Origin: SAR86 cluster bacterium SAR86E
GTDB lineage: Bacteria; Pseudomonadota; Gammaproteobacteria; Magnimaribacterales; D2472
DNA: 64,000 nt
Direction: 5' to 3'
NCBI GenBank assembly: GCA_000307935.1
Contig: AMWX01000001.1
Span: 62,001 to 126,000 of the forward strand
In this document: in pieces, positions 1 through 64,000 of the stretch
How the letters are laid out: every line of letters begins with the position of its first letter
How positions within the stretch are numbered: position 1 is the first letter of the stretch
The notes under the pieces: generated by a model
What the model was told of the DNA's origin: nothing
Databases searched by the model: none
Seen by the model: only the letters and a program-made list of their open reading frames with translations
Made by a program: the position numbers and the translations under genes

Positions 1-2244
1 TATATTTTTATCTCACTGGTATCATATTCGTCAGTTGATCCAAGTTTTTCAAGTCTTAGTTCACAAAATGGAACTGTAGAAAATTTAGGGGGTCCATTTG
101 GAGCCTATTTATCAGATGCCTTATTTTCTGCTCTTGGTTTAGGCGCATATTTAATCTTGTTCATTGCATCTTATATAGCAGTGAGACTAATCTTTTTTTA
201 TCAGACCTCATCAAGACTCAATAAGATTATTAAGCTAGCTTCAATTTTGGTTTTACTGTCTTCGTTCTCAGCTTTATGTGAGTATTATTACTCTGGTGAT
301 TTATTTCCTCAATCCTCTTCAGGTGGGCTATTAGGTGCATTATTTTTTACAAGCCTTTCAGGGATATTTGGTATCGTTGGCTCATTAATTTTTATTATAA
401 TTTTCTTTTTGGCATCCATATCACTAACATTTTCATTTTCTTGGCTGCTTGTTGTCGATGGTATTGGCTCAGGATCAGTTTTGATTGCAAGAACATTGGG
501 TGCAAAACTTAATAGTCTTTTTCAATTAATCCTCAAATATCTCAAGGAAATTGATCTATCAAAGCTTCGAAATAAAGAAACTGCATCTAAATCAAATAAT
601 CTTTTCAACGAAAAACCACGAGAACTTAATTTACCTAAACCATCGCAGGATGAACCAATTGTAAGCAAGCAAGAAAAGCCTATATCAGAGCCCAAACAAG
701 AAACTATTAAGCCAGAGCCTGCCGCAAGCTCAACAGTCTATAAGGCTAAAGAAAAATCTGGATTAAGCGAGATGCCTTCAACAGATTTGTTGGATAGGGT
801 TCTTGACGATGGATCTTCATTGAGTCAAGAGCAGCTTGAAGAGGTTGCAGATAAGTTAGAAATAAAGTTACTTGAATTTGGAGTTGAAGCAAAAGTTGTA
901 TCCGTGATACCTGGACCGGTTGTGACTAGATTTGAAATTCAGCCAGCTCCAGGCACTAAAGCGAGTAAAATAACAAATATTGCTCAAGATATTGCTAGAT
1001 CTCTTGCTGTAATGAGCGTAAGGGTTGTAGAGGTTATTCCTGGAAAATCTGTAGTAGGGATTGAGATTCCCAATACAAACAGAAAAATGGTGCGCCTAAC
1101 CGAAATTCTATCATCAGAAAAGTTTACTAATTCCTCTTCTCCACTATCAATGGCTTTGGGTCATGATATTGCAGGGAAACCTATAGTTGTAGATTTAGCA
1201 AAAATGCCACATTTACTAGTAGCGGGTACAACTGGCTCAGGAAAGTCTGTTGGCATTAATGCAATGCTTTTGAGTTTGCTGTTTAAATCTGATCCTGAAG
1301 ATGTTCGTTTAATCATGATTGATCCAAAGATGCTTGAATTATCTGTTTATGAAGGAATTCCTCATTTATTAACACCAGTGATCACTGACATGACCGATGC
1401 ATCAAATGGTTTAAGGTGGTGCGTAGCAGAAATGGATAGAAGGTATAAGCTCATGTCAGAGATGGGCGTTCGAAATTTAGCAGGTTTTAATGCCAAGGTC
1501 GCAGAGGCCATTGCAGCAGGAGATCCTTTGATGGATCCTTTTAAGGAAGATGAAGAAATACATTTAGAAGAACTTCCTTCTATAGTGGTGGTTGTAGATG
1601 AGTTTGCAGACATGATGATGTTGGTTGGAAAAAAAGTTGAACATCTAATTGCAAGAATTGCTCAAAAAGCAAGAGCAGCTGGCATTCATTTAATATTAGC
1701 AACACAGAGACCTTCGGTAGATGTAATTACTGGCCTAATTAAGGCCAATGTCCCTACGAGAATAGCATTTCAAGTTTCATCAAAAATTGATTCAAGAACT
1801 ATTCTTGATCAGGGTGGTGCTGAGCAATTACTCGGAGCTGGAGATATGCTCTATCTTCCCGCAGGGCAAGGAGTCCCAGAAAGGGTTCATGGGGCATTTG
1901 TTGGAGATGACGAAGTGCATAGAGTGGTTGATAGCTGGAAACAAAAAGCTGAACCAAATTATTTAGATGAAATTACCTCTGAGCTTCAAGAAACTGGACC
2001 GATACCTGGTTGGTCTGATTCTACTGACTCTTCTGATTCATCTGATGAGGATGACGAACTTTATGATGAGGCGGTAAGTTTTGTCATTGAATCAAGGAGA
2101 GCTTCAATCTCAGCTGTTCAAAGAAAACTTAGGATTGGATATAATCGTGCAGCAAGAATCATTGAGGCAATGGAGGCAGCCGGTCTAGTATCTGAAATGG
2201 GAAGCAACGGAAGTAGGGAAGTGTTGGTGCCTAAACAGCAATGA
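1..2244 (+). CDS. ftsK: DNA translocase FtsK (5' end outside window)
   Basis: Divisome-anchored DNA pump that moves the chromosome terminus to the XerCD/dif site. The frame is open from the first base, so the N-terminus lies outside the window; 747 residues are visible. In order: hydrophobic segments in about the first 160 residues, a charged Pro/Glu/Lys-rich linker (~170-260), the RecA-like motor with Walker A GTTGSGKS near residue 408 and Walker B VVVVDEF near 530, and a C-terminal winged-helix gamma domain (~687-745) of the kind that reads KOPS. The linker is much shorter than in E. coli FtsK (1329 aa). A TTG at 157 could be taken as a start, but typical FtsK membrane-domain sequence continues upstream of it. 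The stop overlaps the next ATG (ATGA), suggesting co-transcription. Confidence 0.96.
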
Positions 2245-2750
2245 TATTTTATAAGGTATTATTATTATTCTTATTATTTATTCATGCCACATTGCAATCT
2301 AGCCCTTCTATTGAGTTACTGAATAGTGAATTAAAAAATAATTACTCGTTTGTTGAGAGATCCTTGAGTAAGAACAATTTAGAAATAGATGAGTCAAAGG
2401 GCACGATACATTTTGCACCAAATGAAATTACTATAAAAGTTTCATCTCCATTTCAAGAAATCTATCGTATAGATGAATCTAGTTTAGAAATCCATGATAT
2501 TTTTTTAGATCAAAAACAAATTGTTGACCTTCAAGAATTAGACAGTTTATTTTTGAACATATTAATTAATGGGGTTAACCAAAATTCCACTCATTACGAA
2601 CTAAGGTTAATAAACCCTCAAGGAATTGATATTGTTCCAAGAGATGGTTCGAATAAAATTAGCTTTATCTTTATGGGCAGCTCACTGAAATTAATTCGCT
2701 ATATAGACTCTCTCGGAGTTGAGCACGGAATAGAGCTTACAAAAATATGA
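2241..2750 (+). CDS. lolA: LolA-like outer-membrane lipoprotein carrier
   Basis: Probable periplasmic chaperone that carries lipoproteins from the inner-membrane Lol exporter to the outer membrane. The 169-residue product starts with a signal peptide (about residues 1-20, hydrophobic LLLFLLF core) followed by a beta-rich soluble domain. Sequence resemblance to LolA is modest and the protein is shorter than the usual ~200 residues. The assignment leans on position: lolA directly follows ftsK in many Gammaproteobacteria. It overlaps ftsK by 4 nt and crcB by 4 nt, so all three are translationally coupled. The partner exporter genes are at 40618-42520. Confidence 0.72.
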
Positions 2751-3112
2751 TAAAGCTATTATTAATAGCATTAGGAGGGGGGCTTGGAGCATCAGCACGA
2801 TTCTTGATAAATGAATCAATGAGATCCTATTATTTTTTTATGCTCCCAAGTGGAATCATTTTCGTCAATTTTCTGGGCTGTTTCCTTATCGGTATAATGA
2901 TGGCTCAAATAACTGATCTAAAATCTAATCTTTATTTTTTTATTGTTGTTGGATTTCTTGGATCATTTACTACCATGTCAGCTTTTTCTCAGCAAACAAT
3001 TGAAATGCTATACAATGGCAAGGAAATTAATGCTTTGATATATATACTTATTTCTGTTGGTTCATGTTTATTGGGAACCATCTTGGCATATTCATTTTTT
3101 AAAACTACTTAA
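2747..3112 (+). CDS. crcB: Fluoride channel CrcB/Fluc
   Basis: Small inner-membrane dual-topology fluoride channel that protects cytoplasmic enzymes from fluoride. The 121-residue protein has four predicted helices and the family signatures GGGLGASARF near the N-terminus, VNFLGCFLIG in helix 2 and GFLGSFTTMSAF in helix 3 with the Phe/Thr ion-path region. Length matches the family (~120-130). It overlaps lolA by 4 nt (ATGA) and ends 2 nt before serS, so it sits in the ftsK-lolA-crcB-serS operon. No fluoride riboswitch is visible, as expected for a gene inside an operon. Confidence 0.94.
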   Translation: MIKLLLIALGGGLGASARFLINESMRSYYFFMLPSGIIFVNFLGCFLIGIMMAQITDLKSNLYFFIVVGFLGSFTTMSAFSQQTIEMLYNGKEINALIYILISVGSCLLGTILAYSFFKTT

Positions 3113-3114
3113 TA

Positions 3115-4359
3115 ATGATTGATACAAACCTTATCAAATCTGAATCTGAGAAAGTCTCAGATAGACTTAAAACAAAGAATTACGAACTTGACTGCTCATC
3201 TTTTTTTACTTTGGAATCTGAGCGAAAAGAATTTCAAACAGCTGCTGAAGATCTTCAAGCCCAACGAAATCTTTTATCAAAAGATTATGGACTTTTAAAA
3301 AAAGAAGGAAAGGAGGATGCTTCACTTGCCAAAAGAATTGAAGAAACTAAAAATGAGCTAGAGAGCTGCTCTTCTAAGCTCGAGGAAGTGCAAGCTAATC
3401 TAAAAACTTTCCTTTTAGATATTCCCAATATTCCAGATACATCAGTCCCGAATGGTTCAGGTGAAGAAGAGAATCTTAAAGTACGAAGTTTTGGTGAGCC
3501 ATTAATTTCTGGTAGCAAAGACCATTTAGATATTACAAATCTAATAGATACAGAGTCAGCAAATTTATTAGCTGGATCAAGATTTGCTGTTTTGGTTGGT
3601 AAAGTAGCAAAGCTTCAGCGAGCACTTATCACATTTATGCTCGATAGAGCAGAGGCACACGGTTATGTTGAGCATTATTTGCCTATGGTCGCAAATAGCA
3701 AATCTTTAACAGCTACAGGTCAATTACCTAAGTTTGGTGATGATTTATTCCAGTTAACGGAAGATTTTTATCTAATTCCAACAGCTGAAGTTCCCTTAAC
3801 AAATTTATTTAGAAATAAAATAATCAATATAGATAATTTTCCAATCAAAATGACAGCTCATACCAGCTGTTTTAGGTCTGAAGCAGGAAGTTACGGTAAA
3901 GACACTAGAGGTTTAATTAGGCAACATCAATTTGAAAAAGTGGAACTGGTCCAGATTTGCCACCCCGATCACTCGTTTGAGGCACTTGAAAATCTTACTT
4001 CACATGCAGAGAATATATTGCAAGAATTAAATCTACCTTATCAGGTAGTGGAGCTATGCACAGGTGATTTGGGTTTTTCAGCCGCTAAAACCTATGACTT
4101 AGAAGTGTGGATACCAAGCCAAGAAACCTTTAGAGAAATTTCTTCTTGCTCTAACTGCACTGACTTTCAATCAAGAAGAGCTAAAATTAGATTTAAAGAG
4201 AATGGAGTAACAAGACTTGCTCATACGCTCAATGGCTCTGCATTAGCTGCAGGTAGAGCATTGATAGCAGTTATAGAGAATAATTATGATCAAAAGAGTA
4301 TTATCAAAGTCCCCGAAGCACTTCAAGACTACACAAAGTTTAAACAGATAGAAGTTTAA
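3115..4359 (+). CDS. serS: Seryl-tRNA synthetase
   Basis: Class II aminoacyl-tRNA synthetase that charges tRNA-Ser; a cognate tRNA-Ser(UGA) gene is in this window at 25976. The 414-residue protein has the N-terminal antiparallel coiled coil (about residues 30-105) that grips the long variable arm of tRNA-Ser, then the catalytic core with motif 2 (CFRSEAGSYGKDTRGLIRQHQF, shown in part: FRSEAGS and GLIRQHQF) and motif 3 (NGSALAAGRAL). Length is close to the E. coli enzyme (430 aa). It starts 2 nt after crcB. In several Gammaproteobacteria rarA lies between lolA and serS; here it is absent. Confidence 0.98.
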   Translation: MIDTNLIKSESEKVSDRLKTKNYELDCSSFFTLESERKEFQTAAEDLQAQRNLLSKDYGLLKKEGKEDASLAKRIEETKNELESCSSKLEEVQANLKTFLLDIPNIPDTSVPNGSGEEENLKVRSFGEPLISGSKDHLDITNLIDTESANLLAGSRFAVLVGKVAKLQRALITFMLDRAEAHGYVEHYLPMVANSKSLTATGQLPKFGDDLFQLTEDFYLIPTAEVPLTNLFRNKIINIDNFPIKMTAHTSCFRSEAGSYGKDTRGLIRQHQFEKVELVQICHPDHSFEALENLTSHAENILQELNLPYQVVELCTGDLGFSAAKTYDLEVWIPSQETFREISSCSNCTDFQSRRAKIRFKENGVTRLAHTLNGSALAAGRALIAVIENNYDQKSIIKVPEALQDYTKFKQIEV

Positions 4360-4409
4360 AAAAAACATAAATGTTGCCTAATTGTTTCTTTTAAAAATTT
4401 GCAAAGAGG

Positions 4410-4450
4410 TATAAAATTCTAAAAACGTCTTAATTAATTTTTTTAGAGGG
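4410..4450 (+). promoter_or_regulatory. Candidate promoter -10 and ribosome-binding site for the Oar-like receptor
   Basis: TATAAA at 4410-4415 is a good -10 candidate, with a weak -35 (TTCTTT at 4386-4391, 18-nt spacer). AGAGGG at 4445-4450 is a strong Shine-Dalgarno sequence 5 nt before the ATG at 4456. The gene therefore seems to have its own promoter after serS. Confidence 0.45.
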
Positions 4451-4455
4451 AAATT

Positions 4456-7400
4456 ATGAAATCTTTGCGTAACTTGTTTATGGTTGCTGTCTTAATTGCT
4501 ATTCCAGCATTTGGTCAGGAGCTCACTTCGGACATTAGTGGTACAGTCTTCTCATCAAGCGGCGAAACTGTAGCGAATGCGTCTGTAACTATTACTTACA
4601 AACCAACTAACTCAACAGTTTCTAAATCTACTGATTCAAACGGTAAGTTTAGTGCCAAAGGTTTAAGACCTGGTGGCCCATACAGCGTTGTAGTTACTTC
4701 ATCTAGCGGTGCTCAAACTATTGACAACCTTCGACTAACTGTTGGTGATACTAGTAGATTAAACATTTTAGTTGAATCAATCGAGGATGTGGTCGTTGTT
4801 GCGTCTGCACTAGACGGCAAGGATGACATGGGATTTGCGACCAAGATCACATCAGATGATGTTCAAAAGTTCTCTTCAGTTACCAGAGATATAAGAGATT
4901 TTGTAAGGCTCAATCCATTCGCTATTGTTGATAGCGTCCAGGATGGAGAGTACTCAGGTGTAAATATTGCTGGATCAAACACTAAATCTAATAACCTTAA
5001 AGTTGATGGATCTTCATACAATGATGATTTTGGACTCAATGCCAATGGTTATCCCGGTCAATCAAATCCAATTCAACTTGATACTATTGATCAAATTAAT
5101 GTAAGGGTTTCTCCAGTTTCAGTTGAATATGGTCAATTTGAAGGTGGTGTTATTGAGGTTGTATCAAAAGGTGGTACTAATGAATTTGAGGGATCTGTCT
5201 ATGCATTTGATAGAGGTGATTCATATTCAGGTGATTCTGTAAGAGGCACAGAAGTCGATAGATCATTTGATGATACTTCTGAAGGTTTTACCTTCGGTGG
5301 TCCAATCATAAAAGATAAAGCTTTTTTCTTTGTAGCTTTTGAAACAAATGATAAAACAACTCCAATCAACTTTGGGCCTACTGGCTCCGGTTCGCCTGCT
5401 ACCCAGCCTATAACAACAGCAGAAGTGGCTCAAATAAGAGCAGATACTATTGCAACTTATGGTTTTGATCCACTAGGATACACAGGCTCAAACACTTCTA
5501 CACAAGAGAACTTATCAGCACGTTTCGATGTAGATATCTCAGATGTTCACAGATTACAAGTAAACTATAGAGAGTCAGAGTCCGAAGCTTTAAAGGGCTC
5601 AAATAGAAATAGCAGAGCTTTTTACTTTGCTTCTAGCGAATATTTAAAACCTGAGGTCACAGAATCTACGGGTATATTATTGGTTTCTAACTGGAATGAT
5701 GCATTTACTACTGAGATTCAGTACAACAACAAATCTACAGATACAGGTCAAAGCTCTCCGATAGGTAATAACACCGCTAATTATAATATTGAAGATGCAT
5801 TTGGTATGCAGGATATATATTTAGGTGTTGATGTATACCGAAGTGCTAATGATCTATATACAGAAAACGATACTTTAAAAATTAAAGGAACTTATACAGT
5901 AGGCAATCATGAGATTACTGCAGGTTATTCTGATGATACCTTTGATGTATACAATGTATTCATTGCTTTTCAAGATGGTGCTTATACTTTTGGCTCATAT
6001 GATGATTTCTTAGCTAAGACTCCAAGAAGATATAGCGCATCAAATTCAAGAGTTGGTACTGAGCTCGGCGGAGCTGCTTCATTTGATTATGGTTTTGAGT
6101 CTATCTTTGTCCAAGATGAGATCTCAGTTTCTGATCAACTTACAGTTACTTTGGGTCTTAGATACGATGATGTTACAGGTAGTGCGCCCCCTAAAAATGC
6201 AGGCTTCCAAGAGACCTATGGATTTGAAAACTACGGCCTTGATGGTGGCTCATCTGCTTTATCATGGAGATTTGGTGCCGATTATATGTTCGATGATGGC
6301 AGTGCGCTGAAGCTGGTAAACGGAACATATACTACAAGATTCCCATTGGTATGGGCTTCTAATGCTTATTCAAATAATGGTGTTCAAACTGCATCATATT
6401 CAAGTTCAAATGCTGTTGAAGGTTGTGATCCAACATCTAATCCAGCAAACGTCACATCAACAATGCCTCAGTGTGTAAAAGATGCGATTGCTATTGCTCC
6501 ATTGAGAGATTCTACAATTGTAACTCTCTCACCAGATTTTGATTGGCCAACAATGAAAGTATTAAATGTTACATATGAAAAGCCTATGGGTGATTGGTTT
6601 GTCGTGGCATCTTATTTGAAAAAAGACTATGAGCAGGCAGTATATAAAGTTCTAAACACAGGAGATGCATTGGTAGGGAATCAAGCTCCAATACCAGCCC
6701 TTAAGGCTCCAGATGGACGTCCAATTTATAACATGGATACGTATAATTCATTTAAAGTAGCGCTTAATAATCAAGGTGGTGGTAGCGCTGAAATCTTTAC
6801 AATTGGTGCTTCAAGAGCCTTTAATGATGGCGCAAGCGAATTTTCAATTAACTATACTAATCAAAATGTTAATGAGATCACAGGTGGAAATTCATCTACT
6901 GCCAACTCATCATTTGGTAAGAGCCCGAACGTAAATCCTAATGCACCAAGACCTGGTACATCCGCATACGAGACTGAGCATAGATTGGTTGCAACACTTA
7001 AATCTACTCATTACTTCTTTGGTGCAGATAAGCCTACAACTTTCTCATTATTTGCTGAAAGAAGATCAGGCTATCCAATTTCTGCGGTGTTTGAATCAAA
7101 AACAGCAGATAGATCAGCTGCAAGATACCAAAGAGAAGCATTTGGTTTTGATGATGGTTTACAAGACGACAATTCTAACTTCTTAGTTTATGCTCCAAGT
7201 GGTATTAATGATCCTTTAGTTTGTTGGGTTAGTTGTACTAGTCCTGATTTAGAGTTTGCTGCTGATGCTATGAGAATGGTAAAGGCACTTAATCTAACAC
7301 CAGGTCAAATTGCTGCTAAAGGTACAGCAAATGCACCATGGAATACGACCATTGATCTTAAGATTACTCAAATCCTTCCGGGTTTTAGAGATGAAGATGA

Positions 7401-7647
7401 GTTTGTTCTAACACTGGGAATTCAAAACCTTCTTAATATGCTAAACGATGATTGGGGTACAATCCGAGGAAGAGATTACACTGGAACTGTAGCGATTTTC
7501 GATGTGGATATGACTGAAGACTTTTCAAGATATATTCTTTCAGAAGGATCTGAATTTGATTTAAGCAATCCAGGGGATATTTATACCTCATTTAACGCAA
7601 GTTTATGGAGAGCTCAGTTAGGATTTAAGTACAATTTTAAATTCTAA
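4456..7647 (+). CDS. Oar-like TonB-dependent outer-membrane receptor with carboxypeptidase-regulatory-like N-terminal domain
   Basis: Large outer-membrane beta-barrel of 1063 residues, probably importing or binding an unidentified ligand. Order: signal peptide (1-20, cleaving after AFG/Q), a carboxypeptidase-D-regulatory-like beta-sandwich (~22-105; ISGTVFSSSGETVANA), a plug domain (~110-235; VNIAGSNTKSNNLKVDG) and a barrel ending in a terminal Phe (KYNFKF), as needed for Bam-mediated insertion. This is the Oar/OmpA-related TonB receptor layout seen in Myxococcus Oar. Two closely spaced Cys pairs (about 657/673 and 922/926) fall in probable surface loops. No clear TonB box was identified. The gene stands alone with its own RBS and a strong terminator, suggesting high separate expression. 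The substrate cannot be inferred from neighbours. Confidence 0.85.
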   Translation: MKSLRNLFMVAVLIAIPAFGQELTSDISGTVFSSSGETVANASVTITYKPTNSTVSKSTDSNGKFSAKGLRPGGPYSVVVTSSSGAQTIDNLRLTVGDTSRLNILVESIEDVVVVASALDGKDDMGFATKITSDDVQKFSSVTRDIRDFVRLNPFAIVDSVQDGEYSGVNIAGSNTKSNNLKVDGSSYNDDFGLNANGYPGQSNPIQLDTIDQINVRVSPVSVEYGQFEGGVIEVVSKGGTNEFEGSVYAFDRGDSYSGDSVRGTEVDRSFDDTSEGFTFGGPIIKDKAFFFVAFETNDKTTPINFGPTGSGSPATQPITTAEVAQIRADTIATYGFDPLGYTGSNTSTQENLSARFDVDISDVHRLQVNYRESESEALKGSNRNSRAFYFASSEYLKPEVTESTGILLVSNWNDAFTTEIQYNNKSTDTGQSSPIGNNTANYNIEDAFGMQDIYLGVDVYRSANDLYTENDTLKIKGTYTVGNHEITAGYSDDTFDVYNVFIAFQDGAYTFGSYDDFLAKTPRRYSASNSRVGTELGGAASFDYGFESIFVQDEISVSDQLTVTLGLRYDDVTGSAPPKNAGFQETYGFENYGLDGGSSALSWRFGADYMFDDGSALKLVNGTYTTRFPLVWASNAYSNNGVQTASYSSSNAVEGCDPTSNPANVTSTMPQCVKDAIAIAPLRDSTIVTLSPDFDWPTMKVLNVTYEKPMGDWFVVASYLKKDYEQAVYKVLNTGDALVGNQAPIPALKAPDGRPIYNMDTYNSFKVALNNQGGGSAEIFTIGASRAFNDGASEFSINYTNQNVNEITGGNSSTANSSFGKSPNVNPNAPRPGTSAYETEHRLVATLKSTHYFFGADKPTTFSLFAERRSGYPISAVFESKTADRSAARYQREAFGFDDGLQDDNSNFLVYAPSGINDPLVCWVSCTSPDLEFAADAMRMVKALNLTPGQIAAKGTANAPWNTTIDLKITQILPGFRDEDEFVLTLGIQNLLNMLNDDWGTIRGRDYTGTVAIFDVDMTEDFSRYILSEGSEFDLSNPGDIYTSFNASLWRAQLGFKYNFKF

Positions 7648-7661
7648 GATTAATTCATCAG

Positions 7662-7690
7662 AAAAAGGCAGCTTAGGCTGCCTTTTTTTT
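7662..7690 (+). terminator. Rho-independent terminator after the Oar-like receptor
   Basis: Perfect 11-bp stem AAAAAGGCAGC / GCTGCCTTTTT around a TTAG loop, running into an uninterrupted T tract to 7690. It begins 15 nt after the receptor stop codon and ends 13 nt before the next ATG. Confidence 0.93.
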
Positions 7691-7703
7691 GTTAAAATAA
7701 AAT

Positions 7704-8609
7704 ATGTCTTTTACCTCTATTCCATCATTCTCACTAGAATCTATAAAACGATCTGATCTTAAAACAATAAAAGACTTAACTGTTGCTCTTTCCACTCATG
7801 GTTTTTTTACAATTACCGAGCATGGCATCTCAGACGAAATTTTAACTAGTAGTTACGCCAAGAGTAAACAATTTTTTGACTTACCAACCAACAAAAAAAA
7901 TAAGTACTCTCATCCTGAGATGGCAGGGGCAAGGGGCTATACTCCTTTTGGAAAAGAAACTGCTATGGGCGAAACTGTTCCTGATTTAAAAGAATTTTGG
8001 CACCATGGCCCTGAAGTAAATGAATCATTTGATTCCAGGATATCTCCTAATATTTCTGTTGATGAAATCTCAGATTTTAATAAAGAATTTGATCAGCTTT
8101 TTAAAGCTTTAAATGCCTTGGGTGAAGAAGTGTTGAGAGCAATTGCACTTATTTTAACTAAAGATAAAAATTTTTTTATTCCATGGGTAAGCAAGGGTAA
8201 CTCAGTGCTAAGGTTAATTCATTATCCGCCAGTGCAAGATCAAACAAATTCACTGCGAGCAAGAGCGCATGAGGATATCAATCTCATTACTTTGCTTGTT
8301 GGAGCAGAAGAGTCTGGATTGGAGGTTCAAAACACCCAAGGAGAATGGATTCCTATTGAAGCTGAAAGCAAGTCTATTGTTTGTAATATTGGAGATATGA
8401 TGCAATTAGTTACGCGAAACAAACTTAAAAGCACCACTCATAGAGTTGTTGACTACAATTTGGGAGAACCAAAATCAAGATACAGTATGCCATTTTTTCT
8501 TCATCCTTCTCCCAATATAGAACTATGCTCAATAGTTGATGAGTCTCCTGAATCAATAAGCGCACATGATTTTTTAGAAGAAAGGCTTAAAGCTATTAAG
8601 TTATACTAA
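7704..8609 (+). CDS. Isopenicillin-N-synthase-like 2-oxoglutarate/Fe(II) oxygenase
   Basis: Non-heme iron oxygenase of the IPNS/gibberellin-oxidase superfamily, 301 residues, cytoplasmic. An N-terminal DIOX_N-like segment (~5-115) precedes the double-stranded beta-helix core. The iron triad is visible as H189-x-D191 and H246 (STTHRV), and R259-x-S261 (SRYS) fits the 2-oxoglutarate carboxylate site, so a 2OG co-substrate is more likely than true IPNS chemistry. The substrate is unknown. The ATG lies only 13 nt after the upstream terminator's T tract, with a TAAAAT hexamer at 7693-7698 and no Shine-Dalgarno sequence, so the mRNA may be leaderless. The next gene, a nucleoside transporter, starts 3 nt after the stop and probably shares the transcript. 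Confidence 0.86.
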   Translation: MSFTSIPSFSLESIKRSDLKTIKDLTVALSTHGFFTITEHGISDEILTSSYAKSKQFFDLPTNKKNKYSHPEMAGARGYTPFGKETAMGETVPDLKEFWHHGPEVNESFDSRISPNISVDEISDFNKEFDQLFKALNALGEEVLRAIALILTKDKNFFIPWVSKGNSVLRLIHYPPVQDQTNSLRARAHEDINLITLLVGAEESGLEVQNTQGEWIPIEAESKSIVCNIGDMMQLVTRNKLKSTTHRVVDYNLGEPKSRYSMPFFLHPSPNIELCSIVDESPESISAHDFLEERLKAIKLY

Positions 8610-8612
8610 GCC

Positions 8613-9875
8613 ATGAACATTTCTTTTATTTTACAAATTATCATTGGCTTTATTGGCTTAGTATTGATTGCTATTCCTTTTTCTCAAAATAGATCCGCCA
8701 TTAATTTTAGACATATTGCAGCTGCAATTATTTTACAAATTATATTAGCGATCGCTCTTTTGAAAATTCCTTTTATTGTGCAGATATTCGCCTATCTTTC
8801 AGACGGTGTAACTGCTCTTCAATCTGCAACTCAAGAGGGAGCTGAATTTGTATTTGGGTATCTAAGTAATGCTTCCAATTCACCATTTCAGAACAGCGGC
8901 ACTGGCAATGCAATGATCTTTGCATTTCAAATTTTGCCACTCATTATAGTTATTTCAAGTTTGTCTGCGCTCCTATGGTTTTGGAATATATTGCCGCTAA
9001 TTATTAGAGCAATTTCAAAAATTTTTGAAAAGTTATTTAATATTGGAGGTCCGATAGGGCTTGGTGCAACAGCTAATATTATTATGGGGCAAGTTGAGGC
9101 TCCGCTTTTGGTTCGTCCGTATCTCTCTAGAATGAGCGAAAAAGAATTACTCATTCTTATGACAGCTGGAATGTCGACTGTATCAGGATCAATAATGATT
9201 GCTTTAGTATCCATGCTTGCGCCTCAATTTCCAGACATTAACTTAATTCAGCATTTGGTATCTGCCTCAATCCTTTCTATTCCAGCAGCTATTATGTATG
9301 CAAACATTATGATTCCATCGTCCGATGTTACCAACTTTGATGGAAAATCAGTTCCCAAGGTTTATGAGAGCTCAATGGATGCAATCACACGAGGTACAAG
9401 AGATGGTTTAGATATATGCCTCAATGTTGGAGCTATCTTGATTGCATTTATTGCTTTGGTATCTTTGCTCAATTCATTACTTGAAATATTCGGTGGATTC
9501 ATTGGTCTTTCAAACCTCTCTTTGCAACTAATTTTGGGTTACATATTTTTTCCCATTGTTTGGTTAATGGGTGTCCCATTATCAGAAACTCTTGCTGCAG
9601 CAGAATTGCTTGGTTTAAAGACTGCTTTAAATGAGTTTGTTGCTTACGGGGCGCTAGCAAATATTGAACCAGGCACCTTATCAGATAGATCTAAATTAAT
9701 AACACTGTATGCATTATGTGGGTTTGCTAATTTTTCATCCGTAGGGATTCTTGTATCAGGCATTAGTGCGATGGCTCCAGAGCGTAAAAACGATCTTATT
9801 AAAGTTTCTCTAAAGGCCTTAGTTGGAGCAACGCTTGCTTCGTGTATGACTGGTCTCGTGATTGGTATTTTTTAG
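8613..9875 (+). CDS. NupC-type concentrative nucleoside transporter
   Basis: Inner-membrane cation-coupled symporter for nucleosides (CNT family), 420 residues with about ten hydrophobic segments. The family signature is clear: a Gly-rich stretch leading into MGQVEAPLLVRPYLSRM, then GMSTVSGSIM, and later GVPLSETLAAAELLG. Length matches bacterial NupC (~400). It follows the oxygenase by 3 nt and so probably serves the same pathway or simply shares its promoter. Its 3' end overlaps the convergent TspO gene by 4 nt with no terminator between them. Specificity (pyrimidine versus purine nucleosides) cannot be read from sequence alone. Confidence 0.93.
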   Translation: MNISFILQIIIGFIGLVLIAIPFSQNRSAINFRHIAAAIILQIILAIALLKIPFIVQIFAYLSDGVTALQSATQEGAEFVFGYLSNASNSPFQNSGTGNAMIFAFQILPLIIVISSLSALLWFWNILPLIIRAISKIFEKLFNIGGPIGLGATANIIMGQVEAPLLVRPYLSRMSEKELLILMTAGMSTVSGSIMIALVSMLAPQFPDINLIQHLVSASILSIPAAIMYANIMIPSSDVTNFDGKSVPKVYESSMDAITRGTRDGLDICLNVGAILIAFIALVSLLNSLLEIFGGFIGLSNLSLQLILGYIFFPIVWLMGVPLSETLAAAELLGLKTALNEFVAYGALANIEPGTLSDRSKLITLYALCGFANFSSVGILVSGISAMAPERKNDLIKVSLKALVGATLASCMTGLVIGIF

Positions 9876-10303
9876 TTTAAATAAATTATAGAAATATTTA
9901 GAAACGCAGCAAAAAAAAGCCAAAGCAAGTAGGGTAAGTAGAGCGAGAATAACAAAGTCGAAAGCGAACGAAGCTGGCTCAAAATCTTTAAATTAATAAC
10001 TAGTAAAAAAACAATATCTAGCAGAGCAATTATGGGTGCTTGAAAATAAAAAAATATCCAAGACCAAGCAGCGTTAAGTATTAACTGCAATATAAATAAC
10101 TTCCATATTTTTTCTGATGCTTGAAAAGAAACAATAGCCATCAATAGATATAAAATCGGCCAGACTATTCCAAATACAAAGCCTGGAGGATTTAATGAGC
10201 TTTTAATCAGTTCATCATACCAACTATCTGAAGTTATATTGATATTTGCAATTGAGCCAATGATTGATGTCACAAGCACCAATGCAGGCAAAAGAAATTT
10301 CAT
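9872..10303 (-). CDS. TspO/MBR family tryptophan-rich sensory protein
   Basis: Five-helix membrane protein of the TspO/peripheral benzodiazepine receptor family, which binds porphyrins and similar ligands and modulates stress or pigment responses in other bacteria. The 143-residue product shows the family pattern: WYDEL with PP around residue 35, FGIVWPILYLLM in helix 2 and QLILNAAWSWIFF in helix 3. I place the start at the ATG at 10303 (MKFLLPAL) rather than at an upstream in-frame codon at 10354, because the upstream part lies inside the preceding gene and lacks homology. It starts 4 nt after the FabH-like gene's stop, so the two form an operon. Confidence 0.88.
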   Translation of the reverse strand: MKFLLPALVLVTSIIGSIANINITSDSWYDELIKSSLNPPGFVFGIVWPILYLLMAIVSFQASEKIWKLFILQLILNAAWSWIFFYFQAPIIALLDIVFLLVINLKILSQLRSLSTLLFSLYLPYLLWLFFAAFLNISIIYLN

Positions 10304-10307
10304 TTGA

Positions 10308-11420
10308 TTATTTTTTTTCAACAAGTATGGAGCAGATTGAATATCCGGCACCAAATGAGCAAATAATCCCTTTTTGACCTGGTTTTAAGTGATTGTATTT
10401 ATGGAATGATATCAGTGATCCAGCTGATCCAGTATTTGCATATTCCTCCAGGACATTTGGTGCTCTTTCAGGAGGAAAATCATCTCCTAGAAGTTTTTTT
10501 ACAACATAGGTATTCATATTAATATTTGCTTGATGGAGCCAATATTGTTCGATGTCTTGAGGGGCTAAATTATTTTCCTGCAAATGATCAGTTATTAAAG
10601 AGGCGACCATTGGCATAACTTCTTTAAATACACTTCTACCATTTTGAACAAATAAAAGTTCCTGTTCCGTATAATCTTTATTTTCAATAGCATTCATGAA
10701 CCCAAAATTATTCCTGATATTATTTGAAAACTGAGTTTTTAATTTTGTACTTAGAATCTTAAATTTATTTGGAGATGTAGAATTTTTTTCAATAACAGCG
10801 GCTGTGCATACATCACCAAATATAAAATGACTATCCCTACTTTTATAGTTGTTATGTGCAGATGTTATTTCTGGATTAATGACCAATATTTTAGATGCTT
10901 TTCCAGAGGCTATATCTGAATATGCGTTGCTTATTCCAAAGGTTGTTGATGAGCATCCAACCATCATATCGTATGCGTAGCCCTCAATACCTAATTCATT
11001 TTGCACTTCTATGGCTATAGCAGGATAGGCTCTTTGAAGGTTCGCGGTAGAAACAATAACCGCATCAATGTCTGAGGCATTTAAGCGAGCATTTTCAAGA
11101 GCTTGATTGGCAGCAAGAACACTTATCTCTGCACACAAAGAAAGTGAGTCATCTGCTCTGGCTTCAATTATTGGCTTCATTATCCTAGGGTTAAGCAAGG
11201 AATCTTTATCAATTACATACCTATTTTTTATCCCTGAGGCTTTAACAATGAATTCTGTTGAGGAGGGCTCAAGAGCTTCCATAGATCCGTCAGCAATTTG
11301 TTGAGAATTATCTTTATTATAAATTTCTACATAGGAGTTAAATGATTCAACAAGTTCATCATTTGATACTTTGTATGGTGGAGTCCAAACCCCAGTTCCT
11401 GAAATATATATATCTTGCAT
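10308..11420 (-). CDS. FabH-like beta-ketoacyl-ACP synthase III (long form)
   Basis: Thiolase-fold condensing enzyme, 370 residues. The KAS III triad is visible: C156 in MMVGCSSTT, H296 in YWLHQAN and N329 in EYANTGS. It is about 50 residues longer than housekeeping FabH (~317), with the extra sequence in the first 90 residues. This matches the long FabH-like proteins exemplified by Pseudomonas PA3286, which feeds medium-chain acyl-CoA into fatty acid synthesis; a role linking beta-oxidation to biosynthesis is an inference. It is followed by tspO and is divergent from a lipase gene 34 nt away. A decarboxylating or olefin-forming activity (OleA-like) cannot be excluded. Confidence 0.86.
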   Translation of the reverse strand: MQDIYISGTGVWTPPYKVSNDELVESFNSYVEIYNKDNSQQIADGSMEALEPSSTEFIVKASGIKNRYVIDKDSLLNPRIMKPIIEARADDSLSLCAEISVLAANQALENARLNASDIDAVIVSTANLQRAYPAIAIEVQNELGIEGYAYDMMVGCSSTTFGISNAYSDIASGKASKILVINPEITSAHNNYKSRDSHFIFGDVCTAAVIEKNSTSPNKFKILSTKLKTQFSNNIRNNFGFMNAIENKDYTEQELLFVQNGRSVFKEVMPMVASLITDHLQENNLAPQDIEQYWLHQANINMNTYVVKKLLGDDFPPERAPNVLEEYANTGSAGSLISFHKYNHLKPGQKGIICSFGAGYSICSILVEKK

Positions 11421-11454
11421 GTAATTAACCCCAATCGTGTTATTTTATAGTCAT

Positions 11455-12366
11455 ATGGAAAAAATATCATTAGATGCAAACGATGGTTCTAATCTCCACT
11501 TTTATCTATCTCGCTCACTTAAAGTAAATTGTCTTGGCCTTATACAAATTTCACATGGCATGGCTGAGCATAAGGATAGATACTCTGAATTTACAAAATT
11601 TTTTAATGATCATGGTTATCACGTAGCTATTCACGATCATAGGGGTCATGGAACAAGAATTCTTGATAAAAAAATTGGCCATTTCTCAGATAAAGGTGGC
11701 TGGAATAAGGTTGTTAATGATTTGCTGATTATTCAAAAAGAGCTTATTAAAATATTTCCTAGCACACCACTGATTTTATTAGGGCACAGCATGGGTTCCT
11801 GGATAGCATTATCAGCTCTACAAAAAAATACAAATTATAATGCGGCGCTAATTTCTGGCTCTAGTTATCCCAATGCCTTGGAAACAAGTTTTCAAAAAAT
11901 TTTACTGTCAATTGAAACTTTAAGATTGGGGAGCAGTGGTTATAGTAAAGTAATCCACGAATTAATATTCGGTGGTTTTAATTCTCAATTTAAAGATACT
12001 GCGACCTCTAATGATTGGCTATCTAGAGATGCTACCAGTGTTAAAAATTATACAGATGATCCATTGTGCGGTTTTATTGTTTCTAACCAATTATGGTCAG
12101 ATGTTATTCATGGCATTCAAGAAGTTTTTAGTAAAGAGAATTTGTTACACATATCCCAACAAACTCCTATCCTAATATTTTCTGGTACTCATGATCCAGT
12201 TGGAGGCATGGGAAAGAATGTTAAAAAACTTAAAGAATGCTTCGATGAAAATAACCTGAAATCAGAACTTTATATGGTAGATGGGGCTAGGCATGAAACT
12301 CTTAATGAAATAGATAGGATGACATCCTATAATCATATTTTAGACTTTCTAAAAAAATATCTTTGA
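11455..12366 (+). CDS. Monoacylglycerol lipase/lysophospholipase-type alpha/beta hydrolase
   Basis: Serine hydrolase of the Hydrolase_4 group, probably releasing fatty acid from monoacylglycerol or lysophospholipid. From the ATG at 11455 the protein has 303 residues. It shows the family's HGMAEHKDRY oxyanion region (34-43), the nucleophile elbow GHSMGSW (S112), an acid residue in SGTHDPVGG and a C-terminal His in GARHETLNE. There is no signal peptide, so it is cytoplasmic. An in-frame GTG at 11437 is possible, but neither start has a Shine-Dalgarno sequence; TATTTT at 11441-11446 lies 8 nt before the ATG, which would fit a leaderless mRNA. The downstream SDR follows after 10 nt. Confidence 0.84.
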   Translation: MEKISLDANDGSNLHFYLSRSLKVNCLGLIQISHGMAEHKDRYSEFTKFFNDHGYHVAIHDHRGHGTRILDKKIGHFSDKGGWNKVVNDLLIIQKELIKIFPSTPLILLGHSMGSWIALSALQKNTNYNAALISGSSYPNALETSFQKILLSIETLRLGSSGYSKVIHELIFGGFNSQFKDTATSNDWLSRDATSVKNYTDDPLCGFIVSNQLWSDVIHGIQEVFSKENLLHISQQTPILIFSGTHDPVGGMGKNVKKLKECFDENNLKSELYMVDGARHETLNEIDRMTSYNHILDFLKKYL

Positions 12367-12376
12367 GGACTATATA

Positions 12377-13138
12377 TTGGAATTAAATAATAAAGTATCT
12401 CTAGTGACCGGATCAGGCCAGGGGATTGGTGAGGGCATAGCTAAAACTCTTGCTAGGCATGGATCAAAAGTCTTGGTAGCAGATTTAAATGGCGATTCTG
12501 CAGCGAGAGTTGCAAGTGAAATAAATGCTATTAATCCCAGTAGTGCATCTAGCTTTGAAGTAGATTTAACAGACTCTTCAGCAATTGAATCCATGCTTGA
12601 ATACTGCCTTAGTCATTTCAAACATTTGGATTGTATTTGTAATAACGCTGCCGCATCAAAAGGTATTGGTCCAGTAGAGAAATATACATTAGAGGAGGTT
12701 GAAGCAACACTTAATTTAACCTTTACATCATTATGGAAATGTCTGCAGTCTGAGATTAACTTTCTTAAATTTCAATCAATTCCCGCAACCATTGTAAATA
12801 TTTCCTCAAATTCAGCTATAAAAGGTTATGCCTTTAATTCTATTTATGCAGCTAGCAAAGCAGCAGTAAACAATTTAACTCAATCAGTTGCAAAAGAGGT
12901 TGCAAGAAATAATATTCGAGTTAATGCAGTATCTCCAGGAACCATCAACACACCAGGCGTTATAAAATATTTTGAAGCAGAACCAAAAGCCAAAGAGATG
13001 CTAGAAAAATCATCTTTACTTAGAAGAATAGGTGAACCAAATGAAATTGGTGAGTTAGTGTCATTCCTATTGTCTGATAGGTCCTCATTCATTACTGGCC
13101 AAATTATTTCTGTTGATGGCGGATCTTCAATTAATTAA
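12377..13138 (+). CDS. Short-chain dehydrogenase/reductase (TTG start)
   Basis: Classical SDR oxidoreductase, 253 residues, cytoplasmic. The coenzyme-binding TGSGQGIG (11-18), NNAA around 89-92, NISS (141-144) and the catalytic Y157-x3-K161 (YAASK) are all present. An acidic residue after the second beta strand (ADLNGD) suggests NAD(H). The start is a TTG at 12377: a strong Shine-Dalgarno TTTGAGGAC (12362-12370) sits 7 nt upstream and no ATG or GTG fits better. The gene begins the tightly packed run SDR / exonuclease / SDR / amidohydrolase. The substrate is not identifiable; FabG-like and alcohol-type members look alike at this level. Confidence 0.86.
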   Translation: MELNNKVSLVTGSGQGIGEGIAKTLARHGSKVLVADLNGDSAARVASEINAINPSSASSFEVDLTDSSAIESMLEYCLSHFKHLDCICNNAAASKGIGPVEKYTLEEVEATLNLTFTSLWKCLQSEINFLKFQSIPATIVNISSNSAIKGYAFNSIYAASKAAVNNLTQSVAKEVARNNIRVNAVSPGTINTPGVIKYFEAEPKAKEMLEKSSLLRRIGEPNEIGELVSFLLSDRSSFITGQIISVDGGSSIN

Positions 13139-13143
13139 CTCTT

Positions 13144-13833
13144 ATGATTAAAAAATTATACGAATATCCAGAGCTTGTTCGTGTAGAAAAAAATGAGGTT
13201 AGATATTATCGAGACTCAAAAGAAAATTTAGTTCCTTCTGTAACTACAATTCTATCTGCAACAGGAGATCATTCAGGTATTGATGCATGGAAACGAAGAG
13301 TTGGCCCCATAGCCGCTCAAGCAGTTGTTGAAGAGGCAACTACCATAGGAACAGCTGTTCACTTGGCTATTGAAAACTATCTTAATGGAGAGGATTGGGA
13401 ACAATTTACTGATGATAGGCTGGGGCTCATGGCACATCAAATAGCCAAAAGATTCGTTGATGATTGCCTTAGGGATATTGACGAAGTGTGGGGCCTTGAA
13501 TCTGGGTTGGTTATAGATGGATTGTATGCTGGAACAGCAGACTGTATAGGTATTTTTAAGGGTCTGCCAACAATTATTGATTTTAAGACTGCTAAAAAAA
13601 TTAAGCGAAAAGACTGGATTGAGGATTATTTTTTACAAGGTTCTGCATATGCAAATGCTCACAATGTTATGTATGAAACAAATATCGAGTCAATAGCAAT
13701 TCTTATGGTAGACAGAGATCTTCTTTTTAAAGAGTTTTTAGTCAAGAATAAAGAATTCCAAAGCTACACAAATAAATGGAAACAGAGAATTATAGGGTAC
13801 TATAAAACTCATGAAATCTTGGGGAGAGAATAA
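13144..13833 (+). CDS. PD-(D/E)XK exonuclease, MGME1/phage-exonuclease-like
   Basis: Probable metal-dependent DNA exonuclease of the PD-(D/E)XK superfamily, 229 residues, without a fused helicase or other domain. The motif set is visible: GTAVH (H73) in the first helix, E119, D133 in the GTADCIG strand, D146-F-K148 (IIDFKTAK) as the catalytic core and Q165 in the following helix (FLQGSAYA). This order is typical of RecB-like nucleases such as mitochondrial MGME1 and exonucleases of T4-like and cyanophage genomes. It sits between two SDR genes: 5 nt after the first and directly abutting the second (TAA then ATG). That context gives no DNA-repair hint. A phage origin is possible, but no other phage gene is nearby. 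Confidence 0.78.
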   Translation: MIKKLYEYPELVRVEKNEVRYYRDSKENLVPSVTTILSATGDHSGIDAWKRRVGPIAAQAVVEEATTIGTAVHLAIENYLNGEDWEQFTDDRLGLMAHQIAKRFVDDCLRDIDEVWGLESGLVIDGLYAGTADCIGIFKGLPTIIDFKTAKKIKRKDWIEDYFLQGSAYANAHNVMYETNIESIAILMVDRDLLFKEFLVKNKEFQSYTNKWKQRIIGYYKTHEILGRE

Positions 13834-14571
13834 ATGAATGATTTAAATAATAGGGTGGTGATGATTACCGGAGCAAGCTCTGGTTTTGGAAAAGAAATAG
13901 CAAAAATGTGTGTGGCAAAAGGAGCTAAAGTTGTCCTTGGGGCCAGAAGAGAAACTAATTTGGAAGAGCTTTGCAAAGAATTGGGCAATGATCACGCTAC
14001 TTATAGAGTTACTGATGTTACCTCAAAAGACGATCTTCATTCACTAGCACAGCATGGAATTGATACTTTTGGTCAAATAGATTCCTTGATTAATAATGCT
14101 GGGGTTATGCCTTTATCGTTGCTTGAAAAGGGAAGAACAGATGAATGGGATCAAATGATTGATGTAAATATTAAAGGCGTTTTGTATGGGATTGATTCTG
14201 TTTACTCTCACATGCTTGAAAGAGAGTCTGGCCAGATTATCAATATATCTTCTGTTGCAGGAAAGAGAGTGATGCCCGGCAGTTCAGTATACTCAGCCAC
14301 TAAGTTTGCTGTAAGAGCAATATCAGAAGGATTGCGATTGGAATCTGCAGGAAAAATACAAGTAACCTGTATTTATCCAGGTGCTTTTACTACGGAACTT
14401 GCATTTAGTATTAAGGATGAGTCAATGATGGAAGCTTTAATCGCAAGAGGTTTAGGAAATATTGCTCAACCTGCCGAGAGAGTTGCCGAGGCTACTATTT
14501 ATGCTTTAGAACAAGATCCTGGTGTTTCAGTTAATGAGATTGTCATTAGACCAACCGCTCAAGAGGCTTAA
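13834..14571 (+). CDS. Short-chain dehydrogenase/reductase (YdfG-like)
   Basis: Classical SDR, 245 residues. Shows TGASSGFG (12-19), NNAGVMPL (88-95), NISS (137-140) and catalytic Y153-x3-K157 (YSATK). The Arg pair after the second strand (GARRE, 36-40) favours NADP(H). Its overall pattern (VNIKGVLYG, SSVAGKRVMPGSSVYSATK) resembles the YdfG/serine 3-dehydrogenase-like branch acting on hydroxy acids or aldehydes. Its ATG directly follows the exonuclease stop, so the two are translationally coupled. The amidohydrolase gene follows 9 nt later. The substrate is unknown. Confidence 0.88.
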   Translation: MNDLNNRVVMITGASSGFGKEIAKMCVAKGAKVVLGARRETNLEELCKELGNDHATYRVTDVTSKDDLHSLAQHGIDTFGQIDSLINNAGVMPLSLLEKGRTDEWDQMIDVNIKGVLYGIDSVYSHMLERESGQIINISSVAGKRVMPGSSVYSATKFAVRAISEGLRLESAGKIQVTCIYPGAFTTELAFSIKDESMMEALIARGLGNIAQPAERVAEATIYALEQDPGVSVNEIVIRPTAQEA

Positions 14572-14580
14572 CAGAATTTA

Positions 14581-16251
14581 ATGCAAAAGTTTTTTCTTTT
14601 TCTATTGGCATTTACATCCTCTTTTGTAATATCGGCTAGGGATTGTTTGGATGCTGATCTCATCCTAAAAAATGGATTTATTTACGATGGCTTGAGTGAT
14701 CAGCCATTTACAGGAACGATTGCTTCCAAGGAATCAAAAATTATCTATGTTGGAAAGAATCTTGGTGAAATAGAAATTCAATGTTCTGCAGCTAGGGTTG
14801 AAGATTTAACTGGAAAATATATATACCCTGGATTTGTTGATGCACATGGTCATCTCAAGGGAATTGGTTATAGGGAGTTGACTTTGAATCTTCAGGAAAT
14901 CTCCTCTCTAAAAGAAACGCTTGAGGTTGTAAAGAATTTTATAAAGGATAAAAAAAAAGATGAATGGATTATTGGAAGAGGGTGGATAGATAAGATTTGG
15001 CCAGAAAAAAGGTTCCCAAACCGTTATGACCTTGATGCTATCTCCACTCAACATCCTATTGCATTAGAGAGGGCAGATGGCCATGCTTTAGTAGTCAATT
15101 CAAAAGTTCTTGAACTTGCTGGGATTGACTCAGATACTCCCGATCCACAAGGGGGTTTTATTGAAAAGGATTTAAAAGGGCAACCTACAGGCTTGTTAGT
15201 TGACCTAGCGATGAGTTTAGCGTCAGATCTATTTCCGTCTCTTACTCGTGAGAATGATAAAGAAGCTTTTCTGCAGGGTATAAAAAGGAATGTTAAGCTT
15301 GGATGGACTCAAATTCATATTCCTGGCGGAACATTCCAAGATATTTCCGTCTTAGAGGAAATTAAAAATGAAAACAATCTCTTGCAGAGAATATATTTTA
15401 TGGTGAGTGATGGTCAGCCAGCTGATAGATTGCTCGATGAGGGACCAATCATTGACCCAGATAACTTTTTAACTGTTCGGTCTATAAAAATGTATGCTGA
15501 CGGAGCGCTTGGATCAAGAGGAGCTGCTTTATTGGATACATATTCTGATTATGACGGTAAAGGAGTTTTTATATTTCTTGAAGAACAAACTAAGCCTCGC
15601 TTAGATAAGGCCTTAAAACAGGGTATTCAAATTGGCACGCATGCAATTGGAGATCATGGTAATAGAGTTGTTCTAGATTGGTATGAGGAGGCATTTAACA
15701 AAGCAAAAGAAATAAATAATTCATTTAAACCTCCTAGATGGAGGATAGAGCACTCTCAGAATATCACTCCGCAAGATCAAAAAAGATTTAAAGATTTAGG
15801 AGTTATTCCATCAATGCAGCCTTCTCATGCAATTGGAGACCTTCATTTTGCCATTGACAGGTTAGGCTTAGAAAGAATAAACAATGCTTATGTCTGGAGA
15901 GATCTAATTAACCAAGGCCTTATTATTGCAGGTGGAACAGATGCTCCGGTAGAAATTGGTGACCCTAGAATTGAATTCTATGCTGCTGTAGCCAGAAAAG
16001 ACACAAATGGTTTTTATGCCGAAGGCTGGAATTTAGATCAAAGATTAACTCGCTATGAAGCTCTGAAGATGTTTACTATTTGGCCCGCAATAGCTTCATT
16101 TCAAGAAAATGTTAAGGGAACTATTGAGGTGGGTAAGCTTGCTGATTTTTCAATATTTAACATGGATTTAATGACCATCCCTGAGGATCAAATTTTAGTG
16201 GCGAATAATATTCTTACTGTTGTTGATGGCGAGATTGTTTATAGACAGTAA
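14581..16251 (+). CDS. Exported amidohydrolase (Amidohydro_3, YtcJ-like)
   Basis: Metal-dependent hydrolase of the amidohydrolase superfamily, 556 residues. An N-terminal signal peptide (1-19, LFLLAFTSSFVISA) implies a periplasmic location. Metal ligands are visible as H89-x-H91 (VDAHGHL), later His residues in GTHAIGDHG and IEHSQ, and the Asp of GGTDAPVE; the barrel is followed by the usual return to the small beta domain (GKLADFSI). Family members hydrolyse C-N bonds in diverse, mostly undetermined substrates. It is the last gene of the SDR/exonuclease/SDR run and ends 4 nt before the convergent GMC gene, with no terminator. Confidence 0.88.
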   Translation: MQKFFLFLLAFTSSFVISARDCLDADLILKNGFIYDGLSDQPFTGTIASKESKIIYVGKNLGEIEIQCSAARVEDLTGKYIYPGFVDAHGHLKGIGYRELTLNLQEISSLKETLEVVKNFIKDKKKDEWIIGRGWIDKIWPEKRFPNRYDLDAISTQHPIALERADGHALVVNSKVLELAGIDSDTPDPQGGFIEKDLKGQPTGLLVDLAMSLASDLFPSLTRENDKEAFLQGIKRNVKLGWTQIHIPGGTFQDISVLEEIKNENNLLQRIYFMVSDGQPADRLLDEGPIIDPDNFLTVRSIKMYADGALGSRGAALLDTYSDYDGKGVFIFLEEQTKPRLDKALKQGIQIGTHAIGDHGNRVVLDWYEEAFNKAKEINNSFKPPRWRIEHSQNITPQDQKRFKDLGVIPSMQPSHAIGDLHFAIDRLGLERINNAYVWRDLINQGLIIAGGTDAPVEIGDPRIEFYAAVARKDTNGFYAEGWNLDQRLTRYEALKMFTIWPAIASFQENVKGTIEVGKLADFSIFNMDLMTIPEDQILVANNILTVVDGEIVYRQ

Positions 16252-16255
16252 TTTT

Positions 16256-17848
16256 TTAGCTTTTCAATATTAAATCTGCACACTTTGCGCCAATGACATT
16301 ACAAGTTGCATTGGTATTTCCCGAAATAATTTCAGGAAAAATAGAGGCATCAGCAACTCTCAGGCCTTGTAGCCCTTTAACTGTAAGATCATTGTTAACA
16401 ACGCACTCAGTGCCTATGCCCATCTTGCAAGTTCCAACTGGGTGGTAAACTGAAAGCGCATCATTTCTTATAAACTCTTCTATATCTTGATCAGTTATAC
16501 AATTTTTTCCTGGAAGTGTTTCTGTTGCGGAGAGATTTTTCATCACATTTGTTTTAAAAATCTCTCTTGTTCTTTTAACACCATCAATCATTACTTTTAA
16601 ATCTTCAGGCTCCGAAAGATAATTTGCAACAATTTTGGGAGAATCATCCGCTCTACTTGATGTTAGCTCTAAATGACCTCTGCTCTTGGGTCGCAAGTTA
16701 CAGACAGAAGCTGTAATCCCAGTAGAGGGTTTCATGGCACCATTTTTATTATATTTACCCGCACCTGGAGCAAAGTGAATTTGTGCATCTGGCCTGCTTA
16801 TATTTTGATTAGTTTTAAAAAATACACCAATATCTGATGCGGGGTAAGTCATCAAACCATTTTTAGAGAAATAATACTCATAGAGATTATTAATCATTTT
16901 AAAAGGTGTCATCAATTCGCTGAAAGTATCTAAGTTTTTAATTTTACAGCTAATATTTACAGTTAAATGATCTTGTAAGTTTTGCCCGACACCAGGAATA
17001 TCTTTTATGCAGGATATTCCATGCCTCTCCATTTGAGCTTTTGATCCAATGCCTGAAAGCATGAGGATTTGTGGAGAGTTGATACTGCCCCCTGATAAAA
17101 TAACTTCAGATGTACAGGCGATGATATTAAAACCTTTAGCATTTTTAATTTTTACACCAATTGCCTTTTTCCCAGAAAATATTATCTTTTCAACTCTTGT
17201 GCTTGTTAATAAATCTAAATTAGGACGATCAAGTATGGGTTTTAAAAATGCATCGGCAGAACTGAACCTTTTTCCATTTTTAATGTTCACCTGATACCGG
17301 CCATAACCTTCTTGATCAGAACCATTAAAATCTTTATTCAGTTTAAAATTATTTTCTTTACATGCCTCTAGAAAGGCCAACGAAGCATCAAGATTCTTTT
17401 CATAGGTCTCAACCCACAAAGGTCCAAAATTCCCATGAAACTGATCTTGGTAATTTTGATTATTCTCTAGATTAATAAAGTATTTTATTAAATCTCTATA
17501 TCCCCACTCTGGGTTACCTAGACTCTCCCAATTTTCATAATCTTCTGCTTGACCTCTTATGTATAGCATTCCATTAATAGAGCTACTGCCACCCAAAGTT
17601 TTTCCTCTAGGCCAATTAATTGCTCGGTTATTAAGATTTATTTCAGGTTCAGTTTCATAGCACCAACCATATTTTTTATTTTTAAACAAAGAACTCGCAG
17701 CTAAAGGCATTTTTATTGCGCTGAAATTATCCATTGGTCCAGCTTCAATTAATAGAACCGAGTTTTTAGGGTCCTCTGATAATTTATTTGCAAGCACACA
17801 GCCTGCACTTCCTGCACCAACAATGATATATTTATGACTAAATTTCAT
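16256..17848 (-). CDS. GMC-family FAD oxidoreductase (choline/alcohol dehydrogenase-like)
   Basis: Flavoprotein alcohol dehydrogenase of the glucose-methanol-choline family, 530 residues. Seen: the N-terminal Rossmann motif IVGAGSAGCVLA (~9-20), the GMC signature GGSSSINGMLYIRG (~85-98), a second signature with GGSINSPQILMLSGIG and the C-terminal active-site His in YHPVGTCKMG followed by a conserved NTNAT segment. The length fits BetA-type enzymes (~530-560). Choline is one possible substrate, but no betaine aldehyde dehydrogenase or BetI regulator is adjacent, so an aliphatic or polyethylene-glycol-type alcohol is equally likely. It is divergent from the peptidase E-like gene with only 26 nt between start codons. 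Confidence 0.9.
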   Translation of the reverse strand: MKFSHKYIIVGAGSAGCVLANKLSEDPKNSVLLIEAGPMDNFSAIKMPLAASSLFKNKKYGWCYETEPEINLNNRAINWPRGKTLGGSSSINGMLYIRGQAEDYENWESLGNPEWGYRDLIKYFINLENNQNYQDQFHGNFGPLWVETYEKNLDASLAFLEACKENNFKLNKDFNGSDQEGYGRYQVNIKNGKRFSSADAFLKPILDRPNLDLLTSTRVEKIIFSGKKAIGVKIKNAKGFNIIACTSEVILSGGSINSPQILMLSGIGSKAQMERHGISCIKDIPGVGQNLQDHLTVNISCKIKNLDTFSELMTPFKMINNLYEYYFSKNGLMTYPASDIGVFFKTNQNISRPDAQIHFAPGAGKYNKNGAMKPSTGITASVCNLRPKSRGHLELTSSRADDSPKIVANYLSEPEDLKVMIDGVKRTREIFKTNVMKNLSATETLPGKNCITDQDIEEFIRNDALSVYHPVGTCKMGIGTECVVNNDLTVKGLQGLRVADASIFPEIISGNTNATCNVIGAKCADLILKS

Positions 17849-17874
17849 TAATGTAATATCACTCAGAGATTTTT

Positions 17875-18570
17875 ATGCGTCAAGTAATAGCTATTGGAGG
17901 TGGAGGGTTTGGCAGAACTCAAAATTCGAATCACATAGAGCAATACATATTAGATCAAGCTCAAACTAACACTCCAAATATTTGTTTTATTCCTACGGCA
18001 ACAGGAGATACAGATCCATATATTGTTAATTATTATTCAGTATTTTCTAAACTTGAATGTAATCCAACTCATATTAGTTTTTTCAAGAGAACTATTGATT
18101 TGAAAGAGCATATCCTCAATCAAGACGTTATTTTTGTTGGTGGGGGAAATACTAAAAGCATGTTAGCTGTCTGGAGAGATTGGGGTTTAGATACCATTCT
18201 AAAAGAAGCCTATAATCAAGGATGTGTAATGAGCGGGGTTAGTGCGGGCGCAATTTGCTGGTTTGAAAAAGGACTTACTGACTCGTGGGCTGATCAACTA
18301 AGAATGATACCCTGTATGAATTTTATTCCTGGGAGCTGCGCACCCCACTATGATGAGGAACCTGAGAGACGACCTGCTACTAAGAAACTCTTAGAGGATG
18401 GTTCGATTGAATTTATGTATGGTATAGAAGGAGGATCTGCATTGCATTTTAAAAACGAAAAACCTGAACTAGGCATTAGATTTAGTAAGAACAAGAAGTC
18501 CTATAAAGTTACATTAGAAAATAACTCTATCAAGGAATTACCTTATCCAATTGAGGATATACACCGATGA
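17875..18570 (+). CDS. Peptidase S51 (dipeptidase E / cyanophycinase-like)
   Basis: Serine peptidase of family S51, 231 residues, class-I glutamine-amidotransferase-like fold, cytoplasmic. The nucleophile elbow GVSAGA (S123) and the GGGNTKSML segment (89-97) are diagnostic; the CAPHYDEEPERR segment carries the probable catalytic His and the acidic residues. E. coli PepE cleaves Asp-X dipeptides; this subgroup without a signal peptide is usually annotated peptidase E. It overlaps the next gene by 4 nt (ATGA). Confidence 0.87.
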   Translation: MRQVIAIGGGGFGRTQNSNHIEQYILDQAQTNTPNICFIPTATGDTDPYIVNYYSVFSKLECNPTHISFFKRTIDLKEHILNQDVIFVGGGNTKSMLAVWRDWGLDTILKEAYNQGCVMSGVSAGAICWFEKGLTDSWADQLRMIPCMNFIPGSCAPHYDEEPERRPATKKLLEDGSIEFMYGIEGGSALHFKNEKPELGIRFSKNKKSYKVTLENNSIKELPYPIEDIHR

Positions 18571-19007
18571 ACTTATGGAGATTTATTAACCCTATCGTAG
18601 TATTTGTAGCTAAATCACCCTTACATTTTTTTGTTAGCCATCAAATTCTTATAATTAGTTTCAAGGGAGTGAAATCGAATAAGCAGTATCATGTTCCCGT
18701 TAGCTATCATAAGCACAGTTCTTCATTTACATGTGTTACTTTAAGATCAAATGTATGGTGGAGAAATTTAAAAAATTTGCATAATGTCGATATTTGGCTG
18801 AAAGGAAAGCTTACTAACACCGAGATTAATTTAGAATATTTAGATGATGCTAAGGTTGAAGCTGCCTTGTGTGATTTGGTTACTAATAATCCAATTGACG
18901 CATTCTTTGCTAAAGTTAAGCTTAACAAAGATGGTTCGCCTGATCCTATGGAGCTTCAAGCAGCTGCAAAATTACATACTGTTTTAAAATTCTCGCTTCA
19001 CACATAG
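18567..19007 (+). CDS. Nitroreductase/quinone-reductase-family (DUF385, Ddn-like) protein
   Basis: Small 146-residue protein resembling the split-beta-barrel Ddn/DUF385 flavin- or deazaflavin-binding family. Visible matches are KGVKSNKQYHVPVSY (~35-49), corresponding to the family's G-R-K-S-G-x-x-x-x-x-P-V motif, and RSNVWWRNLKN followed by VDIWLKGK (~58-81). Classical Ddn proteins use F420; whether this organism makes F420 is unknown and FMN is an alternative. It is coupled to the peptidase E gene by a 4-nt overlap, with no obvious functional link. Identification is by short motifs only. Confidence 0.55.
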   Translation: MNLWRFINPIVVFVAKSPLHFFVSHQILIISFKGVKSNKQYHVPVSYHKHSSSFTCVTLRSNVWWRNLKNLHNVDIWLKGKLTNTEINLEYLDDAKVEAALCDLVTNNPIDAFFAKVKLNKDGSPDPMELQAAAKLHTVLKFSLHT

Positions 19008-19080
19008 CTTTTCAATAAATGTTTCTTTTTCCATTTAAATAAGTTAATTTAATAATTACAAATTTAACTTTTTATAAATT

Positions 19081-19620
19081 ATGTTTACAAGAATGGATCA
19101 AAGCACTGAGCAAGAATGGCAGCATATCAGTGAGCAACACATGCCACATATTTTTGATATGCCCAATAGAATTATTAATATGCTTAAAGAAGCTGAGCAA
19201 CTAACTCTTGGTTTTGGAACAAATCAGCTTCACCACGCATTGCAGACTGCTACTATGGCTAGACGAGCAGGGGCTGATGATGAGATGATTTTAATCAGTC
19301 TCATTCATGATATCGGTAAAGTAATAAATGTACCCAATCATGGCCAGATTGCTGCTGAAATGATTAAACCGTATGTCAGTGAAGATGCCTATCATATCAT
19401 TCGCACTCATCAAGACTTTCAAGGTGAACATTATTATCATTACATGGGAAAGCCTCAAGATTTACGTAAGCAATATGAAAATGAATCTTGGTATAAAAAA
19501 GCCACTGAATTTACAGATGAGTGGGATCAAGCTGCCTTTGATCCAGATTATAAAATAGATTCCCTTGAATCATTTGAGCCTCTTATAAAGCAATTTTTTG
19601 GGGCTCCGCACACAATATAG
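19081..19620 (+). CDS. HD-domain mixed-valent diiron oxygenase family (PhnZ/MIOX-like; often labelled HD phosphohydrolase)
   Basis: 179-residue HD-domain protein carrying the full six-ligand set of HD-type diiron oxygenases: H52, H76-D77 (LIHDIGK), H87 (NHGQ), H110 (RTHQ) and D149 (EWDQ). Such enzymes (PhnZ, TmpB, myo-inositol oxygenase) cleave C-C or C-P bonds with O2. The HALQ, ARRAGADDEM and AFDPDY blocks place it near PhnZ and the COG4341 group of predicted HD phosphohydrolases. The PhnZ substrate-site Tyr and Glu, as I recall them just before the first His ligand, are replaced here by Thr and Phe, so phosphonate cleavage is not supported. No phosphonate genes are nearby. It stands alone, convergent to the Rieske gene 7 nt away. 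No Shine-Dalgarno is evident; an ATG at 19093 is an alternative start. Confidence 0.78.
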   Translation: MFTRMDQSTEQEWQHISEQHMPHIFDMPNRIINMLKEAEQLTLGFGTNQLHHALQTATMARRAGADDEMILISLIHDIGKVINVPNHGQIAAEMIKPYVSEDAYHIIRTHQDFQGEHYYHYMGKPQDLRKQYENESWYKKATEFTDEWDQAAFDPDYKIDSLESFEPLIKQFFGAPHTI

Positions 19621-19627
19621 TTGATAT

Positions 19628-20788
19628 TTAAAGTTTGCTATTCAAGGCTAATATTTGATCCTCAGGCGGCGCGTCTTCAAATTGTGCTATTGGGATTGCC
19701 TTCCTGATCTTTTCTGCACTATCTATCAAACAAACTTCACTAGTAGCTAAAGGCCCAGACTTGAATTTATTCGTATTCATACCTTCTTGCACCCATTTAA
19801 TTAGCTGAGTATCTTCATTATTCACCTGTCTATTGATTCTCCAATTTAAGTATTGCGCTGCTTTTGTTTCCCTTCTTTCGTCAGGCAAGGCATAAGGAAT
19901 TTCTCTGATCATAGTCGTATGAGCATTGATAGGTATAAACTGCATAAAATCCATTTGCTCTGGATATATGTCAAAGGCTAAGTTAGGCCATAACCTGTAA
20001 TACAACCAGTATCGCTGCTTATCTTTTGGTAAGTGACTCATATGAGGTAGAAATTTATCATAGAGCTTATTGGATAAATTGTTTTTTCTTAAATTTAAGC
20101 CATCACCCCACATTTTATGAATGTAACCACCGTTTGGTGAAACCTCTAAGCCATAACTCTTACCAACTAATGCTGATAAACCAGGATGAGCAACAGGAAT
20201 GTGAAGGGCATCAACATAGTTATCAGCTATTTGCTTCCAATTAACCTTTCTTGGGCGCATTGTGACTCTTCCTAGAGGTTTCATTTCTTCAAGTCTATAC
20301 ATGCTAATTTCATCCATGAATGGTTCAAATTGCTGGTGTACGCTCGGAATGGTTGAGGGCAGGAGCTTTATAAAGATAAATCCTTGAAATATTTCTATTT
20401 CTACTGTCTTTAAAGAATGATTATTTTTATTAAATTCTTTAAATTGATCTTCGTAAGGTACTTTTATTAATTTACCGTTAAAGTCATAACTCCATGCATG
20501 ATATGGGCAAGTAATCTTCTCTTTACAAGAGCCTGTATCCTCATCTAAAAGTTTAGTTCCCCTATGCGCACAAAAATTGTGAAATGCTTTTACACCATCG
20601 TCTTTACCTCTTATTACAAAGACTCTCTCATTGAATATCTCAAATGTAAAAAAATCACCAGCATTTGGAATATCAGATAGATGGCAAACAAGTTGCCAAT
20701 TTTTTAGAATCAACTCTCTTTTTTCTAACTCAAAAAAAGCATCACTTGTATAAGTCCATCCAGGCAAACTTTTTATAGTATTGGTCAT
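19628..20788 (-). CDS. Rieske non-heme iron oxygenase, alpha subunit
   Basis: Oxygenase component of a Rieske monooxygenase/dioxygenase, 386 residues. The [2Fe-2S] ligands are C73-x-H75 and C94-x2-H97 (CAHRG and CPYHAW). The mononuclear iron site is D193-x2-H196-x4-H201 (DALHIPVAH), with D193 as the bridging Asp between the two centres. The overall build resembles alpha-only enzymes that demethylate or hydroxylate quaternary amines and small acids (glycine betaine, carnitine and stachydrine types). No reductase or ferredoxin partner is nearby. Its ATG directly abuts the stop of the DDAH-like gene, so it is the third gene of the permease/DDAH/Rieske operon. Confidence 0.9.
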   Translation of the reverse strand: MTNTIKSLPGWTYTSDAFFELEKRELILKNWQLVCHLSDIPNAGDFFTFEIFNERVFVIRGKDDGVKAFHNFCAHRGTKLLDEDTGSCKEKITCPYHAWSYDFNGKLIKVPYEDQFKEFNKNNHSLKTVEIEIFQGFIFIKLLPSTIPSVHQQFEPFMDEISMYRLEEMKPLGRVTMRPRKVNWKQIADNYVDALHIPVAHPGLSALVGKSYGLEVSPNGGYIHKMWGDGLNLRKNNLSNKLYDKFLPHMSHLPKDKQRYWLYYRLWPNLAFDIYPEQMDFMQFIPINAHTTMIREIPYALPDERRETKAAQYLNWRINRQVNNEDTQLIKWVQEGMNTNKFKSGPLATSEVCLIDSAEKIRKAIPIAQFEDAPPEDQILALNSKL

Positions 20789-21658
20789 TTAAAGCACTCT
20801 TTTAATGGGTCTAGTTAAGCAGGTTGGTCCACCTTCACCTTTACGACTAATCTCATCTCCCTTATATGTTCTGATCTTGCAGCCTGCCTCCTCTAATAGG
20901 CTTTGAACCTTAGGTAGTTTTTCAAGCATAATTATTTCTCTTGGGGCAGTAGCTAATACGTTACATCCCATTAAATGATACTCTTTCTCGTTTACCGTTA
21001 TTAATTCAATGCTACGTTTATGCAACCAATCAATAAATGTTTGAGGCATCAATGGTTCATATATCAATGCTAGATCTTTATCTAGGGGTGAGATAATGGA
21101 CATTAAATGAAGCACATCATCTGGATGATTTGGTTCAGGCAGAGGAACGACATGAAGGTCAACATCATTACCTAGTATTTTTTTTAGTTGCTTAATACCA
21201 TCTTGGTTGGTTCTTGGGCCCAAGCCTACCGCCGCATGGTTTTTGTCAATCCAAATAAAATCTCCACCCTCTAAGGTACCTGGAGCTTTAATATCACCTG
21301 CAATACCACATCCAAGGTCTTTAAGTGATGAGTAATTAATCTTTGCTTCGGGTGTTCTTGATGATCGACCCATATTGCAAAGGATCAACCCACCTGGAGA
21401 GATAAGAATACTATCTCTTGTATAGATGCTATCAATTGTAAGATTGTGATGAGCATCTAAGTTTATGACATCAGTTCCACTATCAATGAGCAGTCGCTTG
21501 AAGAACTCAAACTCTTTCTTGGCTTCATCAAGTTGTGGTTTTGAATGAAACCTAAGCTCTTTCCATTCATCATTAAGCTTCTCATCACTTATGAAACTTG
21601 CAACAGGATCTCTCACAGCAACACTAGATAAAGAAGAATATTCGTTAAATTCACTCAT
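20789..21658 (-). CDS. DDAH/amidinotransferase-family guanidino hydrolase
   Basis: Guanidino-group-modifying enzyme (pentein fold), 289 residues from the ATG at 21658. Probable catalytic residues are E130-x2-D133 (LEGGD), H184 (DDVLHL) and nucleophile C280 (GGPTCLTRP). The superfamily includes dimethylarginine dimethylaminohydrolase (methylarginine to citrulline plus methylamines), arginine deiminase and amidinotransferases; single-domain length fits the DDAH group best. An upstream in-frame start at 21742 is rejected because it lies inside the permease gene and adds non-homologous residues. It starts 2 nt after the permease stop and abuts the Rieske ATG, which points to a shared pathway for a guanidino or N-methylated substrate. 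Confidence 0.83.
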   Translation of the reverse strand: MSEFNEYSSLSSVAVRDPVASFISDEKLNDEWKELRFHSKPQLDEAKKEFEFFKRLLIDSGTDVINLDAHHNLTIDSIYTRDSILISPGGLILCNMGRSSRTPEAKINYSSLKDLGCGIAGDIKAPGTLEGGDFIWIDKNHAAVGLGPRTNQDGIKQLKKILGNDVDLHVVPLPEPNHPDDVLHLMSIISPLDKDLALIYEPLMPQTFIDWLHKRSIELITVNEKEYHLMGCNVLATAPREIIMLEKLPKVQSLLEEAGCKIRTYKGDEISRKGEGGPTCLTRPIKRVL

Positions 21659-21660
21659 TT

Positions 21661-22947
21661 TTATTTTAAAAATTTGTATATTGGCATGCCTATTATAATA
21701 AGAATTAAACAATAAAATACCATCTCTATACCAGCACCCCATATTGCAAATAATGCATATATCAAAGTTGCAAAAGCTAAGCCCATAGCTTTTATTCTAT
21801 GGGTATTATCATCCTCTACTTGCAAAAATTTTAATTCAGCAATAGCACAAAAAGCATATGCTAGTAATGTTGACAGTGTAGAAAGCATAGCCATAAATAT
21901 AAACGCATTTATTAGGCCTTTTGTATAGTTCAGAACAAGAAGCAGACTCACAAAAGAGCCGGTTAATAGATATGAAAAAATCGGGGTTCCAGTTTTTGAA
22001 AGTATGGAGAAGCGCTCTGGTAACAATCCATCTCTTGCAGCCGCTAACGAAAGATTGCCAGCTGTTAAGGTGTTTGCATTAAGCGAACCTAAAGTTGATA
22101 TTAAAGCTCCAAAGGTAATCAATGTACCTCCAGCAACGCCAAGCACTTTTGTGGCTGCTAGTGCAAAAGGAGCTGTGGAGTTTATTAACTCATCAGCCGG
22201 AACTATTGATGCAATACTAAGACTCACTAAAAAATATAAAACAAGGATAGTAATTACTGATGCTATCAATACCTTAGGAATTGTTTTAGTTGGATTGATC
22301 ACATTATCTGCTGGCATGGTAGCTGTTTCAATACCTATAAAAGACCACATGACTAATGTTGTCACTGTTGCCATTAAAGATATTGGATTTAGTGGAGTTG
22401 GATTAATTTCAGGAAGATTCGATGAATTAAAATTTGTAAATCCAATCATAATAATAAAAAACAATGGTAGAAGTTTTAAAATAGTGGATACCAGCTGAAA
22501 CTTTGAACTTCCTTCCAAACTGCGAATATTTAACATTACAATCATCCACACTAACACCAATGAAAATATGAGGGATAAGGAAGGCGATTGAATGATCTGT
22601 GGAATAAAAAAACCAAGATAACCAACAAAGGCAATTGAAATGCCGGCAATTGCTGATACACATGCAATCCAATAAGTCCATGCAATAATGAATCCTGAAA
22701 ATCTTCCTAATCCCTCATTCACATAAATGTATGGCCCACCGGTTCTTGGTATTCGCTTAACTAAACTAGACATGGTTAAAGCAACAAGAATGGATCCCAT
22801 TCCTGCTATAAGCCAACCACTTAACCCAAGGAGTCCATATGGTGCAAGCATTGTTGGCATCATAAAAATACCTGACCCAACAGCACAGCCCACTGCTATT
22901 GACCAACCGCGCCAAAAACCTATTACTCTGCCTTGATCATGATCCAT
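21661..22947 (-). CDS. APC-superfamily amino acid/polyamine permease
   Basis: Inner-membrane transporter of the amino acid-polyamine-organocation family, 428 residues, about twelve helices. The helix-1 substrate motif GCAVGSGIFMMP (~19-30) and RTGGPYIYV (~69-77) resemble the basic amino acid/polyamine antiporter branch (AdiC, PotE). Gene order permease / DDAH-like / Rieske suggests it imports the substrate of the next enzyme, perhaps arginine, methylarginine or another guanidino compound; this is inference. It is the first gene of the leftward operon. Confidence 0.9.
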   Translation of the reverse strand: MDHDQGRVIGFWRGWSIAVGCAVGSGIFMMPTMLAPYGLLGLSGWLIAGMGSILVALTMSSLVKRIPRTGGPYIYVNEGLGRFSGFIIAWTYWIACVSAIAGISIAFVGYLGFFIPQIIQSPSLSLIFSLVLVWMIVMLNIRSLEGSSKFQLVSTILKLLPLFFIIMIGFTNFNSSNLPEINPTPLNPISLMATVTTLVMWSFIGIETATMPADNVINPTKTIPKVLIASVITILVLYFLVSLSIASIVPADELINSTAPFALAATKVLGVAGGTLITFGALISTLGSLNANTLTAGNLSLAAARDGLLPERFSILSKTGTPIFSYLLTGSFVSLLLVLNYTKGLINAFIFMAMLSTLSTLLAYAFCAIAELKFLQVEDDNTHRIKAMGLAFATLIYALFAIWGAGIEMVFYCLILIIIGMPIYKFLK

Positions 22948-23029
22948 TTATTGATAATACACCCAAAGTTAACAATGCATATATTGACACGAATATTCGT
23001 TTCCAAGGCATTATTTACTTAAGTAATAA

Positions 23030-23632
23030 TTATGGTTTTAACTTGTTGGCTTGATAGATTACAGCTTGATATAAAAATGGAGATAATATTATCCAGGGCA
23101 GTTGAGTCTGCAGCATAACGGTCCTACCATTTAGCTCAAAGATCGTAGGATTAAAATATTGACCAGTTGGTGCAAGAGGAGCCCATGAAAGTAATTTTCC
23201 TTCTGATAGTTGATCATGATAAAGAAAAAGCTCAACAAATAAATTTTGTGTTACACACCAAAGCAATAAAATAGAAAAAGCATACCAATTCCATGAAAGA
23301 AAAATTTGTGAGTTTTTATTGCTAAATTTCCACATTAGCCAAAGGCCTCCAAGAGATACAGTCCCAGCATCAGCCAGCGAGTTAAGAAACCAATTTAAAT
23401 GCAGTGGGATCCAATTGTTTAATGCCATTGACCTTCTAAGATTCACAGCATCTCCATCAACCCAACCATATGTAAACCACAGCTCCCAGCCAAGTGCGCA
23501 AACCAAAAAAGACCCTAAATAAATTTTTGGGATCCAGGATGGAAGGTCTTTTTTGTAAGAAAGGTAAAAAATTAAAGGGGCGAGGGCGCTAACATATACT
23601 ACTGTTATAACCCTCGCTTCCTCTAAAGTCAC
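23030..23632 (-). CDS. Unknown polytopic membrane protein
   Basis: I do not recognise this 200-residue protein. It has about five hydrophobic segments (near 8-25, 35-55, 90-102, 113-133 and 178-192), many Trp residues and a conserved-looking WELWFTYGWVDGDAVNLRR loop, shown in part (FTYGWVDGD). There is no signal peptide apart from the first helix. The start is a GTG at 23632, 4 nt after the stop of the upstream small gene at 23637, with no clear Shine-Dalgarno; translational coupling is likely. Nothing in the context gives a function. Confidence 0.7.
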   Translation of the reverse strand: MTLEEARVITVVYVSALAPLIFYLSYKKDLPSWIPKIYLGSFLVCALGWELWFTYGWVDGDAVNLRRSMALNNWIPLHLNWFLNSLADAGTVSLGGLWLMWKFSNKNSQIFLSWNWYAFSILLLWCVTQNLFVELFLYHDQLSEGKLLSWAPLAPTGQYFNPTIFELNGRTVMLQTQLPWIILSPFLYQAVIYQANKLKP

Positions 23633-23636
23633 TGTT

Positions 23637-23852
23637 TTATAATGGGCGTCTTAAATATATCTGACTTGCTCCATCTTGGGTTACTAGCTCCCAGCCTTCT
23701 TGACCAAGCTTGTTAAGTTCAATCATAGACATTTCATATTTCCAATGAACGGCATCTTTATGAGCCAACTTAAATTCTTCTGTTTCTTCATTGGAATAAC
23801 CCATTGAGGTAGAATTGCTGTGATCCACAATTTTGTATTCATATTTAGTCAT
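23637..23852 (-). CDS. Small DUF4177-like protein
   Basis: 71-residue soluble protein with the DUF4177 pattern: YEYKIVD at the N-terminus, then LNKLGQEGWELV and a final strand IYLRR. The function of this family is unknown. Two in-frame ATGs lie at 23861 and 23852. The Shine-Dalgarno AGGAG at 23862-23866 touches the first but is 9 nt from the second, so I choose 23852. It is followed after 4 nt by the unknown membrane protein gene, with which it forms a two-gene unit. Confidence 0.7.
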   Translation of the reverse strand: MTKYEYKIVDHSNSTSMGYSNEETEEFKLAHKDAVHWKYEMSMIELNKLGQEGWELVTQDGASQIYLRRPL

Positions 23853-23970
23853 TTTTTTCATCTCCTGCCGGATGGCAATAAGATGCGTTCCTTCAGTATT
23901 ATTACTTACTTCCGTCCCAAGAAAAGGATGAACGATCCAATCATTCTAAACTTTTTCACTAGATAAAAAA

Positions 23971-23988
23971 AGGGAGCAATTGCTCCCT
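23971..23988 (-). terminator. Bidirectional rho-independent terminator
   Basis: An 18-bp perfect palindrome (AGGGAGC-AATT-GCTCCCT) follows the stop of the gene at 24005-24403. On the minus strand the hairpin runs directly into seven T residues (complement of the A run 23964-23970). On the plus strand it is followed by TAAA and then eight T. It is one of only two clear intrinsic terminators in the window. Confidence 0.9.
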
Positions 23989-24004
23989 TAAATTTTTTTT
24001 TCCG

Positions 24005-24403
24005 TTAGTCAGCCTTGACCCACAATGGCAGAATGATAATCAAAAGAGCACTCAATAAAAACAGAGCACCTATTGGATTAGCCATAAGACCTGGATCAGC
24101 ACTTGCCCATGTATCAACATAATTCTGGGCACCATCACTGAGCTGAGCAGATTCGCCAGCAGTTTCCATCGCTTTAGCAGCACCAATCACAACGGCACGA
24201 TTAAGAATGACTATGTTTGTGACCCATGCCATTAATGTTAGACCAAAGACAGTCTGGATGATTCTTGGCAATGTTGAAACATTCTTATCAACCATGACAG
24301 ATGTAAATCTAGCTCCAACCCAAATAGCAACTATTACAAATATACTGCTTATTGCTATACCAGTTCTCATTGAGGACCATAAAGCCCATACTTCGTTTTC
24401 CAT
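24005..24403 (-). CDS. Unknown small membrane protein
   Basis: 132-residue protein that I do not recognise. Three hydrophobic segments are visible (about 13-32, 46-66 and 108-128). Between helices 2 and 3 lies an Ala/Ser-rich polar stretch with SADPGLMANPIG. It has one of the strongest Shine-Dalgarno sequences in the window (GGGAGGGAG just before the ATG) and its own terminator, both signs of high, independent expression. No neighbour suggests a function. Confidence 0.72.
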   Translation of the reverse strand: MENEVWALWSSMRTGIAISSIFVIVAIWVGARFTSVMVDKNVSTLPRIIQTVFGLTLMAWVTNIVILNRAVVIGAAKAMETAGESAQLSDGAQNYVDTWASADPGLMANPIGALFLLSALLIIILPLWVKAD

Positions 24404-24435
24404 TTCTCCCTCCCAGGAAATTATTAACTTACTTA

Positions 24436-24464
24436 TTTATAACTAATTAATTTATATGAGTAAA
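24436..24464 (-). promoter_or_regulatory. Candidate promoter of the small membrane protein gene
   Basis: Read on the minus strand: TTTACT (24459-24464) as -35, a 17-nt spacer and TATAAA (24436-24441) as -10. This would give a 5' leader of roughly 25 nt containing the strong Shine-Dalgarno. Confidence 0.35.
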
Positions 24465-24498
24465 GCAATATGACAACGATGACCATCATTAAAAAAAT

Positions 24499-24526
24499 AT
24501 GACAACTTATCATTTTTAGATATACT
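24499..24526 (+). promoter_or_regulatory. Candidate promoter of the YegP-like gene
   Basis: ATGACA (24499-24504) as -35, a 16-nt spacer and TATACT (24521-24526) as -10, giving a leader of about 58 nt before the ATG at 24591. The -35 lies in the second copy of a direct repeat AATATGACAAC (24467-24477 and 24496-24506). Confidence 0.45.
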
Positions 24527-24590
24527 TTGTAGAATTCAATTAAATTACATAACCAAAGGACTCGTTTAGGTTAAATAAAGGGAGAGGCAA

Positions 24591-24905
24591 ATGTTTCAAA
24601 TATATAAAGATAAATCAGGCAAACATCGTTTTCGTTTAAAGGCAAAAAATGGTGAAAATATTATTTCATCACAAGCTTATGCCTCAAGAGCAACTTGCAT
24701 GAAGGGCATTAAATCGGTCGCCAAGCACTCCATGGAAAAAGATAATTTTAAATCTAAAGAAAATAAAGGTGGCAAATGGAATTTTAATCTAATTGCTGGC
24801 AATAATAAGGTTATAGCTACCTCTCAAAGTTATGCAGATAAGTCATCTATGAATAAGGGAATTAAAAGCGTAATGACAAACGCTCCGAAGATGAAAATCT
24901 CTTAG
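24591..24905 (+). CDS. YegP-like DUF1508 (UPF0339) protein
   Basis: 104-residue basic protein made of two tandem DUF1508 repeats (about 1-50 and 52-100). Each repeat has a F-x(3-4)-K/N-G-x-x-x-F-x-L-x-A-x-N-G/N-x-x-I pattern followed by Q-x-Y-x-x-x-x-x-x-x-x-G-I-K-S. E. coli YegP is the type member; function unknown. A GGGAGAGG Shine-Dalgarno precedes the ATG. The gene is monocistronic and divergent from the small membrane protein. Confidence 0.88.
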   Translation: MFQIYKDKSGKHRFRLKAKNGENIISSQAYASRATCMKGIKSVAKHSMEKDNFKSKENKGGKWNFNLIAGNNKVIATSQSYADKSSMNKGIKSVMTNAPKMKIS

Positions 24906-25023
24906 GCTTTCTTATTCATTTTCTTTTGGTTAAATTTCAGCCAAAGGATAAATTTTAAACAAACGAGCTTTGATTTCTATATTTTTTTATAGAAGGCTTT
25001 ACTAAATAACTTAAGAGTTATGC
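24906..25023. other. Short intergenic stretch with an AT-only hairpin
   Basis: Between the YegP-like gene and the lipoprotein gene (convergent). It contains a perfect 7-bp inverted repeat TTCTATA / TATAGAA around six T (24975-24994). The stem is AT-rich and not followed by a T run, so I do not call it a terminator. Confidence 0.35.
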
Positions 25024-25440
25024 TTATTGCTTAATGTCAAAGAAACCTTGTCTTGTTACGCACTTATCAATCTGAACATCCTCAAGTTTCTCTAGTTCAA
25101 ATTTAAGTAGGCGTAATTCGTTGACCTGGGGGTCTACACCTTCAGATTGGAAGCCAATGAAGTTTTTGCCAGTTTTTGGATTATTTGTACCTAAACCTAG
25201 TGCAAGAGAGTATGTGCTTCTATCGGATTCTTCAATTGCTCCTTCAGCTACTTCTACCAGCAACTCTTTCATTTTGTTTCTTTGAGCAGATAGCTCAGTA
25301 CAGTCTAAATTTGTGTATGTTGGAAATTCTGGATGTAATGGACCACCTTCGGTAGTTTTGTAGATAGCCTGAGGTATAGCACATGAAAACATAAATGCGC
25401 TAGTAACAATTATAGCTAATGATGACTTAAAATTTTTCAT
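25024..25440 (-). CDS. Putative small lipoprotein of unknown function
   Basis: 138-residue product starting at the ATG at 25440, preceded by a good Shine-Dalgarno (AGGGGA, about 7 nt away). The N-terminus MKNFKSSLAIIVTSAFMFSC is a lipoprotein signal with the lipobox ending at Cys20 (FMFSC), so the mature protein would be membrane-anchored and periplasmic. The mature part is acidic with a predicted helical stretch (NKMKELLVEVAEGAIEE, ~60-76) and a second near 112-124, and two more Cys residues. An upstream in-frame start at 25491 would bury the signal and is rejected. No family is recognised. Confidence 0.72.
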   Translation of the reverse strand: MKNFKSSLAIIVTSAFMFSCAIPQAIYKTTEGGPLHPEFPTYTNLDCTELSAQRNKMKELLVEVAEGAIEESDRSTYSLALGLGTNNPKTGKNFIGFQSEGVDPQVNELRLLKFELEKLEDVQIDKCVTRQGFFDIKQ

Positions 25441-25670
25441 AGTTAGTCCCCTGTAAACTTTAGTAAACATCTGAAAGTGACATATTATCACTAAAAATAC
25501 TCAATATTGATATTTTGTTATAGATTTTTATATATTTCTTATTACCAATTGAGAGCACTAATCTTTAGAATTTATCTACGTTTTAAGCAGTTTGATTGGA
25601 AATGTAGATGTGGGCTCAATAAAGAGATAAAAAAATTTTTTACTTTTCATCCTTTTCTTTATTCAATTCC

Positions 25671-25781
25671 TCATAAAATTTGTTGAATAAACAAATATAA
25701 AATAACAGCAACAACGATAGCCAAAAATATTTTAACTATAGTAGAAATGGAATGTTGTAAAAATGCTTTGAACTTATTCAT
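25671..25781 (-). CDS. Possible 36-residue single-helix membrane microprotein
   Basis: Reading frame of 36 codons with ATG at 25779-25781 and stop TGA at 25671-25673. The peptide has a basic, polar N-terminus (MNKFKAFLQHS) and one strong hydrophobic helix (IVKIFLAIVVAVILYLF). A GTGAG sequence lies a few nt before the ATG and TATTAT further upstream. It fills part of an otherwise empty region, but ORFs this short occur by chance in AT-rich DNA. Confidence 0.3.
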   Translation of the reverse strand: MNKFKAFLQHSISTIVKIFLAIVVAVILYLFIQQIL

Positions 25782-25950
25782 AAACTCACTTTTTATAATA
25801 CACCGAATAGATTATTTTAATCTAGGCAATAAAAGTTACGCAAATCACTTAAGGGTTGTGCCCAGAAAGAGTCAGAATTGGAAAATGAAAAATTAGAATA
25901 AATGTTGCTAACAAAATGGGCAATGTCACATTTACTTATTTCCAAAAGCC

Positions 25951-25956
25951 TATAAA
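25951..25956 (+). promoter_or_regulatory. Candidate -10 element for tRNA-Ser
   Basis: TATAAA (within TATAAAAT) 20 nt before the mature tRNA 5' end; the -35 region is poor (CACATT-like at 17-18 nt). Confidence 0.35.
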
Positions 25957-25975
25957 ATGCATTATCCAAAGGAAC

Positions 25976-26065
25976 GGAGAGATGGCAGAGCGGTTGAATG
26001 CACTGGTCTTGAAAACCAGCAAACCTTCGCGGGTTTCCAGGGTTCGAATCCCTGTCTCTCCGCCA
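25976..26065 (+). tRNA. tRNA-Ser (anticodon UGA)
   Basis: Class II tRNA with an encoded CCA end. Acceptor stem GGAGAGA (25976-25982) pairs with TCTCTCC (26055-26061), followed by discriminator G and CCA (26063-26065). The anticodon stem CTGGT/ACCAG (26003-26007 and 26015-26019) carries the loop CTTGAAA with anticodon TGA at 26010-26012. A long variable arm with a TTCG loop and a GGTTCGAATCC T arm complete the serine-type structure. Its 3' end lies 2 nt before the stop of the convergent esterase gene. Confidence 0.98.
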
Positions 26066-26067
26066 GT

Positions 26068-27390
26068 CTAGTTACTTAGCCCAGAATATATTAGTGTCTT
26101 TAATTCTTCTCTAAGTGGATATTTATCCGACGGCATGTATTGAGTCATCAAAGTAGCGGTAACATTATTTTTTTGATCGACCCAGAAAATAGTACTAGCA
26201 GCACCACCCCAAAAAAACTCACCATCCACAGAATAGGAGCCTGCAACTCCAGCATCCATTATTGAGCCAACCGTAAGACCAAAACCAACTCCATTTAGAC
26301 CAAAAGCCGCACCATCAGATAGTATCTCACTCGATAAATGATTTCTTGACATTAGACTCACCGAAGCCTTACTTAAAATTCTTACCCCATTTAAAGTACC
26401 ACCATTTAACAACATTTCTGCAAATTTACTGTAGTCATCTATGTTGGAGACAAGTCCAGAACCTCCATCAAAGAGGCGTGATGAATTATTAAGGTAGGGT
26501 GATTCATTAAATGAATCTATGGCTCTTAATTCCTCTGAGAACATTAGTTCAGCTCTATTTAAGCCAGATGGAGCGACAACCTCACCATCTCTGCTAAATG
26601 CACCCGATGTGTAAAGAGTTGTAAATGAATCTTTATCGATTGGGTTAACTGAAAAACCAATGCTTTTAAGATCTAGTGGATCAAAAATATTTTGTTGCAG
26701 ATATTCAGCAAATGTCACCCCAGAAACAACTTCGACAACACAACCTAAAACATCCATATTAATTCCATAAGACCATTTCTCACCAGGATTATGCAATAGA
26801 GGTGCTGATGCAGCGGCTGCTGCAAACTGACAAGTGTTTCCTGGAAATTTATTAAGTTCTGCATCCAATGCGCCAAAGAAATATGGTCGAATATTATATT
26901 TTCGATATATTTGATGAACTGGACCTTCGCCAGCCCAGCTATAGGTTAAGCCGCTAGTATGAGTTAACAAGTCTCTAATGGTTATTTCACGCTTGGGTTT
27001 AACAACGTAATCTTGAAAATCTAAATTTATTACCTTGGTATCCTTAAAAGCAGGTATGTATTTTGAAACTTTATCATTGAGTCTCAACTTTCCGCTTTCA
27101 ACAAGCTGCATGATTGCAACTCCAGTTACAGGCTTGGTCATTGAATAAATTCTATAAACAGTTCCTTTGTCTGCTTTTACTTTGTTTTCAATGTCTGCCA
27201 TTCCTTCGACATGACGATATATTTCTTTGTTATTTTGTTTAATTAGTATTGAAATATTGGGCAAGTTCCCGTTTTTTATGTATGTGTTGAAATGTTTTGT
27301 AATTCTATTTTTATCTTCGTTATCAAGAGATGAAGCTGTAATGTTGATAGAAAAAACAATAATGAATACTAACTGCCTAAAGAATGTCAT
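26068..27390 (-). CDS. Beta-lactamase-fold serine hydrolase (class C/EstB-like esterase)
   Basis: 440-residue exported protein of the serine beta-lactamase/penicillin-binding-protein fold, probably an esterase or peptidase rather than a resistance enzyme. Signal peptide about 1-20. The nucleophile motif is S83-M-T-K86 (IYSMTKPVTG), followed by the tyrosine region WSYGINMDVLG and a C-terminal FWGGAAST segment in place of the KTG box. I choose the ATG at 27390: AGGTGA (27395-27400) is its Shine-Dalgarno, and an upstream GTG at 27399 falls inside that sequence. It is divergent from the thioesterase gene, 50 nt away. Confidence 0.86.
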   Translation of the reverse strand: MTFFRQLVFIIVFSINITASSLDNEDKNRITKHFNTYIKNGNLPNISILIKQNNKEIYRHVEGMADIENKVKADKGTVYRIYSMTKPVTGVAIMQLVESGKLRLNDKVSKYIPAFKDTKVINLDFQDYVVKPKREITIRDLLTHTSGLTYSWAGEGPVHQIYRKYNIRPYFFGALDAELNKFPGNTCQFAAAAASAPLLHNPGEKWSYGINMDVLGCVVEVVSGVTFAEYLQQNIFDPLDLKSIGFSVNPIDKDSFTTLYTSGAFSRDGEVVAPSGLNRAELMFSEELRAIDSFNESPYLNNSSRLFDGGSGLVSNIDDYSKFAEMLLNGGTLNGVRILSKASVSLMSRNHLSSEILSDGAAFGLNGVGFGLTVGSIMDAGVAGSYSVDGEFFWGGAASTIFWVDQKNNVTATLMTQYMPSDKYPLREELKTLIYSGLSN

Positions 27391-27440
27391 AATTTTCACC
27401 TATAATTTATGTTTTACATTCTATTACAGTTAATTATCCA

Positions 27441-27842
27441 ATGACATCAAAATTAAATTTATCAGAACCCCCTCAATTCCTTTCCATACTTGGATCAAAA
27501 GGGTTTGAGCTTTCAGAGGATAATGAATCAATAACCATGAATTTTGATGTAGGAGAAGAATTAACTCATTCAAATGGAACTATTGTTCAGGGTGGCTTTA
27601 TAACTGCAATGTTAGATACCTCTATGGCTCATCTCATTATTTTTAAAATGAATGGCGAATATAATCCTTTAACCCTTAGTATTAATGTAACTTTCTTGGC
27701 TCCCGGCTCTCCAGGTCAATTTACTGCATCTGCCAAAGTTGATAAGTTGGGTAAAAGCATCTCCTTTACTTCAGCTAACTTACATCAACATGGCAAATTA
27801 ATTGCGACTGCCACAGCAACAAATAAATTAGTCAAATTTTAA
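27441..27842 (+). CDS. PaaI-type hotdog-fold thioesterase
   Basis: 133-residue acyl-CoA thioesterase-like protein. The hotdog core shows LTHSNGTIVQGGFITAMLD (~35-53; the N-x-x-x-x-x-G-G motif with the catalytic Asp at the end), then LTLSINVTFLAPG and GKSISFTSANLHQHGKLIATATAT. Likely hydrolyses phenylacyl- or medium-chain acyl-CoA. It is the first of a rightward run to 33612 (DUF3089, alpha/beta hydrolase, GPH symporter, TetR, DUF1145, MATE) and ends 3 nt before the next ATG. The substrate is unknown. Confidence 0.86.
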   Translation: MTSKLNLSEPPQFLSILGSKGFELSEDNESITMNFDVGEELTHSNGTIVQGGFITAMLDTSMAHLIIFKMNGEYNPLTLSINVTFLAPGSPGQFTASAKVDKLGKSISFTSANLHQHGKLIATATATNKLVKF

Positions 27843-27845
27843 TTT

Positions 27846-28973
27846 ATGACAGATAAAGTCACGCATAAGAGGTCTAATCATTCGGCAGCAAAAAAAAGAT
27901 ATTTGAAGCTAATTGACAGTGTTAAACCCCAACATGAGTTTGATAATAAAAAAACTCCTTCTCCTCCTGATTACAATGATAAAAAATTTTGGGCTTCATT
28001 TTTAGGTGACGATGGCTTCCACCTACTGTCTCCAGATTGCAAGGAAATGAATGAAAAAAAAGAATTTGACGTTTTTTATATCCATCCAACAGGTTTTTTT
28101 GACCAATGTTGGAATGCTCCATTCGATGAAGAATCAGCTGCTTATGAAAGAACAAGTAGTCATTTAGCTAGCCAAGCATCAGCATTCGCTCAGTCATGTA
28201 ATATTTTTACTCCTTATTACAGACAGGCTACATACTATTCATTTTTTGATATTGCCTCATCTGGATCTATGGCTCTTGATATTGCATATACAGATATAGC
28301 TAACGCATTTAAAGTGTATTTGGAAAAATATAATCAAGGCCGACCGTTCTTCATTGCTGGTCATAGCCAGGGAGCGCTACATGGACAGAGGCTTATTCAT
28401 GAGCATGTCTCTAAAAATACATCAAGAGATTTATTTATTGCCGCCTACTTAATTGGGTATATTTTGCCAATTAAATATTTTGATGGTCTTTATCCAGATC
28501 TTTCCATTTCCCAGTCACCTAATGATCAACAAGTAATTATTTCATGGTCAACCGGAACAGAGGGATTTTCTAGAAGTCGAGCTAAATCTTTATTCTGGAC
28601 CCCTAACGGTTGGAAAAAAGAAAAAATGGAACAACCATTAGTCTGTAATCATCCATTATCTTGGGATCAAAGAAGAGAATGGATAGAAGATGAATCAAAT
28701 ATTTCAATACGTTTAAAATCCAGCACCTTATTTCTTAATGACTATCATGCAAAATCTCACTCCCATGCAAAACTGTCTATTGATAAGATAAAAAACTTAA
28801 GTTTATTTGCAAGGCTCTCTCAAAATTATATGATTGAAACAAAAGGAACTTTGATAGATAAAGTCGCCTCGTTTACAGTTGATGGAGATTTACATAATCT
28901 GGATATAGCCCTTTTTTGGGGTTCTTTAAGAAACAATATTAGGGTTCGAGCAAATGCCTTTATTAAAAAATAG
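27846..28973 (+). CDS. DUF3089 alpha/beta-hydrolase-fold protein
   Basis: 375-residue predicted hydrolase. DUF3089 features visible are FYIHPTGF (~76-83), FTPYYRQA (~121-128), AYTDIANAF followed by GRPFFIAGHSQGALHG, with the nucleophile Ser in GHSQG near residue 174. There is no signal peptide; the N-terminal ~35 residues are basic and polar. The family's substrates are unknown. Its 3' end overlaps the next hydrolase gene by 20 nt, an unusually long overlap for this window. Confidence 0.82.
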   Translation: MTDKVTHKRSNHSAAKKRYLKLIDSVKPQHEFDNKKTPSPPDYNDKKFWASFLGDDGFHLLSPDCKEMNEKKEFDVFYIHPTGFFDQCWNAPFDEESAAYERTSSHLASQASAFAQSCNIFTPYYRQATYYSFFDIASSGSMALDIAYTDIANAFKVYLEKYNQGRPFFIAGHSQGALHGQRLIHEHVSKNTSRDLFIAAYLIGYILPIKYFDGLYPDLSISQSPNDQQVIISWSTGTEGFSRSRAKSLFWTPNGWKKEKMEQPLVCNHPLSWDQRREWIEDESNISIRLKSSTLFLNDYHAKSHSHAKLSIDKIKNLSLFARLSQNYMIETKGTLIDKVASFTVDGDLHNLDIALFWGSLRNNIRVRANAFIKK

Positions 28974-29922
28974 TTTTTTCTTTTTAGTAATTTTTCTTAG
29001 TTTTAATATTAAGAGTTATGAGGAGGGCTTTGCTTTAAATAATGAAATAAAAATTGCATACAGAGACTACGGACCAGAAACAGGTGAACCAATTCTATTA
29101 GTCACTGGTCTGGGCGCACAGCTTACTCTTTGGCCAGATTTTTTGATAGAAAGTTTACAGGAAAAAAATTTTCGCCCAATTGCTTTTGATAATCGAGATG
29201 TTGGATTGTCTACTAGATTTACTTCCAAGCCCTCTCAAACATTAAACTACATTAAATATTTTTTATTTTTACCTATTAAATCTGAATATTCGATTGAGGA
29301 TATGGCTTCAGATGGAATTTCAGTGCTCGACCATTTGAATGTTGATAGATCACATATATTGGGTATGTCCATGGGCGGGATGATCTCTCAAGTTTTGGTG
29401 GCTCAATATCCAGAGCGAGTTAGCTCTTTTACGATGATATCCTCCACTGCCTCTACACCCAATCCTTTTAATGGACCAAAACTGAAAGTTACACGTCAAT
29501 TACTTAAAAGATCTGCAGCTAAAGATGATATTGAAGGCAGGATTAATCAGTCAGTTAAATTATTTGAGTTGATTGGATCTCCGGGAAAAAATTATGATAC
29601 TCAAGAGTTTCGGGAGAATATGAAATCTTATATACAAAGAGGAGGAGACGATAGTGGATTTGTTCGTCAAATGGCTGCAATTGTTGGCTCTAAAAATAGA
29701 AAAAAATTCTTACGTACTATTCAAACTCCCACAATAGTAATTCACGGTGATATAGATCCTTTAATCAAGGTTAGTAATGCTTATTCAGCTCATAAACTCA
29801 TTCAATCAAGCGATTTAATAATAGTAAATGGCATGGGTCATATCTTGGATGAATTATCATATTCAAAATTTCAGAATCAATTGATTAAATTTTTAAAGAA
29901 TAACTCAACAGATTCCATCTAA
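28954..29922 (+). CDS. Exported alpha/beta hydrolase (esterase-like)
   Basis: 322-residue alpha/beta hydrolase with an N-terminal signal peptide or anchor (1-21, FFFLVIFLSF). Oxyanion region VTGLGAQLTLWP (~50-61), nucleophile elbow GMSMGGM (S139), an Asp in HGDIDPL and a C-terminal His in GMGHILDE form the likely catalytic triad. The DNRDVGLST motif is common in aromatic-ester and haloperoxidase-like members. Periplasmic location is inferred from the signal. It starts inside the DUF3089 gene (20-nt overlap), implying coupled translation. Confidence 0.86.
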   Translation: MPLLKNSFFFLVIFLSFNIKSYEEGFALNNEIKIAYRDYGPETGEPILLVTGLGAQLTLWPDFLIESLQEKNFRPIAFDNRDVGLSTRFTSKPSQTLNYIKYFLFLPIKSEYSIEDMASDGISVLDHLNVDRSHILGMSMGGMISQVLVAQYPERVSSFTMISSTASTPNPFNGPKLKVTRQLLKRSAAKDDIEGRINQSVKLFELIGSPGKNYDTQEFRENMKSYIQRGGDDSGFVRQMAAIVGSKNRKKFLRTIQTPTIVIHGDIDPLIKVSNAYSAHKLIQSSDLIIVNGMGHILDELSYSKFQNQLIKFLKNNSTDSI

Positions 29923-29970
29923 TTCCATTATGTCATTCCATTTTCTACCTAATGTTTGCAATGCTGCCTC

Positions 29971-31374
29971 ATGACAATTCAACCTAAAGAAAAATTTTTT
30001 TATGCTAGTGGCGCTATATCAAATGGGGTTAAGGCTGATGCCTTTACATTTTTTTTACTATTTTTTTATTCAAATGTTATAGGTCTGACACCTGGTTTAG
30101 CTAGCCTAGCAATATTTATTGCATTGATGGTTGATGCATTCACAGATCCTCTAATGGGAGCTATTTCGGATCGAACAAAACATCGATACGGTAGACGTCA
30201 TCCTTATTTTTTGGTTGGGATGATTCCTATGTCATTGTCTTATTTTATGCTTTTCGCTATTCAGCCTTCCTGGGAACTATCTCAAGAGAATCTTTTTATA
30301 TGGATGCTAACTTTTACACTTTTAACAAGACTAGGAATGACCATTTTTGAAGTGCCTCATCGATCTCTTGGAGCTGAAATGACTCGCTCCTACACAGAGA
30401 GAACATCAATATTTGCAACCAGGGAAATGCTTGGCTGGTTCGGTGGTTTATTTAATGCTTTTTTAGCTTATACAATTTTTTTTAAAGATACGCCTGTTTA
30501 TATGCCAGGCACTAAAAATCCTGAGCCTTGGATTTATTATGGTATGACTGGTGCAAGTATTATGTGTCTTTCGGTATTGCTTACCTATTTTGGAACACTA
30601 AAGTATCGACATAACCCAGCAAATGAAGCTCAAGCTTTTAATTTGTCGCTAATTTTCCAGCAAATAAAAATCGCTTTAAAAAATAAATCATTTTTAATTT
30701 TTTTCTTTGGTTATTTATTTGTAGCAGTGGGTTGGGGTATGGGAAGCTCGTTGCAAATATACATGAATACATATTTTTGGGAATTTCCATCCACGATGCT
30801 AGCATCATATTTAGGCATATATCTTATTGCCACTTTAAGCGCATTTCTTATAGTCCCAATTTTGGTGAAGACCTTTGAAAAACGATCCATTTTGCTTTTA
30901 GCAATTAGTTGCGCAGCAATAATTCCTCCAATACCTATAATTTTATTTATAAATGATTTATTTCCAGCTGCAGGGACTTGGAGTCTTTTTTATGCAACCG
31001 TCCCATTTGTTTATATTGGAAATCTTTGTCTCTCTTCTAGCGCCATAGTAAGAGAATCAATGCTCGGAGACATCAGTGATGAGGTTGAGCTTGAAAGTGG
31101 TTTAGGTCAGCAAGGGCTAATGTTTGCTTCAAGTTCGTTAATAGGTAAGTTAAATACCGGATTAGGGATCTTAATGGCTGGACTTGCCCTTGAATTAATT
31201 AAATTTCCACAGGGCTCTGCTGTTACACCTAATGCTGAAAACATTTTTAATCTAGCAATGATTCAAGGACCCTTGGTTGCAGTATTTATGATTATCCCTT
31301 TTGGCATATTTTATTTCTATAAAATTGATAGATACAAGCACGAAGAAATTATTCACAAACTTAAATCACAGTAA
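29971..31374 (+). CDS. GPH-family (MFS_2) sodium/glycoside-type symporter
   Basis: Inner-membrane transporter of 467 residues, twelve predicted helices, resembling melibiose/glucuronide carriers. The diagnostic stretch VDAFTDPLMGAISDRT with the following GRRHPY (~45-75) is present. Substrate is unknown; glycosides are typical for the family, but in this hydrolase-rich context other organic solutes are possible. I choose the ATG at 29971 (MTIQPKEKFF) over a TTG at 29956; neither has a Shine-Dalgarno. Confidence 0.9.
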   Translation: MTIQPKEKFFYASGAISNGVKADAFTFFLLFFYSNVIGLTPGLASLAIFIALMVDAFTDPLMGAISDRTKHRYGRRHPYFLVGMIPMSLSYFMLFAIQPSWELSQENLFIWMLTFTLLTRLGMTIFEVPHRSLGAEMTRSYTERTSIFATREMLGWFGGLFNAFLAYTIFFKDTPVYMPGTKNPEPWIYYGMTGASIMCLSVLLTYFGTLKYRHNPANEAQAFNLSLIFQQIKIALKNKSFLIFFFGYLFVAVGWGMGSSLQIYMNTYFWEFPSTMLASYLGIYLIATLSAFLIVPILVKTFEKRSILLLAISCAAIIPPIPIILFINDLFPAAGTWSLFYATVPFVYIGNLCLSSSAIVRESMLGDISDEVELESGLGQQGLMFASSSLIGKLNTGLGILMAGLALELIKFPQGSAVTPNAENIFNLAMIQGPLVAVFMIIPFGIFYFYKIDRYKHEEIIHKLKSQ

Positions 31375-31403
31375 TTAATTTTGAAAGTTTGTATACTCTT
31401 CCA

Positions 31404-32006
31404 ATGAATGTTGAAATTAAAAATACTTCCAAGCGCTTAAAACGAAAAGATTTAATTTTAGAGTCAGCAATAAATATATTTTCACAATATGGATATCAAA
31501 ATACAAAACTTGAACAAATCACCGAATCTCTCAAGTTAACGGACAAATCAATATATTATTATTTTAGTAGCAAAGGTGATCTTTTCATTGAAGTAATTCT
31601 TTCAATTCAAGCTAAGTTAAATGCCCTCATTTCTGCAATTAACAAAGAAGAATGCGATCATCTGAGCAAAATTAAGCTTTACACCAATAAAGCGATGACC
31701 ATCAATGGATTAACTCTTCTGATGCAACTGCCAAAATCGTTATCAGATTTTGCAAAATATGATGACATTAAAGAAAATGAATTTCAGCAATATGCACACT
31801 GGACCAATTGGTTTAAGAAGGGGCAGCTTGATGGATCTATGATTAACGGAGATCCAGAGGAACATCGTAATTTTTTATTTGGGTCATTATTTTATCTTCA
31901 TCATTGGTATGCAATAAAAGATAATGAGAGTTATGCTCATATTCAACCATTTATTGAGCAAATGATTGATAGAATGTATTCAACAAAATTTCAGAGGTTG
32001 CAATGA
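31404..32006 (+). CDS. TetR/AcrR-family transcriptional regulator
   Basis: 200-residue regulator. The N-terminal helix-turn-helix is typical: RKDLILESAINIFSQYGY, then KLEQITESLKLTDKSIYYYF with the recognition helix ending in YYYF and SKGDLF (residues ~12-60 from the ATG at 31404). The C-terminal ligand-binding part is unassigned. It overlaps the DUF1145 gene by 4 nt and precedes a MATE pump, so control of the pump or of the upstream GPH symporter is a reasonable guess. A TTG at 31389 is a less likely start. Confidence 0.88.
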   Translation: MNVEIKNTSKRLKRKDLILESAINIFSQYGYQNTKLEQITESLKLTDKSIYYYFSSKGDLFIEVILSIQAKLNALISAINKEECDHLSKIKLYTNKAMTINGLTLLMQLPKSLSDFAKYDDIKENEFQQYAHWTNWFKKGQLDGSMINGDPEEHRNFLFGSLFYLHHWYAIKDNESYAHIQPFIEQMIDRMYSTKFQRLQ

Positions 32007-32248
32007 AAATTCCACACTATATAACATTAATTTTATGGGCTTTGGGTATCGTTAATTTATTCGAACCATTTAACGGGTTCTTATTCTTTATTGCTTCAGG
32101 AGTTTTTTATTTATTGCTAATTGCTCATTTGATAGAATGTTACATCTTTAGAAATAAAATTCTAACCTCACAGGATTCACCCTTTGTTGCTTTCTCAATG
32201 ACACTTTTATTTGGAGTTATTTACTTAAATTCAATTAAAGAATCCTAG
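32003..32248 (+). CDS. DUF1145-like small membrane protein (YhhL-like)
   Basis: 81-residue protein with three predicted helices (~7-22, 25-45 and 61-77). LWALGIVNLFEPFNG and the following LLIAHLIECYIF with its His/Glu pair match the DUF1145 pattern of E. coli YhhL. The function of the family is unknown. It is translationally coupled to the TetR gene (ATGA overlap) and ends 2 nt before the MATE gene. Confidence 0.62.
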   Translation: MKIPHYITLILWALGIVNLFEPFNGFLFFIASGVFYLLLIAHLIECYIFRNKILTSQDSPFVAFSMTLLFGVIYLNSIKES

Positions 32249-32250
32249 CT

Positions 32251-33612
32251 GTGGAAGTCTTAGAAGAGGGGGGTAAAATCCCTAGGGGCTCAATGGGCGT
32301 CTGGACATTGGCCTGGCCCTCAATCATCACAAATCTTTTTTATGCAACCAGCTCAATAGTTGCGATTAAAGTAGTTGGCAATCTTGGTCCTGATGCTATT
32401 GCCGCAGCAGTAACTGGGCAAAGGGTAACCTTTATACTTCAAGCTGTTCTAACTGGTGTTTTAGCTGGATCTACAGCTTTAATTGCAAGAAATTGGGGGG
32501 CTAATAATAAATCTGAGGCTGGAATATTTTTTACAAGAACTGTTCAATTAGTAATATTTATATCAATAATATCTGCTTATTTAATTTGGCAGTTTGCTGA
32601 ATCTCTTGTTATTTTTTTTGGTTTAAAAGATAAAGCTTTAATCCTATCCACCGAATATCTGAGAGCCATTTCACCTTTTTATATTGCTTTTGGTTGTGGA
32701 ATGGCCCTGATAACTGCTCTAAGAGCTGTTGGAGATGTAAAAACTCCTTTGGTCATTGGAATGATCATGAATCTATTTGCAATTTTTTTTATGCTTGTTC
32801 TGGTCAATGGTTGGTTAGGTTTTCCTCAATATGGTGTCAAGGGCGCCGCCCTTGGTAATGGTGTTTCATTTATCATTGGCGCATCTCTTTTGATTGTCTT
32901 CTGGCTAACTAATCAACTACCTGTAAGGTATTTTTCTTTATTTAAATTAGACATATCAAGAGTTAAAGAAATTTTTCACTTTGGCTTACCAGCAGCACTT
33001 GAGCAAGTTATATTTCAGCTAGGCATCACAGCTTTTTTAATTTTAGTGGCTTATTATGGAACGGAGGCATATGCAGCATATGGTATCGGGGTGCAAATTC
33101 TATCATTCTCATTTGTTATAGGTTTTGGTTTTTCCATTGCTGGGGCAACACTAGTTGGACAACATTTGGGAGCAAAAGATAATGATCAAGCTAAAAGAGC
33201 TGGTTGGGGCGCTATGAGGCTCTCAATTCTATCAATGACATTCTTTGGCGTGTTGATTACTTTTTTTGCTGAGCCGCTGGCACGTTTCATGATTGATAAC
33301 GATGAAGTTGTAAGATTGTCAGTAATTTTTATATGGTTACTTGGTTCTATGCAACCTCTTATGGCCATAGAATTTTCCTTAGGGGGAGCCTTGAGAGGTG
33401 CTGGTGATACCAAAACACCTCTTGCGATCACGCTTACTTGCTTGCTTTTTATAAGAGTTTTCTTGGCAGTTATATTTTTCTTGCTTGATGCAAGCATTGA
33501 AATAATCTTTTCTACACTTTTAGCAGACTACATTGTTAAAGGTTTTTTATATGTTGCTAGATTTCGATCTGACAAATGGATGAATTCAATGTCACTTAAG
33601 GAAGATCGCTAG
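32251..33612 (+). CDS. MATE-family multidrug/solute efflux transporter
   Basis: Inner-membrane cation-coupled exporter, 453 residues with about twelve helices in two related halves. The first half shows LAWPSIITNLFYATSS and AVTGQRVTFILQAVLTG; GLPAALEQVIFQLG (~248-261) marks the second half. The start is given as the GTG at 32251, 2 nt after the DUF1145 stop. An ATG at 32293 (MGVWTLAW) with AGGGG upstream is a real alternative that removes 14 residues. Its last 17 nt overlap the convergent DUF349 gene. A TetR gene just upstream suggests regulated efflux. Confidence 0.9.
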   Translation: MEVLEEGGKIPRGSMGVWTLAWPSIITNLFYATSSIVAIKVVGNLGPDAIAAAVTGQRVTFILQAVLTGVLAGSTALIARNWGANNKSEAGIFFTRTVQLVIFISIISAYLIWQFAESLVIFFGLKDKALILSTEYLRAISPFYIAFGCGMALITALRAVGDVKTPLVIGMIMNLFAIFFMLVLVNGWLGFPQYGVKGAALGNGVSFIIGASLLIVFWLTNQLPVRYFSLFKLDISRVKEIFHFGLPAALEQVIFQLGITAFLILVAYYGTEAYAAYGIGVQILSFSFVIGFGFSIAGATLVGQHLGAKDNDQAKRAGWGAMRLSILSMTFFGVLITFFAEPLARFMIDNDEVVRLSVIFIWLLGSMQPLMAIEFSLGGALRGAGDTKTPLAITLTCLLFIRVFLAVIFFLLDASIEIIFSTLLADYIVKGFLYVARFRSDKWMNSMSLKEDR

Positions 33613-35026
33613 CTATCCCTGGAATGACTTTTGCAATTCTTTGCCATAATTTTTTTTCATTCGCACTAAGATCTTTGGACCCAAGGTTATTTATAAAGGT
33701 TATAAATATTTCTTGTATATTTTCTTGAGTACTTTTTTGAGTTGAAAATTTATCTTGTAATAACCTTAGTGAAACTTCTTGCTTAAGTTTTTTATCTACC
33801 GCTGGAGTTTCAACTTGACCAATGATCTCCAGCATAATTGTTGCCTTATTCAACTCATCATTATTGTTTATGTACTGAGGTTTTTGGAGGACCCTAGAAA
33901 TATCTTTATTAATTAATCCGCCCTTATCTTCACTTGCCTCGAGATATTTTGTAAGATTTTGATAGGCTTCTACCTTTAACAGAGTCGAAGCTTCCTTTTG
34001 TTTTTTTTCAATACTTTTTATATTTTTTTGGAGTTTTAAAAATTCAGGAGATTTTCTAATCTTGTTAAGATCTTTAAGTTTATTTTTAACATCGTGAATA
34101 GTTGTTGTTTCGCTTTGAATTCCTTCAGCTAATTCATTAAGTTGTTGTAGCTCCTCATCAGCTAAAGATTTCTCTGCCTCAAAAAATTTGTCAGCGGCTT
34201 GGTTTAAAGATTTCCATAAATTAGTTTCATTTTTCTTGCCAGCTGGTCCTATATCTTGATACTCACGTTTAATTTTTTTGAATTTTTGTATAGATGCTTG
34301 GTTATCTTCATCATCGATTAGTTTAACCTTTTCAATGAGCGCTTCTTTAAGTTTTAGGTTTTTATTTTCTTGCTGTTTTATTGCTTCATTAATTGGATTT
34401 CTTGCATTCTGATAGGCACTTTTTAGTTTTAAAAAGTCTTCATCTAAAACTGGAGCAAAGTTTTGCCATGATCGAAAAGTCTTGCTAAGGAATTTACTCA
34501 TCTCTATAAGGCTAGGCCATTTTCCCTCGTTCGATTTAGTATATTCAATCAAACTGTTGATAAGTTTTTCTCTTTCAGCTGCATTATTAATTTTAACGAC
34601 TTTTAATTCTTCATAATATTGAGCACAAGGTTCCCAAGCTTTATCAGTAAGATCTTTAAAAGCTATCCACTGTTCCCGACCTGCTGGTTTTGAAGTTTGA
34701 TCAAGTAACTGCCATTTTGTTTGCAAGCCATGTATTTCACTTGCTTGTTTTTTAGGATTCTCATGAGGAGTTGATATTAAATTTTCAATTTCTTTAATTA
34801 TTTCATTTCTCTTAGGGTTGGTAGCAAAGGATGATATGTCGTTAAAATATCTTGATTGAGCAGACATGAAATTAAACTTATGCCTTAGCTTGTTAGAAAT
34901 TCTCCCTTGAGATTTAATCGATCTTGATACCTCATTCACAAGTTTTTGAGCTATACGAATTTCACCAGCCTCAAAATGTTGCTCAGCCTTATCTAATGAT
35001 TCAAATAAAATTTTATGACTTTCCAC
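33596..35026 (-). CDS. DUF349 repeat protein
   Basis: 476-residue, highly charged, almost wholly alpha-helical cytoplasmic protein. It contains several DUF349 helical-bundle repeats; the best visible ones are near 104-135 (LQTKWQLLDQTSKPAG, EQWIAF) and 240-275 (YQDIGPAGKKNETNLW). The family is widespread in Gammaproteobacteria and of unknown function. The start is a GTG at 35026 without a clear Shine-Dalgarno, 33 nt from the divergent trpS start. Its 3' end overlaps the MATE gene. Confidence 0.82.
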   Translation of the reverse strand: MESHKILFESLDKAEQHFEAGEIRIAQKLVNEVSRSIKSQGRISNKLRHKFNFMSAQSRYFNDISSFATNPKRNEIIKEIENLISTPHENPKKQASEIHGLQTKWQLLDQTSKPAGREQWIAFKDLTDKAWEPCAQYYEELKVVKINNAAEREKLINSLIEYTKSNEGKWPSLIEMSKFLSKTFRSWQNFAPVLDEDFLKLKSAYQNARNPINEAIKQQENKNLKLKEALIEKVKLIDDEDNQASIQKFKKIKREYQDIGPAGKKNETNLWKSLNQAADKFFEAEKSLADEELQQLNELAEGIQSETTTIHDVKNKLKDLNKIRKSPEFLKLQKNIKSIEKKQKEASTLLKVEAYQNLTKYLEASEDKGGLINKDISRVLQKPQYINNNDELNKATIMLEIIGQVETPAVDKKLKQEVSLRLLQDKFSTQKSTQENIQEIFITFINNLGSKDLSANEKKLWQRIAKVIPGIASDLP

Positions 35027-35045
35027 AATAGTTACTTTTGATGTT

Positions 35046-35051
35046 TATAAT
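35046..35051 (+). promoter_or_regulatory. Consensus -10 element immediately upstream of trpS
   Basis: TATAAT lies only 8 nt before the trpS ATG and there is no Shine-Dalgarno sequence, so transcription would begin at or near the start codon. The -35 (TTCCAC at 35021-35026, 19-nt spacer) is weak. Confidence 0.5.
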
Positions 35052-35059
35052 TAACTCAA

Positions 35060-36058
35060 ATGAGAAAAAGAATTTTAACAGGAATTACAACAACTGGTAC
35101 TCCTCATATTGGAAATTATTTAGGAGCAATAAAACCTGCGCTGGAATTAGCAGGTCCTGAAAATGATTCATATTTTTTTCTTGCTGATTATCACGCTCTA
35201 ATTAAACAAACAGACCCTACTGAAATTGAAAAAAGTGTTAAAAATGTAGCATTAGCCTGGCTATCATCAGGTTTGGATTGTAATCAGTCACATTTTTACC
35301 GACAGTCAGATATCCCTGAGGTGCACGAGTTGACTTGGATACTGAATTGCAGTGCTGCAAAGGGTCTTTTAAATAGAGCACATGCGTACAAAGCTCTTGT
35401 TGCTGAAAATGCTCAATCACAAAATGATGATGATAAAGCAATCAATATGGGTTTGTTTTCATATCCGGTCTTGATGGCTGCTGATATTTTAATATTTAGT
35501 GCTACCCATGTGCCTGTTGGACCAGATCAAGCACAACACATGGAGATGGCTAGAGACATTGCTGGTAAATTTAATCACACATACTCTAATGTGCTAACTA
35601 TTCCAGAAGGCATAATTCAAAATGATATATCTGTTCCAGGCATAGACGGTAGAAAAATGAGTAAGTCCTATCAAAATATTATTCCATTTCTCTCATCAGA
35701 GAAGGTCTTACAAAAATCTATTGCAAAAATTGTTACAAATTCCTTGGAACCAGGTCAGCCTAAAGATCCAAAAAATTGTACTTTGTTTCAATTGTATTCT
35801 TTTTTTGCTAGCCAAGAGGACGTTGATTCTATGCATCAAGCATACAAAGATGGCATAGGATGGGGAGACGCCAAGAAAGAATTATATAAAGTTATTAATG
35901 ATGAAATTATTCCTATTAGAGAGAGGTATTTAGATCTTAATTCTCAGTCAGACTTATTAAATGATTTGTTTTCTGATGGAGCTCGTAAGGTTAGACCTCA
36001 GGCTAAAGAGCTTGTTGCAAAGCTGCGTGAGGCTATAGGTATTTCAAAAGTTGAATAA
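35060..36058 (+). CDS. trpS: Tryptophanyl-tRNA synthetase
   Basis: Class I aminoacyl-tRNA synthetase, 332 residues, matching the usual TrpRS length. The HIGH-type signature is HIGN at 16-19 (GTPHIGNYLGA) and the KMSKS loop is GRKMSKSYQN near residue 197. It opens a 14-kb rightward run. No Shine-Dalgarno precedes the ATG and a TATAAT sits 8 nt upstream, so a leaderless transcript is possible. The MFS gene starts within its last 8 nt. Confidence 0.97.
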   Translation: MRKRILTGITTTGTPHIGNYLGAIKPALELAGPENDSYFFLADYHALIKQTDPTEIEKSVKNVALAWLSSGLDCNQSHFYRQSDIPEVHELTWILNCSAAKGLLNRAHAYKALVAENAQSQNDDDKAINMGLFSYPVLMAADILIFSATHVPVGPDQAQHMEMARDIAGKFNHTYSNVLTIPEGIIQNDISVPGIDGRKMSKSYQNIIPFLSSEKVLQKSIAKIVTNSLEPGQPKDPKNCTLFQLYSFFASQEDVDSMHQAYKDGIGWGDAKKELYKVINDEIIPIRERYLDLNSQSDLLNDLFSDGARKVRPQAKELVAKLREAIGISKVE

Positions 36059-37256
36059 GCCCTCAACTTGGCTAAAATTTGGTCTATTTTCTGTTGGCTT
36101 AGGTCAATCTTTTGCTTTTGTTTTGGTTCCGCCTTTAGCGAGAGATCTTGGTTTATCAGTAGTTGAAACTGCTACTATTTTTTCAATCTCGGCTGTTGCT
36201 TGGGCGCTGACTAGTGGCTCATGGGGCAGAGCATCTGATCGTTATGGAAGACGTAACATTGCTGTAATTGGTCTGATTGGATATTCCATCTCAATTATCG
36301 CCCTTATTACACCCTTATTTTTAGTAGAAAAAAATATTTTAAGTTTTGTTTATCTTTTACCTCTGTTAATTCTAGGTCGACTTATCAATGGTCTTATTGG
36401 ATCCGCAACTAGACCTGCTGCATTTGCCTATGTAGCAGATACATCTAACAGGTCAAAAAGAACAAAAAAGTTTGCAAGATTAGAGTCTAGTTTTCTTATA
36501 GGAACAATTATGGGTCCTATGGTGGGTGGTTTTTTGTTTCTATATTCTAAAAGTTTACCATTTTATTTATTTTCACTTTGTGGTTTCATTGCTGCAATTG
36601 GCATTTTTATAAGTTTTCCAAAAAACAATTCTTTTGTAACAAAGACAGAAAAAGTCGTTGATAAACTCTCATACAAAGATAAATCAGTTTGGCCATTTTT
36701 ACTTATAGCAGCATTGGCTTCCTTTTGTCAGGCCTCTTTACTGCAATCAATTGGTTTCTATATTACTGATGTTTTTTCCAATGAAAAAGACTTGCCTTTG
36801 GTAATCAGCTTAACTTTTACATTGCTTTCAATTTCTACAGTTGTTAGCCAATATATTTTTACCGACCTAAAACCAGTTGCCAATAATAAGTTACTCATAT
36901 ACGGAACATTTTTGATTTCAATATCATATATTTTTGCTGCATTTTCTTCATCAATAGCTTTGTTTTACCTAGCCATAATGGTTAATGGATTTGGATCTGG
37001 GATGTTTCGACCAGCCAATGCATCATCCTTATCCTTGGCACAGACTCCAGATAATCAAGGAAAGGCTGCTGGGTATTTGGGTTCTGTTATGCCCATTGGT
37101 CATATTTTAGTTCCGATAATTGCCATGCCAATATATCAGTATCAACCAGAATATTTATTTTTCTTTAGTGCCTCTCTGTGTTTTATTTCCTTATTATTTA
37201 TAATAGGACATCCAATATTAAGAAATCATGAACAAGCCAGCGTTATTACTGATTAA
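36051..37256 (+). CDS. MFS transporter (drug/solute efflux type)
   Basis: Twelve-helix major facilitator of 401 residues. Motif A is seen as GRASDRYGRRN (~59-69) between helices 2 and 3, and LGRLINGLIGSATRPA marks the drug:H+ antiporter-like half. Substrate unknown. The start is a TTG at 36051 overlapping the trpS stop by 8 nt; no ATG lies near the N-terminus, so the TTG is likely real. Its last 29 nt overlap hemH. Confidence 0.86.
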   Translation: MNKPSTWLKFGLFSVGLGQSFAFVLVPPLARDLGLSVVETATIFSISAVAWALTSGSWGRASDRYGRRNIAVIGLIGYSISIIALITPLFLVEKNILSFVYLLPLLILGRLINGLIGSATRPAAFAYVADTSNRSKRTKKFARLESSFLIGTIMGPMVGGFLFLYSKSLPFYLFSLCGFIAAIGIFISFPKNNSFVTKTEKVVDKLSYKDKSVWPFLLIAALASFCQASLLQSIGFYITDVFSNEKDLPLVISLTFTLLSISTVVSQYIFTDLKPVANNKLLIYGTFLISISYIFAAFSSSIALFYLAIMVNGFGSGMFRPANASSLSLAQTPDNQGKAAGYLGSVMPIGHILVPIIAMPIYQYQPEYLFFFSASLCFISLLFIIGHPILRNHEQASVITD

Positions 37257-38241
37257 TCTAGGTACACCAGACTCGCCATCATACTTTGATGTCTTTAGAT
37301 ATTTAAGGGAGTTTCTTATGGATGCAAGAGTTATCGATGTACCAGCATTGTTGAGATTTATTCTTGTCACATTAATTATATGTCCCTTTAGATCCTTTAG
37401 TTCTAGTAAAATTTATCGTCAACTGTGGAATCTCTCTGGCGGAGTTTCTCCTTTACTTAAAAATACTGATGAGTTGACTAAAAAATTAAATCTACATCAG
37501 AATAAATACAATGTTTATTATGCTATGCGCTACCAAAAGCCAAGCATTCAAAATGCTCTAAACAAAATTAAAGAAACAAACCCATCAGAGCTAGTAATTT
37601 TGCCACTCTTTCCTCATTATGCATCAGCAACCTCTGGTAGTGTTTTTGAAAAGGTATGTAAGGAACTTTCAAAAGAGTGGGTAATTCCATCATTCAGATT
37701 TATAACTCAATACTATGATCATCCATCATTTATTAATGCTTGGGTGGAAGCTGCAAAAGATTTCAATCTCAGGGAGTATGACAAAATTATATTTAGCTAT
37801 CATGGTCTGCCAAATTCACAGGTAAACAAGGTATACCAGGATAATCAATGCGATGGTAAGAATTGTGAGCACGAAATTAATTCTCTGAATCATTATTGTT
37901 ATAAAGCTACAGTTTATGAAACTTCTAAATTAATTGCTGAAAAATTGGAATTGAAAAGAGATAAATATGAGGTCACTTTTCAATCACGTCTTACAAATAA
38001 TTGGCTTGAACCATTTTCTGATGAAGTGCTTAAAGAGCTCCCTAAATCAGGTGTTAAAAAAGTATTAATATTTTCCCCTGCATTCACTGCTGATTGTCTT
38101 GAGACTGTTATTGAAATCGGTGATGAATACAAGGAAATATTTAAGGAAGCTGGCGGTGACACTCTTGATTATGTTCCGTCATTAAATTTTTCAGATGCTT
38201 GGGTTCAAGCTATTATAGATATAACAGGTTCAAAAAATTAG
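37228..38241 (+). CDS. hemH: Ferrochelatase
   Basis: Inserts Fe(II) into protoporphyrin IX, the last step of heme synthesis. The 337-residue protein shows the N-terminal LLLINLGTPDSP, the catalytic His in FSYHGLP (near residue 192) and the metal-path Glu in TVIEIGDEY near the C-terminus. A cluster of Cys residues (CDGKNCEHEINSLNHYC, ~208-224) may mark a [2Fe-2S]-type or zinc-binding loop; bacterial ferrochelatases vary here. It starts 29 nt inside the MFS gene. Confidence 0.96.
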   Translation: MNKPALLLINLGTPDSPSYFDVFRYLREFLMDARVIDVPALLRFILVTLIICPFRSFSSSKIYRQLWNLSGGVSPLLKNTDELTKKLNLHQNKYNVYYAMRYQKPSIQNALNKIKETNPSELVILPLFPHYASATSGSVFEKVCKELSKEWVIPSFRFITQYYDHPSFINAWVEAAKDFNLREYDKIIFSYHGLPNSQVNKVYQDNQCDGKNCEHEINSLNHYCYKATVYETSKLIAEKLELKRDKYEVTFQSRLTNNWLEPFSDEVLKELPKSGVKKVLIFSPAFTADCLETVIEIGDEYKEIFKEAGGDTLDYVPSLNFSDAWVQAIIDITGSKN

Positions 38242-38248
38242 AGTTAAT

Positions 38249-39127
38249 ATGTTTAAGAATGATATTTTAAAGGGTAAAAAAATCTTAGTCACAGGAGGTG
38301 GAACCGGTCTAGGAAAAGAGATGTCTGAGCACTATGTCAAACATGGAGCTGAATTAGTTATATGCGGCAGAAGAGAGAGTGTTCTTGCTGATACAGCTCA
38401 AGAGTTTAAAGAAAAGTATGGAGCAAATGTTAGGTATCAACCGTTAGATATTAGATCGCCGCAGGACGTTGAAGATTTCATTGATGCTATCTTTATGGAA
38501 GGGCCATTGCATGGGCTTGTAAATAATGCAGCAGGCAATTTTATATCTCCAACTAAAGACTTGTCAGCTCGAGGGTTTGATGCAATAGCCAATATTGTAT
38601 TTCATGGAACATTTTATGTTACTCAATCAGTAGGAAAAAAATGGCTTGAGCTAAAAATGAAAGGGTCGATTATTTCAATACTTGCGACATGGGTCTGGAC
38701 CGGATCACCTTTTGTTGTTCCATCAGCAATGTCTAAATCGGCATTAAATACTATGACTAAATCTCTTGCAGTAGAGTGGGGTCCAAATGGCATTCGTGTT
38801 AATGCTATTGCTCCAGGCCCATTTCCTACAGAGGGTGCATGGGCCAGATTAAGCCCCAAAGGAGATTTAGATGATTCAAATTCTATGAGCACTATACCAA
38901 TGGGCCGAGTAGGAGAAATGAGCGAATTACAAAATTTGGCCACATTTCTTATGGCTGATGGGTGTGAATATTTAACAGGGCAAACTATTGCTCTTGATGG
39001 TGCTCAATACCTCTCAGGTGGCGGAACATTCTCTCAACTTGCTAAAATGTCGGAAGATGATTGGTCTGAGATTAGAAACATGATTAAAAAAACAAACGAT
39101 TCAGATAAGCAAAAAAGATCAACTTAA
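38249..39127 (+). CDS. SDR of the 2,4-dienoyl-CoA reductase type
   Basis: 292-residue SDR. Cofactor motif TGGGTGLG (~15-22) with GRR after strand 2 indicates NADP(H). The classical YxxxK is altered to S-A-M-S-K: the catalytic Tyr position is Ser while Lys is kept. This departure, together with LAVEWGPNGIRVNAIAPGP, is typical of 2,4-dienoyl-CoA reductases of the DECR family, which reduce intermediates of unsaturated fatty acid oxidation. That fits the acyl-CoA dehydrogenase and ETF genes elsewhere in the window. It lies 7 nt after hemH. Confidence 0.82.
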   Translation: MFKNDILKGKKILVTGGGTGLGKEMSEHYVKHGAELVICGRRESVLADTAQEFKEKYGANVRYQPLDIRSPQDVEDFIDAIFMEGPLHGLVNNAAGNFISPTKDLSARGFDAIANIVFHGTFYVTQSVGKKWLELKMKGSIISILATWVWTGSPFVVPSAMSKSALNTMTKSLAVEWGPNGIRVNAIAPGPFPTEGAWARLSPKGDLDDSNSMSTIPMGRVGEMSELQNLATFLMADGCEYLTGQTIALDGAQYLSGGGTFSQLAKMSEDDWSEIRNMIKKTNDSDKQKRST

Positions 39128-39191
39128 ATTTTTTTTATTGATATTTTTTTATAACTGATAAACTAAGGTAAACATATAAGCAGGGGTAGTA

Positions 39192-40613
39192 ATGGAACAT
39201 CAACAAATGCAGGATATTCTGAATAAGCAGAAAGCTTTTTTTATTAAAAATGGTCCACCATCATATGATCTAAGAATTGATCGATTGAATAGAATGAAGA
39301 CGCTGATCATGGATAATCGCTATAAGATAGTTGATGCATTGCATGCGGATTTTGGAGTTAGATCTAAAAATCAATCTATGGCAACTGATGTCTATACAAT
39401 AATTCCCAGTATTGAGTACGCTAAAAAGAATCTGAAGAAATGGATGGCTGGGTCAAAAAGAAAGCCTAATTTTCCACTTGGCTTTTTGGGGGCAAAAGCC
39501 TCTGTAGATTACGAACCTTTGGGAACTGTGGGGATGATATCTCCTTGGAATTTCCCTATGTTTTTAACATTCTCTCCAGCCGCATCTATTTTTGCTGCTG
39601 GGAATCAAATAATGCATAAACCTAGTGAATATACTGAGCAATCAGCCAATTTAATGAAAGAGCTATGTGATGCTGCTTTTGATGAGGAAGAGTTTGCAAC
39701 CATACTAGGTGGCCCTGATGTTGGAGCAACTTTCACTCAACAAAAATTTGATCATCTTCTTTACACTGGGAGCGGGGCAGTTGCAAAACACATTATGAGG
39801 GCTGCATCTGAAAATTTAGTACCAGTAACCCTTGAACTTGGTGGAAAGTCTCCAGTTATCGTTAGTAATTCTACTGATAGCGCTATAGCGGCAAAAAGAA
39901 TTATGCTCGGAAAAACTATGAATGCTGGGCAAATTTGTTTAGCTCCAGATTATATTATGGTGCACTCTGACAAAAAAGATGAATTAGTGTCCGGTATGAA
40001 GGATGCAGTCGGTGATTTCTATCCAGATTTAAAACACAACGATGACTACACATCAATTGTCAACCAAAAGCATTATGATCGCCTTCAAGGCCTCTTAGAA
40101 GATGCAAAAGAAAAAGGTGCAGTAATTGATGAGATTAATCCTGCTAATGAAGATTTTTCACAACAAGAAGCTTTTAAAATACCCCCAACTCTTGTCATGA
40201 ACCCAACAGATGATATGGAAATTATGAAAGAGGAAATCTTTGGACCACTTCTGCCTGTAAAAGAATTTACTGAAATTGATGAAGCCATCTCTTATGTCAA
40301 TAAAAATGATAAGCCTCTTGGTCTTTATTATTTTGGCTCTAACAAAAGTGAAGAAAATCGTGTTTTATCAAGAACATCATCAGGTGGAGTTACTGTTAAT
40401 GATGTTCTGGGCCATATACAGCAAGAGGATCTTCCTTTCGGGGGTGTTGGGCCATCTGGTACAGGAAGCTATCATGGAGAAGAAGGATTCAAAACCTTTA
40501 GCAATGCTAAAGCTGTTTATAAGCAAATTGGTTCAAGATTTGACAAGCTATTGTCTGCTATCCGTCCCCCATATAAGGGAGATATTGAAAAGGTGCTTAA
40601 GCAGATAACATAA
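39192..40613 (+). CDS. Aldehyde dehydrogenase (coniferyl-aldehyde dehydrogenase-like)
   Basis: NAD(P)-dependent aldehyde oxidation, 473 residues. Visible are the SPWNFPMFLTF cofactor segment (~115-125), the general-base Glu in LELGGKSP (~215-222), the nucleophile Cys in NAGQICLAPDY (~244-254) and the late EEIFGPLLPV motif. The LAPDY context and length suit the class III/coniferyl aldehyde dehydrogenase (CalB) branch; long-chain aldehydes are also possible. A 64-nt gap before it could hold a promoter. The Lol permease gene follows 4 nt after the stop. Confidence 0.92.
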   Translation: MEHQQMQDILNKQKAFFIKNGPPSYDLRIDRLNRMKTLIMDNRYKIVDALHADFGVRSKNQSMATDVYTIIPSIEYAKKNLKKWMAGSKRKPNFPLGFLGAKASVDYEPLGTVGMISPWNFPMFLTFSPAASIFAAGNQIMHKPSEYTEQSANLMKELCDAAFDEEEFATILGGPDVGATFTQQKFDHLLYTGSGAVAKHIMRAASENLVPVTLELGGKSPVIVSNSTDSAIAAKRIMLGKTMNAGQICLAPDYIMVHSDKKDELVSGMKDAVGDFYPDLKHNDDYTSIVNQKHYDRLQGLLEDAKEKGAVIDEINPANEDFSQQEAFKIPPTLVMNPTDDMEIMKEEIFGPLLPVKEFTEIDEAISYVNKNDKPLGLYYFGSNKSEENRVLSRTSSGGVTVNDVLGHIQQEDLPFGGVGPSGTGSYHGEEGFKTFSNAKAVYKQIGSRFDKLLSAIRPPYKGDIEKVLKQIT

Positions 40614-40617
40614 TTCT

Positions 40618-41856
40618 ATGAACTCATTGCCTATTTACTTGGGCTACAAGTACTTTAGATCAAAGAAGGGTGCATTTGCATCTTTCACATCATTAATGGC
40701 AATTGCAGGATTGTCGCTAGGTGTTGCTGCTTTAGTTATTGTTCTTTCCGTTATGAATGGTTTTGAAAAAGAGCTTCAAACAAGAGTTTTAGGAGTAGTT
40801 CCTCAATTAATAATTCGTTCAAACGAACCTATAAATGACTTCGTAAATCTTATCAGAGATATCGAAACCTCAGATGATGTTCTCAGCGCTAGCCCATACA
40901 TTGAAACACAGGGCCTCATGAGTGCTAATGATAGATCGAGAGGTGTTTTTTTAACTGGAATAATGCCTGAGCATGAGAATTCTATGTCGATTTTGCCCCA
41001 GTTCATTAAAAGTGGAGCTTTGAATGATTTATCACCAAAGCAGGGAGTGGTAATAGGCTCATGGTTAGCTAGATATCTTGATATAGATATCGGAGATTCT
41101 ATCAATATTACAACAACAAATTTACGTTCATCTCTTTTGGGAACTTTTCCCAGAACAATTTCTTTAGAGGTTGTTGGCATCTTTGAGCTTAAAGCTGAAC
41201 TAGATCAATCTTTGGTGTTGGTTCACCACGATTTAGCTGCAAACATTTTAAACATAACAACCAATTCAACTCAGGGGATTAGGATTAAAACTAATGATTT
41301 ATTCAAAGCAAACTCTATTGGCTATGATTTATTAGAAAGTATGAACTTCAATAATGGAGATAATTATTTTACATCGTGGCAGCAAACTCACGGAACATTA
41401 TTTCAAGCCATTAAACTTGAAAAAAGACTTATTAGCTTAATGTTATTTTTAATTATTACAGTTGCAGCATTCAATATTTTATCTACATTAGTAATGACTG
41501 TTAAAGCTAAAGAAAAAGAGATAGCCATACTAAAAACAATGGGTTGCTCAAATCTTGAGCTCACTCTTATCTTTTTAAACTTAGGCTTTATTATTGCCTG
41601 TGTCGGCACCATAGTTGGTTTGACTCTAGGTCTAATCATTACCCCTAATATAGATTCATTAATTAATTTTATAGAATCTCTTTCAAATAGAGCTTTGATG
41701 GATAGCTATTTTATAAATTATTTTCCATATGAATTTCGAATCACACAATTGCTCAATATTTGTTTGTCAGTTCTATTTATGAGCATAACTTTTTCATACT
41801 TTCCTGCCGCAAAAGCTGCAAGACTGAAGCCAGTGAATATCCTTCGCCATGAATAA
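40618..41856 (+). CDS. Lipoprotein-releasing ABC transporter permease (LolC/LolE/LolF type)
   Basis: Inner-membrane component that extracts outer-membrane lipoproteins and passes them to LolA. 412 residues: one N-terminal helix (~20-45), a large periplasmic domain (~46-265) and three C-terminal FtsX-type helices (~270-300, 320-345 and 375-400). SLSLGVAALVIVLSVMNGFEKEL, in part (VLSVMNGFEKEL), is characteristic. Only one permease gene is present here rather than a lolC/lolE pair, so a LolF-like homodimer is possible unless a second copy lies outside the window. It overlaps lolD by 8 nt. Confidence 0.93.
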   Translation: MNSLPIYLGYKYFRSKKGAFASFTSLMAIAGLSLGVAALVIVLSVMNGFEKELQTRVLGVVPQLIIRSNEPINDFVNLIRDIETSDDVLSASPYIETQGLMSANDRSRGVFLTGIMPEHENSMSILPQFIKSGALNDLSPKQGVVIGSWLARYLDIDIGDSINITTTNLRSSLLGTFPRTISLEVVGIFELKAELDQSLVLVHHDLAANILNITTNSTQGIRIKTNDLFKANSIGYDLLESMNFNNGDNYFTSWQQTHGTLFQAIKLEKRLISLMLFLIITVAAFNILSTLVMTVKAKEKEIAILKTMGCSNLELTLIFLNLGFIIACVGTIVGLTLGLIITPNIDSLINFIESLSNRALMDSYFINYFPYEFRITQLLNICLSVLFMSITFSYFPAAKAARLKPVNILRHE

Positions 41857-42520
41857 GCTAAGAGCCGAAAACATATCTAAATCTTTTATTTCTGCTAGTC
41901 ACAAGATTAATGTCTTAGCGAATATTTCATTCTCAATCAATGAGGGTCAGTCAGTTGGAATAATAGGTTCATCTGGAAGTGGCAAGACTACTTTTTTGCA
42001 AATTTTAGCTGGCTTGGATAATGCAGATGAAGGAAATATATACTTTAACGATATAAATTTATCAGCGAATGGTGATAAACAATTCAATGAAATGAGAAAA
42101 AATTTATTTGGTTATGCATATCAATTTCATTATTTGCTGGATGATCTTACAGTTTATGAAAATTGCAATTTAGTTTTTAAGATAGCTAAAAATTACAATG
42201 ATCAATCTTCAAAGATCCTTCAAATATTGGATGAACTTGGAATCTCTCATTTGCGTGATAGTTATCCATATATGCTTTCAGGAGGGGAAAGGCAGCGAGT
42301 TGCTATTGCTAGAGCAATTGTTCACCAACCTAGGTTCGTAATAATGGATGAGCCAACTGGTAATTTAGATCAAGATAATGCTGAAATCATTCAAGATTTA
42401 ACTATCAAATTATCAAAAAATCATAATATTGGAATAGTCGTTGCAACTCATGACTTGCAATATGCTGATAAACTAGACTGTGTATTTAGGATTGAAAAAG
42501 GGGATTTAAAGTCAATTTGA
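41849..42520 (+). CDS. lolD: Lipoprotein-releasing ABC transporter ATPase LolD
   Basis: ATPase of the Lol exporter, 223 residues. Walker A GSSGSGKTTF (~38-47), signature LSGGERQRVAIARA (~143-156), Walker B FVIMDEPTGNLD and the switch His in VATHD are all intact. It overlaps the permease gene by 8 nt and is followed 1 nt later by the ExbB-like gene. In related Gammaproteobacteria comEC often lies between lolD and exbB; it is absent here. Confidence 0.95.
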   Translation: MNKLRAENISKSFISASHKINVLANISFSINEGQSVGIIGSSGSGKTTFLQILAGLDNADEGNIYFNDINLSANGDKQFNEMRKNLFGYAYQFHYLLDDLTVYENCNLVFKIAKNYNDQSSKILQILDELGISHLRDSYPYMLSGGERQRVAIARAIVHQPRFVIMDEPTGNLDQDNAEIIQDLTIKLSKNHNIGIVVATHDLQYADKLDCVFRIEKGDLKSI

Positions 42521-42521
42521 A

Positions 42522-43124
42522 ATGAATAGTATTCTGATAGCTGGAGGATGGTTTATTTGGCCCTTGTTGGTGTGCTCCATTCTATTAATTTCAATTGTTC
42601 TTGAGCGGTTATGGTTTTTGCAACGAAGACTTATTGCTCCAAAAGGTTTGTTGAGGCAAGTTCAAAATTTAATTGAAAAAGAGTCTTTCCATTCTCACAA
42701 TCAAGAAGAAATTTCTTCAACATCTCAGTTGGGTGATTTGCTTAAATATTGTTATCAGTATAGATCTAACTCCAGAGAATTCGTTGAAATTAAAGCTGAA
42801 GAAAAAGCATCTGAAATCAAGCTTATTTTAGAGAGAAATCTTTCCATGCTGAGTACTATTGCAAGCATAAGCCCTTTGCTGGGATTGCTGGGAACAGTTG
42901 TCGGCATGATAACTGTATTTAGTAATATTGATATTAATGGCTCATCCAATACAGATCTTCTAGCGGCAGGTATATCCGAGGCTCTCATTACCACAGCATT
43001 TGGTTTAATAATTGCAGTGCCAGCAATAATTTTTTTTAGATATTTTGAACAAAAAACCCTTATCTTGATGTCAGTATTGCAAGCAAATACTTCATTATTT
43101 TTGGATTTCTTATATAAAAAATGA
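42522..43124 (+). CDS. MotA/TolQ/ExbB proton-channel family protein
   Basis: Inner-membrane stator-type protein of 200 residues with three helices (~8-28, ~112-132 and ~150-172). The third-helix region GISEALITTAFGLIIAVPA is diagnostic of ExbB/TolQ. With the ExbD-like protein it should form a proton-driven motor powering a TonB- or Tol-type system or an unassigned envelope process. This ExbB/ExbD pair before msbA/lpxK is a conserved arrangement in Gammaproteobacteria. The next gene overlaps it by 4 nt. Confidence 0.92.
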   Translation: MNSILIAGGWFIWPLLVCSILLISIVLERLWFLQRRLIAPKGLLRQVQNLIEKESFHSHNQEEISSTSQLGDLLKYCYQYRSNSREFVEIKAEEKASEIKLILERNLSMLSTIASISPLLGLLGTVVGMITVFSNIDINGSSNTDLLAAGISEALITTAFGLIIAVPAIIFFRYFEQKTLILMSVLQANTSLFLDFLYKK

Positions 43125-43531
43125 ATTTTTATAAACACAAAGAACGCTCCCTGACAATTGAAATCACTCCACTGATAGATATTGTTTTCTTGTTAGTTAT
43201 TTTCTTTGTGGTTACCTCTAAGATAGAAACTAATCAGTACTTAACCTTGGATCTTCCGGAATCAAAGTCATTTTCATCTTCTATTTCCACTAATTCTCAA
43301 AATATAATTTTGCTAGATTCAGGTATATTGTTGGTAAATGATCAAGAGTTTTTGATTCAAGATATTGAAAAAGTTCTTGCAGGCGTGCTCCTTACATTTT
43401 CAAAATCAGAGGTTGTTATCTTATCCATTGAAAGCAAAGCATTTCATATGTGGGTTATTGAAATAATGGATGGCCTTCAACAACTTGGTTTTCAAAATGT
43501 ACAAATTAAAACTTATACTGAAAACTTATGA
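43121..43531 (+). CDS. ExbD/TolR-family protein
   Basis: 136-residue partner of the preceding channel protein. A single N-terminal helix begins with ITPLIDIVFLLVIFFVV (~15-31), containing the conserved proton-carrying Asp, and is followed by a periplasmic domain of about 100 residues. The gene overlaps both the ExbB-like gene and the msbA-lpxK gene by 4 nt, so the block is translationally coupled. Confidence 0.93.
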   Translation: MNFYKHKERSLTIEITPLIDIVFLLVIFFVVTSKIETNQYLTLDLPESKSFSSSISTNSQNIILLDSGILLVNDQEFLIQDIEKVLAGVLLTFSKSEVVILSIESKAFHMWVIEIMDGLQQLGFQNVQIKTYTENL

Positions 43532-46287
43532 GCCCCTTAAAAAGACTTTTCTCATATACCTTAAGATTCAAATTTTCATTTGCACTTAGTATTGTAGGGT
43601 TTATTCTTTTTGCCTCGGCGGATATTGCTGCAGTTGAGTGGATTAGACGTATTATTGAATATATTAATTCTGGCCAAGAAGATTTTAGTATTTATCTCGT
43701 ACTAGCGTTAATTTTTATAGCATTTGGTCGCGGAACAGGTTTTTTTATTGGAAACTACTTCATGTCTAGGGTTGGTTTTGGAATTGTCCATGATCTCAGG
43801 TCTGAGTTATTTACAAAATTAATTAATTTACCAAAAAATTACTTTGATCAAAATCAATCGGGGCAGCTCATAAATAGAATTACTTTTACAACCACTCAAG
43901 TCTCTGGGGCAGCATCCAATGCTATCAAGACATTCGTGCGAGAGGGTTTCTTGTTGATAGGTTTACTTGGCTATATGTTGACTTTAAATTGGAAATTAAC
44001 ACTACTTTTGCTTGTGACAACTCCATTTATAGCGCTCATTGTATATGTAGCTGGCCGACGACTAAGAAAATTAGCAAAAACAATTCAAACCGCTATGGGT
44101 GATGTTACCCATCTTGCTTCTGAAGCTGTTGATGGAAATTTAGAAATTAAATCCTTTAATGCTGAGGATTATGAAAAGACAAGATTTTTTAGTGCCAATG
44201 CTTCTAACAAAAATCAAAACTTAAAATTAGAGGCAACTAGCAATTTAGCCACTCCTATTATTCAGCTTTTGGTCTCCGTCTCTTTATCCATTGTTGCGTA
44301 TTTTGCATTAGGCTCCCAGCTAGGAATAGAACTTAATGCAGAGGATTTTGTTGCATTCATAACTGCAGCTGGGCTTATGGCAAAACCCATAAGGCAACTT
44401 TCTAATATCAATGCAGTAATTCAAAAAGGCCTAGCTGCAGCGGTTGAAATTTTTGATCAATTGGACGCAAAAGAAGAAGATGATGCAGGATCTGTTGAGT
44501 CAACAATTGTTGGTAATATTGAATTTTCAGATGTGAATTTTTCATACACCTCAAAAGAATCAGTGTTGAGCAATTTAAATCTTAAAATTTCTCAAAATGA
44601 AACCGTTGCCATTGTAGGGAAGTCTGGTTCTGGAAAATCTACAATTGCAAATCTTTTATCTAGATTTTACTCTGATTACAGCGGTTTAATTGCTATTGAT
44701 GGTACTAATATAAAGGATTATCGCCTCTCATATTTACGTCAATCGATTTCAATTGTTAATCAGTCACCAACATTATTTAATGACACAATTGAAAAAAACA
44801 TTGCTTATGGAATTACTGAAATTGATCAAGATAAACTAATCGAGGCAGCTGAAATTTCTGGCTGCAATGAATTCATCTCAAAACTTCCAGAAGGGTTTAA
44901 ATCTGAAATAGGAGATGATGGTGTTCTTTTATCAGGTGGTCAGCGTCAACGGCTTGCAATTGCCCGAGCATTTTATAAAGATTCGCCAATCATTATATTA
45001 GACGAAGCTACATCTGCTTTAGATAATGAATCAGAATTAATAGTTCAAGAAGCGATTGAAAAACTTATCAATGATAGAACTACAATTGTTATTGCTCACA
45101 GGTTATCAACTATTGAAAATGCAGACAAAATATTAGTTCTTGAAAATGGATCGGTTATAGAAACCGGAACACATCATGAACTGCTAGAGAACGAGGGAGT
45201 TTATAAGAACCTATATCAAAATAAATTCAATGATGCTGAGACTCAAAATGGACTTTCAGTTAAATCTAAGAAACAGGAACATCTTCCAACATTCACTGAA
45301 GAGCCGACTGAACAAGGTTACTTGATAGATGCATGGTATAAAAGGAGTTTTTGGTTATATTTATTAGCTCCATTTACGTTTATTTTTTCGAGTCTTGTGA
45401 AAGCCAGAAAAAATTCTTACATCAAAAATCCTAAAAAGGTATGGATTTCAAAAGTACCAATTGTTGTTGTTGGGAATATTTCAATGGGCGGAACAGGTAA
45501 GACTCCTTTAGTAAAATTTATTGCGACAGAGCTTTCAAGCCGTGGCTTTAAGCCAGGGCTCGTTAGTCGCGGTTATGGAGGAAAATATTCAGGAACATAT
45601 GAGGTTACTAATAATTCTACTTTTAAGGAGACTGGAGATGAGGCTCAAATTTTATCAAAGTTAAATATTCCATTTTTTATTGATAAAAATAGATCTAGGG
45701 CAGCAAGAAAATTGCAAGAAACCCATCAAGATGTTGACGTTATTATTTCTGACGATGGCCTACAGCATTATGCAATGGGAAGAGATATTGAGATAGCTGT
45801 AATAGATGGTGTAAGAAGACTCGGAAATGGCTTAGCTTTTCCTGCTGGGCCTTTGAGAGAGCCTAAATCAAGGTTAAAAGAAGTTGATTTTATAGTAAAC
45901 AATGGTGGTCCAACCGAAGGAGATGAAATCTTAATGACATTAAGTCCAGCTAAATTTGTTCATTTAAATTCAGGTAAACAGTACTCTATAGATAAATGGC
46001 CTATGCATAATCAAATTCATGCAATTGCTGGTGTTGGTAACCCAAATAGATTTTTCGATCTTTTGCTTAGATTAGGTTTTGAGTTTGATAAAAATCCATT
46101 CCCAGATCACCACAAATACAACAAAAGAGACCTCTATTATTTGGATCATCTACCAATACTCATGACAGAAAAAGATGCTGCTAAATGCAAACACTTTAAT
46201 AATTCTAAGATTTGGTATTTAACCATTGAATCTAAAATTGAATCACAATTTATTGATAGGCTTGAGGAGAAATTAAATGATAGATAA
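43528..46287 (+). CDS. MsbA-LpxK fusion: lipid A flippase joined to tetraacyldisaccharide 4'-kinase
   Basis: One continuous 919-codon frame. Residues 1 to ~570 are a full MsbA-type ABC exporter: six helices, Walker A GKSGSGKST, signature LSGGQRQRLAIARA, Walker B IIILDEATSAL and the switch His IVIAHRLST. After a ~30-residue polar linker (KSKKQEHLPTFTEE), residues ~599-919 are a full LpxK: hydrophobic N-terminal anchor, VVVGNISMGGTGKTP P-loop, SRGYGG, SDDGLQHY and VIDGVRR. LpxK phosphorylates the 4' position of the lipid A precursor; MsbA flips the finished core. Both halves match the length of the separate E. coli proteins (582 and 328 aa), whose genes are adjacent there. An in-frame TTG at 45322 (residue 599) sits exactly where LpxK normally begins, so a separate LpxK may also be made. 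ycaR starts within the last 11 nt. Confidence 0.93.
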   Translation: MSPLKRLFSYTLRFKFSFALSIVGFILFASADIAAVEWIRRIIEYINSGQEDFSIYLVLALIFIAFGRGTGFFIGNYFMSRVGFGIVHDLRSELFTKLINLPKNYFDQNQSGQLINRITFTTTQVSGAASNAIKTFVREGFLLIGLLGYMLTLNWKLTLLLLVTTPFIALIVYVAGRRLRKLAKTIQTAMGDVTHLASEAVDGNLEIKSFNAEDYEKTRFFSANASNKNQNLKLEATSNLATPIIQLLVSVSLSIVAYFALGSQLGIELNAEDFVAFITAAGLMAKPIRQLSNINAVIQKGLAAAVEIFDQLDAKEEDDAGSVESTIVGNIEFSDVNFSYTSKESVLSNLNLKISQNETVAIVGKSGSGKSTIANLLSRFYSDYSGLIAIDGTNIKDYRLSYLRQSISIVNQSPTLFNDTIEKNIAYGITEIDQDKLIEAAEISGCNEFISKLPEGFKSEIGDDGVLLSGGQRQRLAIARAFYKDSPIIILDEATSALDNESELIVQEAIEKLINDRTTIVIAHRLSTIENADKILVLENGSVIETGTHHELLENEGVYKNLYQNKFNDAETQNGLSVKSKKQEHLPTFTEEPTEQGYLIDAWYKRSFWLYLLAPFTFIFSSLVKARKNSYIKNPKKVWISKVPIVVVGNISMGGTGKTPLVKFIATELSSRGFKPGLVSRGYGGKYSGTYEVTNNSTFKETGDEAQILSKLNIPFFIDKNRSRAARKLQETHQDVDVIISDDGLQHYAMGRDIEIAVIDGVRRLGNGLAFPAGPLREPKSRLKEVDFIVNNGGPTEGDEILMTLSPAKFVHLNSGKQYSIDKWPMHNQIHAIAGVGNPNRFFDLLLRLGFEFDKNPFPDHHKYNKRDLYYLDHLPILMTEKDAAKCKHFNNSKIWYLTIESKIESQFIDRLEEKLNDR

Positions 46288-46441
46288 AGATATATTAAAG
46301 TTGATGGCCTGTATTAGATGTAAAGGTGAGTTGGCTGATCATGGCGATCATCTTGAATGCAGTATATGTAAAATTGGCTATCCTATAGAAGATGATATCC
46401 CAAGAATGATCGAAGAAAGAATTTTTGATTTAAATGGTTGA
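46277..46441 (+). CDS. YcaR-like Trm112-family zinc-ribbon protein
   Basis: 54-residue protein with the YcaR/Trm112 (UPF0434) pattern: ILKLMACIRCKGEL, then ECSICKIGYPIEDDIPRMI. Four Cys (C12, C15, C29 and C32) form a probable zinc site, a fuller set than in E. coli YcaR. The gene overlaps the LpxK end by 11 nt and kdsB by 8 nt. Its position between lpxK and kdsB is the same as in E. coli and Pseudomonas, which supports a real gene despite its small size. Trm112-like proteins activate methyltransferases in other systems; the bacterial role is not settled. Confidence 0.9.
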   Translation: MIDKDILKLMACIRCKGELADHGDHLECSICKIGYPIEDDIPRMIEERIFDLNG

Positions 46442-47171
46442 TAGTTTTGTAATTATTGTTCCAGCTAGATTGGGTTCAACTCGTCTGCCTAACAAACCTC
46501 TAGCTATGCTTAATGGTCAAACTGTTATTTCTAGAGTAATTGATCTTGCCAAATCTTCAAATGCTGCTGAGATATTTATTGCAACTGATAGTGTTGAAAT
46601 TCAAGACCATGCTGAAGATTGTGGTGCTGAGGTTGTCATGACATCCTCGCATCATATCTCTGGAATGGACAGAATTTCAGAAGCAGCAAATATAGCTAAT
46701 CTCCCATTTAATATACCGATTGTAAACTTGCAGGGTGATGAGCCATTTATGCCTTTAGAAATTATTAATTCTCTTGCATCATTTATCAATGAGGATACCC
46801 CCATATCTACTGCGTGTATCAAATTTAAAAATGATATGGATTTTAATAGCCCTCATGAAGTCAAAGTTGTTAGAACAGTCTCAAAAAAAGCTATGTATTT
46901 TTCTCGCTCAGTCATACCAAACTCATTTACTGAGGATTACCATAATTATCTGAAACATCTTGGTATCTATGCATATACCAATGAAACTCTTCAAATGTTA
47001 AGCAAGCTAAAACCATCTGCAAATGAAGAATCAGAAAAATTGGAACAATTACGTTTTTTAGACAATGGATTTAATATTTTTGTCCAAGACTTTGATTGTG
47101 AAGCGCCAATAGGGATAGATACCCCTGAAGATTTAGACGCTGCAACAATCTATGCTAGCAAGCATGATTAA
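46434..47171 (+). CDS. kdsB: CMP-KDO synthetase
   Basis: Activates KDO as CMP-KDO for the inner core of lipopolysaccharide. The 245-residue protein shows the N-terminal nucleotide motif VPARLGSTRLPNKPLA (~9-24), VVMTSSHHISGMDRI and VNLQGDEPFMP (~96-106; the metal-binding Asp), with E. coli-like length. It overlaps ycaR by 8 nt and ends 2 nt before murB. Confidence 0.97.
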   Translation: MVDSFVIIVPARLGSTRLPNKPLAMLNGQTVISRVIDLAKSSNAAEIFIATDSVEIQDHAEDCGAEVVMTSSHHISGMDRISEAANIANLPFNIPIVNLQGDEPFMPLEIINSLASFINEDTPISTACIKFKNDMDFNSPHEVKVVRTVSKKAMYFSRSVIPNSFTEDYHNYLKHLGIYAYTNETLQMLSKLKPSANEESEKLEQLRFLDNGFNIFVQDFDCEAPIGIDTPEDLDAATIYASKHD

Positions 47172-47173
47172 TT

Positions 47174-48133
47174 ATGATGATACCTAATTCTTTTGGTCTA
47201 CAGGCAAGAGCAAAGAATTGCATTCTAATCAATTCCTTAGATGATTTATCTTTGCTTGAAACGATTGATGACGAGATATTGATAATTGGAGCAGGCACAA
47301 ATGTAATTTTAAATGACTATTTCGATGGGACTGTAATCATGGTTAATATGCAAGAAATAGAAAAAGTTAATGGTTTTATTTCAGTTGGTGCAGGAGTTCC
47401 TTGGGCTGATCTTATCGAGTATTGTTTATTAAATGAGCTTTATGGCATCGAAAATCTTACACATATTCCAGGATCTGTAGGCGCAGCTCCTGTTCAAAAT
47501 ATTGGAGCTTATGGTGTTGAAATTAGCTCTTTTATTAACAACATTGAATGTTTTAATTTAAAAACTAAAAAGCCTGAAATGCTTAGTCACAACCAATGTC
47601 AGTTTCAATATCGAGATTCAATATTTAAATTAAAAGATTTTGTTATTTTAAAAGTTAATTTTGTATTTAATAAAAATTTTGAACCCAATTTAAGTTATCC
47701 AGCATTAAGTGAATATTTAAAAGATGGCTCTATTGATACATCAACTATAACGCCGAGAATACTCTCTAACTCAGTAAGAGCCATAAGAGACTCTAAACTT
47801 CCTGATCCAAAGATGGAGCCAAATGTAGGAAGTATCTTTAAAAATCCTCTAGTAAAAACTAACGATTTTGATCATGCTTTCTTAGACGGTCATAGATGGG
47901 AACAGGCTGATGGATATACAAAGTTAAGTGCCGCAAGATTGATTGAACTCATTAAATCTGAATTAATAATTCCTGACTCTTTAAACTTCTCCAAGGATCA
48001 CTCACTCGTTCTTATCAACAATGGAGGAGCATCCTTCAATGAGGTAATAAATCTTCTAAATCAAATTCAAACAATGATATTTAATAAATTTAAAATTCAA
48101 TTAGAAATAGAACCTGAGATTGTTGGTTTATGA
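47174..48133 (+). CDS. murB: UDP-N-acetylenolpyruvoylglucosamine reductase
   Basis: NADPH- and FAD-dependent enzyme of peptidoglycan precursor synthesis. 319 residues of the E. coli (type I) class: FAD-binding IGAGTNVILND (~39-49), GSVGAAPVQNIGAYG (~103-117), SNSVRAIRDSKLPDP (~197-211) and the catalytic Ser in GSIFKNP (~219-225), with the final Glu in EIEPEI. Two ATGs (47174 and 47177) are equally possible starts. It overlaps the LysE-type gene by 4 nt. Confidence 0.96.
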   Translation: MMIPNSFGLQARAKNCILINSLDDLSLLETIDDEILIIGAGTNVILNDYFDGTVIMVNMQEIEKVNGFISVGAGVPWADLIEYCLLNELYGIENLTHIPGSVGAAPVQNIGAYGVEISSFINNIECFNLKTKKPEMLSHNQCQFQYRDSIFKLKDFVILKVNFVFNKNFEPNLSYPALSEYLKDGSIDTSTITPRILSNSVRAIRDSKLPDPKMEPNVGSIFKNPLVKTNDFDHAFLDGHRWEQADGYTKLSAARLIELIKSELIIPDSLNFSKDHSLVLINNGGASFNEVINLLNQIQTMIFNKFKIQLEIEPEIVGL

Positions 48134-48738
48134 TATTTTTTTCAGCAGCTATTGCACATTTACTCGCTGTAATATCACCTGGTCCAGATACTGCTATTAT
48201 CTTCCGGCAATCGTTCGCTAGGGGTAGGGCCCAAGGGATACTTACCGCTTTGGGTATTGGCTCTGGAATATTTGTACACTGTTTTTTTGCAATCTCAGGT
48301 ATTTCCTTATTAATATATAGCTCTGAAGAAGCTAAATTTTTTATCAAATGCTCTGGAGCTTTGTATTTACTTTTCCTTGGACTCAGCTTTTTTACTTCAA
48401 AAAAATCATCTAAATCTAATGAGCCAAAAGTCTTATTTAAAAATTCCTTTGTCATTGGTTTGGTAACAAATTTATTAAACATTAAGGCATTCTTATTTAC
48501 AGTATCTTTATTCTCATTCATAAATCTTGATTCAAATTCATTGATGTCCATAATTTACTTATTATATTTTCCATTAATAACTGCAGCATGGTTTTCATTT
48601 GTGAGTTATGCATTAACACATCAATCAATGGGTGACATATTTAACAAGCATTCTGATTATATCCAGTTTGCCTCTTCAGGATTTATTGCTGGATTAGGTT
48701 TAATAATTTTACTGCAAACTGTATATGAACTTTTCTGA
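48130..48738 (+). CDS. LysE/RhtB-family amino acid exporter
   Basis: 202-residue inner-membrane exporter with about six helices. The LysE/RhtB signature is visible at the N-terminus: SPGPDTAIIFRQSFARGRAQGI (in part SPGPDTAII), then GIGSGIFVHC and SGALYLLFLG. Likely exports an amino acid such as homoserine, threonine or lysine; specificity is not readable. It overlaps murB by 4 nt and the DUF1285 gene by 14 nt. Confidence 0.9.
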   Translation: MIFFSAAIAHLLAVISPGPDTAIIFRQSFARGRAQGILTALGIGSGIFVHCFFAISGISLLIYSSEEAKFFIKCSGALYLLFLGLSFFTSKKSSKSNEPKVLFKNSFVIGLVTNLLNIKAFLFTVSLFSFINLDSNSLMSIIYLLYFPLITAAWFSFVSYALTHQSMGDIFNKHSDYIQFASSGFIAGLGLIILLQTVYELF

Positions 48739-49267
48739 TCTTTTGGAATCTGTAAACTCAATTGAGGAAAAATATCCCCCAGTGCATCTTTGGAATCCAG
48801 ATTTGTGCGAGGGCGTTGAGATGAAGATAGATAGAGAAGGAAATTGGTTTTATCAAGGTTCAATAATTGGCAGGGATAAATTAAAAATCTTATTCTCTAG
48901 AATTTTAAAACTTGAAGAGGGCAATTATTACTTGGTTACGCCTGTTGAAAAAGTACCTGTTATTGTAGATTTAGCTCCGTACATGATAGTTGATTATCAG
49001 ATTGATTCAGATTATAAAAATATTATTTTAAAAACAAATTTAGATATATCTATACCTTTAGATCGTGAGCACAAACTAGAACTCAGGAAAATAGGTGGTG
49101 AGGATATTCCATTTGTTCATATAAGAAATAATATTGAAGGATTTATATCTCGCTCTGTTTACTATTCATTAATAGAAATAGCTCTTAAACAGGATGGTGG
49201 TTCTGGAGGTCAGCTATCACTTAAAAGCTTTGATTGCATATTTAACTTGGGTGAGATGGGCAATTAG
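48725..49267 (+). CDS. DUF1285 protein
   Basis: 180-residue soluble protein with a clear DUF1285 signature: PPVHLWNPDLCEGVEMKI, in part (PPVHLWNP), then WFYQGSIIGR, YYLVTPVEK and VDLAPYM. Members fold as two small domains and are widespread in Proteobacteria with unknown function. It closes the rightward cell-envelope run; its stop overlaps the convergent DUF885 gene by 4 nt, with no terminator. Confidence 0.9.
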   Translation: MNFSDLLESVNSIEEKYPPVHLWNPDLCEGVEMKIDREGNWFYQGSIIGRDKLKILFSRILKLEEGNYYLVTPVEKVPVIVDLAPYMIVDYQIDSDYKNIILKTNLDISIPLDREHKLELRKIGGEDIPFVHIRNNIEGFISRSVYYSLIEIALKQDGGSGGQLSLKSFDCIFNLGEMGN

Positions 49268-51003
49268 CTCGATTGAACATCAATCCACTCATTTAAATAA
49301 CCCTCAAGTATATCTAGCGGCAAAGCTCCTCTTTTGAGTACCTCATGATGAAAATCTTTAATATCAAAGTTATCGCCTAACTCAGATTCTGCCTTTGCTC
49401 GCAGTTGAAGTATTTTTAGTTGCCCAATTTTATAGGCAAGCGCTTGTCCAGGCCAATTTATATATCTATCAACTTCATTCATTACATCTTGTTTGGTTTT
49501 TGCAGAATTATCTAAAAAATAATTTATTGCATCTTGCCTAGTCCAATCAAAGTAATGCATTCCAGTATCTACAACAAGTCTAATTGCTCGCCACATGTCA
49601 TAGGTTAGTTGACCAAATCTAGAATAAGGATCTTTATATAATCCTAGATCATATCCAAGTCTTTCACTGTAAAGTCCCCAACCCTCAACAAAGGCAGTAA
49701 TCCCTCCGTATTTTCTAAAATTAGGTAAATCTAATTCCATGGCTAGAGCTATTTGAAGATGATGTCCAGGCATTGCTTCATGAACACTAAGGACTTCTAT
49801 TTCATATTTTGGTCTTACCTCGGGTCTATATAAGTTTACATAGTAATAACCAGCTCTAGAACCATCTGCAGCAGGTCGTTGATAGTATGCTGTTGTAGTA
49901 TCAGGCGCGCTTTCCATTGGAATTGGTTTTAATCCGTATGGCATGGATGGGAGAACTTTAAAGAGTTTTACTAATTCTGGGTCGATTCTTTTTGAGGTAG
50001 CTAAGTATGACTTAAATAACTCTTCAGATGTCTCATAGTAGAATTTAGGATTAGTCCGCAAATCATCTAGAAAAGATTCAAACGTTCCCTCCCATTTAAC
50101 CTCTTGAATTATGGCATCCATTTCATCTCTAATTCTGGCAACTTCAGCTAGACCTATTTCATGAATTTCTTTTGGCGTTAGCTTTGTGGTTGTAAATTTT
50201 CTAGCTAAGAATTCATAATATTCTTTCCCATTCTTAATTTCTTTAATGCCGATTGAGGTTCTGCATGCTGGCAGATACTCATCCTTAAAAAATCTATGAA
50301 GTTTTAAATAAGCAGGAATAACTTTTGATTTGATAACCTTAATAGCTTGTTTTTGAATCTCTTCAGTTTCATTCTTGTTAATTGATCGATCCATCTCGAG
50401 AAATGTTCTATAGAAAGGACTTTCCTTTGGTTCAACAAAAGCTTGAAGCTCAATTTGTTTATAAACTTTTTGCATCAGAAATCTTGGAGGAACTATGTCT
50501 TCGGCAATACCTATTTTTCCCTTTTCAATTGCTGCATCGACCAATACATCTATTTTTGAAATCCGTTCTATCCAATCTAAATAGTGTTGCTTATTTCTGA
50601 GAGGAACGATGCTAGTAGTTTCATGCTGCAGCTGAATACCACCCCTATGACTAAATGGAATTAAAAAGGTTTTGTATGCATGCGATTCTATTGAATTTTC
50701 ATACTGTTGCTTGAACAATAAGTAATTCACTTTATTGTCCTCAGTGAAATCACTTATATCTAATTCATCTAATTGATTGAGAATATTTAATTGATGAAGA
50801 TGATCTGAGTAAATATTTTCTACTGAAGTATCAGACCATTCAGTATTTCTACTAAGATCACCCATGCTTGAAGCATAAACAGGATTATCATTAACATTTT
50901 TAGACCACTCTGAATCAAGCAAGGATTCAAATTTGCTTTGCGAAGACTCATGCGAGCAACTTACAACAAAAATTAATGCGGCAGTTAGCTTAATATTGCC
51001 CAT
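49264..51003 (-). CDS. DUF885-family lipoprotein metallopeptidase
   Basis: 579-residue predicted zinc peptidase. The N-terminus (MGNIKLTAALIFVVSC) is a lipoprotein signal with the lipobox at Cys16, so the protein is probably anchored in an envelope membrane. The C-terminal half carries the DUF885 zinc motif HEAMPGHHLQ (HExxxGH type), then GGITAFVEGWGLYSE with the likely third ligand Glu and YSRFGQLTYDMWRA. Peptide cleavage is inferred from the family. Its ATG overlaps the ETF-QO stop by one base (TAATG), so the two are co-translated, although no functional link is obvious. Confidence 0.88.
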   Translation of the reverse strand: MGNIKLTAALIFVVSCSHESSQSKFESLLDSEWSKNVNDNPVYASSMGDLSRNTEWSDTSVENIYSDHLHQLNILNQLDELDISDFTEDNKVNYLLFKQQYENSIESHAYKTFLIPFSHRGGIQLQHETTSIVPLRNKQHYLDWIERISKIDVLVDAAIEKGKIGIAEDIVPPRFLMQKVYKQIELQAFVEPKESPFYRTFLEMDRSINKNETEEIQKQAIKVIKSKVIPAYLKLHRFFKDEYLPACRTSIGIKEIKNGKEYYEFLARKFTTTKLTPKEIHEIGLAEVARIRDEMDAIIQEVKWEGTFESFLDDLRTNPKFYYETSEELFKSYLATSKRIDPELVKLFKVLPSMPYGLKPIPMESAPDTTTAYYQRPAADGSRAGYYYVNLYRPEVRPKYEIEVLSVHEAMPGHHLQIALAMELDLPNFRKYGGITAFVEGWGLYSERLGYDLGLYKDPYSRFGQLTYDMWRAIRLVVDTGMHYFDWTRQDAINYFLDNSAKTKQDVMNEVDRYINWPGQALAYKIGQLKILQLRAKAESELGDNFDIKDFHHEVLKRGALPLDILEGYLNEWIDVQSS

Positions 51004-52628
51004 TACATATTTGGGTAATTTGGACCGCCAGTTCCCTCAGGTGTTACCCAGGTGATATTTTGTGATGGGTCTTTAATATCGCACGTTTTGCAATGCACAC
51101 AATTTTGCCCATTAATAACAAATTCTGGTCCTGAGTCTTTTTCAACAACTTCATAAACCCCCGCAGGGCAATATCTTTGAGCTGGCTCTGCATACATTGG
51201 AAGATTTTGCAGGATAGGGATAGAAGAATCTTTTAATGTTAGATGGCAGGGCTGATCTTCTTCATGATAGGTGTTTGATAGGAAGACACTACTCAATTTA
51301 TCAAAGCTAATTTTTCCATCTGGTTTTGGGTACTCAATCACAGGCATATCAGCTGCAGGTTTTAAGCAAGCATAATCTGGTGTTTTATGATGCAAAGTAA
51401 AAGGTAAATTACCTCTAAAAATAAGTTGATCAATAGCATTAAAAGCTGCTCCTATTAGCGCACCAAATTTATGAAACATTGGACCAAAATTTCTAGATTT
51501 ATAAAGTTCTGTATGTATCCAGCTTCCTGCAATCATTTCATCAAATTCCAAGATATCTCCAGAATCAATATTGTTAAAAATTGCTTCTGCAGCTAGCATT
51601 CCTGATTTCATTGCAGTATGAGAACCTTTAATTTTTGAGAAATTAAGTGTTCCTGCATTATCTCCTACCAGGACTCCACCTGGAAATTCCATGCTGGGAA
51701 GAGACTGAATGCCGCCTTTGATCAGAGCTCTTGCTCCATAAGTTAGTCTTTCGCCGCCTTCTAAGTATGGTTTAATTGATGGATGTGTTTTCCATGTTTG
51801 AAATTCATCAAAAGGACTTAAATGAGGATTTTCATAATCAAGAGGGACCACATAACCTAGGTAGACTTCATTATTATCAGCATGGTAAAGATAGGATCCA
51901 GCTGGAGTATTTTTTGCGCTAGGCCATCCATTGGTGTGTATCACCAATCCTTCTTCATGAACCTCATCTTTAATTTTCCAAACCTCTTTAAAACCAATAC
52001 CATAGTGCTGTGGATCTTTATCCATATCCAATTCATATTTAGCTATAAGCTGCTTGCCTAGATGACCACGACAACCTTCTCCAAAGATTGTGTATTTGGC
52101 TTTGATATCTATGCCGGCTTCAAATCCAGGCTTTTGTTCGCCATTTAGGCCAATACCCATATCACCAGTTCGAACACCTACAACTTTGTCATTTTCGTAA
52201 AGAATCTCGTGGGCCGGGAATCCAGGGAAGATCTCTATGCCTAAATCTTCAGCTTGCGTAGCAAGCCAGCGACAAAGATTTCCTAAACTTGTGACATAGT
52301 TACCATGGTTATTCATAGGAGGCATAACAAAAGAAGGGATAGATATTCCAAATTTTTTAAAGAGAAACATTAATTTGTCTTTTTTTACTGGAACATTTAA
52401 CGGGCAGTTTTTATCTTTCCAATCTGGAATTAATTCATTTAGGGCAGTTGGTTGAAAAACATTCCCTGAAAGAATATGCGCTCCAATTTCAGAGCCTTTT
52501 TCAAGCAAGCATATTTCTAGCGGTTTGTTATTTTCCTTGGACAGTTGAGCAAGTTTTATTGCTGCACTTAGCCCTGAAGGACCGCCTCCAACTATTACTA
52601 CATCGTATTCCATTACTTCTCTTTCCAT
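51003..52628 (-). CDS. Electron-transfer flavoprotein:ubiquinone oxidoreductase
   Basis: Membrane-associated FAD/4Fe-4S enzyme that passes electrons from ETF to ubiquinone. 541 residues: N-terminal FAD motif VIVGGGPSGLSAAI (~10-23), a quinone-binding/substrate domain with PGGVLVGDNAGTLN, and a C-terminal 4Fe-4S domain with CPAGVYEV, NCVHCKTCDI and the final GTGGPNYPNM. It is divergent from etfBA, its electron donor, across a 142-nt promoter region. Two ATGs are possible: 52628 (GGAG about 7 nt upstream) is used here, and 52613 (MEYDVV) is close behind. Confidence 0.96.
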   Translation of the reverse strand: MEREVMEYDVVIVGGGPSGLSAAIKLAQLSKENNKPLEICLLEKGSEIGAHILSGNVFQPTALNELIPDWKDKNCPLNVPVKKDKLMFLFKKFGISIPSFVMPPMNNHGNYVTSLGNLCRWLATQAEDLGIEIFPGFPAHEILYENDKVVGVRTGDMGIGLNGEQKPGFEAGIDIKAKYTIFGEGCRGHLGKQLIAKYELDMDKDPQHYGIGFKEVWKIKDEVHEEGLVIHTNGWPSAKNTPAGSYLYHADNNEVYLGYVVPLDYENPHLSPFDEFQTWKTHPSIKPYLEGGERLTYGARALIKGGIQSLPSMEFPGGVLVGDNAGTLNFSKIKGSHTAMKSGMLAAEAIFNNIDSGDILEFDEMIAGSWIHTELYKSRNFGPMFHKFGALIGAAFNAIDQLIFRGNLPFTLHHKTPDYACLKPAADMPVIEYPKPDGKISFDKLSSVFLSNTYHEEDQPCHLTLKDSSIPILQNLPMYAEPAQRYCPAGVYEVVEKDSGPEFVINGQNCVHCKTCDIKDPSQNITWVTPEGTGGPNYPNM

Positions 52629-52669
52629 GAGCCAGCTCCCTCTTTTTTTAGTGGTAAAAAAACATTACA

Positions 52670-52699
52670 ATTATATCCCTTACATAACTATCGAACGAA
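52670..52699 (-). promoter_or_regulatory. Candidate promoter of the ETF-QO gene
   Basis: Read on the minus strand: a consensus TATAAT at 52670-52675 with a weak TTCGTT (52694-52699) 18 nt upstream. It lies about 41 nt before the ATG at 52628. Confidence 0.4.
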
Positions 52700-52716
52700 T
52701 ATTATTATATTAAAAA

Positions 52717-52744
52717 TTGATAAATAATTATAACGAAATATAAT
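52717..52744 (+). promoter_or_regulatory. Promoter of etfBA
   Basis: TTGATA (52717-52722), a 16-nt spacer and consensus TATAAT (52739-52744), giving a leader of about 20 nt before the ATG at 52771. This is the best sigma70-type match seen in the window. Confidence 0.62.
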
Positions 52745-52770
52745 AGTATCAAAATTAACGAGCCCTATAT

Positions 52771-53523
52771 ATGAAAATAGTAGTACCCATTAAACGCGTT
52801 GTTGATTATAACGTGAAAGTTAGACCTCTTGGAGATCAATCAGATGTTGATCTCAACAATGTTAAAATGGCAATGAATCCTTTCTGTGAAATTGCTATCG
52901 AGGAAGCCGTGAGGTTAAAAGAGGCTGGCACAGCAACTGAAGTTATAGCTGTAACAGTTGGTAAGTCAGACTCACAGGAGCAACTCAGAACTGCTTTAGC
53001 TTTAGGCGCGGATAGAGCAATATTAGTTGAAACAGACTCATTGCTTGAACCACTAGCAATTGCTAAAGCATTGTCAAAAGTTATTGAGGCTGAATCACCA
53101 CAACTTGTAATACTTGGTAAGCAAGCCATTGATGGAGACAACAATCAGACAGGCCAGATGCTTGCAGCTCTATTAGATTACGGACAAGCAACTTTTGCCT
53201 CAGAAATTTCTATTGATGGGGATTCTGCTTCTGTTACTCGCGAAATTGATGGCGGTCTGCAAACTATTAAAATTTCACTTCCAGCCATTGTTACAACTGA
53301 TCTACGATTGAACGAACCGCGCTATGCATCATTGCCTAATATTATGAAGGCAAAGAAAAAAGAATTAGATGTTCAACCTATTGATGCCATGGGTATTGAT
53401 ACATCACCTCGCATGGAATTACTTTCTGTTGAATTACCAGCAGCAAGACAAGAAGGTATAAAGGTTGAATCAGTTGAAGAATTAGTTGGCAAATTAAAAA
53501 ATGAAGCAAAGGTGATTTCATGA
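52771..53523 (+). CDS. etfB: Electron-transfer flavoprotein beta subunit
   Basis: Small subunit of ETF, which accepts electrons from acyl-CoA dehydrogenases and binds AMP. 250 residues. Visible are [18 protein letters not shown] at the N-terminus (in part [13 protein letters not shown]), [18 protein letters not shown] (~35-50), [16 protein letters not shown] (~115-130) and the recognition-loop segment with [20 protein letters not shown], in part ([11 protein letters not shown]). Length and motifs match group I (housekeeping) ETF. It overlaps etfA by 4 nt. Confidence 0.97.
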
Positions 53524-54449
53524 GTACATTAGTTATAGCAGAGCACGATAATACCAATCTAAAGCCCGCAACACTTAACACTGTAGCAGCAGCAAATGTA
53601 ATTGGTGGCACAGTCCACATACTTGTAGCAGGTAATTCTTGTCAATCTGTAGCCGATGAAGCTGCAGCTGTTGATGGTGTTGAAAAAGTTATCTTAGCTG
53701 ATGATTCTGCATACGAAAATCAATTAGCCGAGAGCACAGCAAATTTAATTAAATCTATTTCAGGTGATTATTCTCATATTCTCGCTCCGGCCACAACTTT
53801 CGGTAAAAATGTTTTGCCTAGACTTAGCGCTTTGCTTGATGTTCAGCAAATTTCTGAAATCACTGAAGTTGTATCAGATGACACTTTTAAACGTCCTATA
53901 TATGCTGGTAGCTGCATTGCTACTGTAAAATCTAGTGATGCAATAAAAGTTATCACTGTGAGAGCTACTGCTTTTGATCCTGTGAATGCAAGCGGTGGAT
54001 CTTCATCCGTTGAATCAATTTCTGCTGATGGGGTTTCTGGCTTATCTTCATTTGTAAATGAAGAGATAGCACAGAGCGATAGACCGGAGCTTACCGCTGC
54101 AAGTATTGTAATTTCTGGTGGACGAGGCATGCAGTCAGGTGATAATTTTCATCTTTTGGAAACTATTGCTGACAAGCTAGGTGCAGCAGTTGGTGCTTCA
54201 AGAGCAGCTGTAGATGCAGGATTTGTTCCAAATGATTATCAGGTTGGTCAAACAGGTAAGATTGTTGCTCCAGATCTATATATTGCAGTTGGTATCAGCG
54301 GAGCCATTCAGCATTTGGCCGGAATGAAAGATTCAAAAGTTATAGTCGCTATTAACAAGGACGAAGATGCGCCTATATTCCAAGTAGCTGATTATGGTTT
54401 AGTTGCCGATTTGTTCAACGCCTTGCCTGAGCTATCTGAAAAATTATAA
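53520..54449 (+). CDS. etfA: Electron-transfer flavoprotein alpha subunit
   Basis: FAD-binding subunit of ETF, 309 residues. The C-terminal FAD domain shows [12 protein letters not shown] (~198-209), [23 protein letters not shown], in part ([11 protein letters not shown]), and [16 protein letters not shown] (~257-272). With etfB it forms the carrier that links the acyl-CoA dehydrogenases at 54451-56771 and 62939 to ETF-QO at 51003. It ends 1 nt before the convergent acyl-CoA dehydrogenase gene. Confidence 0.97.
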
Positions 54450-54450
54450 A

Positions 54451-55557
54451 TTATTGATTTGCAGTTATATTTTTTCCCAGCCTGTTAAGATTTTGGCTGG
54501 CCGAACCGTTAATTAGTTCACATTCTTTTGCCAATAAGCAGTACCTCCATAGGACATAATCTTTATCTACCCCCATTCCCCCATGAAGGTGTTGGGCTGA
54601 GTAACTAATTTTATGACAGGCATTTCCAGCCCAAATCTTCGATACCAAGGCCTCGTTTTCACAATCAAGGTTAATATTTAGGTTTATAGAAGCTTGTTGA
54701 TTTACAAGCCTGAGGCATTCAAGCTCTATAAAGCAATCTGCAGCTCTATGCGATACAGCTTGGAAAGTCCCGATCACTCTTCCAAATTGTTCTCTTTCGG
54801 ACGTATATTTCGCTATCAATGATGTCATTTTTTCAGTCACACCTAATGCAATATAACTTCTCATTACCATGTTCAACTGAATAAGGTATTTCAAGGCCTC
54901 TAAACCTCTACCTTTTTCGTGAATAACAGATTCTACGCTTACTCTCACTGAATCTAGCTCAACTTTAAAAAGTGGGGAGTTCGCCGTGCTATTTAATTCT
55001 GTTAACTTTACTTGATCTTTATCGACTAAAATCAATAAAATACCATCGTTTGAGCTAGCCGAAATAAGAATTCTATTAGCAATTGAGGCTATTTCAGATA
55101 AATATTTCGTTCCCGTAATAACTATATGATTATTTTCTATTTCAGCTGTGGTAATTGGACTTTCAGGGTCTTGGTTAGCGGGTTCTAAAATTGCAGAGGT
55201 GTAGATTTCACCTGCAATAATTGAGCTGAGTATTTCATTGCACGATTCTTCTTTGCTAAATTTCTGAATTGTTTGAGCTACATCAGCCAAACAACCACTT
55301 AAACTTAATGGCGCAGCATGGTATCCAAGTCGCTCAAATAATATACCTAAATCATATAGATCTTCTCCACTACCGCCGTATTTTTCTTTTAGACCTAATC
55401 CTAGAAAACCATTACTAGATAAAAGAGAAAGTAAACTTTCATCATGCTTAAAGTCTGAATCATATTTTTTTAAAAGTTCTTGCGAGCAATGCTCGCTAAG
55501 GATCTTATCCAATGAATCTCTTATTTCAGTTTGATGTGATAGTTCAGAAAAATCCAT
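54451..55557 (-). CDS. Acyl-CoA dehydrogenase, short subunit (probable heteromeric partner)
   Basis: 368-residue acyl-CoA dehydrogenase homologue. The N-terminal helical domain includes GLGLKEKYGGSGEDL. The C-terminal part carries the FAD-contact motif REQFGRVIGTFQAV (~233-246) and HLHGGMGVDKDY, but not the late GG-x-NE/Q motif found in its neighbour. Complementary motif loss in two adjacent genes is the pattern of alpha2beta2 acyl-CoA dehydrogenases known from actinobacterial steroid side-chain oxidation. It follows the larger ACAD gene with a TAATG overlap, consistent with obligate partnership. The substrate is unknown. Confidence 0.88.
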   Translation of the reverse strand: MDFSELSHQTEIRDSLDKILSEHCSQELLKKYDSDFKHDESLLSLLSSNGFLGLGLKEKYGGSGEDLYDLGILFERLGYHAAPLSLSGCLADVAQTIQKFSKEESCNEILSSIIAGEIYTSAILEPANQDPESPITTAEIENNHIVITGTKYLSEIASIANRILISASSNDGILLILVDKDQVKLTELNSTANSPLFKVELDSVRVSVESVIHEKGRGLEALKYLIQLNMVMRSYIALGVTEKMTSLIAKYTSEREQFGRVIGTFQAVSHRAADCFIELECLRLVNQQASINLNINLDCENEALVSKIWAGNACHKISYSAQHLHGGMGVDKDYVLWRYCLLAKECELINGSASQNLNRLGKNITANQ

Positions 55558-56771
55558 TAGCGTGTCCTTGGCATTAACAATCCAGCCATGGCAATAATAT
55601 CTCTCTGTACCTCATTAGTTCCACCACCAAAGGTTAGAATTGAAGCAGTTCTGTACATACGTTCAAGTCTTGCATTTAAGATTTTTAATTCAGAGTCATT
55701 TTTTAGAATGCTAAGCTCACCAATGATTTCCATCATTAGTCTGTAGGCCTCAATAAAAAATTCTGATCCATAGACTTTTGCAACAGATGCTTCAGCCATA
55801 TTCAATTGGTCTGATTCCATAATCCATGTTTGTTTCCAGCAAATAAGTTTAAGAGCTTCAATGCCTGAGTGAACTTGAGCAAAGTTATGCTTAACCCACG
55901 ATAAGTCACTCAAATATTGATCATTATTAATTTTTGTAGATTGTGCAGTTCTTAAGACATCTTTATAAAGTTCTTCTACTGAACCGTGATTAACGAGCGC
56001 TAGGCGTTCTAGGTTTAGTTGGCTGGTTATCAGTGACCAGCCCTGGTTGAGTTCTCCAACAAGGTGACTGTCTGGCACATGAATATTGTCATAAAATGTT
56101 GCATTGGTTCTTACATCTCCCAATGTATTTATCGGAGACATTGAAAATCCAAGATCATCTGTTGGAACAATGAACATTGAGATGCCTTTGTGATTTTTTG
56201 CTTCAAAATCAGTCCTTGTTGCTAACCAAATATAGTCAGAGAAATTGGCTAAACTTGTCCACATCTTCTGACCATTGATAATGTATCCATCTGCTTGTTT
56301 AACGGCTTTGGTTTGCAATGATGCTAAGTCAGTGCCTGAGTTTGGTTCTGAGTATCCAATTCCAAAAATTAACTCTCCTTTAAGAATCTTGGTTGCAATT
56401 TCTTCCTTTGCCCATGCTGAACCATGCTCTGCAATCATAGGACCAACAGATTCAGTCGTTAAAAAAGGGAAGGGGAAGCCAGTTCTCATAACTGTCTCAA
56501 CAAAGATGTATTGTTCAATTGGACTTAGCTCCTTTCCACCAAATTCTTTTTTCCAGCTCAGGCCTATCCATCCATCTGAACCCATGGTTCTCATAGCTTT
56601 TTTAAATTCAGGCCCACCACCTTCGAAATGTTCTGGCTGATTGAGCTCTGCTCTGAGCTCAGGAGTAATTAAGCTTTTAAAATATTCTTGAAGCTCGTTT
56701 TGGAGTTTTGTCTGTTTTTGATTTAACTGTATTAACATTTCAGATCTTAGTATCTCATCTACATTTCTCAA
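55557..56771 (-). CDS. Acyl-CoA dehydrogenase, long subunit (probable heteromeric partner)
   Basis: 404-residue acyl-CoA dehydrogenase homologue. Shows the FAD/substrate segment GIGYSEPNSGTDLASLQTKA, in part (YSEPNSGTDLASL), GQKMWTSLANFSDY and the C-terminal GGGTNEVQRDIIA (~384-396). The REQFG-type motif expected after the linker is missing; that region reads LSDLSWVKHNFAQVHSG. The next gene supplies it. Fatty acyl-, steroid- or terpenoid-CoA substrates are possible. The gene is divergent from a small unknown gene, 27 nt between starts. Confidence 0.88.
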   Translation of the reverse strand: MRNVDEILRSEMLIQLNQKQTKLQNELQEYFKSLITPELRAELNQPEHFEGGGPEFKKAMRTMGSDGWIGLSWKKEFGGKELSPIEQYIFVETVMRTGFPFPFLTTESVGPMIAEHGSAWAKEEIATKILKGELIFGIGYSEPNSGTDLASLQTKAVKQADGYIINGQKMWTSLANFSDYIWLATRTDFEAKNHKGISMFIVPTDDLGFSMSPINTLGDVRTNATFYDNIHVPDSHLVGELNQGWSLITSQLNLERLALVNHGSVEELYKDVLRTAQSTKINNDQYLSDLSWVKHNFAQVHSGIEALKLICWKQTWIMESDQLNMAEASVAKVYGSEFFIEAYRLMMEIIGELSILKNDSELKILNARLERMYRTASILTFGGGTNEVQRDIIAMAGLLMPRTR

Positions 56772-56798
56772 GGCAATATCTTAGTGTATTATTTAGTT

Positions 56799-56978
56799 AT
56801 GGCTAGCTATTCACGAACAATGGACTTTCTTCACAAAAAACTCTTGCAAGCTACTACAAAAGATCAAGAAGATAAAATAGTTGATTGGATGCTTGCCGAA
56901 GCGAAACTTAAGCAGACTTCAGAAAAAAATACTCAAAATATTACTTCTGCTAGAAATAAACCAGATAACATATTTTAG
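56799..56978 (+). CDS. Small protein of unknown function
   Basis: 59-residue protein from the ATG at 56799 (MASYSRTMDFLHKK). It is hydrophilic and helical (HKKLLQATTKDQEDKIVDWMLAEAKLKQ) with a polar Asn/Thr-rich tail. I do not recognise the family. No Shine-Dalgarno is present; TATTAT at 56787-56792 lies 6 nt before the ATG, which fits leaderless transcription. A GTG at 56784 is a less likely start. It ends 7 nt before the convergent trmA stop. A real gene is plausible but unproven. Confidence 0.5.
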   Translation: MASYSRTMDFLHKKLLQATTKDQEDKIVDWMLAEAKLKQTSEKNTQNITSARNKPDNIF

Positions 56979-56985
56979 AATTTTA

Positions 56986-57993
56986 CTATTTCAGCAATGC
57001 AATAACTTCTAAGTGTTGAGTATTGGCAAATTGATCGAAAATACCAATCGATTTAATTTTTCTTTCTAGCTTAACTATATCTCTTAGAAATGTTTCAGGA
57101 TTGCATGAAATGTAAATCATGTTTTTAAATTGCTTTGATAGCTTGATTGTTTCATCGCTTAATCCTGCTCGAGGAGGATCAACTAAAATATGGCTGAATT
57201 TATAGGATTGGATGTCAATATTTTCCAATCTTCTGAATGTCCTTTCATTGGCAAGCGCAGATGCTGTTTCATCATCAGAGAGTCTTGCTGTTTCAATATT
57301 GGAAAGATTGTTTAATTTTATGGATTCTTTAAGCAGCCTAATTGAATGCCTATTATTTTCTGTAGCAAAAACTTTATTAAATTTTGATGCCAAGGGAAGT
57401 GTAAAGCCGCCACAACCGCAATAAAGTTCTAACAAGTCATTTGGTTCTTCTAGTTTCTTCTCAATGAATCCAATCATTAAAGGATAAAGGTAAAAATTAG
57501 GCTGAAAAAAAACTAAGTCATTTTGTAAGATCTTAAAACTAGAGTTAGCGTAATTGCAGTGCACTTCTAAATCTTCTTTCCCAATTAATATTTTTTGATT
57601 TTTACTTCTTCCAGTTATAGAGATGTTTTCTAGGCTATCTTGTATATCCTTCGAGGCTTGAATCCACTCTTCTTCAAGTTGTTTATGGTAAATCAGTGTG
57701 GCCAAAACTTTTCTTCCCGAGGTTCTAAAATTTATTTGAAACAATTTTTTTTGCAATACCTCAGAATCGTTAATTCTAGATAACAAATTTGGCATTAACT
57801 GTTGAATAGACGAATGAGGAATTGATGACTGATCCATGTATATCTTTTGCTTATTATTCACCATTGTGAAGTAGCTCTTACTGAAACCGAACTCGGCTCT
57901 TGCTCTGTAACCAGTTGCTGGTGATAAATAAATCTCAGGTTTAATATCAGTATGGATGGCTAGTTCGTTACAGAATTTAGACAACTTATTCAT
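56986..57993 (-). CDS. trmA: tRNA (uracil-5-)-methyltransferase TrmA
   Basis: SAM-dependent enzyme making m5U54 (ribothymidine) in the T loop of tRNAs. The 335-residue protein shows the SAM motif LLELYCGCGGFTLPLA, VDPPRAGLSDE, the catalytic Cys in ISCNPETFLRDI and the Glu in QHLEVIALL near the C-terminus. It lacks the TRAM domain and the N-terminal Fe-S Cys cluster of RlmC/RlmD; length and N-terminus (SPATGYRARAEF) match TrmA (366 aa in E. coli). Its ATG overlaps the stop of a DUF2970 gene (ATGA). Confidence 0.95.
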   Translation of the reverse strand: MNKLSKFCNELAIHTDIKPEIYLSPATGYRARAEFGFSKSYFTMVNNKQKIYMDQSSIPHSSIQQLMPNLLSRINDSEVLQKKLFQINFRTSGRKVLATLIYHKQLEEEWIQASKDIQDSLENISITGRSKNQKILIGKEDLEVHCNYANSSFKILQNDLVFFQPNFYLYPLMIGFIEKKLEEPNDLLELYCGCGGFTLPLASKFNKVFATENNRHSIRLLKESIKLNNLSNIETARLSDDETASALANERTFRRLENIDIQSYKFSHILVDPPRAGLSDETIKLSKQFKNMIYISCNPETFLRDIVKLERKIKSIGIFDQFANTQHLEVIALLK

Positions 57994-58151
57994 ATCAAAT
58001 TAATTGCGAGTATAATAAGACATATAAAAACCACATTTAAGGTTATAAATAGAATAATAAATTTGGGAATGCTGAGGTTGCTTAGATCATTTTCTAAATC
58101 TTTTGAGGTGCGAACACCCATTAACGAAGCTAATATTCTCTTGAGCCACAT
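57990..58151 (-). CDS. DUF2970 small membrane protein
   Basis: 53-residue protein with the DUF2970 layout: a short amphipathic start (MWLKRILASLMGVRTSKDLE), the Asp/Pro stretch DLSNLSIPKF, then one hydrophobic helix (FIILFITLNVVFICLIILAI). Function unknown. ATG at 58149-58151, stop TGA at 57990-57992 overlapping the trmA ATG by 4 nt, which implies coupled translation with trmA. Its start codon is only 3 nt from the divergent nfuA ATG. Confidence 0.78.
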   Translation of the reverse strand: MWLKRILASLMGVRTSKDLENDLSNLSIPKFIILFITLNVVFICLIILAINLI

Positions 58152-58154
58152 ATT

Positions 58155-58757
58155 ATGACAAGCAAGATTATCACAATTACCAATACTGCCGAAGATTATC
58201 TATCTAAGTTAATAGATGAAAAAAATGAGCCTGGCACGGCTGTAAGAGTTTTTATCTCTGATCCAGGCACCCCAAATGCTGAAACTTGCTTGGCTTATTG
58301 CAAGCCTGATGAGGTTGTTCCCTCCGATACTTTAATCTCAATGCCTAAACTGTCTGTATATGTTGAAGAGAGAAGCATTCCTTTTCTTGTTGATGCAGAG
58401 GTTAACTATGATATTGATAATTTTGGTGGCCAACTAACAATCAAAGCTCCAAATGCCAGACTGCCAAATATTTCTCCTGATAGCCCATTAGAAGATAGGG
58501 TGAATTATGTGATTTACAACGAAATCAATCCTATGCTTGAATCCCATGGAGGCGTGGTTAGTTTATTAGAAATTACGGATGATATGTATGCCATTCTTCA
58601 ATTTGGAGGAGGGTGCCAGGGCTGTGGAATGGTTGACGTTACATTAAAAGATGGCATAGAAAAAACCCTCTTAGAAACTCTACCAGAATTAGCCGGTGTT
58701 AAAGATATGACAGATCATAGTCTCGATGAAAACGCATTTTATAAAGATGAGTCATAA
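58155..58757 (+). CDS. nfuA: Fe-S biogenesis protein NfuA
   Basis: Iron-sulfur carrier that matures 4Fe-4S proteins, especially under stress. 200 residues in two domains: an N-terminal degenerate A-type scaffold (~1-100) and a C-terminal NifU-like domain with the cluster-binding C154-x2-C157 (GGGCQGCGMV). E. coli NfuA is 191 aa. Its last 19 nt overlap the convergent CsiV-like gene. The start is 3 nt from the divergent DUF2970 gene, so its promoter must lie within that coding sequence. Confidence 0.95.
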   Translation: MTSKIITITNTAEDYLSKLIDEKNEPGTAVRVFISDPGTPNAETCLAYCKPDEVVPSDTLISMPKLSVYVEERSIPFLVDAEVNYDIDNFGGQLTIKAPNARLPNISPDSPLEDRVNYVIYNEINPMLESHGGVVSLLEITDDMYAILQFGGGCQGCGMVDVTLKDGIEKTLLETLPELAGVKDMTDHSLDENAFYKDES

Positions 58758-59611
58758 ACTGAAATGATGATCCCTATCTTCGGGTGATCAAAATAATGAG
58801 ATTCGTTTTTAAAAATCCTTCTTTCTTCATCTAATAAATATTTTACTTTGCCAACCTCTATAGTTTTGATTTGATCGGTATTTGCCTGAGTTGTCTCTTG
58901 ATTATGATTATAGATTTCATTGGAGTTTTTTATTTTGTCGCTAATCTTTATCTCATAACTCTTAACATCATCAGGAATAGAGTTTTTTAAAGCATCAAAT
59001 TTTATTTCTCTTATCAAATCTGGGTTGTTGTCTGTTCTAAGATTACCTTCTAGATAAGCAATCACATCAAGATGCAAGTATCTACTTTTATAGAGCTTAA
59101 TTAAAAGCCCATTATCATCAAATATCTCATGCACAAAAGGTGATTCATTTCTTTTGAGTGCAGGCTGTAGCCATGAAAGCTTATGTAGAATGCGATATTC
59201 TTTTCTTCGATCAAGCCTGCGATAAATATTATCCAATTGGTCCAAGCTTTGATGTCTTTCATACCATTTGCTTTCATTTATTTTCTTTCTTGATATTGGA
59301 GGGTCGCTGGCTTGTATTTGTTCCTTCTTATTTTTATCAATAATCAGCTGATCAATTATCAAATCAGTTTCGTCGAAATCAAAAGATTTGAGAATTGTCT
59401 TTTCATTTAGAACAATGTCAGGTTTCTTCAGCAAAGTGATGGTATTAAGATTTATCAGATTTATATCTTGTGGCTCAAGCTTTTCATTGCCAATTATTTC
59501 AAGCTGTTCAAAAACAATGACCTCAATCATATATTCTTCTGGACTCTCGCTTTGAGCAACAACACTTAAGCTAAAAATAAGTAATGATATAAAGGATCTA
59601 AACGAGCTCAT
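58739..59611 (-). CDS. CsiV-like periplasmic protein
   Basis: 290-residue protein with a signal peptide (1-20, cleaving near VVAQS). The mature N-terminus EEYMIEVIVFEQLE matches the hallmark of CsiV-family proteins, and the ~SKWYERHQSLDQLDNIYRRLD segment, in part (KWYERHQSL), with HKLSWLQPAL is also typical. In Vibrio and Pseudomonas the family lies next to mfd, as here: it overlaps mfd by 14 nt on the same strand. CsiV has been linked to peptidoglycan binding and lytic transglycosylase activity in other bacteria; a cell-wall role here is inferred. Confidence 0.68.
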   Translation of the reverse strand: MSSFRSFISLLIFSLSVVAQSESPEEYMIEVIVFEQLEIIGNEKLEPQDINLINLNTITLLKKPDIVLNEKTILKSFDFDETDLIIDQLIIDKNKKEQIQASDPPISRKKINESKWYERHQSLDQLDNIYRRLDRRKEYRILHKLSWLQPALKRNESPFVHEIFDDNGLLIKLYKSRYLHLDVIAYLEGNLRTDNNPDLIREIKFDALKNSIPDDVKSYEIKISDKIKNSNEIYNHNQETTQANTDQIKTIEVGKVKYLLDEERRIFKNESHYFDHPKIGIIISVYDSSL

Positions 59612-62600
59612 TTAGCAACCCTGCAACGGCAATTCTTTTATCAATATTTTCAGATACATCAAGAGTTATTTTATTTCCATTATTAAGTTTTATCTTAGCT
59701 GATCCGGTTTGAATCAATCCAATTAATTTTTTATAAACTTGATCACTTAAATTATCATTAAAAGTAATCATTGCATTTTCTTGATTAGAGTAGATTTTTT
59801 TAATATCTGCTTTATTTGCAAGTATCCGTAATTTTGAACTTTCAATTAGATTGAATAAATCATCATTTGGCTTGCCGCATCGATCTTTTAGATTTTCTAG
59901 AATCTTATTAATTTCTTCATTACTTTTAGCATCATTTAAAGATCGGTAAATTCTTAACCTTTCGTTTGCAACTGGTAAGTAAGAATCTGGAATTAGAGCT
60001 CGATCATTAAAGTTTATTTCAGTATCTAATATCTTTTCTTCTTCATTCCCCCTTAGATCATTAACAGCACTTTTTAACATTGAGAGATACATGCTAAGAC
60101 CTATGGCTTCAATATGACCGCTTTGCTTAACACCCAGGAAATCTCCAGCACCTCTAATTTCTAGATCTTCTTGAGCTATAAAGTAGCCCGATCCAAGATC
60201 TGAATATTTAACCAATGAATCAAGTTTTGCTTTAGGAGCTTTTTTTAGATCAGGGGTTGGAATTAATAGATAACAGTAGGCTTGGCGCATCGATCTTCCT
60301 ACTCGACCTCTCAATTGGTGTAATTGTGAAAGTCCAAAATTATGAGCATCAATAACAATGATTGTATTTGCATTAGGGATATCTAATCCCATTTCAACTA
60401 TGGTCGTGCATATAAGAATATCTATTGAATTTGAATTAAAGCCATTCATCGTCTTTGTAATATCTTTTTTAGTGAGTTTTCCGTGAGCAATATCAATACT
60501 TGCTTCAGGCACTAGATTTGAAATTTGTTTTTTAAGGCTATCCATTTTGGATATGTCATTCTGAACTAAGAAAACTTGGCCGCCACGAGCCAATTCTCTA
60601 TCAACTGCATTTTTAATAATTTGTTGATTTTGTGTATTTAAAAAAGTTTTTACACTCAGTCTTTCTAAAGGTGGGGTATACAAATAAGAGAAATCTTTTA
60701 ATCCTGAATATACAAGATTTAGGGTTCTTGGGATTGGAGTAGCAGACATATATAAAATATGCGTTGTTGATTGCCTAGATTTGATTATTTCTTTTTGCTT
60801 GATTCCAAATCTATGCTCTTCGTCAATGACCAAAAGCCCAACATTATCTAGAGTAATATCATTATTTAATAGCGCATGAGTGCCTATTAAAATATCAATT
60901 TTCCCATGCTTAAAATTATCATAAATCTTTATTTTATTTTTTGGAGATGTATGTCTACTTAAAAGGTCAATATTTACTGGGAAGTTAACAAATCTTTTTG
61001 TGAAGCTTTCTAAATGTTGTTTGGCCAAGACAGTGCTGGGTGCAAGAACCATTACTTGTTTCTTTGCATGTACAGCGACAAATGCTCCACGCATCGCAAC
61101 TTCAGTTTTACCGAAGCCAACATCACCACATATAACTCTATTCATTGGTTTTATTAAAGCCATATCTTTTAGAATATCTTTTATGCAATTAACTTGATCG
61201 GTTGTTAGGACATAGGGAAAATCTTGATCAAATGCTTGATAAGCATTCTCTTCACAGGTTAATTGGTAAGATGTTGCTATTGATCGTCTTGATTCAATAT
61301 CTAGTAACTCTGCGGCATGATCTTGGGCTTTAATTTTTGCTTTTTCTTTTTTAACTTTCCATTTTGCAGAGGATAAAGAGTCAAGACGGATACCATGTGT
61401 TTGCGATACTTGAAATTTAGAGATCAAATAGGCTTGTCTAATTGGAACATATAAAATTTCGTTTTCTAGGTATTCAATTCGTATGTACTCTTCTTCGCTG
61501 GAATTAGTTTTTAAGAGCTCTAAACCCTTATAAATTCCCACACCATAATCAACATGAATAACCAATTCCTCATCATGAAATGGGTTCTCAAATTTTTCAA
61601 TAAGTGACTCTTGAACTACAGAGGCAGGTTTTGCATCTAGCATTTTAGAATTTGCAGTTCTATCTAAATTTAAATGAAAAAACTTTCTATCTTTACTAAC
61701 AAATGATCGAGCGGGCAGGTGAATGCAGCTGTATATCCCATTGTTAGGGCTGAATGGTATTGTGGCAATTTGTGTTTTGTATTCTTTATTAATTTGATCT
61801 AATTTAGTTTGTTCTGTTGAAGTAATTAAAAGAGTGTCAATCTCTCCATTAATTTGCTTTTCGATCAAAATTTTTAATTGGGTTTCCTTTTGAAGCGAGT
61901 GATCAATAATTGGATTGTTATTAGTAACAACTATTTTCTTTGCTGATTCTATGAATAACTGTAACTCTTTAATTGTAAAGATATAGTCATGTGGTTTTAA
62001 TATGGGTCTTGTTGAATCAATAGATTCTTCTATGTATCTTTCCTCAACAAAAGCTTTATAGGAGCTTAAAGATTGGTCAATACGTTCAGATGCGGTCAGA
62101 TTAAATCCAGAAAAGTAATCAATTAAATTAGAGTTGCCTTCCTGGATAAGTGGATTGTATATTTCATATCCTTCAGGATATTTCCCCGAGGCTAAGCTTT
62201 GGAATATTTCACAATGTCTTTCATCATGGCTCTGAAAATAATTTCTCCATGCAAATTTAAAATGACCAATTGATTCTTCATCCAGGTTGATTTCTGAGCC
62301 AGTATATAACTTAAACTCAGATAATTTGCTTGTCATATTCTGTGTTTTTGGATCAAATTCTCTTATTTCGTCAATTTGATCTCCAAAAAAATCTACTCTA
62401 ATAGGGTTAAGTTGAAATCCAGAATAAAAATCAACAACACCTCCTCTAACAGTGTATTGATTGATCGCACTTACTTTATCCACTCGTTCATATTTAAGTT
62501 TTTCTAAGCTGGTTGTTAAATCTTTGATGGTTAATGTGTCACCTATTTTGAAGATTTTTCTTGATATAAAAAAATTGTTTGATGGTAATTTTTCAAATAA

Positions 62601-62882
62601 ATTAATGCAGCTAGTAATTATGATTTTGGTATTTGTCTTATCACCATTCAACAATTTAATTCTTTGTTGAATGATTGAATCTGCAGTAGAAAATCTATCA
62701 TATGGAAGGATTTCCCTTTCAGGATAATATCCAATTTCATCATCATTCATGAACAACAGCAGTTCATTTTTTATCAATCTAGCCTCTTTATCTGAATCAC
62801 AAAGATACAGAATCTTTTGATTCTGTATTTTTACAGATTGAGCTAGCTCTAATGCTATAGGTTCATGCTGTTTTTCTCTCAT
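59598..62882 (-). CDS. mfd: Transcription-repair coupling factor Mfd
   Basis: ATP-dependent translocase that displaces RNA polymerase stalled at lesions and recruits UvrA. 1094 residues: UvrB-like N-terminal domains (ILPYDRFS near 59-66), the RNA-polymerase-interaction domain with VHVDYGVGIYKGLE-type sequence (VIHVDYGVGIYKGLE, ~440-455), the motor with Walker A CGDVGFGKTEVA, DEEHRFG, SATPIPRTL and QLRGRVGRS, and the C-terminal inhibitory domain. The N-terminus is about 30 residues shorter than in E. coli Mfd (1148 aa). No Shine-Dalgarno precedes the ATG; TATACT (62890-62895) is 7 nt upstream. Confidence 0.96.
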   Translation of the reverse strand: MREKQHEPIALELAQSVKIQNQKILYLCDSDKEARLIKNELLLFMNDDEIGYYPEREILPYDRFSTADSIIQQRIKLLNGDKTNTKIIITSCINLFEKLPSNNFFISRKIFKIGDTLTIKDLTTSLEKLKYERVDKVSAINQYTVRGGVVDFYSGFQLNPIRVDFFGDQIDEIREFDPKTQNMTSKLSEFKLYTGSEINLDEESIGHFKFAWRNYFQSHDERHCEIFQSLASGKYPEGYEIYNPLIQEGNSNLIDYFSGFNLTASERIDQSLSSYKAFVEERYIEESIDSTRPILKPHDYIFTIKELQLFIESAKKIVVTNNNPIIDHSLQKETQLKILIEKQINGEIDTLLITSTEQTKLDQINKEYKTQIATIPFSPNNGIYSCIHLPARSFVSKDRKFFHLNLDRTANSKMLDAKPASVVQESLIEKFENPFHDEELVIHVDYGVGIYKGLELLKTNSSEEEYIRIEYLENEILYVPIRQAYLISKFQVSQTHGIRLDSLSSAKWKVKKEKAKIKAQDHAAELLDIESRRSIATSYQLTCEENAYQAFDQDFPYVLTTDQVNCIKDILKDMALIKPMNRVICGDVGFGKTEVAMRGAFVAVHAKKQVMVLAPSTVLAKQHLESFTKRFVNFPVNIDLLSRHTSPKNKIKIYDNFKHGKIDILIGTHALLNNDITLDNVGLLVIDEEHRFGIKQKEIIKSRQSTTHILYMSATPIPRTLNLVYSGLKDFSYLYTPPLERLSVKTFLNTQNQQIIKNAVDRELARGGQVFLVQNDISKMDSLKKQISNLVPEASIDIAHGKLTKKDITKTMNGFNSNSIDILICTTIVEMGLDIPNANTIIVIDAHNFGLSQLHQLRGRVGRSMRQAYCYLLIPTPDLKKAPKAKLDSLVKYSDLGSGYFIAQEDLEIRGAGDFLGVKQSGHIEAIGLSMYLSMLKSAVNDLRGNEEEKILDTEINFNDRALIPDSYLPVANERLRIYRSLNDAKSNEEINKILENLKDRCGKPNDDLFNLIESSKLRILANKADIKKIYSNQENAMITFNDNLSDQVYKKLIGLIQTGSAKIKLNNGNKITLDVSENIDKRIAVAGLLNELV

Positions 62883-62891
62883 ATCGTGCAG

Positions 62892-62897
62892 TATAAT
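62892..62897 (+). promoter_or_regulatory. Candidate -10 element of the right-edge acyl-CoA dehydrogenase gene
   Basis: TATAAT 41 nt before the ATG at 62939; the -35 would fall inside mfd and is poor. It overlaps a minus-strand TATACT (62890-62895) facing mfd, so the two divergent promoters may compete. Confidence 0.4.
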
Positions 62898-62938
62898 TTG
62901 CGCCTATTTAAAAATCTTTAAAAAACAGGAACACTAAC

Positions 62939-64000
62939 ATGGATATAAGTTTTTCAGAACAAGATCTTCAATTTCAAGAAGAGATTAGGGCTGGTTTAAA
63001 TGGATCAGAGTACCCTTTACATGTAAGGGAGAAGCAACAAAAGGGTGTAGCTCTCTCAAAACAAGACATGATTGATTTTCATAAATTCATTCACAGCAAG
63101 GGTTGGATGGGATATAACTGGCCTGAAGAGTATGGAGGAACTGGCTGGTCTCCAGTGCAAATCTATTTATTTTTAAATGAACTTGCATTAGCTCAATGCC
63201 CGACAATTTTACCTTTTGGTTTAAGCATGGTTGGCCCAGTAATATATACATTTGGCAACCAGGAACAAAAAGATAGATTTTTACCAGATATTCTTGAATT
63301 CAATACATGGTGGTGTCAAGGATACTCAGAACCTGGCTCTGGCTCTGATTTAGCATCGCTGAAAACAAAGGCAGTTTTAGAGGGCGATCATTATATCGTT
63401 AATGGATCTAAAACATGGACAACTCTTGCTCAAAATGCTGATTGGATTTTTTGCTTGGTCAGGACTGAAACCACTCAGAAAAAGCAAGAAGGTATTTCTT
63501 TTCTTTTGATCGACATGAATACGCCAGGTATTGAGGTTAAACCGATTATTACCATTGATGGTGATCATGAAGTTAATTCAGTATTCTTTACTGATGTTAA
63601 AGTGCCTGCCGATCAGTTAATCGGAGAAGAAGGCAAGGGCTGGACTTATGCTAAATTTCTCTTAGCGCATGAGAGGTTTGGAATTGCAGGCGTGCCAGTC
63701 GTAAAAGTCCAATTAGAAAAATTAAAAAACATTACTTCTGATTATGACGATGCAAATTTGTCAAAAAAGATTGCTGAATTAGAAATCGACCTTGAGGCTT
63801 TAGAATTCACTGAATTGAGAACTTTAGCAGCAATTGCTGAGGGAGGTCATCCTGGTGCTGAGTCTTCTATCTTAAAAATTCGAGGGACTGAAATTCAACA
63901 AAGATTAACAGAACTGTTTGTTGAGGCTGCAGGCCAGTATATATTGCCATATGAGGGTCCTGATGGATTTGAATCAAATAAAACACCGGCTGGTCCAGAT
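62939..64000 (+). CDS. Acyl-CoA dehydrogenase (3' end outside window)
   Basis: 354 codons are visible and the frame is still open at the window edge. ATG at 62939 with AGGA (62927-62930) 8 nt upstream. Visible features: EEYGGTGWSP (~61-70), the FAD/substrate segment GYSEPGSGSDLASL (~131-144), VNGSKTWTTLAQNADW (~155-170) and LLAHERFGIAGVP (~239-251). As in the long subunit at 55557, the REQFG motif is absent, so it may also need a short partner, expected just beyond the right edge. It is divergent from mfd. Confidence 0.92.
   Translation, partial: MDISFSEQDLQFQEEIRAGLNGSEYPLHVREKQQKGVALSKQDMIDFHKFIHSKGWMGYNWPEEYGGTGWSPVQIYLFLNELALAQCPTILPFGLSMVGPVIYTFGNQEQKDRFLPDILEFNTWWCQGYSEPGSGSDLASLKTKAVLEGDHYIVNGSKTWTTLAQNADWIFCLVRTETTQKKQEGISFLLIDMNTPGIEVKPIITIDGDHEVNSVFFTDVKVPADQLIGEEGKGWTYAKFLLAHERFGIAGVPVVKVQLEKLKNITSDYDDANLSKKIAELEIDLEALEFTELRTLAAIAEGGHPGAESSILKIRGTEIQQRLTELFVEAAGQYILPYEGPDGFESNKTPAGPD

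Follow-up and report, generated by a model that had tools for sequence, protein, structure and literature searches.

DDAH and arginine deiminase (ADI) are the described guanidino hydrolases closest to the enzyme discussed here. Two residues after the catalytic His, ADI has an Asp and DDAH has a Lys, which lets a dimethylamino group fit (PMC11659421). ADIs also possess an extra helical domain (PMC3474736). Among Rieske oxygenases, CntA binds a quaternary ammonium group via a cation-pi contact with Tyr203 (PMC7948474), and a Cys pair is found in some group V Rieske enzymes (PMC10952381). The solved transporter structures of most relevance are those of AdiC, an arginine/agmatine antiporter. Proteins related to these are encoded side by side in the SAR86 cluster bacterium SAR86E.

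The window analyzed (the whole stretch of DNA, 64,000 nucleotides, GCA_000307935.1 AMWX01000001.1:62001-126000) comes from a genome of 1.4 Mb that is 88% complete. It contains the following features, numbered from the first letter of the window.

19081-19620, plus strand: HD-domain protein gene, product weakly similar to PhnZ/TmpB phosphonate oxygenases; converges on the Rieske gene
19628..20788, minus strand: Rieske oxygenase, 386 aa, gene 3 of the unit, optional in relatives; assigned by Pfam, ligands, tree and fold
20789..21658, minus strand: hydrolase of DDAH-like guanidino type, 289 aa, N-terminus MSEFNEYSS, gene 2; assigned by Pfam, DDAH fold match and invariant residues
21661..22947, minus strand: APC-family, AdiC-like permease, 428 aa, gene 1; assigned by AA_permease_2, TIGR00905 and AdiC as best solved relatives
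23030..23632, minus strand: gene for a 200-aa membrane protein, no family assigned; 82 nt upstream of the permease and codirectional with it
23637..23852, minus strand: small ORF of 71 aa between riboswitch and 200-aa gene, weakly DUF4177-like (23.0 bits, cut-off 25)
23882..23936, minus strand: glutamine riboswitch aptamer heading the small ORF and the 200-aa gene (RF01739, 60.7 bits, cut-off 35)

The three-gene unit is confirmed as real, and its recurrence in 15 other SAR86 genomes with the order kept rules out chance. The initial annotation had described three genes separated by gaps of 2 nt (permease to hydrolase) and 0 nt (hydrolase to Rieske), and both the coordinates and the gaps are as it gave them. 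On the minus strand, the hydrolase ATG is at 21658 and its stop ends at 20789. Pfam and NCBIfam concur on the family of each of the three proteins, and none of the three reaches an NCBIfam equivalog cut-off. The catalytic residues and metal ligands of the enzymes are all intact, as had been read for the Glu/His/Cys of the hydrolase (E130/H184/C280) and for the cluster (C73/H75/C94/H97) and iron (H196/H201/D326) ligands of the Rieske protein. Base composition carries no sign of horizontal transfer (G+C 36.3% vs 35.1%).

The glutamine riboswitch is also found upstream in SAR86 relatives. The 200-aa gene, whose product has no Pfam or NCBIfam match, is present in 12 of the 15 SAR86 loci with a readable position; riboswitch and gene co-occur in these 12, and both are missing from three loci that carry the triad. 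Their joint presence or absence ties the riboswitch to the 200-aa gene. The stretch from this gene to the permease shows no terminator-like site, and a search for a guanidine riboswitch before the permease found none. A role for the glutamine riboswitch as leader of the whole unit is possible but unproven, as is nitrogen control of the triad.

Within the genus, the hydrolase is found in 15 of 25 other genomes, always with the adjacent permease and Rieske genes in the same order, and the triad proteins are 64-80% identical across these 15. Four SAR86 relatives (G022, G003, G005, G010) keep the neighborhood that starts at the HD-domain gene on a single contig but have no part of the triad. Since all 15 hydrolase carriers are complete and these four intact sites are empty, SAR86 genomes gain or lose the three genes together. 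The structure and co-inheritance of the unit are firm. As a separate observation, SAR86 loci differ in what stands beside the HD gene, where the triad, an 874-aa TonB receptor or a cysE/cysK-like pair may be present or absent (L018, L020, L022, L030, L019, L023, L024, L031, L237-L240). The HD-domain protein is 83-92% conserved and is retained where the triad is missing.

Genomes sampled from the order's other families lack the hydrolase. When 85,000 species genomes were scanned with an alignment-based search, members of its family with 44-68% identity turned up in SAR92/Porticoccaceae, in Kordiimonas, in further MAGs of alpha- and gammaproteobacteria and in a single planctomycete; phage copies amount to a single match, 24% identical. 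The permease adjoins the hydrolase in 52 of 54 loci (the SAR86E window counted). The Rieske gene is third in 29 of the 54 and, outside SAR86, in 13 of 38. A genome-wide search of 34 non-SAR86 genomes bearing the hydrolase detected a Rieske orthologue in 11, almost all of them with the gene inside the operon and one with a fragment elsewhere; the other 23 gave none, several of the assemblies searched being partial. On a quick hydrolase tree with many open forks, Rieske presence changes 5-6 times, at least four of which are forced by well-supported branches. These locus counts, genome-wide absences and tree changes mean that the core consists of the permease and the hydrolase, and that the Rieske enzyme is an add-on, repeatedly gained or lost. 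Conservation of the neighborhood had been suggested as a check on the unit, and the three genes do co-occur in every hydrolase-bearing SAR86 relative, with no failure of co-occurrence.

Neighborhoods in relatives point to arginine-derived amino acids, partly from peptides. In Kordiimonas sediminis, the genes directly upstream are those of an M24 prolidase and of a Cc2672-type L-arginine carboxypeptidase, which scores 421 bits against 3MTW, above every other PDB amidohydrolase. In sphingomonads, clusters around a sister Rieske gene (L198, L199, L203, L204, L205, L206) encode a TonB receptor, an AdiC-like permease, an amine-oxidase/CrtO-like flavoprotein and M20 peptidases. A Cc2672-type carboxypeptidase is present in four of nine sphingomonad genome loci (L198, L199, L203, L204), where the adjacent enzyme is the genome's copy most similar to that of L199; three of the nine (L200-L202) show none of these neighbors. 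A close copy of the hydrolase was not found in the sphingomonad genomes, so the cluster does not depend on it. Rhizobial homologues of the hydrolase are 35-43% identical to it, keep the HLMS and GGPTCLTRP motifs, and adjoin either an AruI-like decarboxylase (named in L232 from sequence resemblance judged by eye) or an aminotransferase with an amino acid ABC transporter. A plasmid of Phaeobacter sp. G2, a roseobacter from an Emiliania huxleyi culture, carries an aminotransferase, a 5-guanidino-2-oxopentanoate decarboxylase and, annotated beside the latter, a DDAH-like gene (L235), which differs from the hydrolase of the unit.

The hydrolase matches both Pfam ADI (1.7e-24) and DDAH_eukar (1.3e-16). 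Its catalytic triad is invariant in close relatives, and the full invariant set in the family alignment is D76, D82, R101, E130, R149, H184, M186 and C280. D60, D66, R85, E114, R132, H162 and C249 of Pseudomonas aeruginosa DDAH align with D76, D82, R101, E130, R149, H184 and C280. Of the DDAH positions that bind carboxylate, amine and guanidine (assigned in part from PMC11659421), the hydrolase keeps R101 and R149 for the alpha-carboxylate, D76 for the amine and D82 for the guanidine. The first three of these (R85, R132 and D60 in the P. aeruginosa enzyme) are invariant across the core family.

A structure search with the AlphaFold model of the hydrolase (mean pLDDT 73, C-terminal loop poor) gives P. 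aeruginosa DDAH 3rhy as the top match (E 2.6e-13). The two enzymes (1H70/3RHY for DDAH) have in common the propeller fold, the Cys-His-Glu triad, the Arg pair and Asp for an alpha-amino acid, and a single guanidinium Asp. Both are without the ADI helical domain of about 85 residues, for which 289 aa leave no room; the alignment with DDAH is continuous. However, they are only ~20% identical, the hydrolase has Met, not Lys, two residues after the catalytic His, and its guanidinium Asp is preceded by Arg where DDAH has Glu. It also scores far under the cut-offs of the curated DDAH models (83.3 vs 340 bits for NF045660 and 57.8 vs 450 for NF045658).

With ADI, the hydrolase shares the superfamily, the triad, the Pfam match and the TRD motif, to which Arg81 corresponds, but neither the second guanidinium Asp nor the Arg close to the catalytic Cys is present, and the helical domain is missing. 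In place of that Asp, Met186 (HLM) is found in 53 of 53 core-family sequences with the column; outgroup relatives retain the Asp in 32 of 38. Glu275, five residues before the catalytic Cys, occurs in 52 of 53 family sequences, at a position taken by Asp in DDAH and by Arg in ADI. The hydrolase is a new subfamily with specificity probably shifted away from the unsubstituted guanidinium. It is probably a guanidino hydrolase that acts on an arginine-like amino acid. Because the invariant Met replaces the guanidinium-binding Asp of ADI, a substituted (methylated) arginine is a likelier substrate than arginine, and methylated arginine is favored with about even confidence. Elsewhere, some gammaproteobacteria (L062-L076, L134, L147) have several distant ADI/DDAH-like paralogues per genome, some of which adjoin M20-type hydrolases or polyamine genes.

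The permease matches AA_permease_2 (1.2e-46). It had been annotated as an APC permease of basic amino acid type, which is consistent with this match, with its resemblance to TIGR00905 (basic amino acid/polyamine antiporter) and with AdiC as its best solved relative, aligned over nearly the whole length. It differs from the AdiC-type antiporter family in scoring 243.6 bits against TIGR00905, under the cut-off of 409, and from AdiC itself in having Asn and Cys at two positions of the AdiC substrate site. The Asn stands where AdiC has the Trp that stacks on guanidinium, which weakens the prediction of the permease substrate.

The Rieske protein matches Pfam Rieske (1.1e-21) and Ring_hydroxyl_A (1.1e-32), and its ligands are kept in all orthologues except incomplete sequences. 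A structure search with its model (pLDDT 84) ranks CntA first and stachydrine demethylase (Stc2) second, with ring hydroxylases later. There is also distant similarity to SxtT and SxtDIOX, SxtT scoring ~100 bits below CntA. The best NCBIfam match is the GbcA model NF058607, at 132.7 bits against a cut-off of 670 (786 bits for the positive control, L211). In a tree built without Stc2, the marine proteins cluster with the sphingomonad group (99/97), next to a sister group of Shinella/rhodobacterial proteins, and CntA and verified GbcA fall outside this clade (branch to the references 100/98). Phylogenetic placement had been proposed as a further check, and it sets the protein in its own clade outside CntA and GbcA, its nearest folds being quaternary-ammonium oxygenases and not unrelated ring hydroxylases. 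Tree and model cut-offs reject a betaine demethylase identity (GbcA, CntA), so that by these criteria the protein is not a glycine betaine or carnitine oxygenase.

The marine and sphingomonad Rieske sequences have the motif NYxDxLHI in common. Tyr191 lies at the position of CntA Tyr203 (aromatic, clade Va) and is invariant in the two sister clades (39 of 39), as is the bridging residue Asp193 (39 of 39), which is Glu in all 25 CntA, GbcA and other reference rows. The protein thus resembles CntA, other group V Rieske enzymes and Stc2 in fold, in Rieske and iron ligands and in the cation-binding Tyr of CntA, but differs from the group V enzymes in the bridging Asp, in the absence of the Cys (CxxC) pair from the alignment, in its separate, well-supported clade and in having no linked reductase. 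A search of the 88%-complete genome turned up no dedicated Rieske reductase, the only Fer2 protein found there looking like NqrF by its nqrD/nqrE-like neighbors. The 340- and 241-aa genes near the Rieske gene in some SAR86 loci were considered as redox partners and rejected, as they encode a cysteine-synthase-type PLP enzyme and a serine acetyltransferase. In the sister clade of rhizobia and rhodobacters (L165, L166, L167, L209), the Rieske gene shares its clusters with genes for aminotransferases, flavoproteins, aminomethyltransferases and ABC transporters (those of L167 being of polyamine type), and these clusters are probably another N-demethylation pathway.

From the observed anatomy, residue conservation, folds, co-inheritance and context, substrates, products, step order and transport direction can be proposed. 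The unit may be a catabolic or nitrogen-scavenging module for protein-derived arginine-type amino acids, a reading with roughly equal chances of being right or wrong. The permease would import a cationic amino acid over the inner membrane. Cys280, aided by His184 and Glu130, would then attack the guanidino carbon as in the DDAH mechanism to yield citrulline and an amine, with mono- or asymmetric dimethylarginine as the best-fitting substrates. Citrulline would be usable, since the genome encodes argininosuccinate synthase (argG), through which it could re-enter arginine synthesis. The Rieske add-on would oxidize a cationic N-methylated basic amino acid from the same uptake route, most likely by N-demethylation, which is plausible for this enzyme but tentative. 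Its candidate substrates would be symmetric dimethylarginine and trimethyllysine, which a DDAH does not use.

The initial annotation had envisaged hydrolysis of a methylated arginine or related guanidino osmolyte followed by N-demethylation of the product. The methylated-arginine chemistry is borne out in part, as the DDAH/ADI specificity positions indicate a substituted arginine. The second half is not supported: with the Rieske enzyme absent from 23 of 34 non-SAR86 hydrolase genomes, it is not an obligatory downstream step. Because the sphingomonad sister clade has arginine-peptide uptake genes and no close copy of the hydrolase, the Rieske enzyme more likely acts on the imported cationic amino acid than on the released methylamine, whose oxidation is unlikely.

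In its most complete form, the proposal is an undescribed marine pathway salvaging methylated basic protein residues, in which a new DDAH-like subfamily would take methylarginines and a new Rieske clade would demethylate methylated Arg or Lys, fed by TonB-dependent peptide uptake and arginine carboxypeptidases. Taken as a whole this is rather unlikely. Against the methylarginine module itself, the hydrolase has Met186 where true DDAHs have Lys, Arg81 is ADI-like, and the curated DDAH score is 83 vs 340 bits; on the Rieske side, the bridging residue is Asp193 and not the Glu seen in CntA and GbcA, and the Fer2 protein found looks like NqrF in place of a dedicated reductase. The hydrolase could instead be a divergent arginine deiminase. 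Plain arginine would then be imported, possibly with citrulline or ornithine leaving in return, and ammonia would be released as a nitrogen source, with the Rieske enzyme serving elsewhere. In favor of this are the top Pfam score of the ADI model for the hydrolase, the fit of Arg81 to the TRD motif, the likeness of the permease to arginine antiporters, the glutamine riboswitch upstream in SAR86 and the naming of Cc2672-type enzymes for arginine release. However, Met replaces the second ADI guanidinium Asp family-wide, Glu275 stands where ADI has Arg, the helical domain is missing and the best fold match is a DDAH, so that this explanation is rather improbable.

The two enzymes may also work in parallel behind a shared basic amino acid permease, the hydrolase on methylarginines and the Rieske enzyme on epsilon-N-trimethyllysine. 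Each is found without the other, yet with cationic-amino-acid permeases and peptidases, and Tyr191 suits a quaternary ammonium, which trimethyllysine has and methylarginines lack. The unit contains no lysine-specific gene, and the fact that the Rieske gene is strictly third at 29 loci speaks for a single pathway, which makes parallel salvage improbable. Alternatively, the Rieske enzyme could hydroxylate a carbon of an arginine-like compound, such as a guanidino osmolyte or natural product, with no demethylation. The distant similarity to SxtT and SxtDIOX would agree with this, as would the presence of an amine-oxidase/CrtO-like flavoenzyme beside the sister gene in sphingomonad clusters, but the nearest folds are quaternary-ammonium oxygenases, with SxtT well below CntA, and hydroxylation is very unlikely.

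Searches for SAR86 with Rieske, for methylarginine with Rieske and for marine methylarginine use returned no relevant paper in the searchable open literature, which excludes most subscription journals, and the combination of permease, hydrolase and Rieske oxygenase appears undescribed. SAR86 and SAR92 bacteria abound in surface seawater, and most of what is known of them comes from genomes. A block-inherited module for arginine derivatives would mark methylated protein residues as an unrecognized marine source of nitrogen and carbon, and would give Rieske oxygenases a new substrate class. Two of the three proteins are soluble enzymes, which makes the idea directly testable.

Follow-up and report, generated by a model that had tools for sequence, protein, structure and literature searches.

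A lipid A flippase and a lipid A kinase, MsbA and LpxK, encoded as one fused gene across the SAR86 order

Results

SAR86 cluster bacterium SAR86E carries msbA and lpxK as a single gene. In the 64,000-nucleotide stretch of DNA that we analyzed (the window), the two coding regions share one open reading frame of 919 codons with zero internal stops and zero ambiguous bases (Table 1); a profile match places the fusion at 105528-108281 of C1 in genome G000. Comparison with related genomes confirmed that the fusion is real and does not reflect a stop codon lost through error. We propose, with a probability of roughly 0.8, that the gene encodes one bifunctional protein, an MsbA flippase tethered by a linker to an LpxK kinase, and that it arose through ancestral loss of a stop codon. 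The original prediction had described both MsbA and LpxK as complete and as encoded in one uninterrupted frame, and its interpretation is supported by what follows.

Table 1. The msbA-lpxK fusion, its parts and its neighbors in the window
Feature	Position	Strand	Description	Basis
msbA-lpxK fusion gene	43528..46287	+	ATG start, 919 codons plus stop	ORF, profile searches
MsbA transmembrane domain	43585..44379	+	residues 20-284	PF00664 ABC_membrane, E 9.8e-46
MsbA nucleotide-binding domain core	44566..45015	+	residues 347-496	PF00005 ABC_tran, E 6.6e-32
Linker, polar, predicted disordered	45232..45321	+	residues 569-598	AlphaFold pLDDT, alignment, dN/dS
LpxK domain	45322..46284	+	residues 599-919	PF02606 E 4.5e-92, TIGR00682, 4ehw/4ehx, AlphaFold
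exbB and exbD, upstream	42522..43531	+		PF01618, PF02472
ycaR (Trm112-like), kdsB, murB, downstream	46277..48133	+		PF03966, PF02348, PF02873

The fused gene sits tightly between its neighbors: exbD and msbA overlap by 4 nt, and ycaR overlaps the 3' end of the fusion. Among 18 compared stretches, which are unequal in length, relatives of ExbB and ExbD were present in 12 and a KdsB relative in 16. The window genome, a draft in 13 contigs, also carries LpxC, WaaA and two LpxL/M-type genes. It has one LpxK (both candidates were scored); for MsbA-type exporters, scoring covered 2 of the 21 first-look candidates, and a second such exporter may exist.

Pfam and NCBIfam profiles match each half over its full domains. 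The MsbA equivalog model TIGR02203 scores 626.8 bits against a cut-off of 602 over residues 5-568, while the threshold of the narrower NF008381 is missed (537.4 versus 867 bits). Walker A, Q-loop, LSGGQ, Walker B and H-loop are all in place in the window protein, and in an alignment of 15 representative fusions K370, Q412, LSGG at 468-471, D492-E493 and H524 are invariant; one row, L164, has E in place of the final Q of LSGGQ. Residues R78, R148 and K299 of Escherichia coli MsbA, which we take to contact lipopolysaccharide (LPS), align to R68, R138 and R289. Its family and operon context suggest that this half flips lipid A-core.

For the C-terminal half, PF02606 (LpxK) covers residues 611-916 and profile positions 3-327 of 328 at 309.1 bits against 27, and the equivalog TIGR00682 covers residues 616-908 at 235.6 bits against 91.95. 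Other Pfam matches were P-loop cross-matches to SMC_N (at the cut-off), nSTAND3 and RsgA. K51, T52, D99, E100, D138, D139 and H261 of Aquifex aeolicus LpxK, whose catalytic roles are named in a review, align to K658, T659, D704, E705, D742, D743 and H861. K658, D704, E705, D742, D743, H747 and H861 are invariant across the 15 fusions, and three K189A-type rows have S at the position of T659. Catalytic motifs are thus intact in both halves, as had been claimed. These residues, and the finding of a sole LpxK in the genome, suggest that this half is the 4'-kinase.

Both the C-terminus of MsbA and the N-terminus of LpxK lie on the cytoplasmic side of the membrane. In the AlphaFold model, residues 608-633 form an N-terminal LpxK helix that is hydrophobic or amphipathic and, by inspection, first hydrophobic and then basic; a review describes a membrane helix in LpxK.

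The two domains are joined by the polar linker of about 30 residues that had been predicted. Residue 598 aligns with Met1 of E. coli LpxK, so the linker spans approximately residues 569-598. Across 77 order genomes the equivalent stretch is 17-36 residues long (median, 31). It is the fastest-evolving part of the fusion, with dN/dS of 0.11-0.23 versus 0.03-0.09 for the flanking domains, in sets close to saturation (dS of about 1 or more) except genus g21, family f3 (dS of about 0.3). Within the window's family an acidic stretch is retained in the LpxK-proximal half (for example, LPTFTEEP or YEDE). The AlphaFold model has two confident domains (mean pLDDT, 88.3), and pLDDT falls below 50 at residues 572-593. 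Since pTM is only 0.60, the model makes no prediction of how the MsbA and LpxK parts are placed relative to each other.

Is the fusion peculiar to one genome? Of 79 opened order genomes, 77, spanning all 22 genera, have MsbA and LpxK in one frame; of these, 49 include a nearly full MsbA and 28 are cut within MsbA by the end of the stretch or contig. In the remaining two, one has a frameshift within MsbA and one is cut at a contig end. Among the matches listed, 145 of 150 LpxK rows have an open frame of at least 904 amino acids (hand count). G122, G141 and G068 run into the end of a contig and G083 has a frameshift within MsbA, each with the junction intact; G032 stops short within LpxK. We looked for the refuting evidence named in the original prediction, but in none of the opened order genomes is the junction broken by a stop codon or a frameshift. 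In 45 of the 203 order genomes, 5 of them among the 40 best, no LpxK was detected. Because both halves share a frame in nearly all opened genomes of the order, a stop codon lost through error was rejected as an explanation. The fusion is also more than chance, because the frame is kept order-wide, the linker is constrained and both domains have their catalytic residues.

The same fusion occurs in K189A-type bacteria and in several other gammaproteobacterial lineages, including larger genomes (G465, 4.2 Mb; G247, 3.2 Mb). The fusion event can be seen within family f157: 29 of the 31 genomes of one genus have an open junction, where for some rows left unopened a fusion means a one-frame profile match without stops. 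At all 8 opened sister-genus loci (of 10 genomes), msbA and lpxK are separate. A long open frame alone was rejected as proof of fusion: in G566 a 950-amino-acid frame extends over lpxK, with msbA in another frame. Since such frames mislead, each counted fusion, apart from the rows judged by profile match, was checked for both halves in the same ORF. We are less sure of G266, which has three N bases, one in the P-loop lysine codon and two in one linker codon; the latter reads GNN and so cannot be a stop. All fusion numbers are minima, with 2 candidates per genome scored in the wider surveys; at least 13 full-length rows with a stop in one survey and at least 15 in another (hand counts) were left unopened, and such a stop can be the terminal one, as in G006.

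We asked whether all fusions go back to one event. A single origin was rejected for the fusions known when that test was run (p-AU, 0.009), as was a clade of f157 and SAR86 fusions (p-AU, 0.0001); the clades for these tests were chosen after viewing a tree. A clade of SAR86 and K189A-type fusions gave p-AU of 0.92 and a likelihood above that of the free tree, and these two may share one origin. The gene tree has at least five changes between fused and separate states, on "quick" trees in which G247, G380 and G395, each a fusion known from a single genome, have long branches. G410 has separate genes and belongs to the order of G287, G568 and G569, but the gene tree places it apart from them; it would represent a return to separate genes or else a lineage of its own.

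Discussion

The most likely product of the window gene is a bifunctional flippase-kinase with two kinases per MsbA dimer. Its N-terminal two thirds would be the MsbA lipid A-core flippase and its C-terminal third the LpxK 4'-kinase. The flexible linker would hold LpxK on the cytoplasmic side and let its N-terminal helix rest on the membrane that houses the transporter, close to it. According to a review, MsbA functions as a dimer, and the two kinases per transporter foreseen in the original prediction would rest on this. LpxK and MsbA would then always be co-located and at a 1:1 ratio because the dimer carries two fused kinases. We infer that the cell contains a single polypeptide, that it dimerizes, that the two activities are co-located and that selection favors their coupling. 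The stop codon would have been lost between adjacent, often overlapping genes, forming the linker before the radiation of SAR86, and similar fusions would have arisen independently in other lineages. Selection would keep the coupling, perhaps by matching production of lipid IVA, a proposed control point, to export.

Of 101 order genomes, 91 carry WaaA and 95 carry LpxL/M-type acyltransferases. Since these genes are present, the tether would join non-consecutive steps, the LpxK product not being the usual direct substrate of MsbA. It is conceivable, though doubtful, that Gammaproteobacteria have made this join repeatedly because it is itself a control device, in which MsbA occupancy or its ATP cycle governs how active the two attached LpxK domains are or how they reach the membrane. 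If so, lipid IVA production would follow export capacity, and in streamlined SAR86 the fusion may replace a separate regulatory circuit.

Perhaps, instead, the tether does nothing: a stop was lost between operon genes, and the fused protein acts as two independent enzymes, its tether functionless, harmless and hard to undo. We give this account somewhat less than even odds; it concerns why the fusion persists and overlaps our proposal for what the fusion is. The mutation would be easy, because msbA and lpxK are adjacent and often overlapping in unfused relatives. Linkers differ from one another in both sequence and length, lipid A steps lie between the LpxK and MsbA reactions, and in the small SAR86 genomes fixation could be neutral. 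However, at least five state changes on the tree, fusions in larger genomes and retention by a whole genus and a whole order fit poorly with neutrality, as do the constraint on the linker and, in the window's family, its retained acidic stretch.

A second concern is whether MsbA and LpxK stay joined. Cleavage of the linker after translation of the whole frame would separate them, and a disordered, fast-evolving linker would be a natural site. By eye, though, the linkers of all families share no cleavage-like motif, and no protease is implicated; this argues weakly against cleavage, which we regard as improbable. LpxK might also, or only, be made from an internal start, here TTG at 45322-45324, which lies within one residue of the E. 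coli LpxK start and has AAGG four bases upstream; an in-frame ATG near the junction occurs in genus g240, family f157, and other lineages. Yet at that position none of 10 genus mates has ATG, GTG or TTG, although CTG occurs in one; any such codon is missing between the end of MsbA and the LpxK P-loop in 13 of 77 order genomes, and the upstream frame stays open and under constraint. In 34 of the 77, there is no such codon at least 35 codons ahead of the P-loop. We therefore consider an internal start quite unlikely.

Proximity within one protein could also let LpxK hand its product straight to MsbA. Such channeling is very unlikely because the WaaA and LpxL-type genes that act between the two reactions are present, in the window genome as well as across the order, and kdsB adjoins the fusion; the intermediate presumably receives Kdo and acyl chains before it reaches MsbA. 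Finally, the draft state of the window genome might have hidden a stop or frameshift, but the recurrence of the same architecture in SAR86 AG-313-D11, AG-325-E16 and AG-461-E16, in nearly every opened order genome and in other lineages leaves a sequencing or assembly artefact with a negligible chance.

For many Gram-negative bacteria, making and exporting LPS is essential, and both processes are drug targets; how cells adjust production to export is still under study. SAR86 is among the most abundant bacterial groups in the ocean, and the bifunctional protein proposed here would fix LpxK and MsbA at 1:1 across it. Repeated natural fusion suggests that permanently linking two steps that do not follow one another is advantageous, or is at any rate tolerated. 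The fusion proteins and the sister genera with separate genes offer ready material for testing crosstalk between MsbA and LpxK. A search of the openly licensed literature, by titles and abstract openings, found no description of an MsbA-LpxK fusion, and the original prediction likewise knew of no characterized example.

The closest known arrangement is the msbA-lpxK operon of E. coli, which has the same two enzymes, the same gene order and ycaR and kdsB downstream. As the original prediction held, these are normally two adjacent genes: in E. coli they encode two proteins and overlap by 4 nt, in contrast to one protein with a linker in the window. The E. coli order is msbA-lpxK-ycaQ-ycaR-kdsB, whereas the window has no ycaQ between lpxK and ycaR. 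By fold, the MsbA part of the model best matches PaMsbA (PDB 9bd6; presumably the Pseudomonas aeruginosa protein), with 46% identity over 572 columns, but PaMsbA has no kinase domain. The only PDB sequences found for the LpxK domain are of A. aeolicus LpxK (4ehx, 4ehw and others), a structural relative that is a stand-alone enzyme. MprF, which makes and flips aminoacyl phospholipids, is likewise reported to be a homodimeric membrane protein uniting a lipid-making enzyme with a flippase domain. Its domains and lipids are unrelated to those of the fusion: Pfam finds an ABC exporter and LpxK in the window protein and nothing of MprF. The MprF flippase is reported to move the lipid of its own synthase, whereas the LpxK product is presumably modified further before it reaches MsbA. 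MprF is an analogue, not a relative, of the MsbA-LpxK fusion.

MsbA and LpxK in one reading frame

The original prediction had MsbA and LpxK encoded in one uninterrupted frame, and we found exactly this arrangement. Both halves of the product exceed the curated NCBI cut-offs for the specific enzymes (MsbA, TIGR02203, 626.8 versus 602 bits; LpxK, TIGR00682, 235.6 versus 91.95 bits).

Table. Fusion gene and domains of its product
Feature	Location	Strand	Details
msbA-lpxK fusion gene	window 43528-46287	+	ATG start, single frame, 919 codons
ABC exporter transmembrane domain	residues 20-284		Pfam
ABC exporter nucleotide-binding domain	residues 347-496		Pfam
LpxK domain	residues 611-916		Pfam

The catalytic residues given for Aquifex LpxK in an excerpt of PMC6286764 (K51, T52, D99, E100, D138, D139 and H261) align with K658, T659, D704, E705, D742, D743 and H861 of the fusion protein. 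Across 15 aligned representative fusions, K658, D704, E705, D742, D743 and H861 are invariant; the T659 position is serine in three rows of the K189A type, another fused gammaproteobacterial lineage. AlphaFold modelled two confident parts (mean pLDDT 88.3) joined by a disordered stretch, residues 572-593, with pLDDT below 50. At a pTM of 0.60, the mutual placement of the MsbA and LpxK parts is not predicted. Solved MsbA structures resemble the MsbA half of the model, PaMsbA being the top structural match.

The window's genome is a 1.4-Mb draft in 13 contigs. Both of its LpxK candidates were scored, and a second LpxK is absent. Hence the fusion protein must supply LpxK, provided that the enzyme is essential in this genome, as it is in E. 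coli. The genome may hold a second MsbA-type exporter; 2 of 21 candidates were scored there.

The fusion is shared across the SAR86 order

LpxK was present in 158 of 203 order genomes, with every one of the 22 genera represented. The other 45 genomes (e.g. G072 and G108; 5 among the 40 best) had no LpxK match, reflecting either draft gaps or real absence. Among the matches listed, a hand count gave an open frame of at least 904 aa over LpxK in 145 of 150 order rows. Three of the remaining five end at a contig edge and one (G083) is frameshifted within MsbA, all four with the MsbA-LpxK junction intact; the fifth (G032, contig end) stops within LpxK. We then considered 79 opened order genomes, the window's own included, a set that leaves out rows with several LpxK matches (e.g. 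G029). Both halves matched one frame in 77, spanning 22 genera and four families; nearly all of MsbA lay in the stretch in 49 of these, and the stretch or contig was cut within MsbA in 28. The two exceptions were G083 (frameshift) and G032 (contig end), and separate intact msbA and lpxK occurred in none of the 79. Relatives interrupted at the junction, which would have spoken against the original prediction, did not appear: the G083 frameshift sits within MsbA. This shared frame rules out assembly or sequencing error as the source of the fusion.

Two local peculiarities were seen. The MsbA half of the G083 locus is split into several frames, likely through base-calling errors of the assembly. 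Loci of family f4 (L164-L167 and L080) have a shorter stretch from MsbA to the LpxK P-loop and lack the WY motif that nearly all other compared order rows have at the LpxK start.

The linker and probable translation through the junction

Linker length among the 77 order genomes ranges from 17 to 36 residues (median 31), and the sequence is rich in S, E, K and D, in keeping with the polar linker of about 30 residues originally described. Its dN/dS in four sets of relatives, three of them near saturation, was 0.11-0.23 versus 0.03-0.09 in the flanking domains, well below 1. Across the window's family (f1), the half of the linker nearest LpxK, at 45274-45321 in the window, retains a run of proline, aromatic and acidic residues such as LPTFTEEP or VPEYEDE.

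Could LpxK start internally? The window has one plausible candidate, a TTG at 45322-45324 with AAGG four bases upstream. Among 10 genus mates that codon is never ATG, GTG or TTG; one has CTG there. ATG, GTG and TTG are absent from the MsbA end to the P-loop in 13 of 77 order genomes, and absent at least 35 codons ahead of the P-loop, where a complete LpxK must start, in 34 of 77. Sequence evidence points to translation of the fusion frame through the junction.

Fusions outside SAR86 and the number of origins

A whole-fusion profile run on 369 class genomes found both halves in one frame, with no internal stop, in at least 11: G000 (the window's genome), G100, G191 and G006 of the SAR86 order, and G287, G266, G465, G560, G247, G380 and G395. 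In an overlapping 398-genome phylum sample, only G000 and G287 had a stop-free fused row among the matches listed; both counts are minima, some full-length rows with a stop having been left out. The best 80 loci of a named-genome scan comprised 7 fused (three SAR86 records, MAG-120, HE327_NSB073 of the K189A clade, OFTM330 and MED690), 28 where msbA and lpxK occupy separate frames and 45 whose stretch has no MsbA frame. Pfam matched ABC_membrane, ABC_tran and LpxK in 10 of 10 non-SAR86 fusions examined. We rejected locus L064 of G566: a 950-aa open frame covers lpxK there and extends back across msbA, which is read in a different frame. A long open frame by itself can look like a fusion.

Did these fusions arise once? 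Genus g240 of family f157 has 31 genomes, 25 with a full-length fused frame and no stop. Three more, though partial, stay in one frame over the junction, and another does so too but breaks later, within LpxK, leaving the junction open in 29 of 31; of the other two, contig ends split one and the second gave no match. In the sister genera g175 and g487 (10 genomes), all 8 opened loci carry separate msbA and lpxK, with a candidate LpxK start no more than 20 bases from the msbA stop. Four fused g240 rows form one clade (support 100) nested in f157. Grouping the g240 fusions with SAR86 was rejected (p-AU 0.0001), as was a single origin in an earlier set of SAR86, G266 and the G287 order (p-AU 0.009). 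A 77-row tree calls for 6 changes of the fused state, of which starred branches force 5; some could be losses. From these sequence comparisons we conclude that the fusion arose more than once. The SAR86 and K189A-type fusions may share one origin.

In the G287 order, msbA and lpxK are separate in G410 (locus L089), while the other three genomes are fused. A reversal to separate genes is possible in G410, which the gene tree places elsewhere.

Gene neighbourhood

The fusion lies in a tight run of envelope genes (window 40618-48133): lolC/E-like, lolD (both named from MacB/FtsX and ABC domains), exbB, exbD, msbA-lpxK, ycaR, kdsB and murB, several joints overlapping by a few bases. Of 18 compared stretches of differing length, 12 have relatives of ExbB and ExbD and 16 have a KdsB relative. 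At L160 and L164 (order families f3 and f4), unlike in the window, lolD is immediately upstream of the fusion, with no exbB or exbD relative between them. Elsewhere in G000 (contig C12, 217446-218964), waaA and lpxL-type domain matches lie head to head on opposite strands about 160 bases apart; other order genomes, e.g. G079 and G150, have a similar pairing.

In E. coli, msbA and lpxK overlap by 4 bases and are followed by ycaQ, ycaR and kdsB, whereas in the window they are fused and followed by ycaR and kdsB. Where unfused relatives keep both genes together, the LpxK start mostly falls within a span from 20 bases ahead of the msbA stop to 33 beyond it, and some gaps are larger; hence, stop loss and a small change would be enough for fusion. 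The MsbA C-terminus and LpxK N-terminus are both cytoplasmic, unlike the periplasmic ExbD C-terminus, so topology permits this fusion. Co-expression of msbA and lpxK in E. coli is reported in an excerpt of PMC10328246.

Discussion

LpxK requires an N-terminal amphipathic helix and acts at the membrane surface (PMC6286764, excerpt), and a matching helix is predicted directly behind the linker. Most simply, the protein can be read as an MsbA homodimer flanked by two tethered kinases; the tether would fix the MsbA:LpxK ratio at 1:1 and hold LpxK close to the exporter. LpxK is a proposed second regulatory point of the lipid A pathway (same excerpt), which makes matching the kinase to export attractive. 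Such coupling might matter to the cell; the odds of a neutral fusion and of a selected one are about equal. Direct channelling from LpxK to MsbA, which such proximity might bring to mind, does not look like the explanation: of 101 order genomes, 91 have WaaA and 95 have LpxL/M-type enzymes, so modification of lipid IVA presumably precedes export.

MsbA and LpxK are each textbook enzymes. In the open-access literature, judged mostly by titles and the starts of abstracts, we found no description of their permanent fusion, its fixation in SAR86 or its repeated origin, and the best 25 NCBIfam matches include no fused model. In principle the closest analogue is MprF; the abstract of PMC8131360 describes it as a synthase and a flippase joined in one dimeric protein. 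Its domains differ from those of the fusion.
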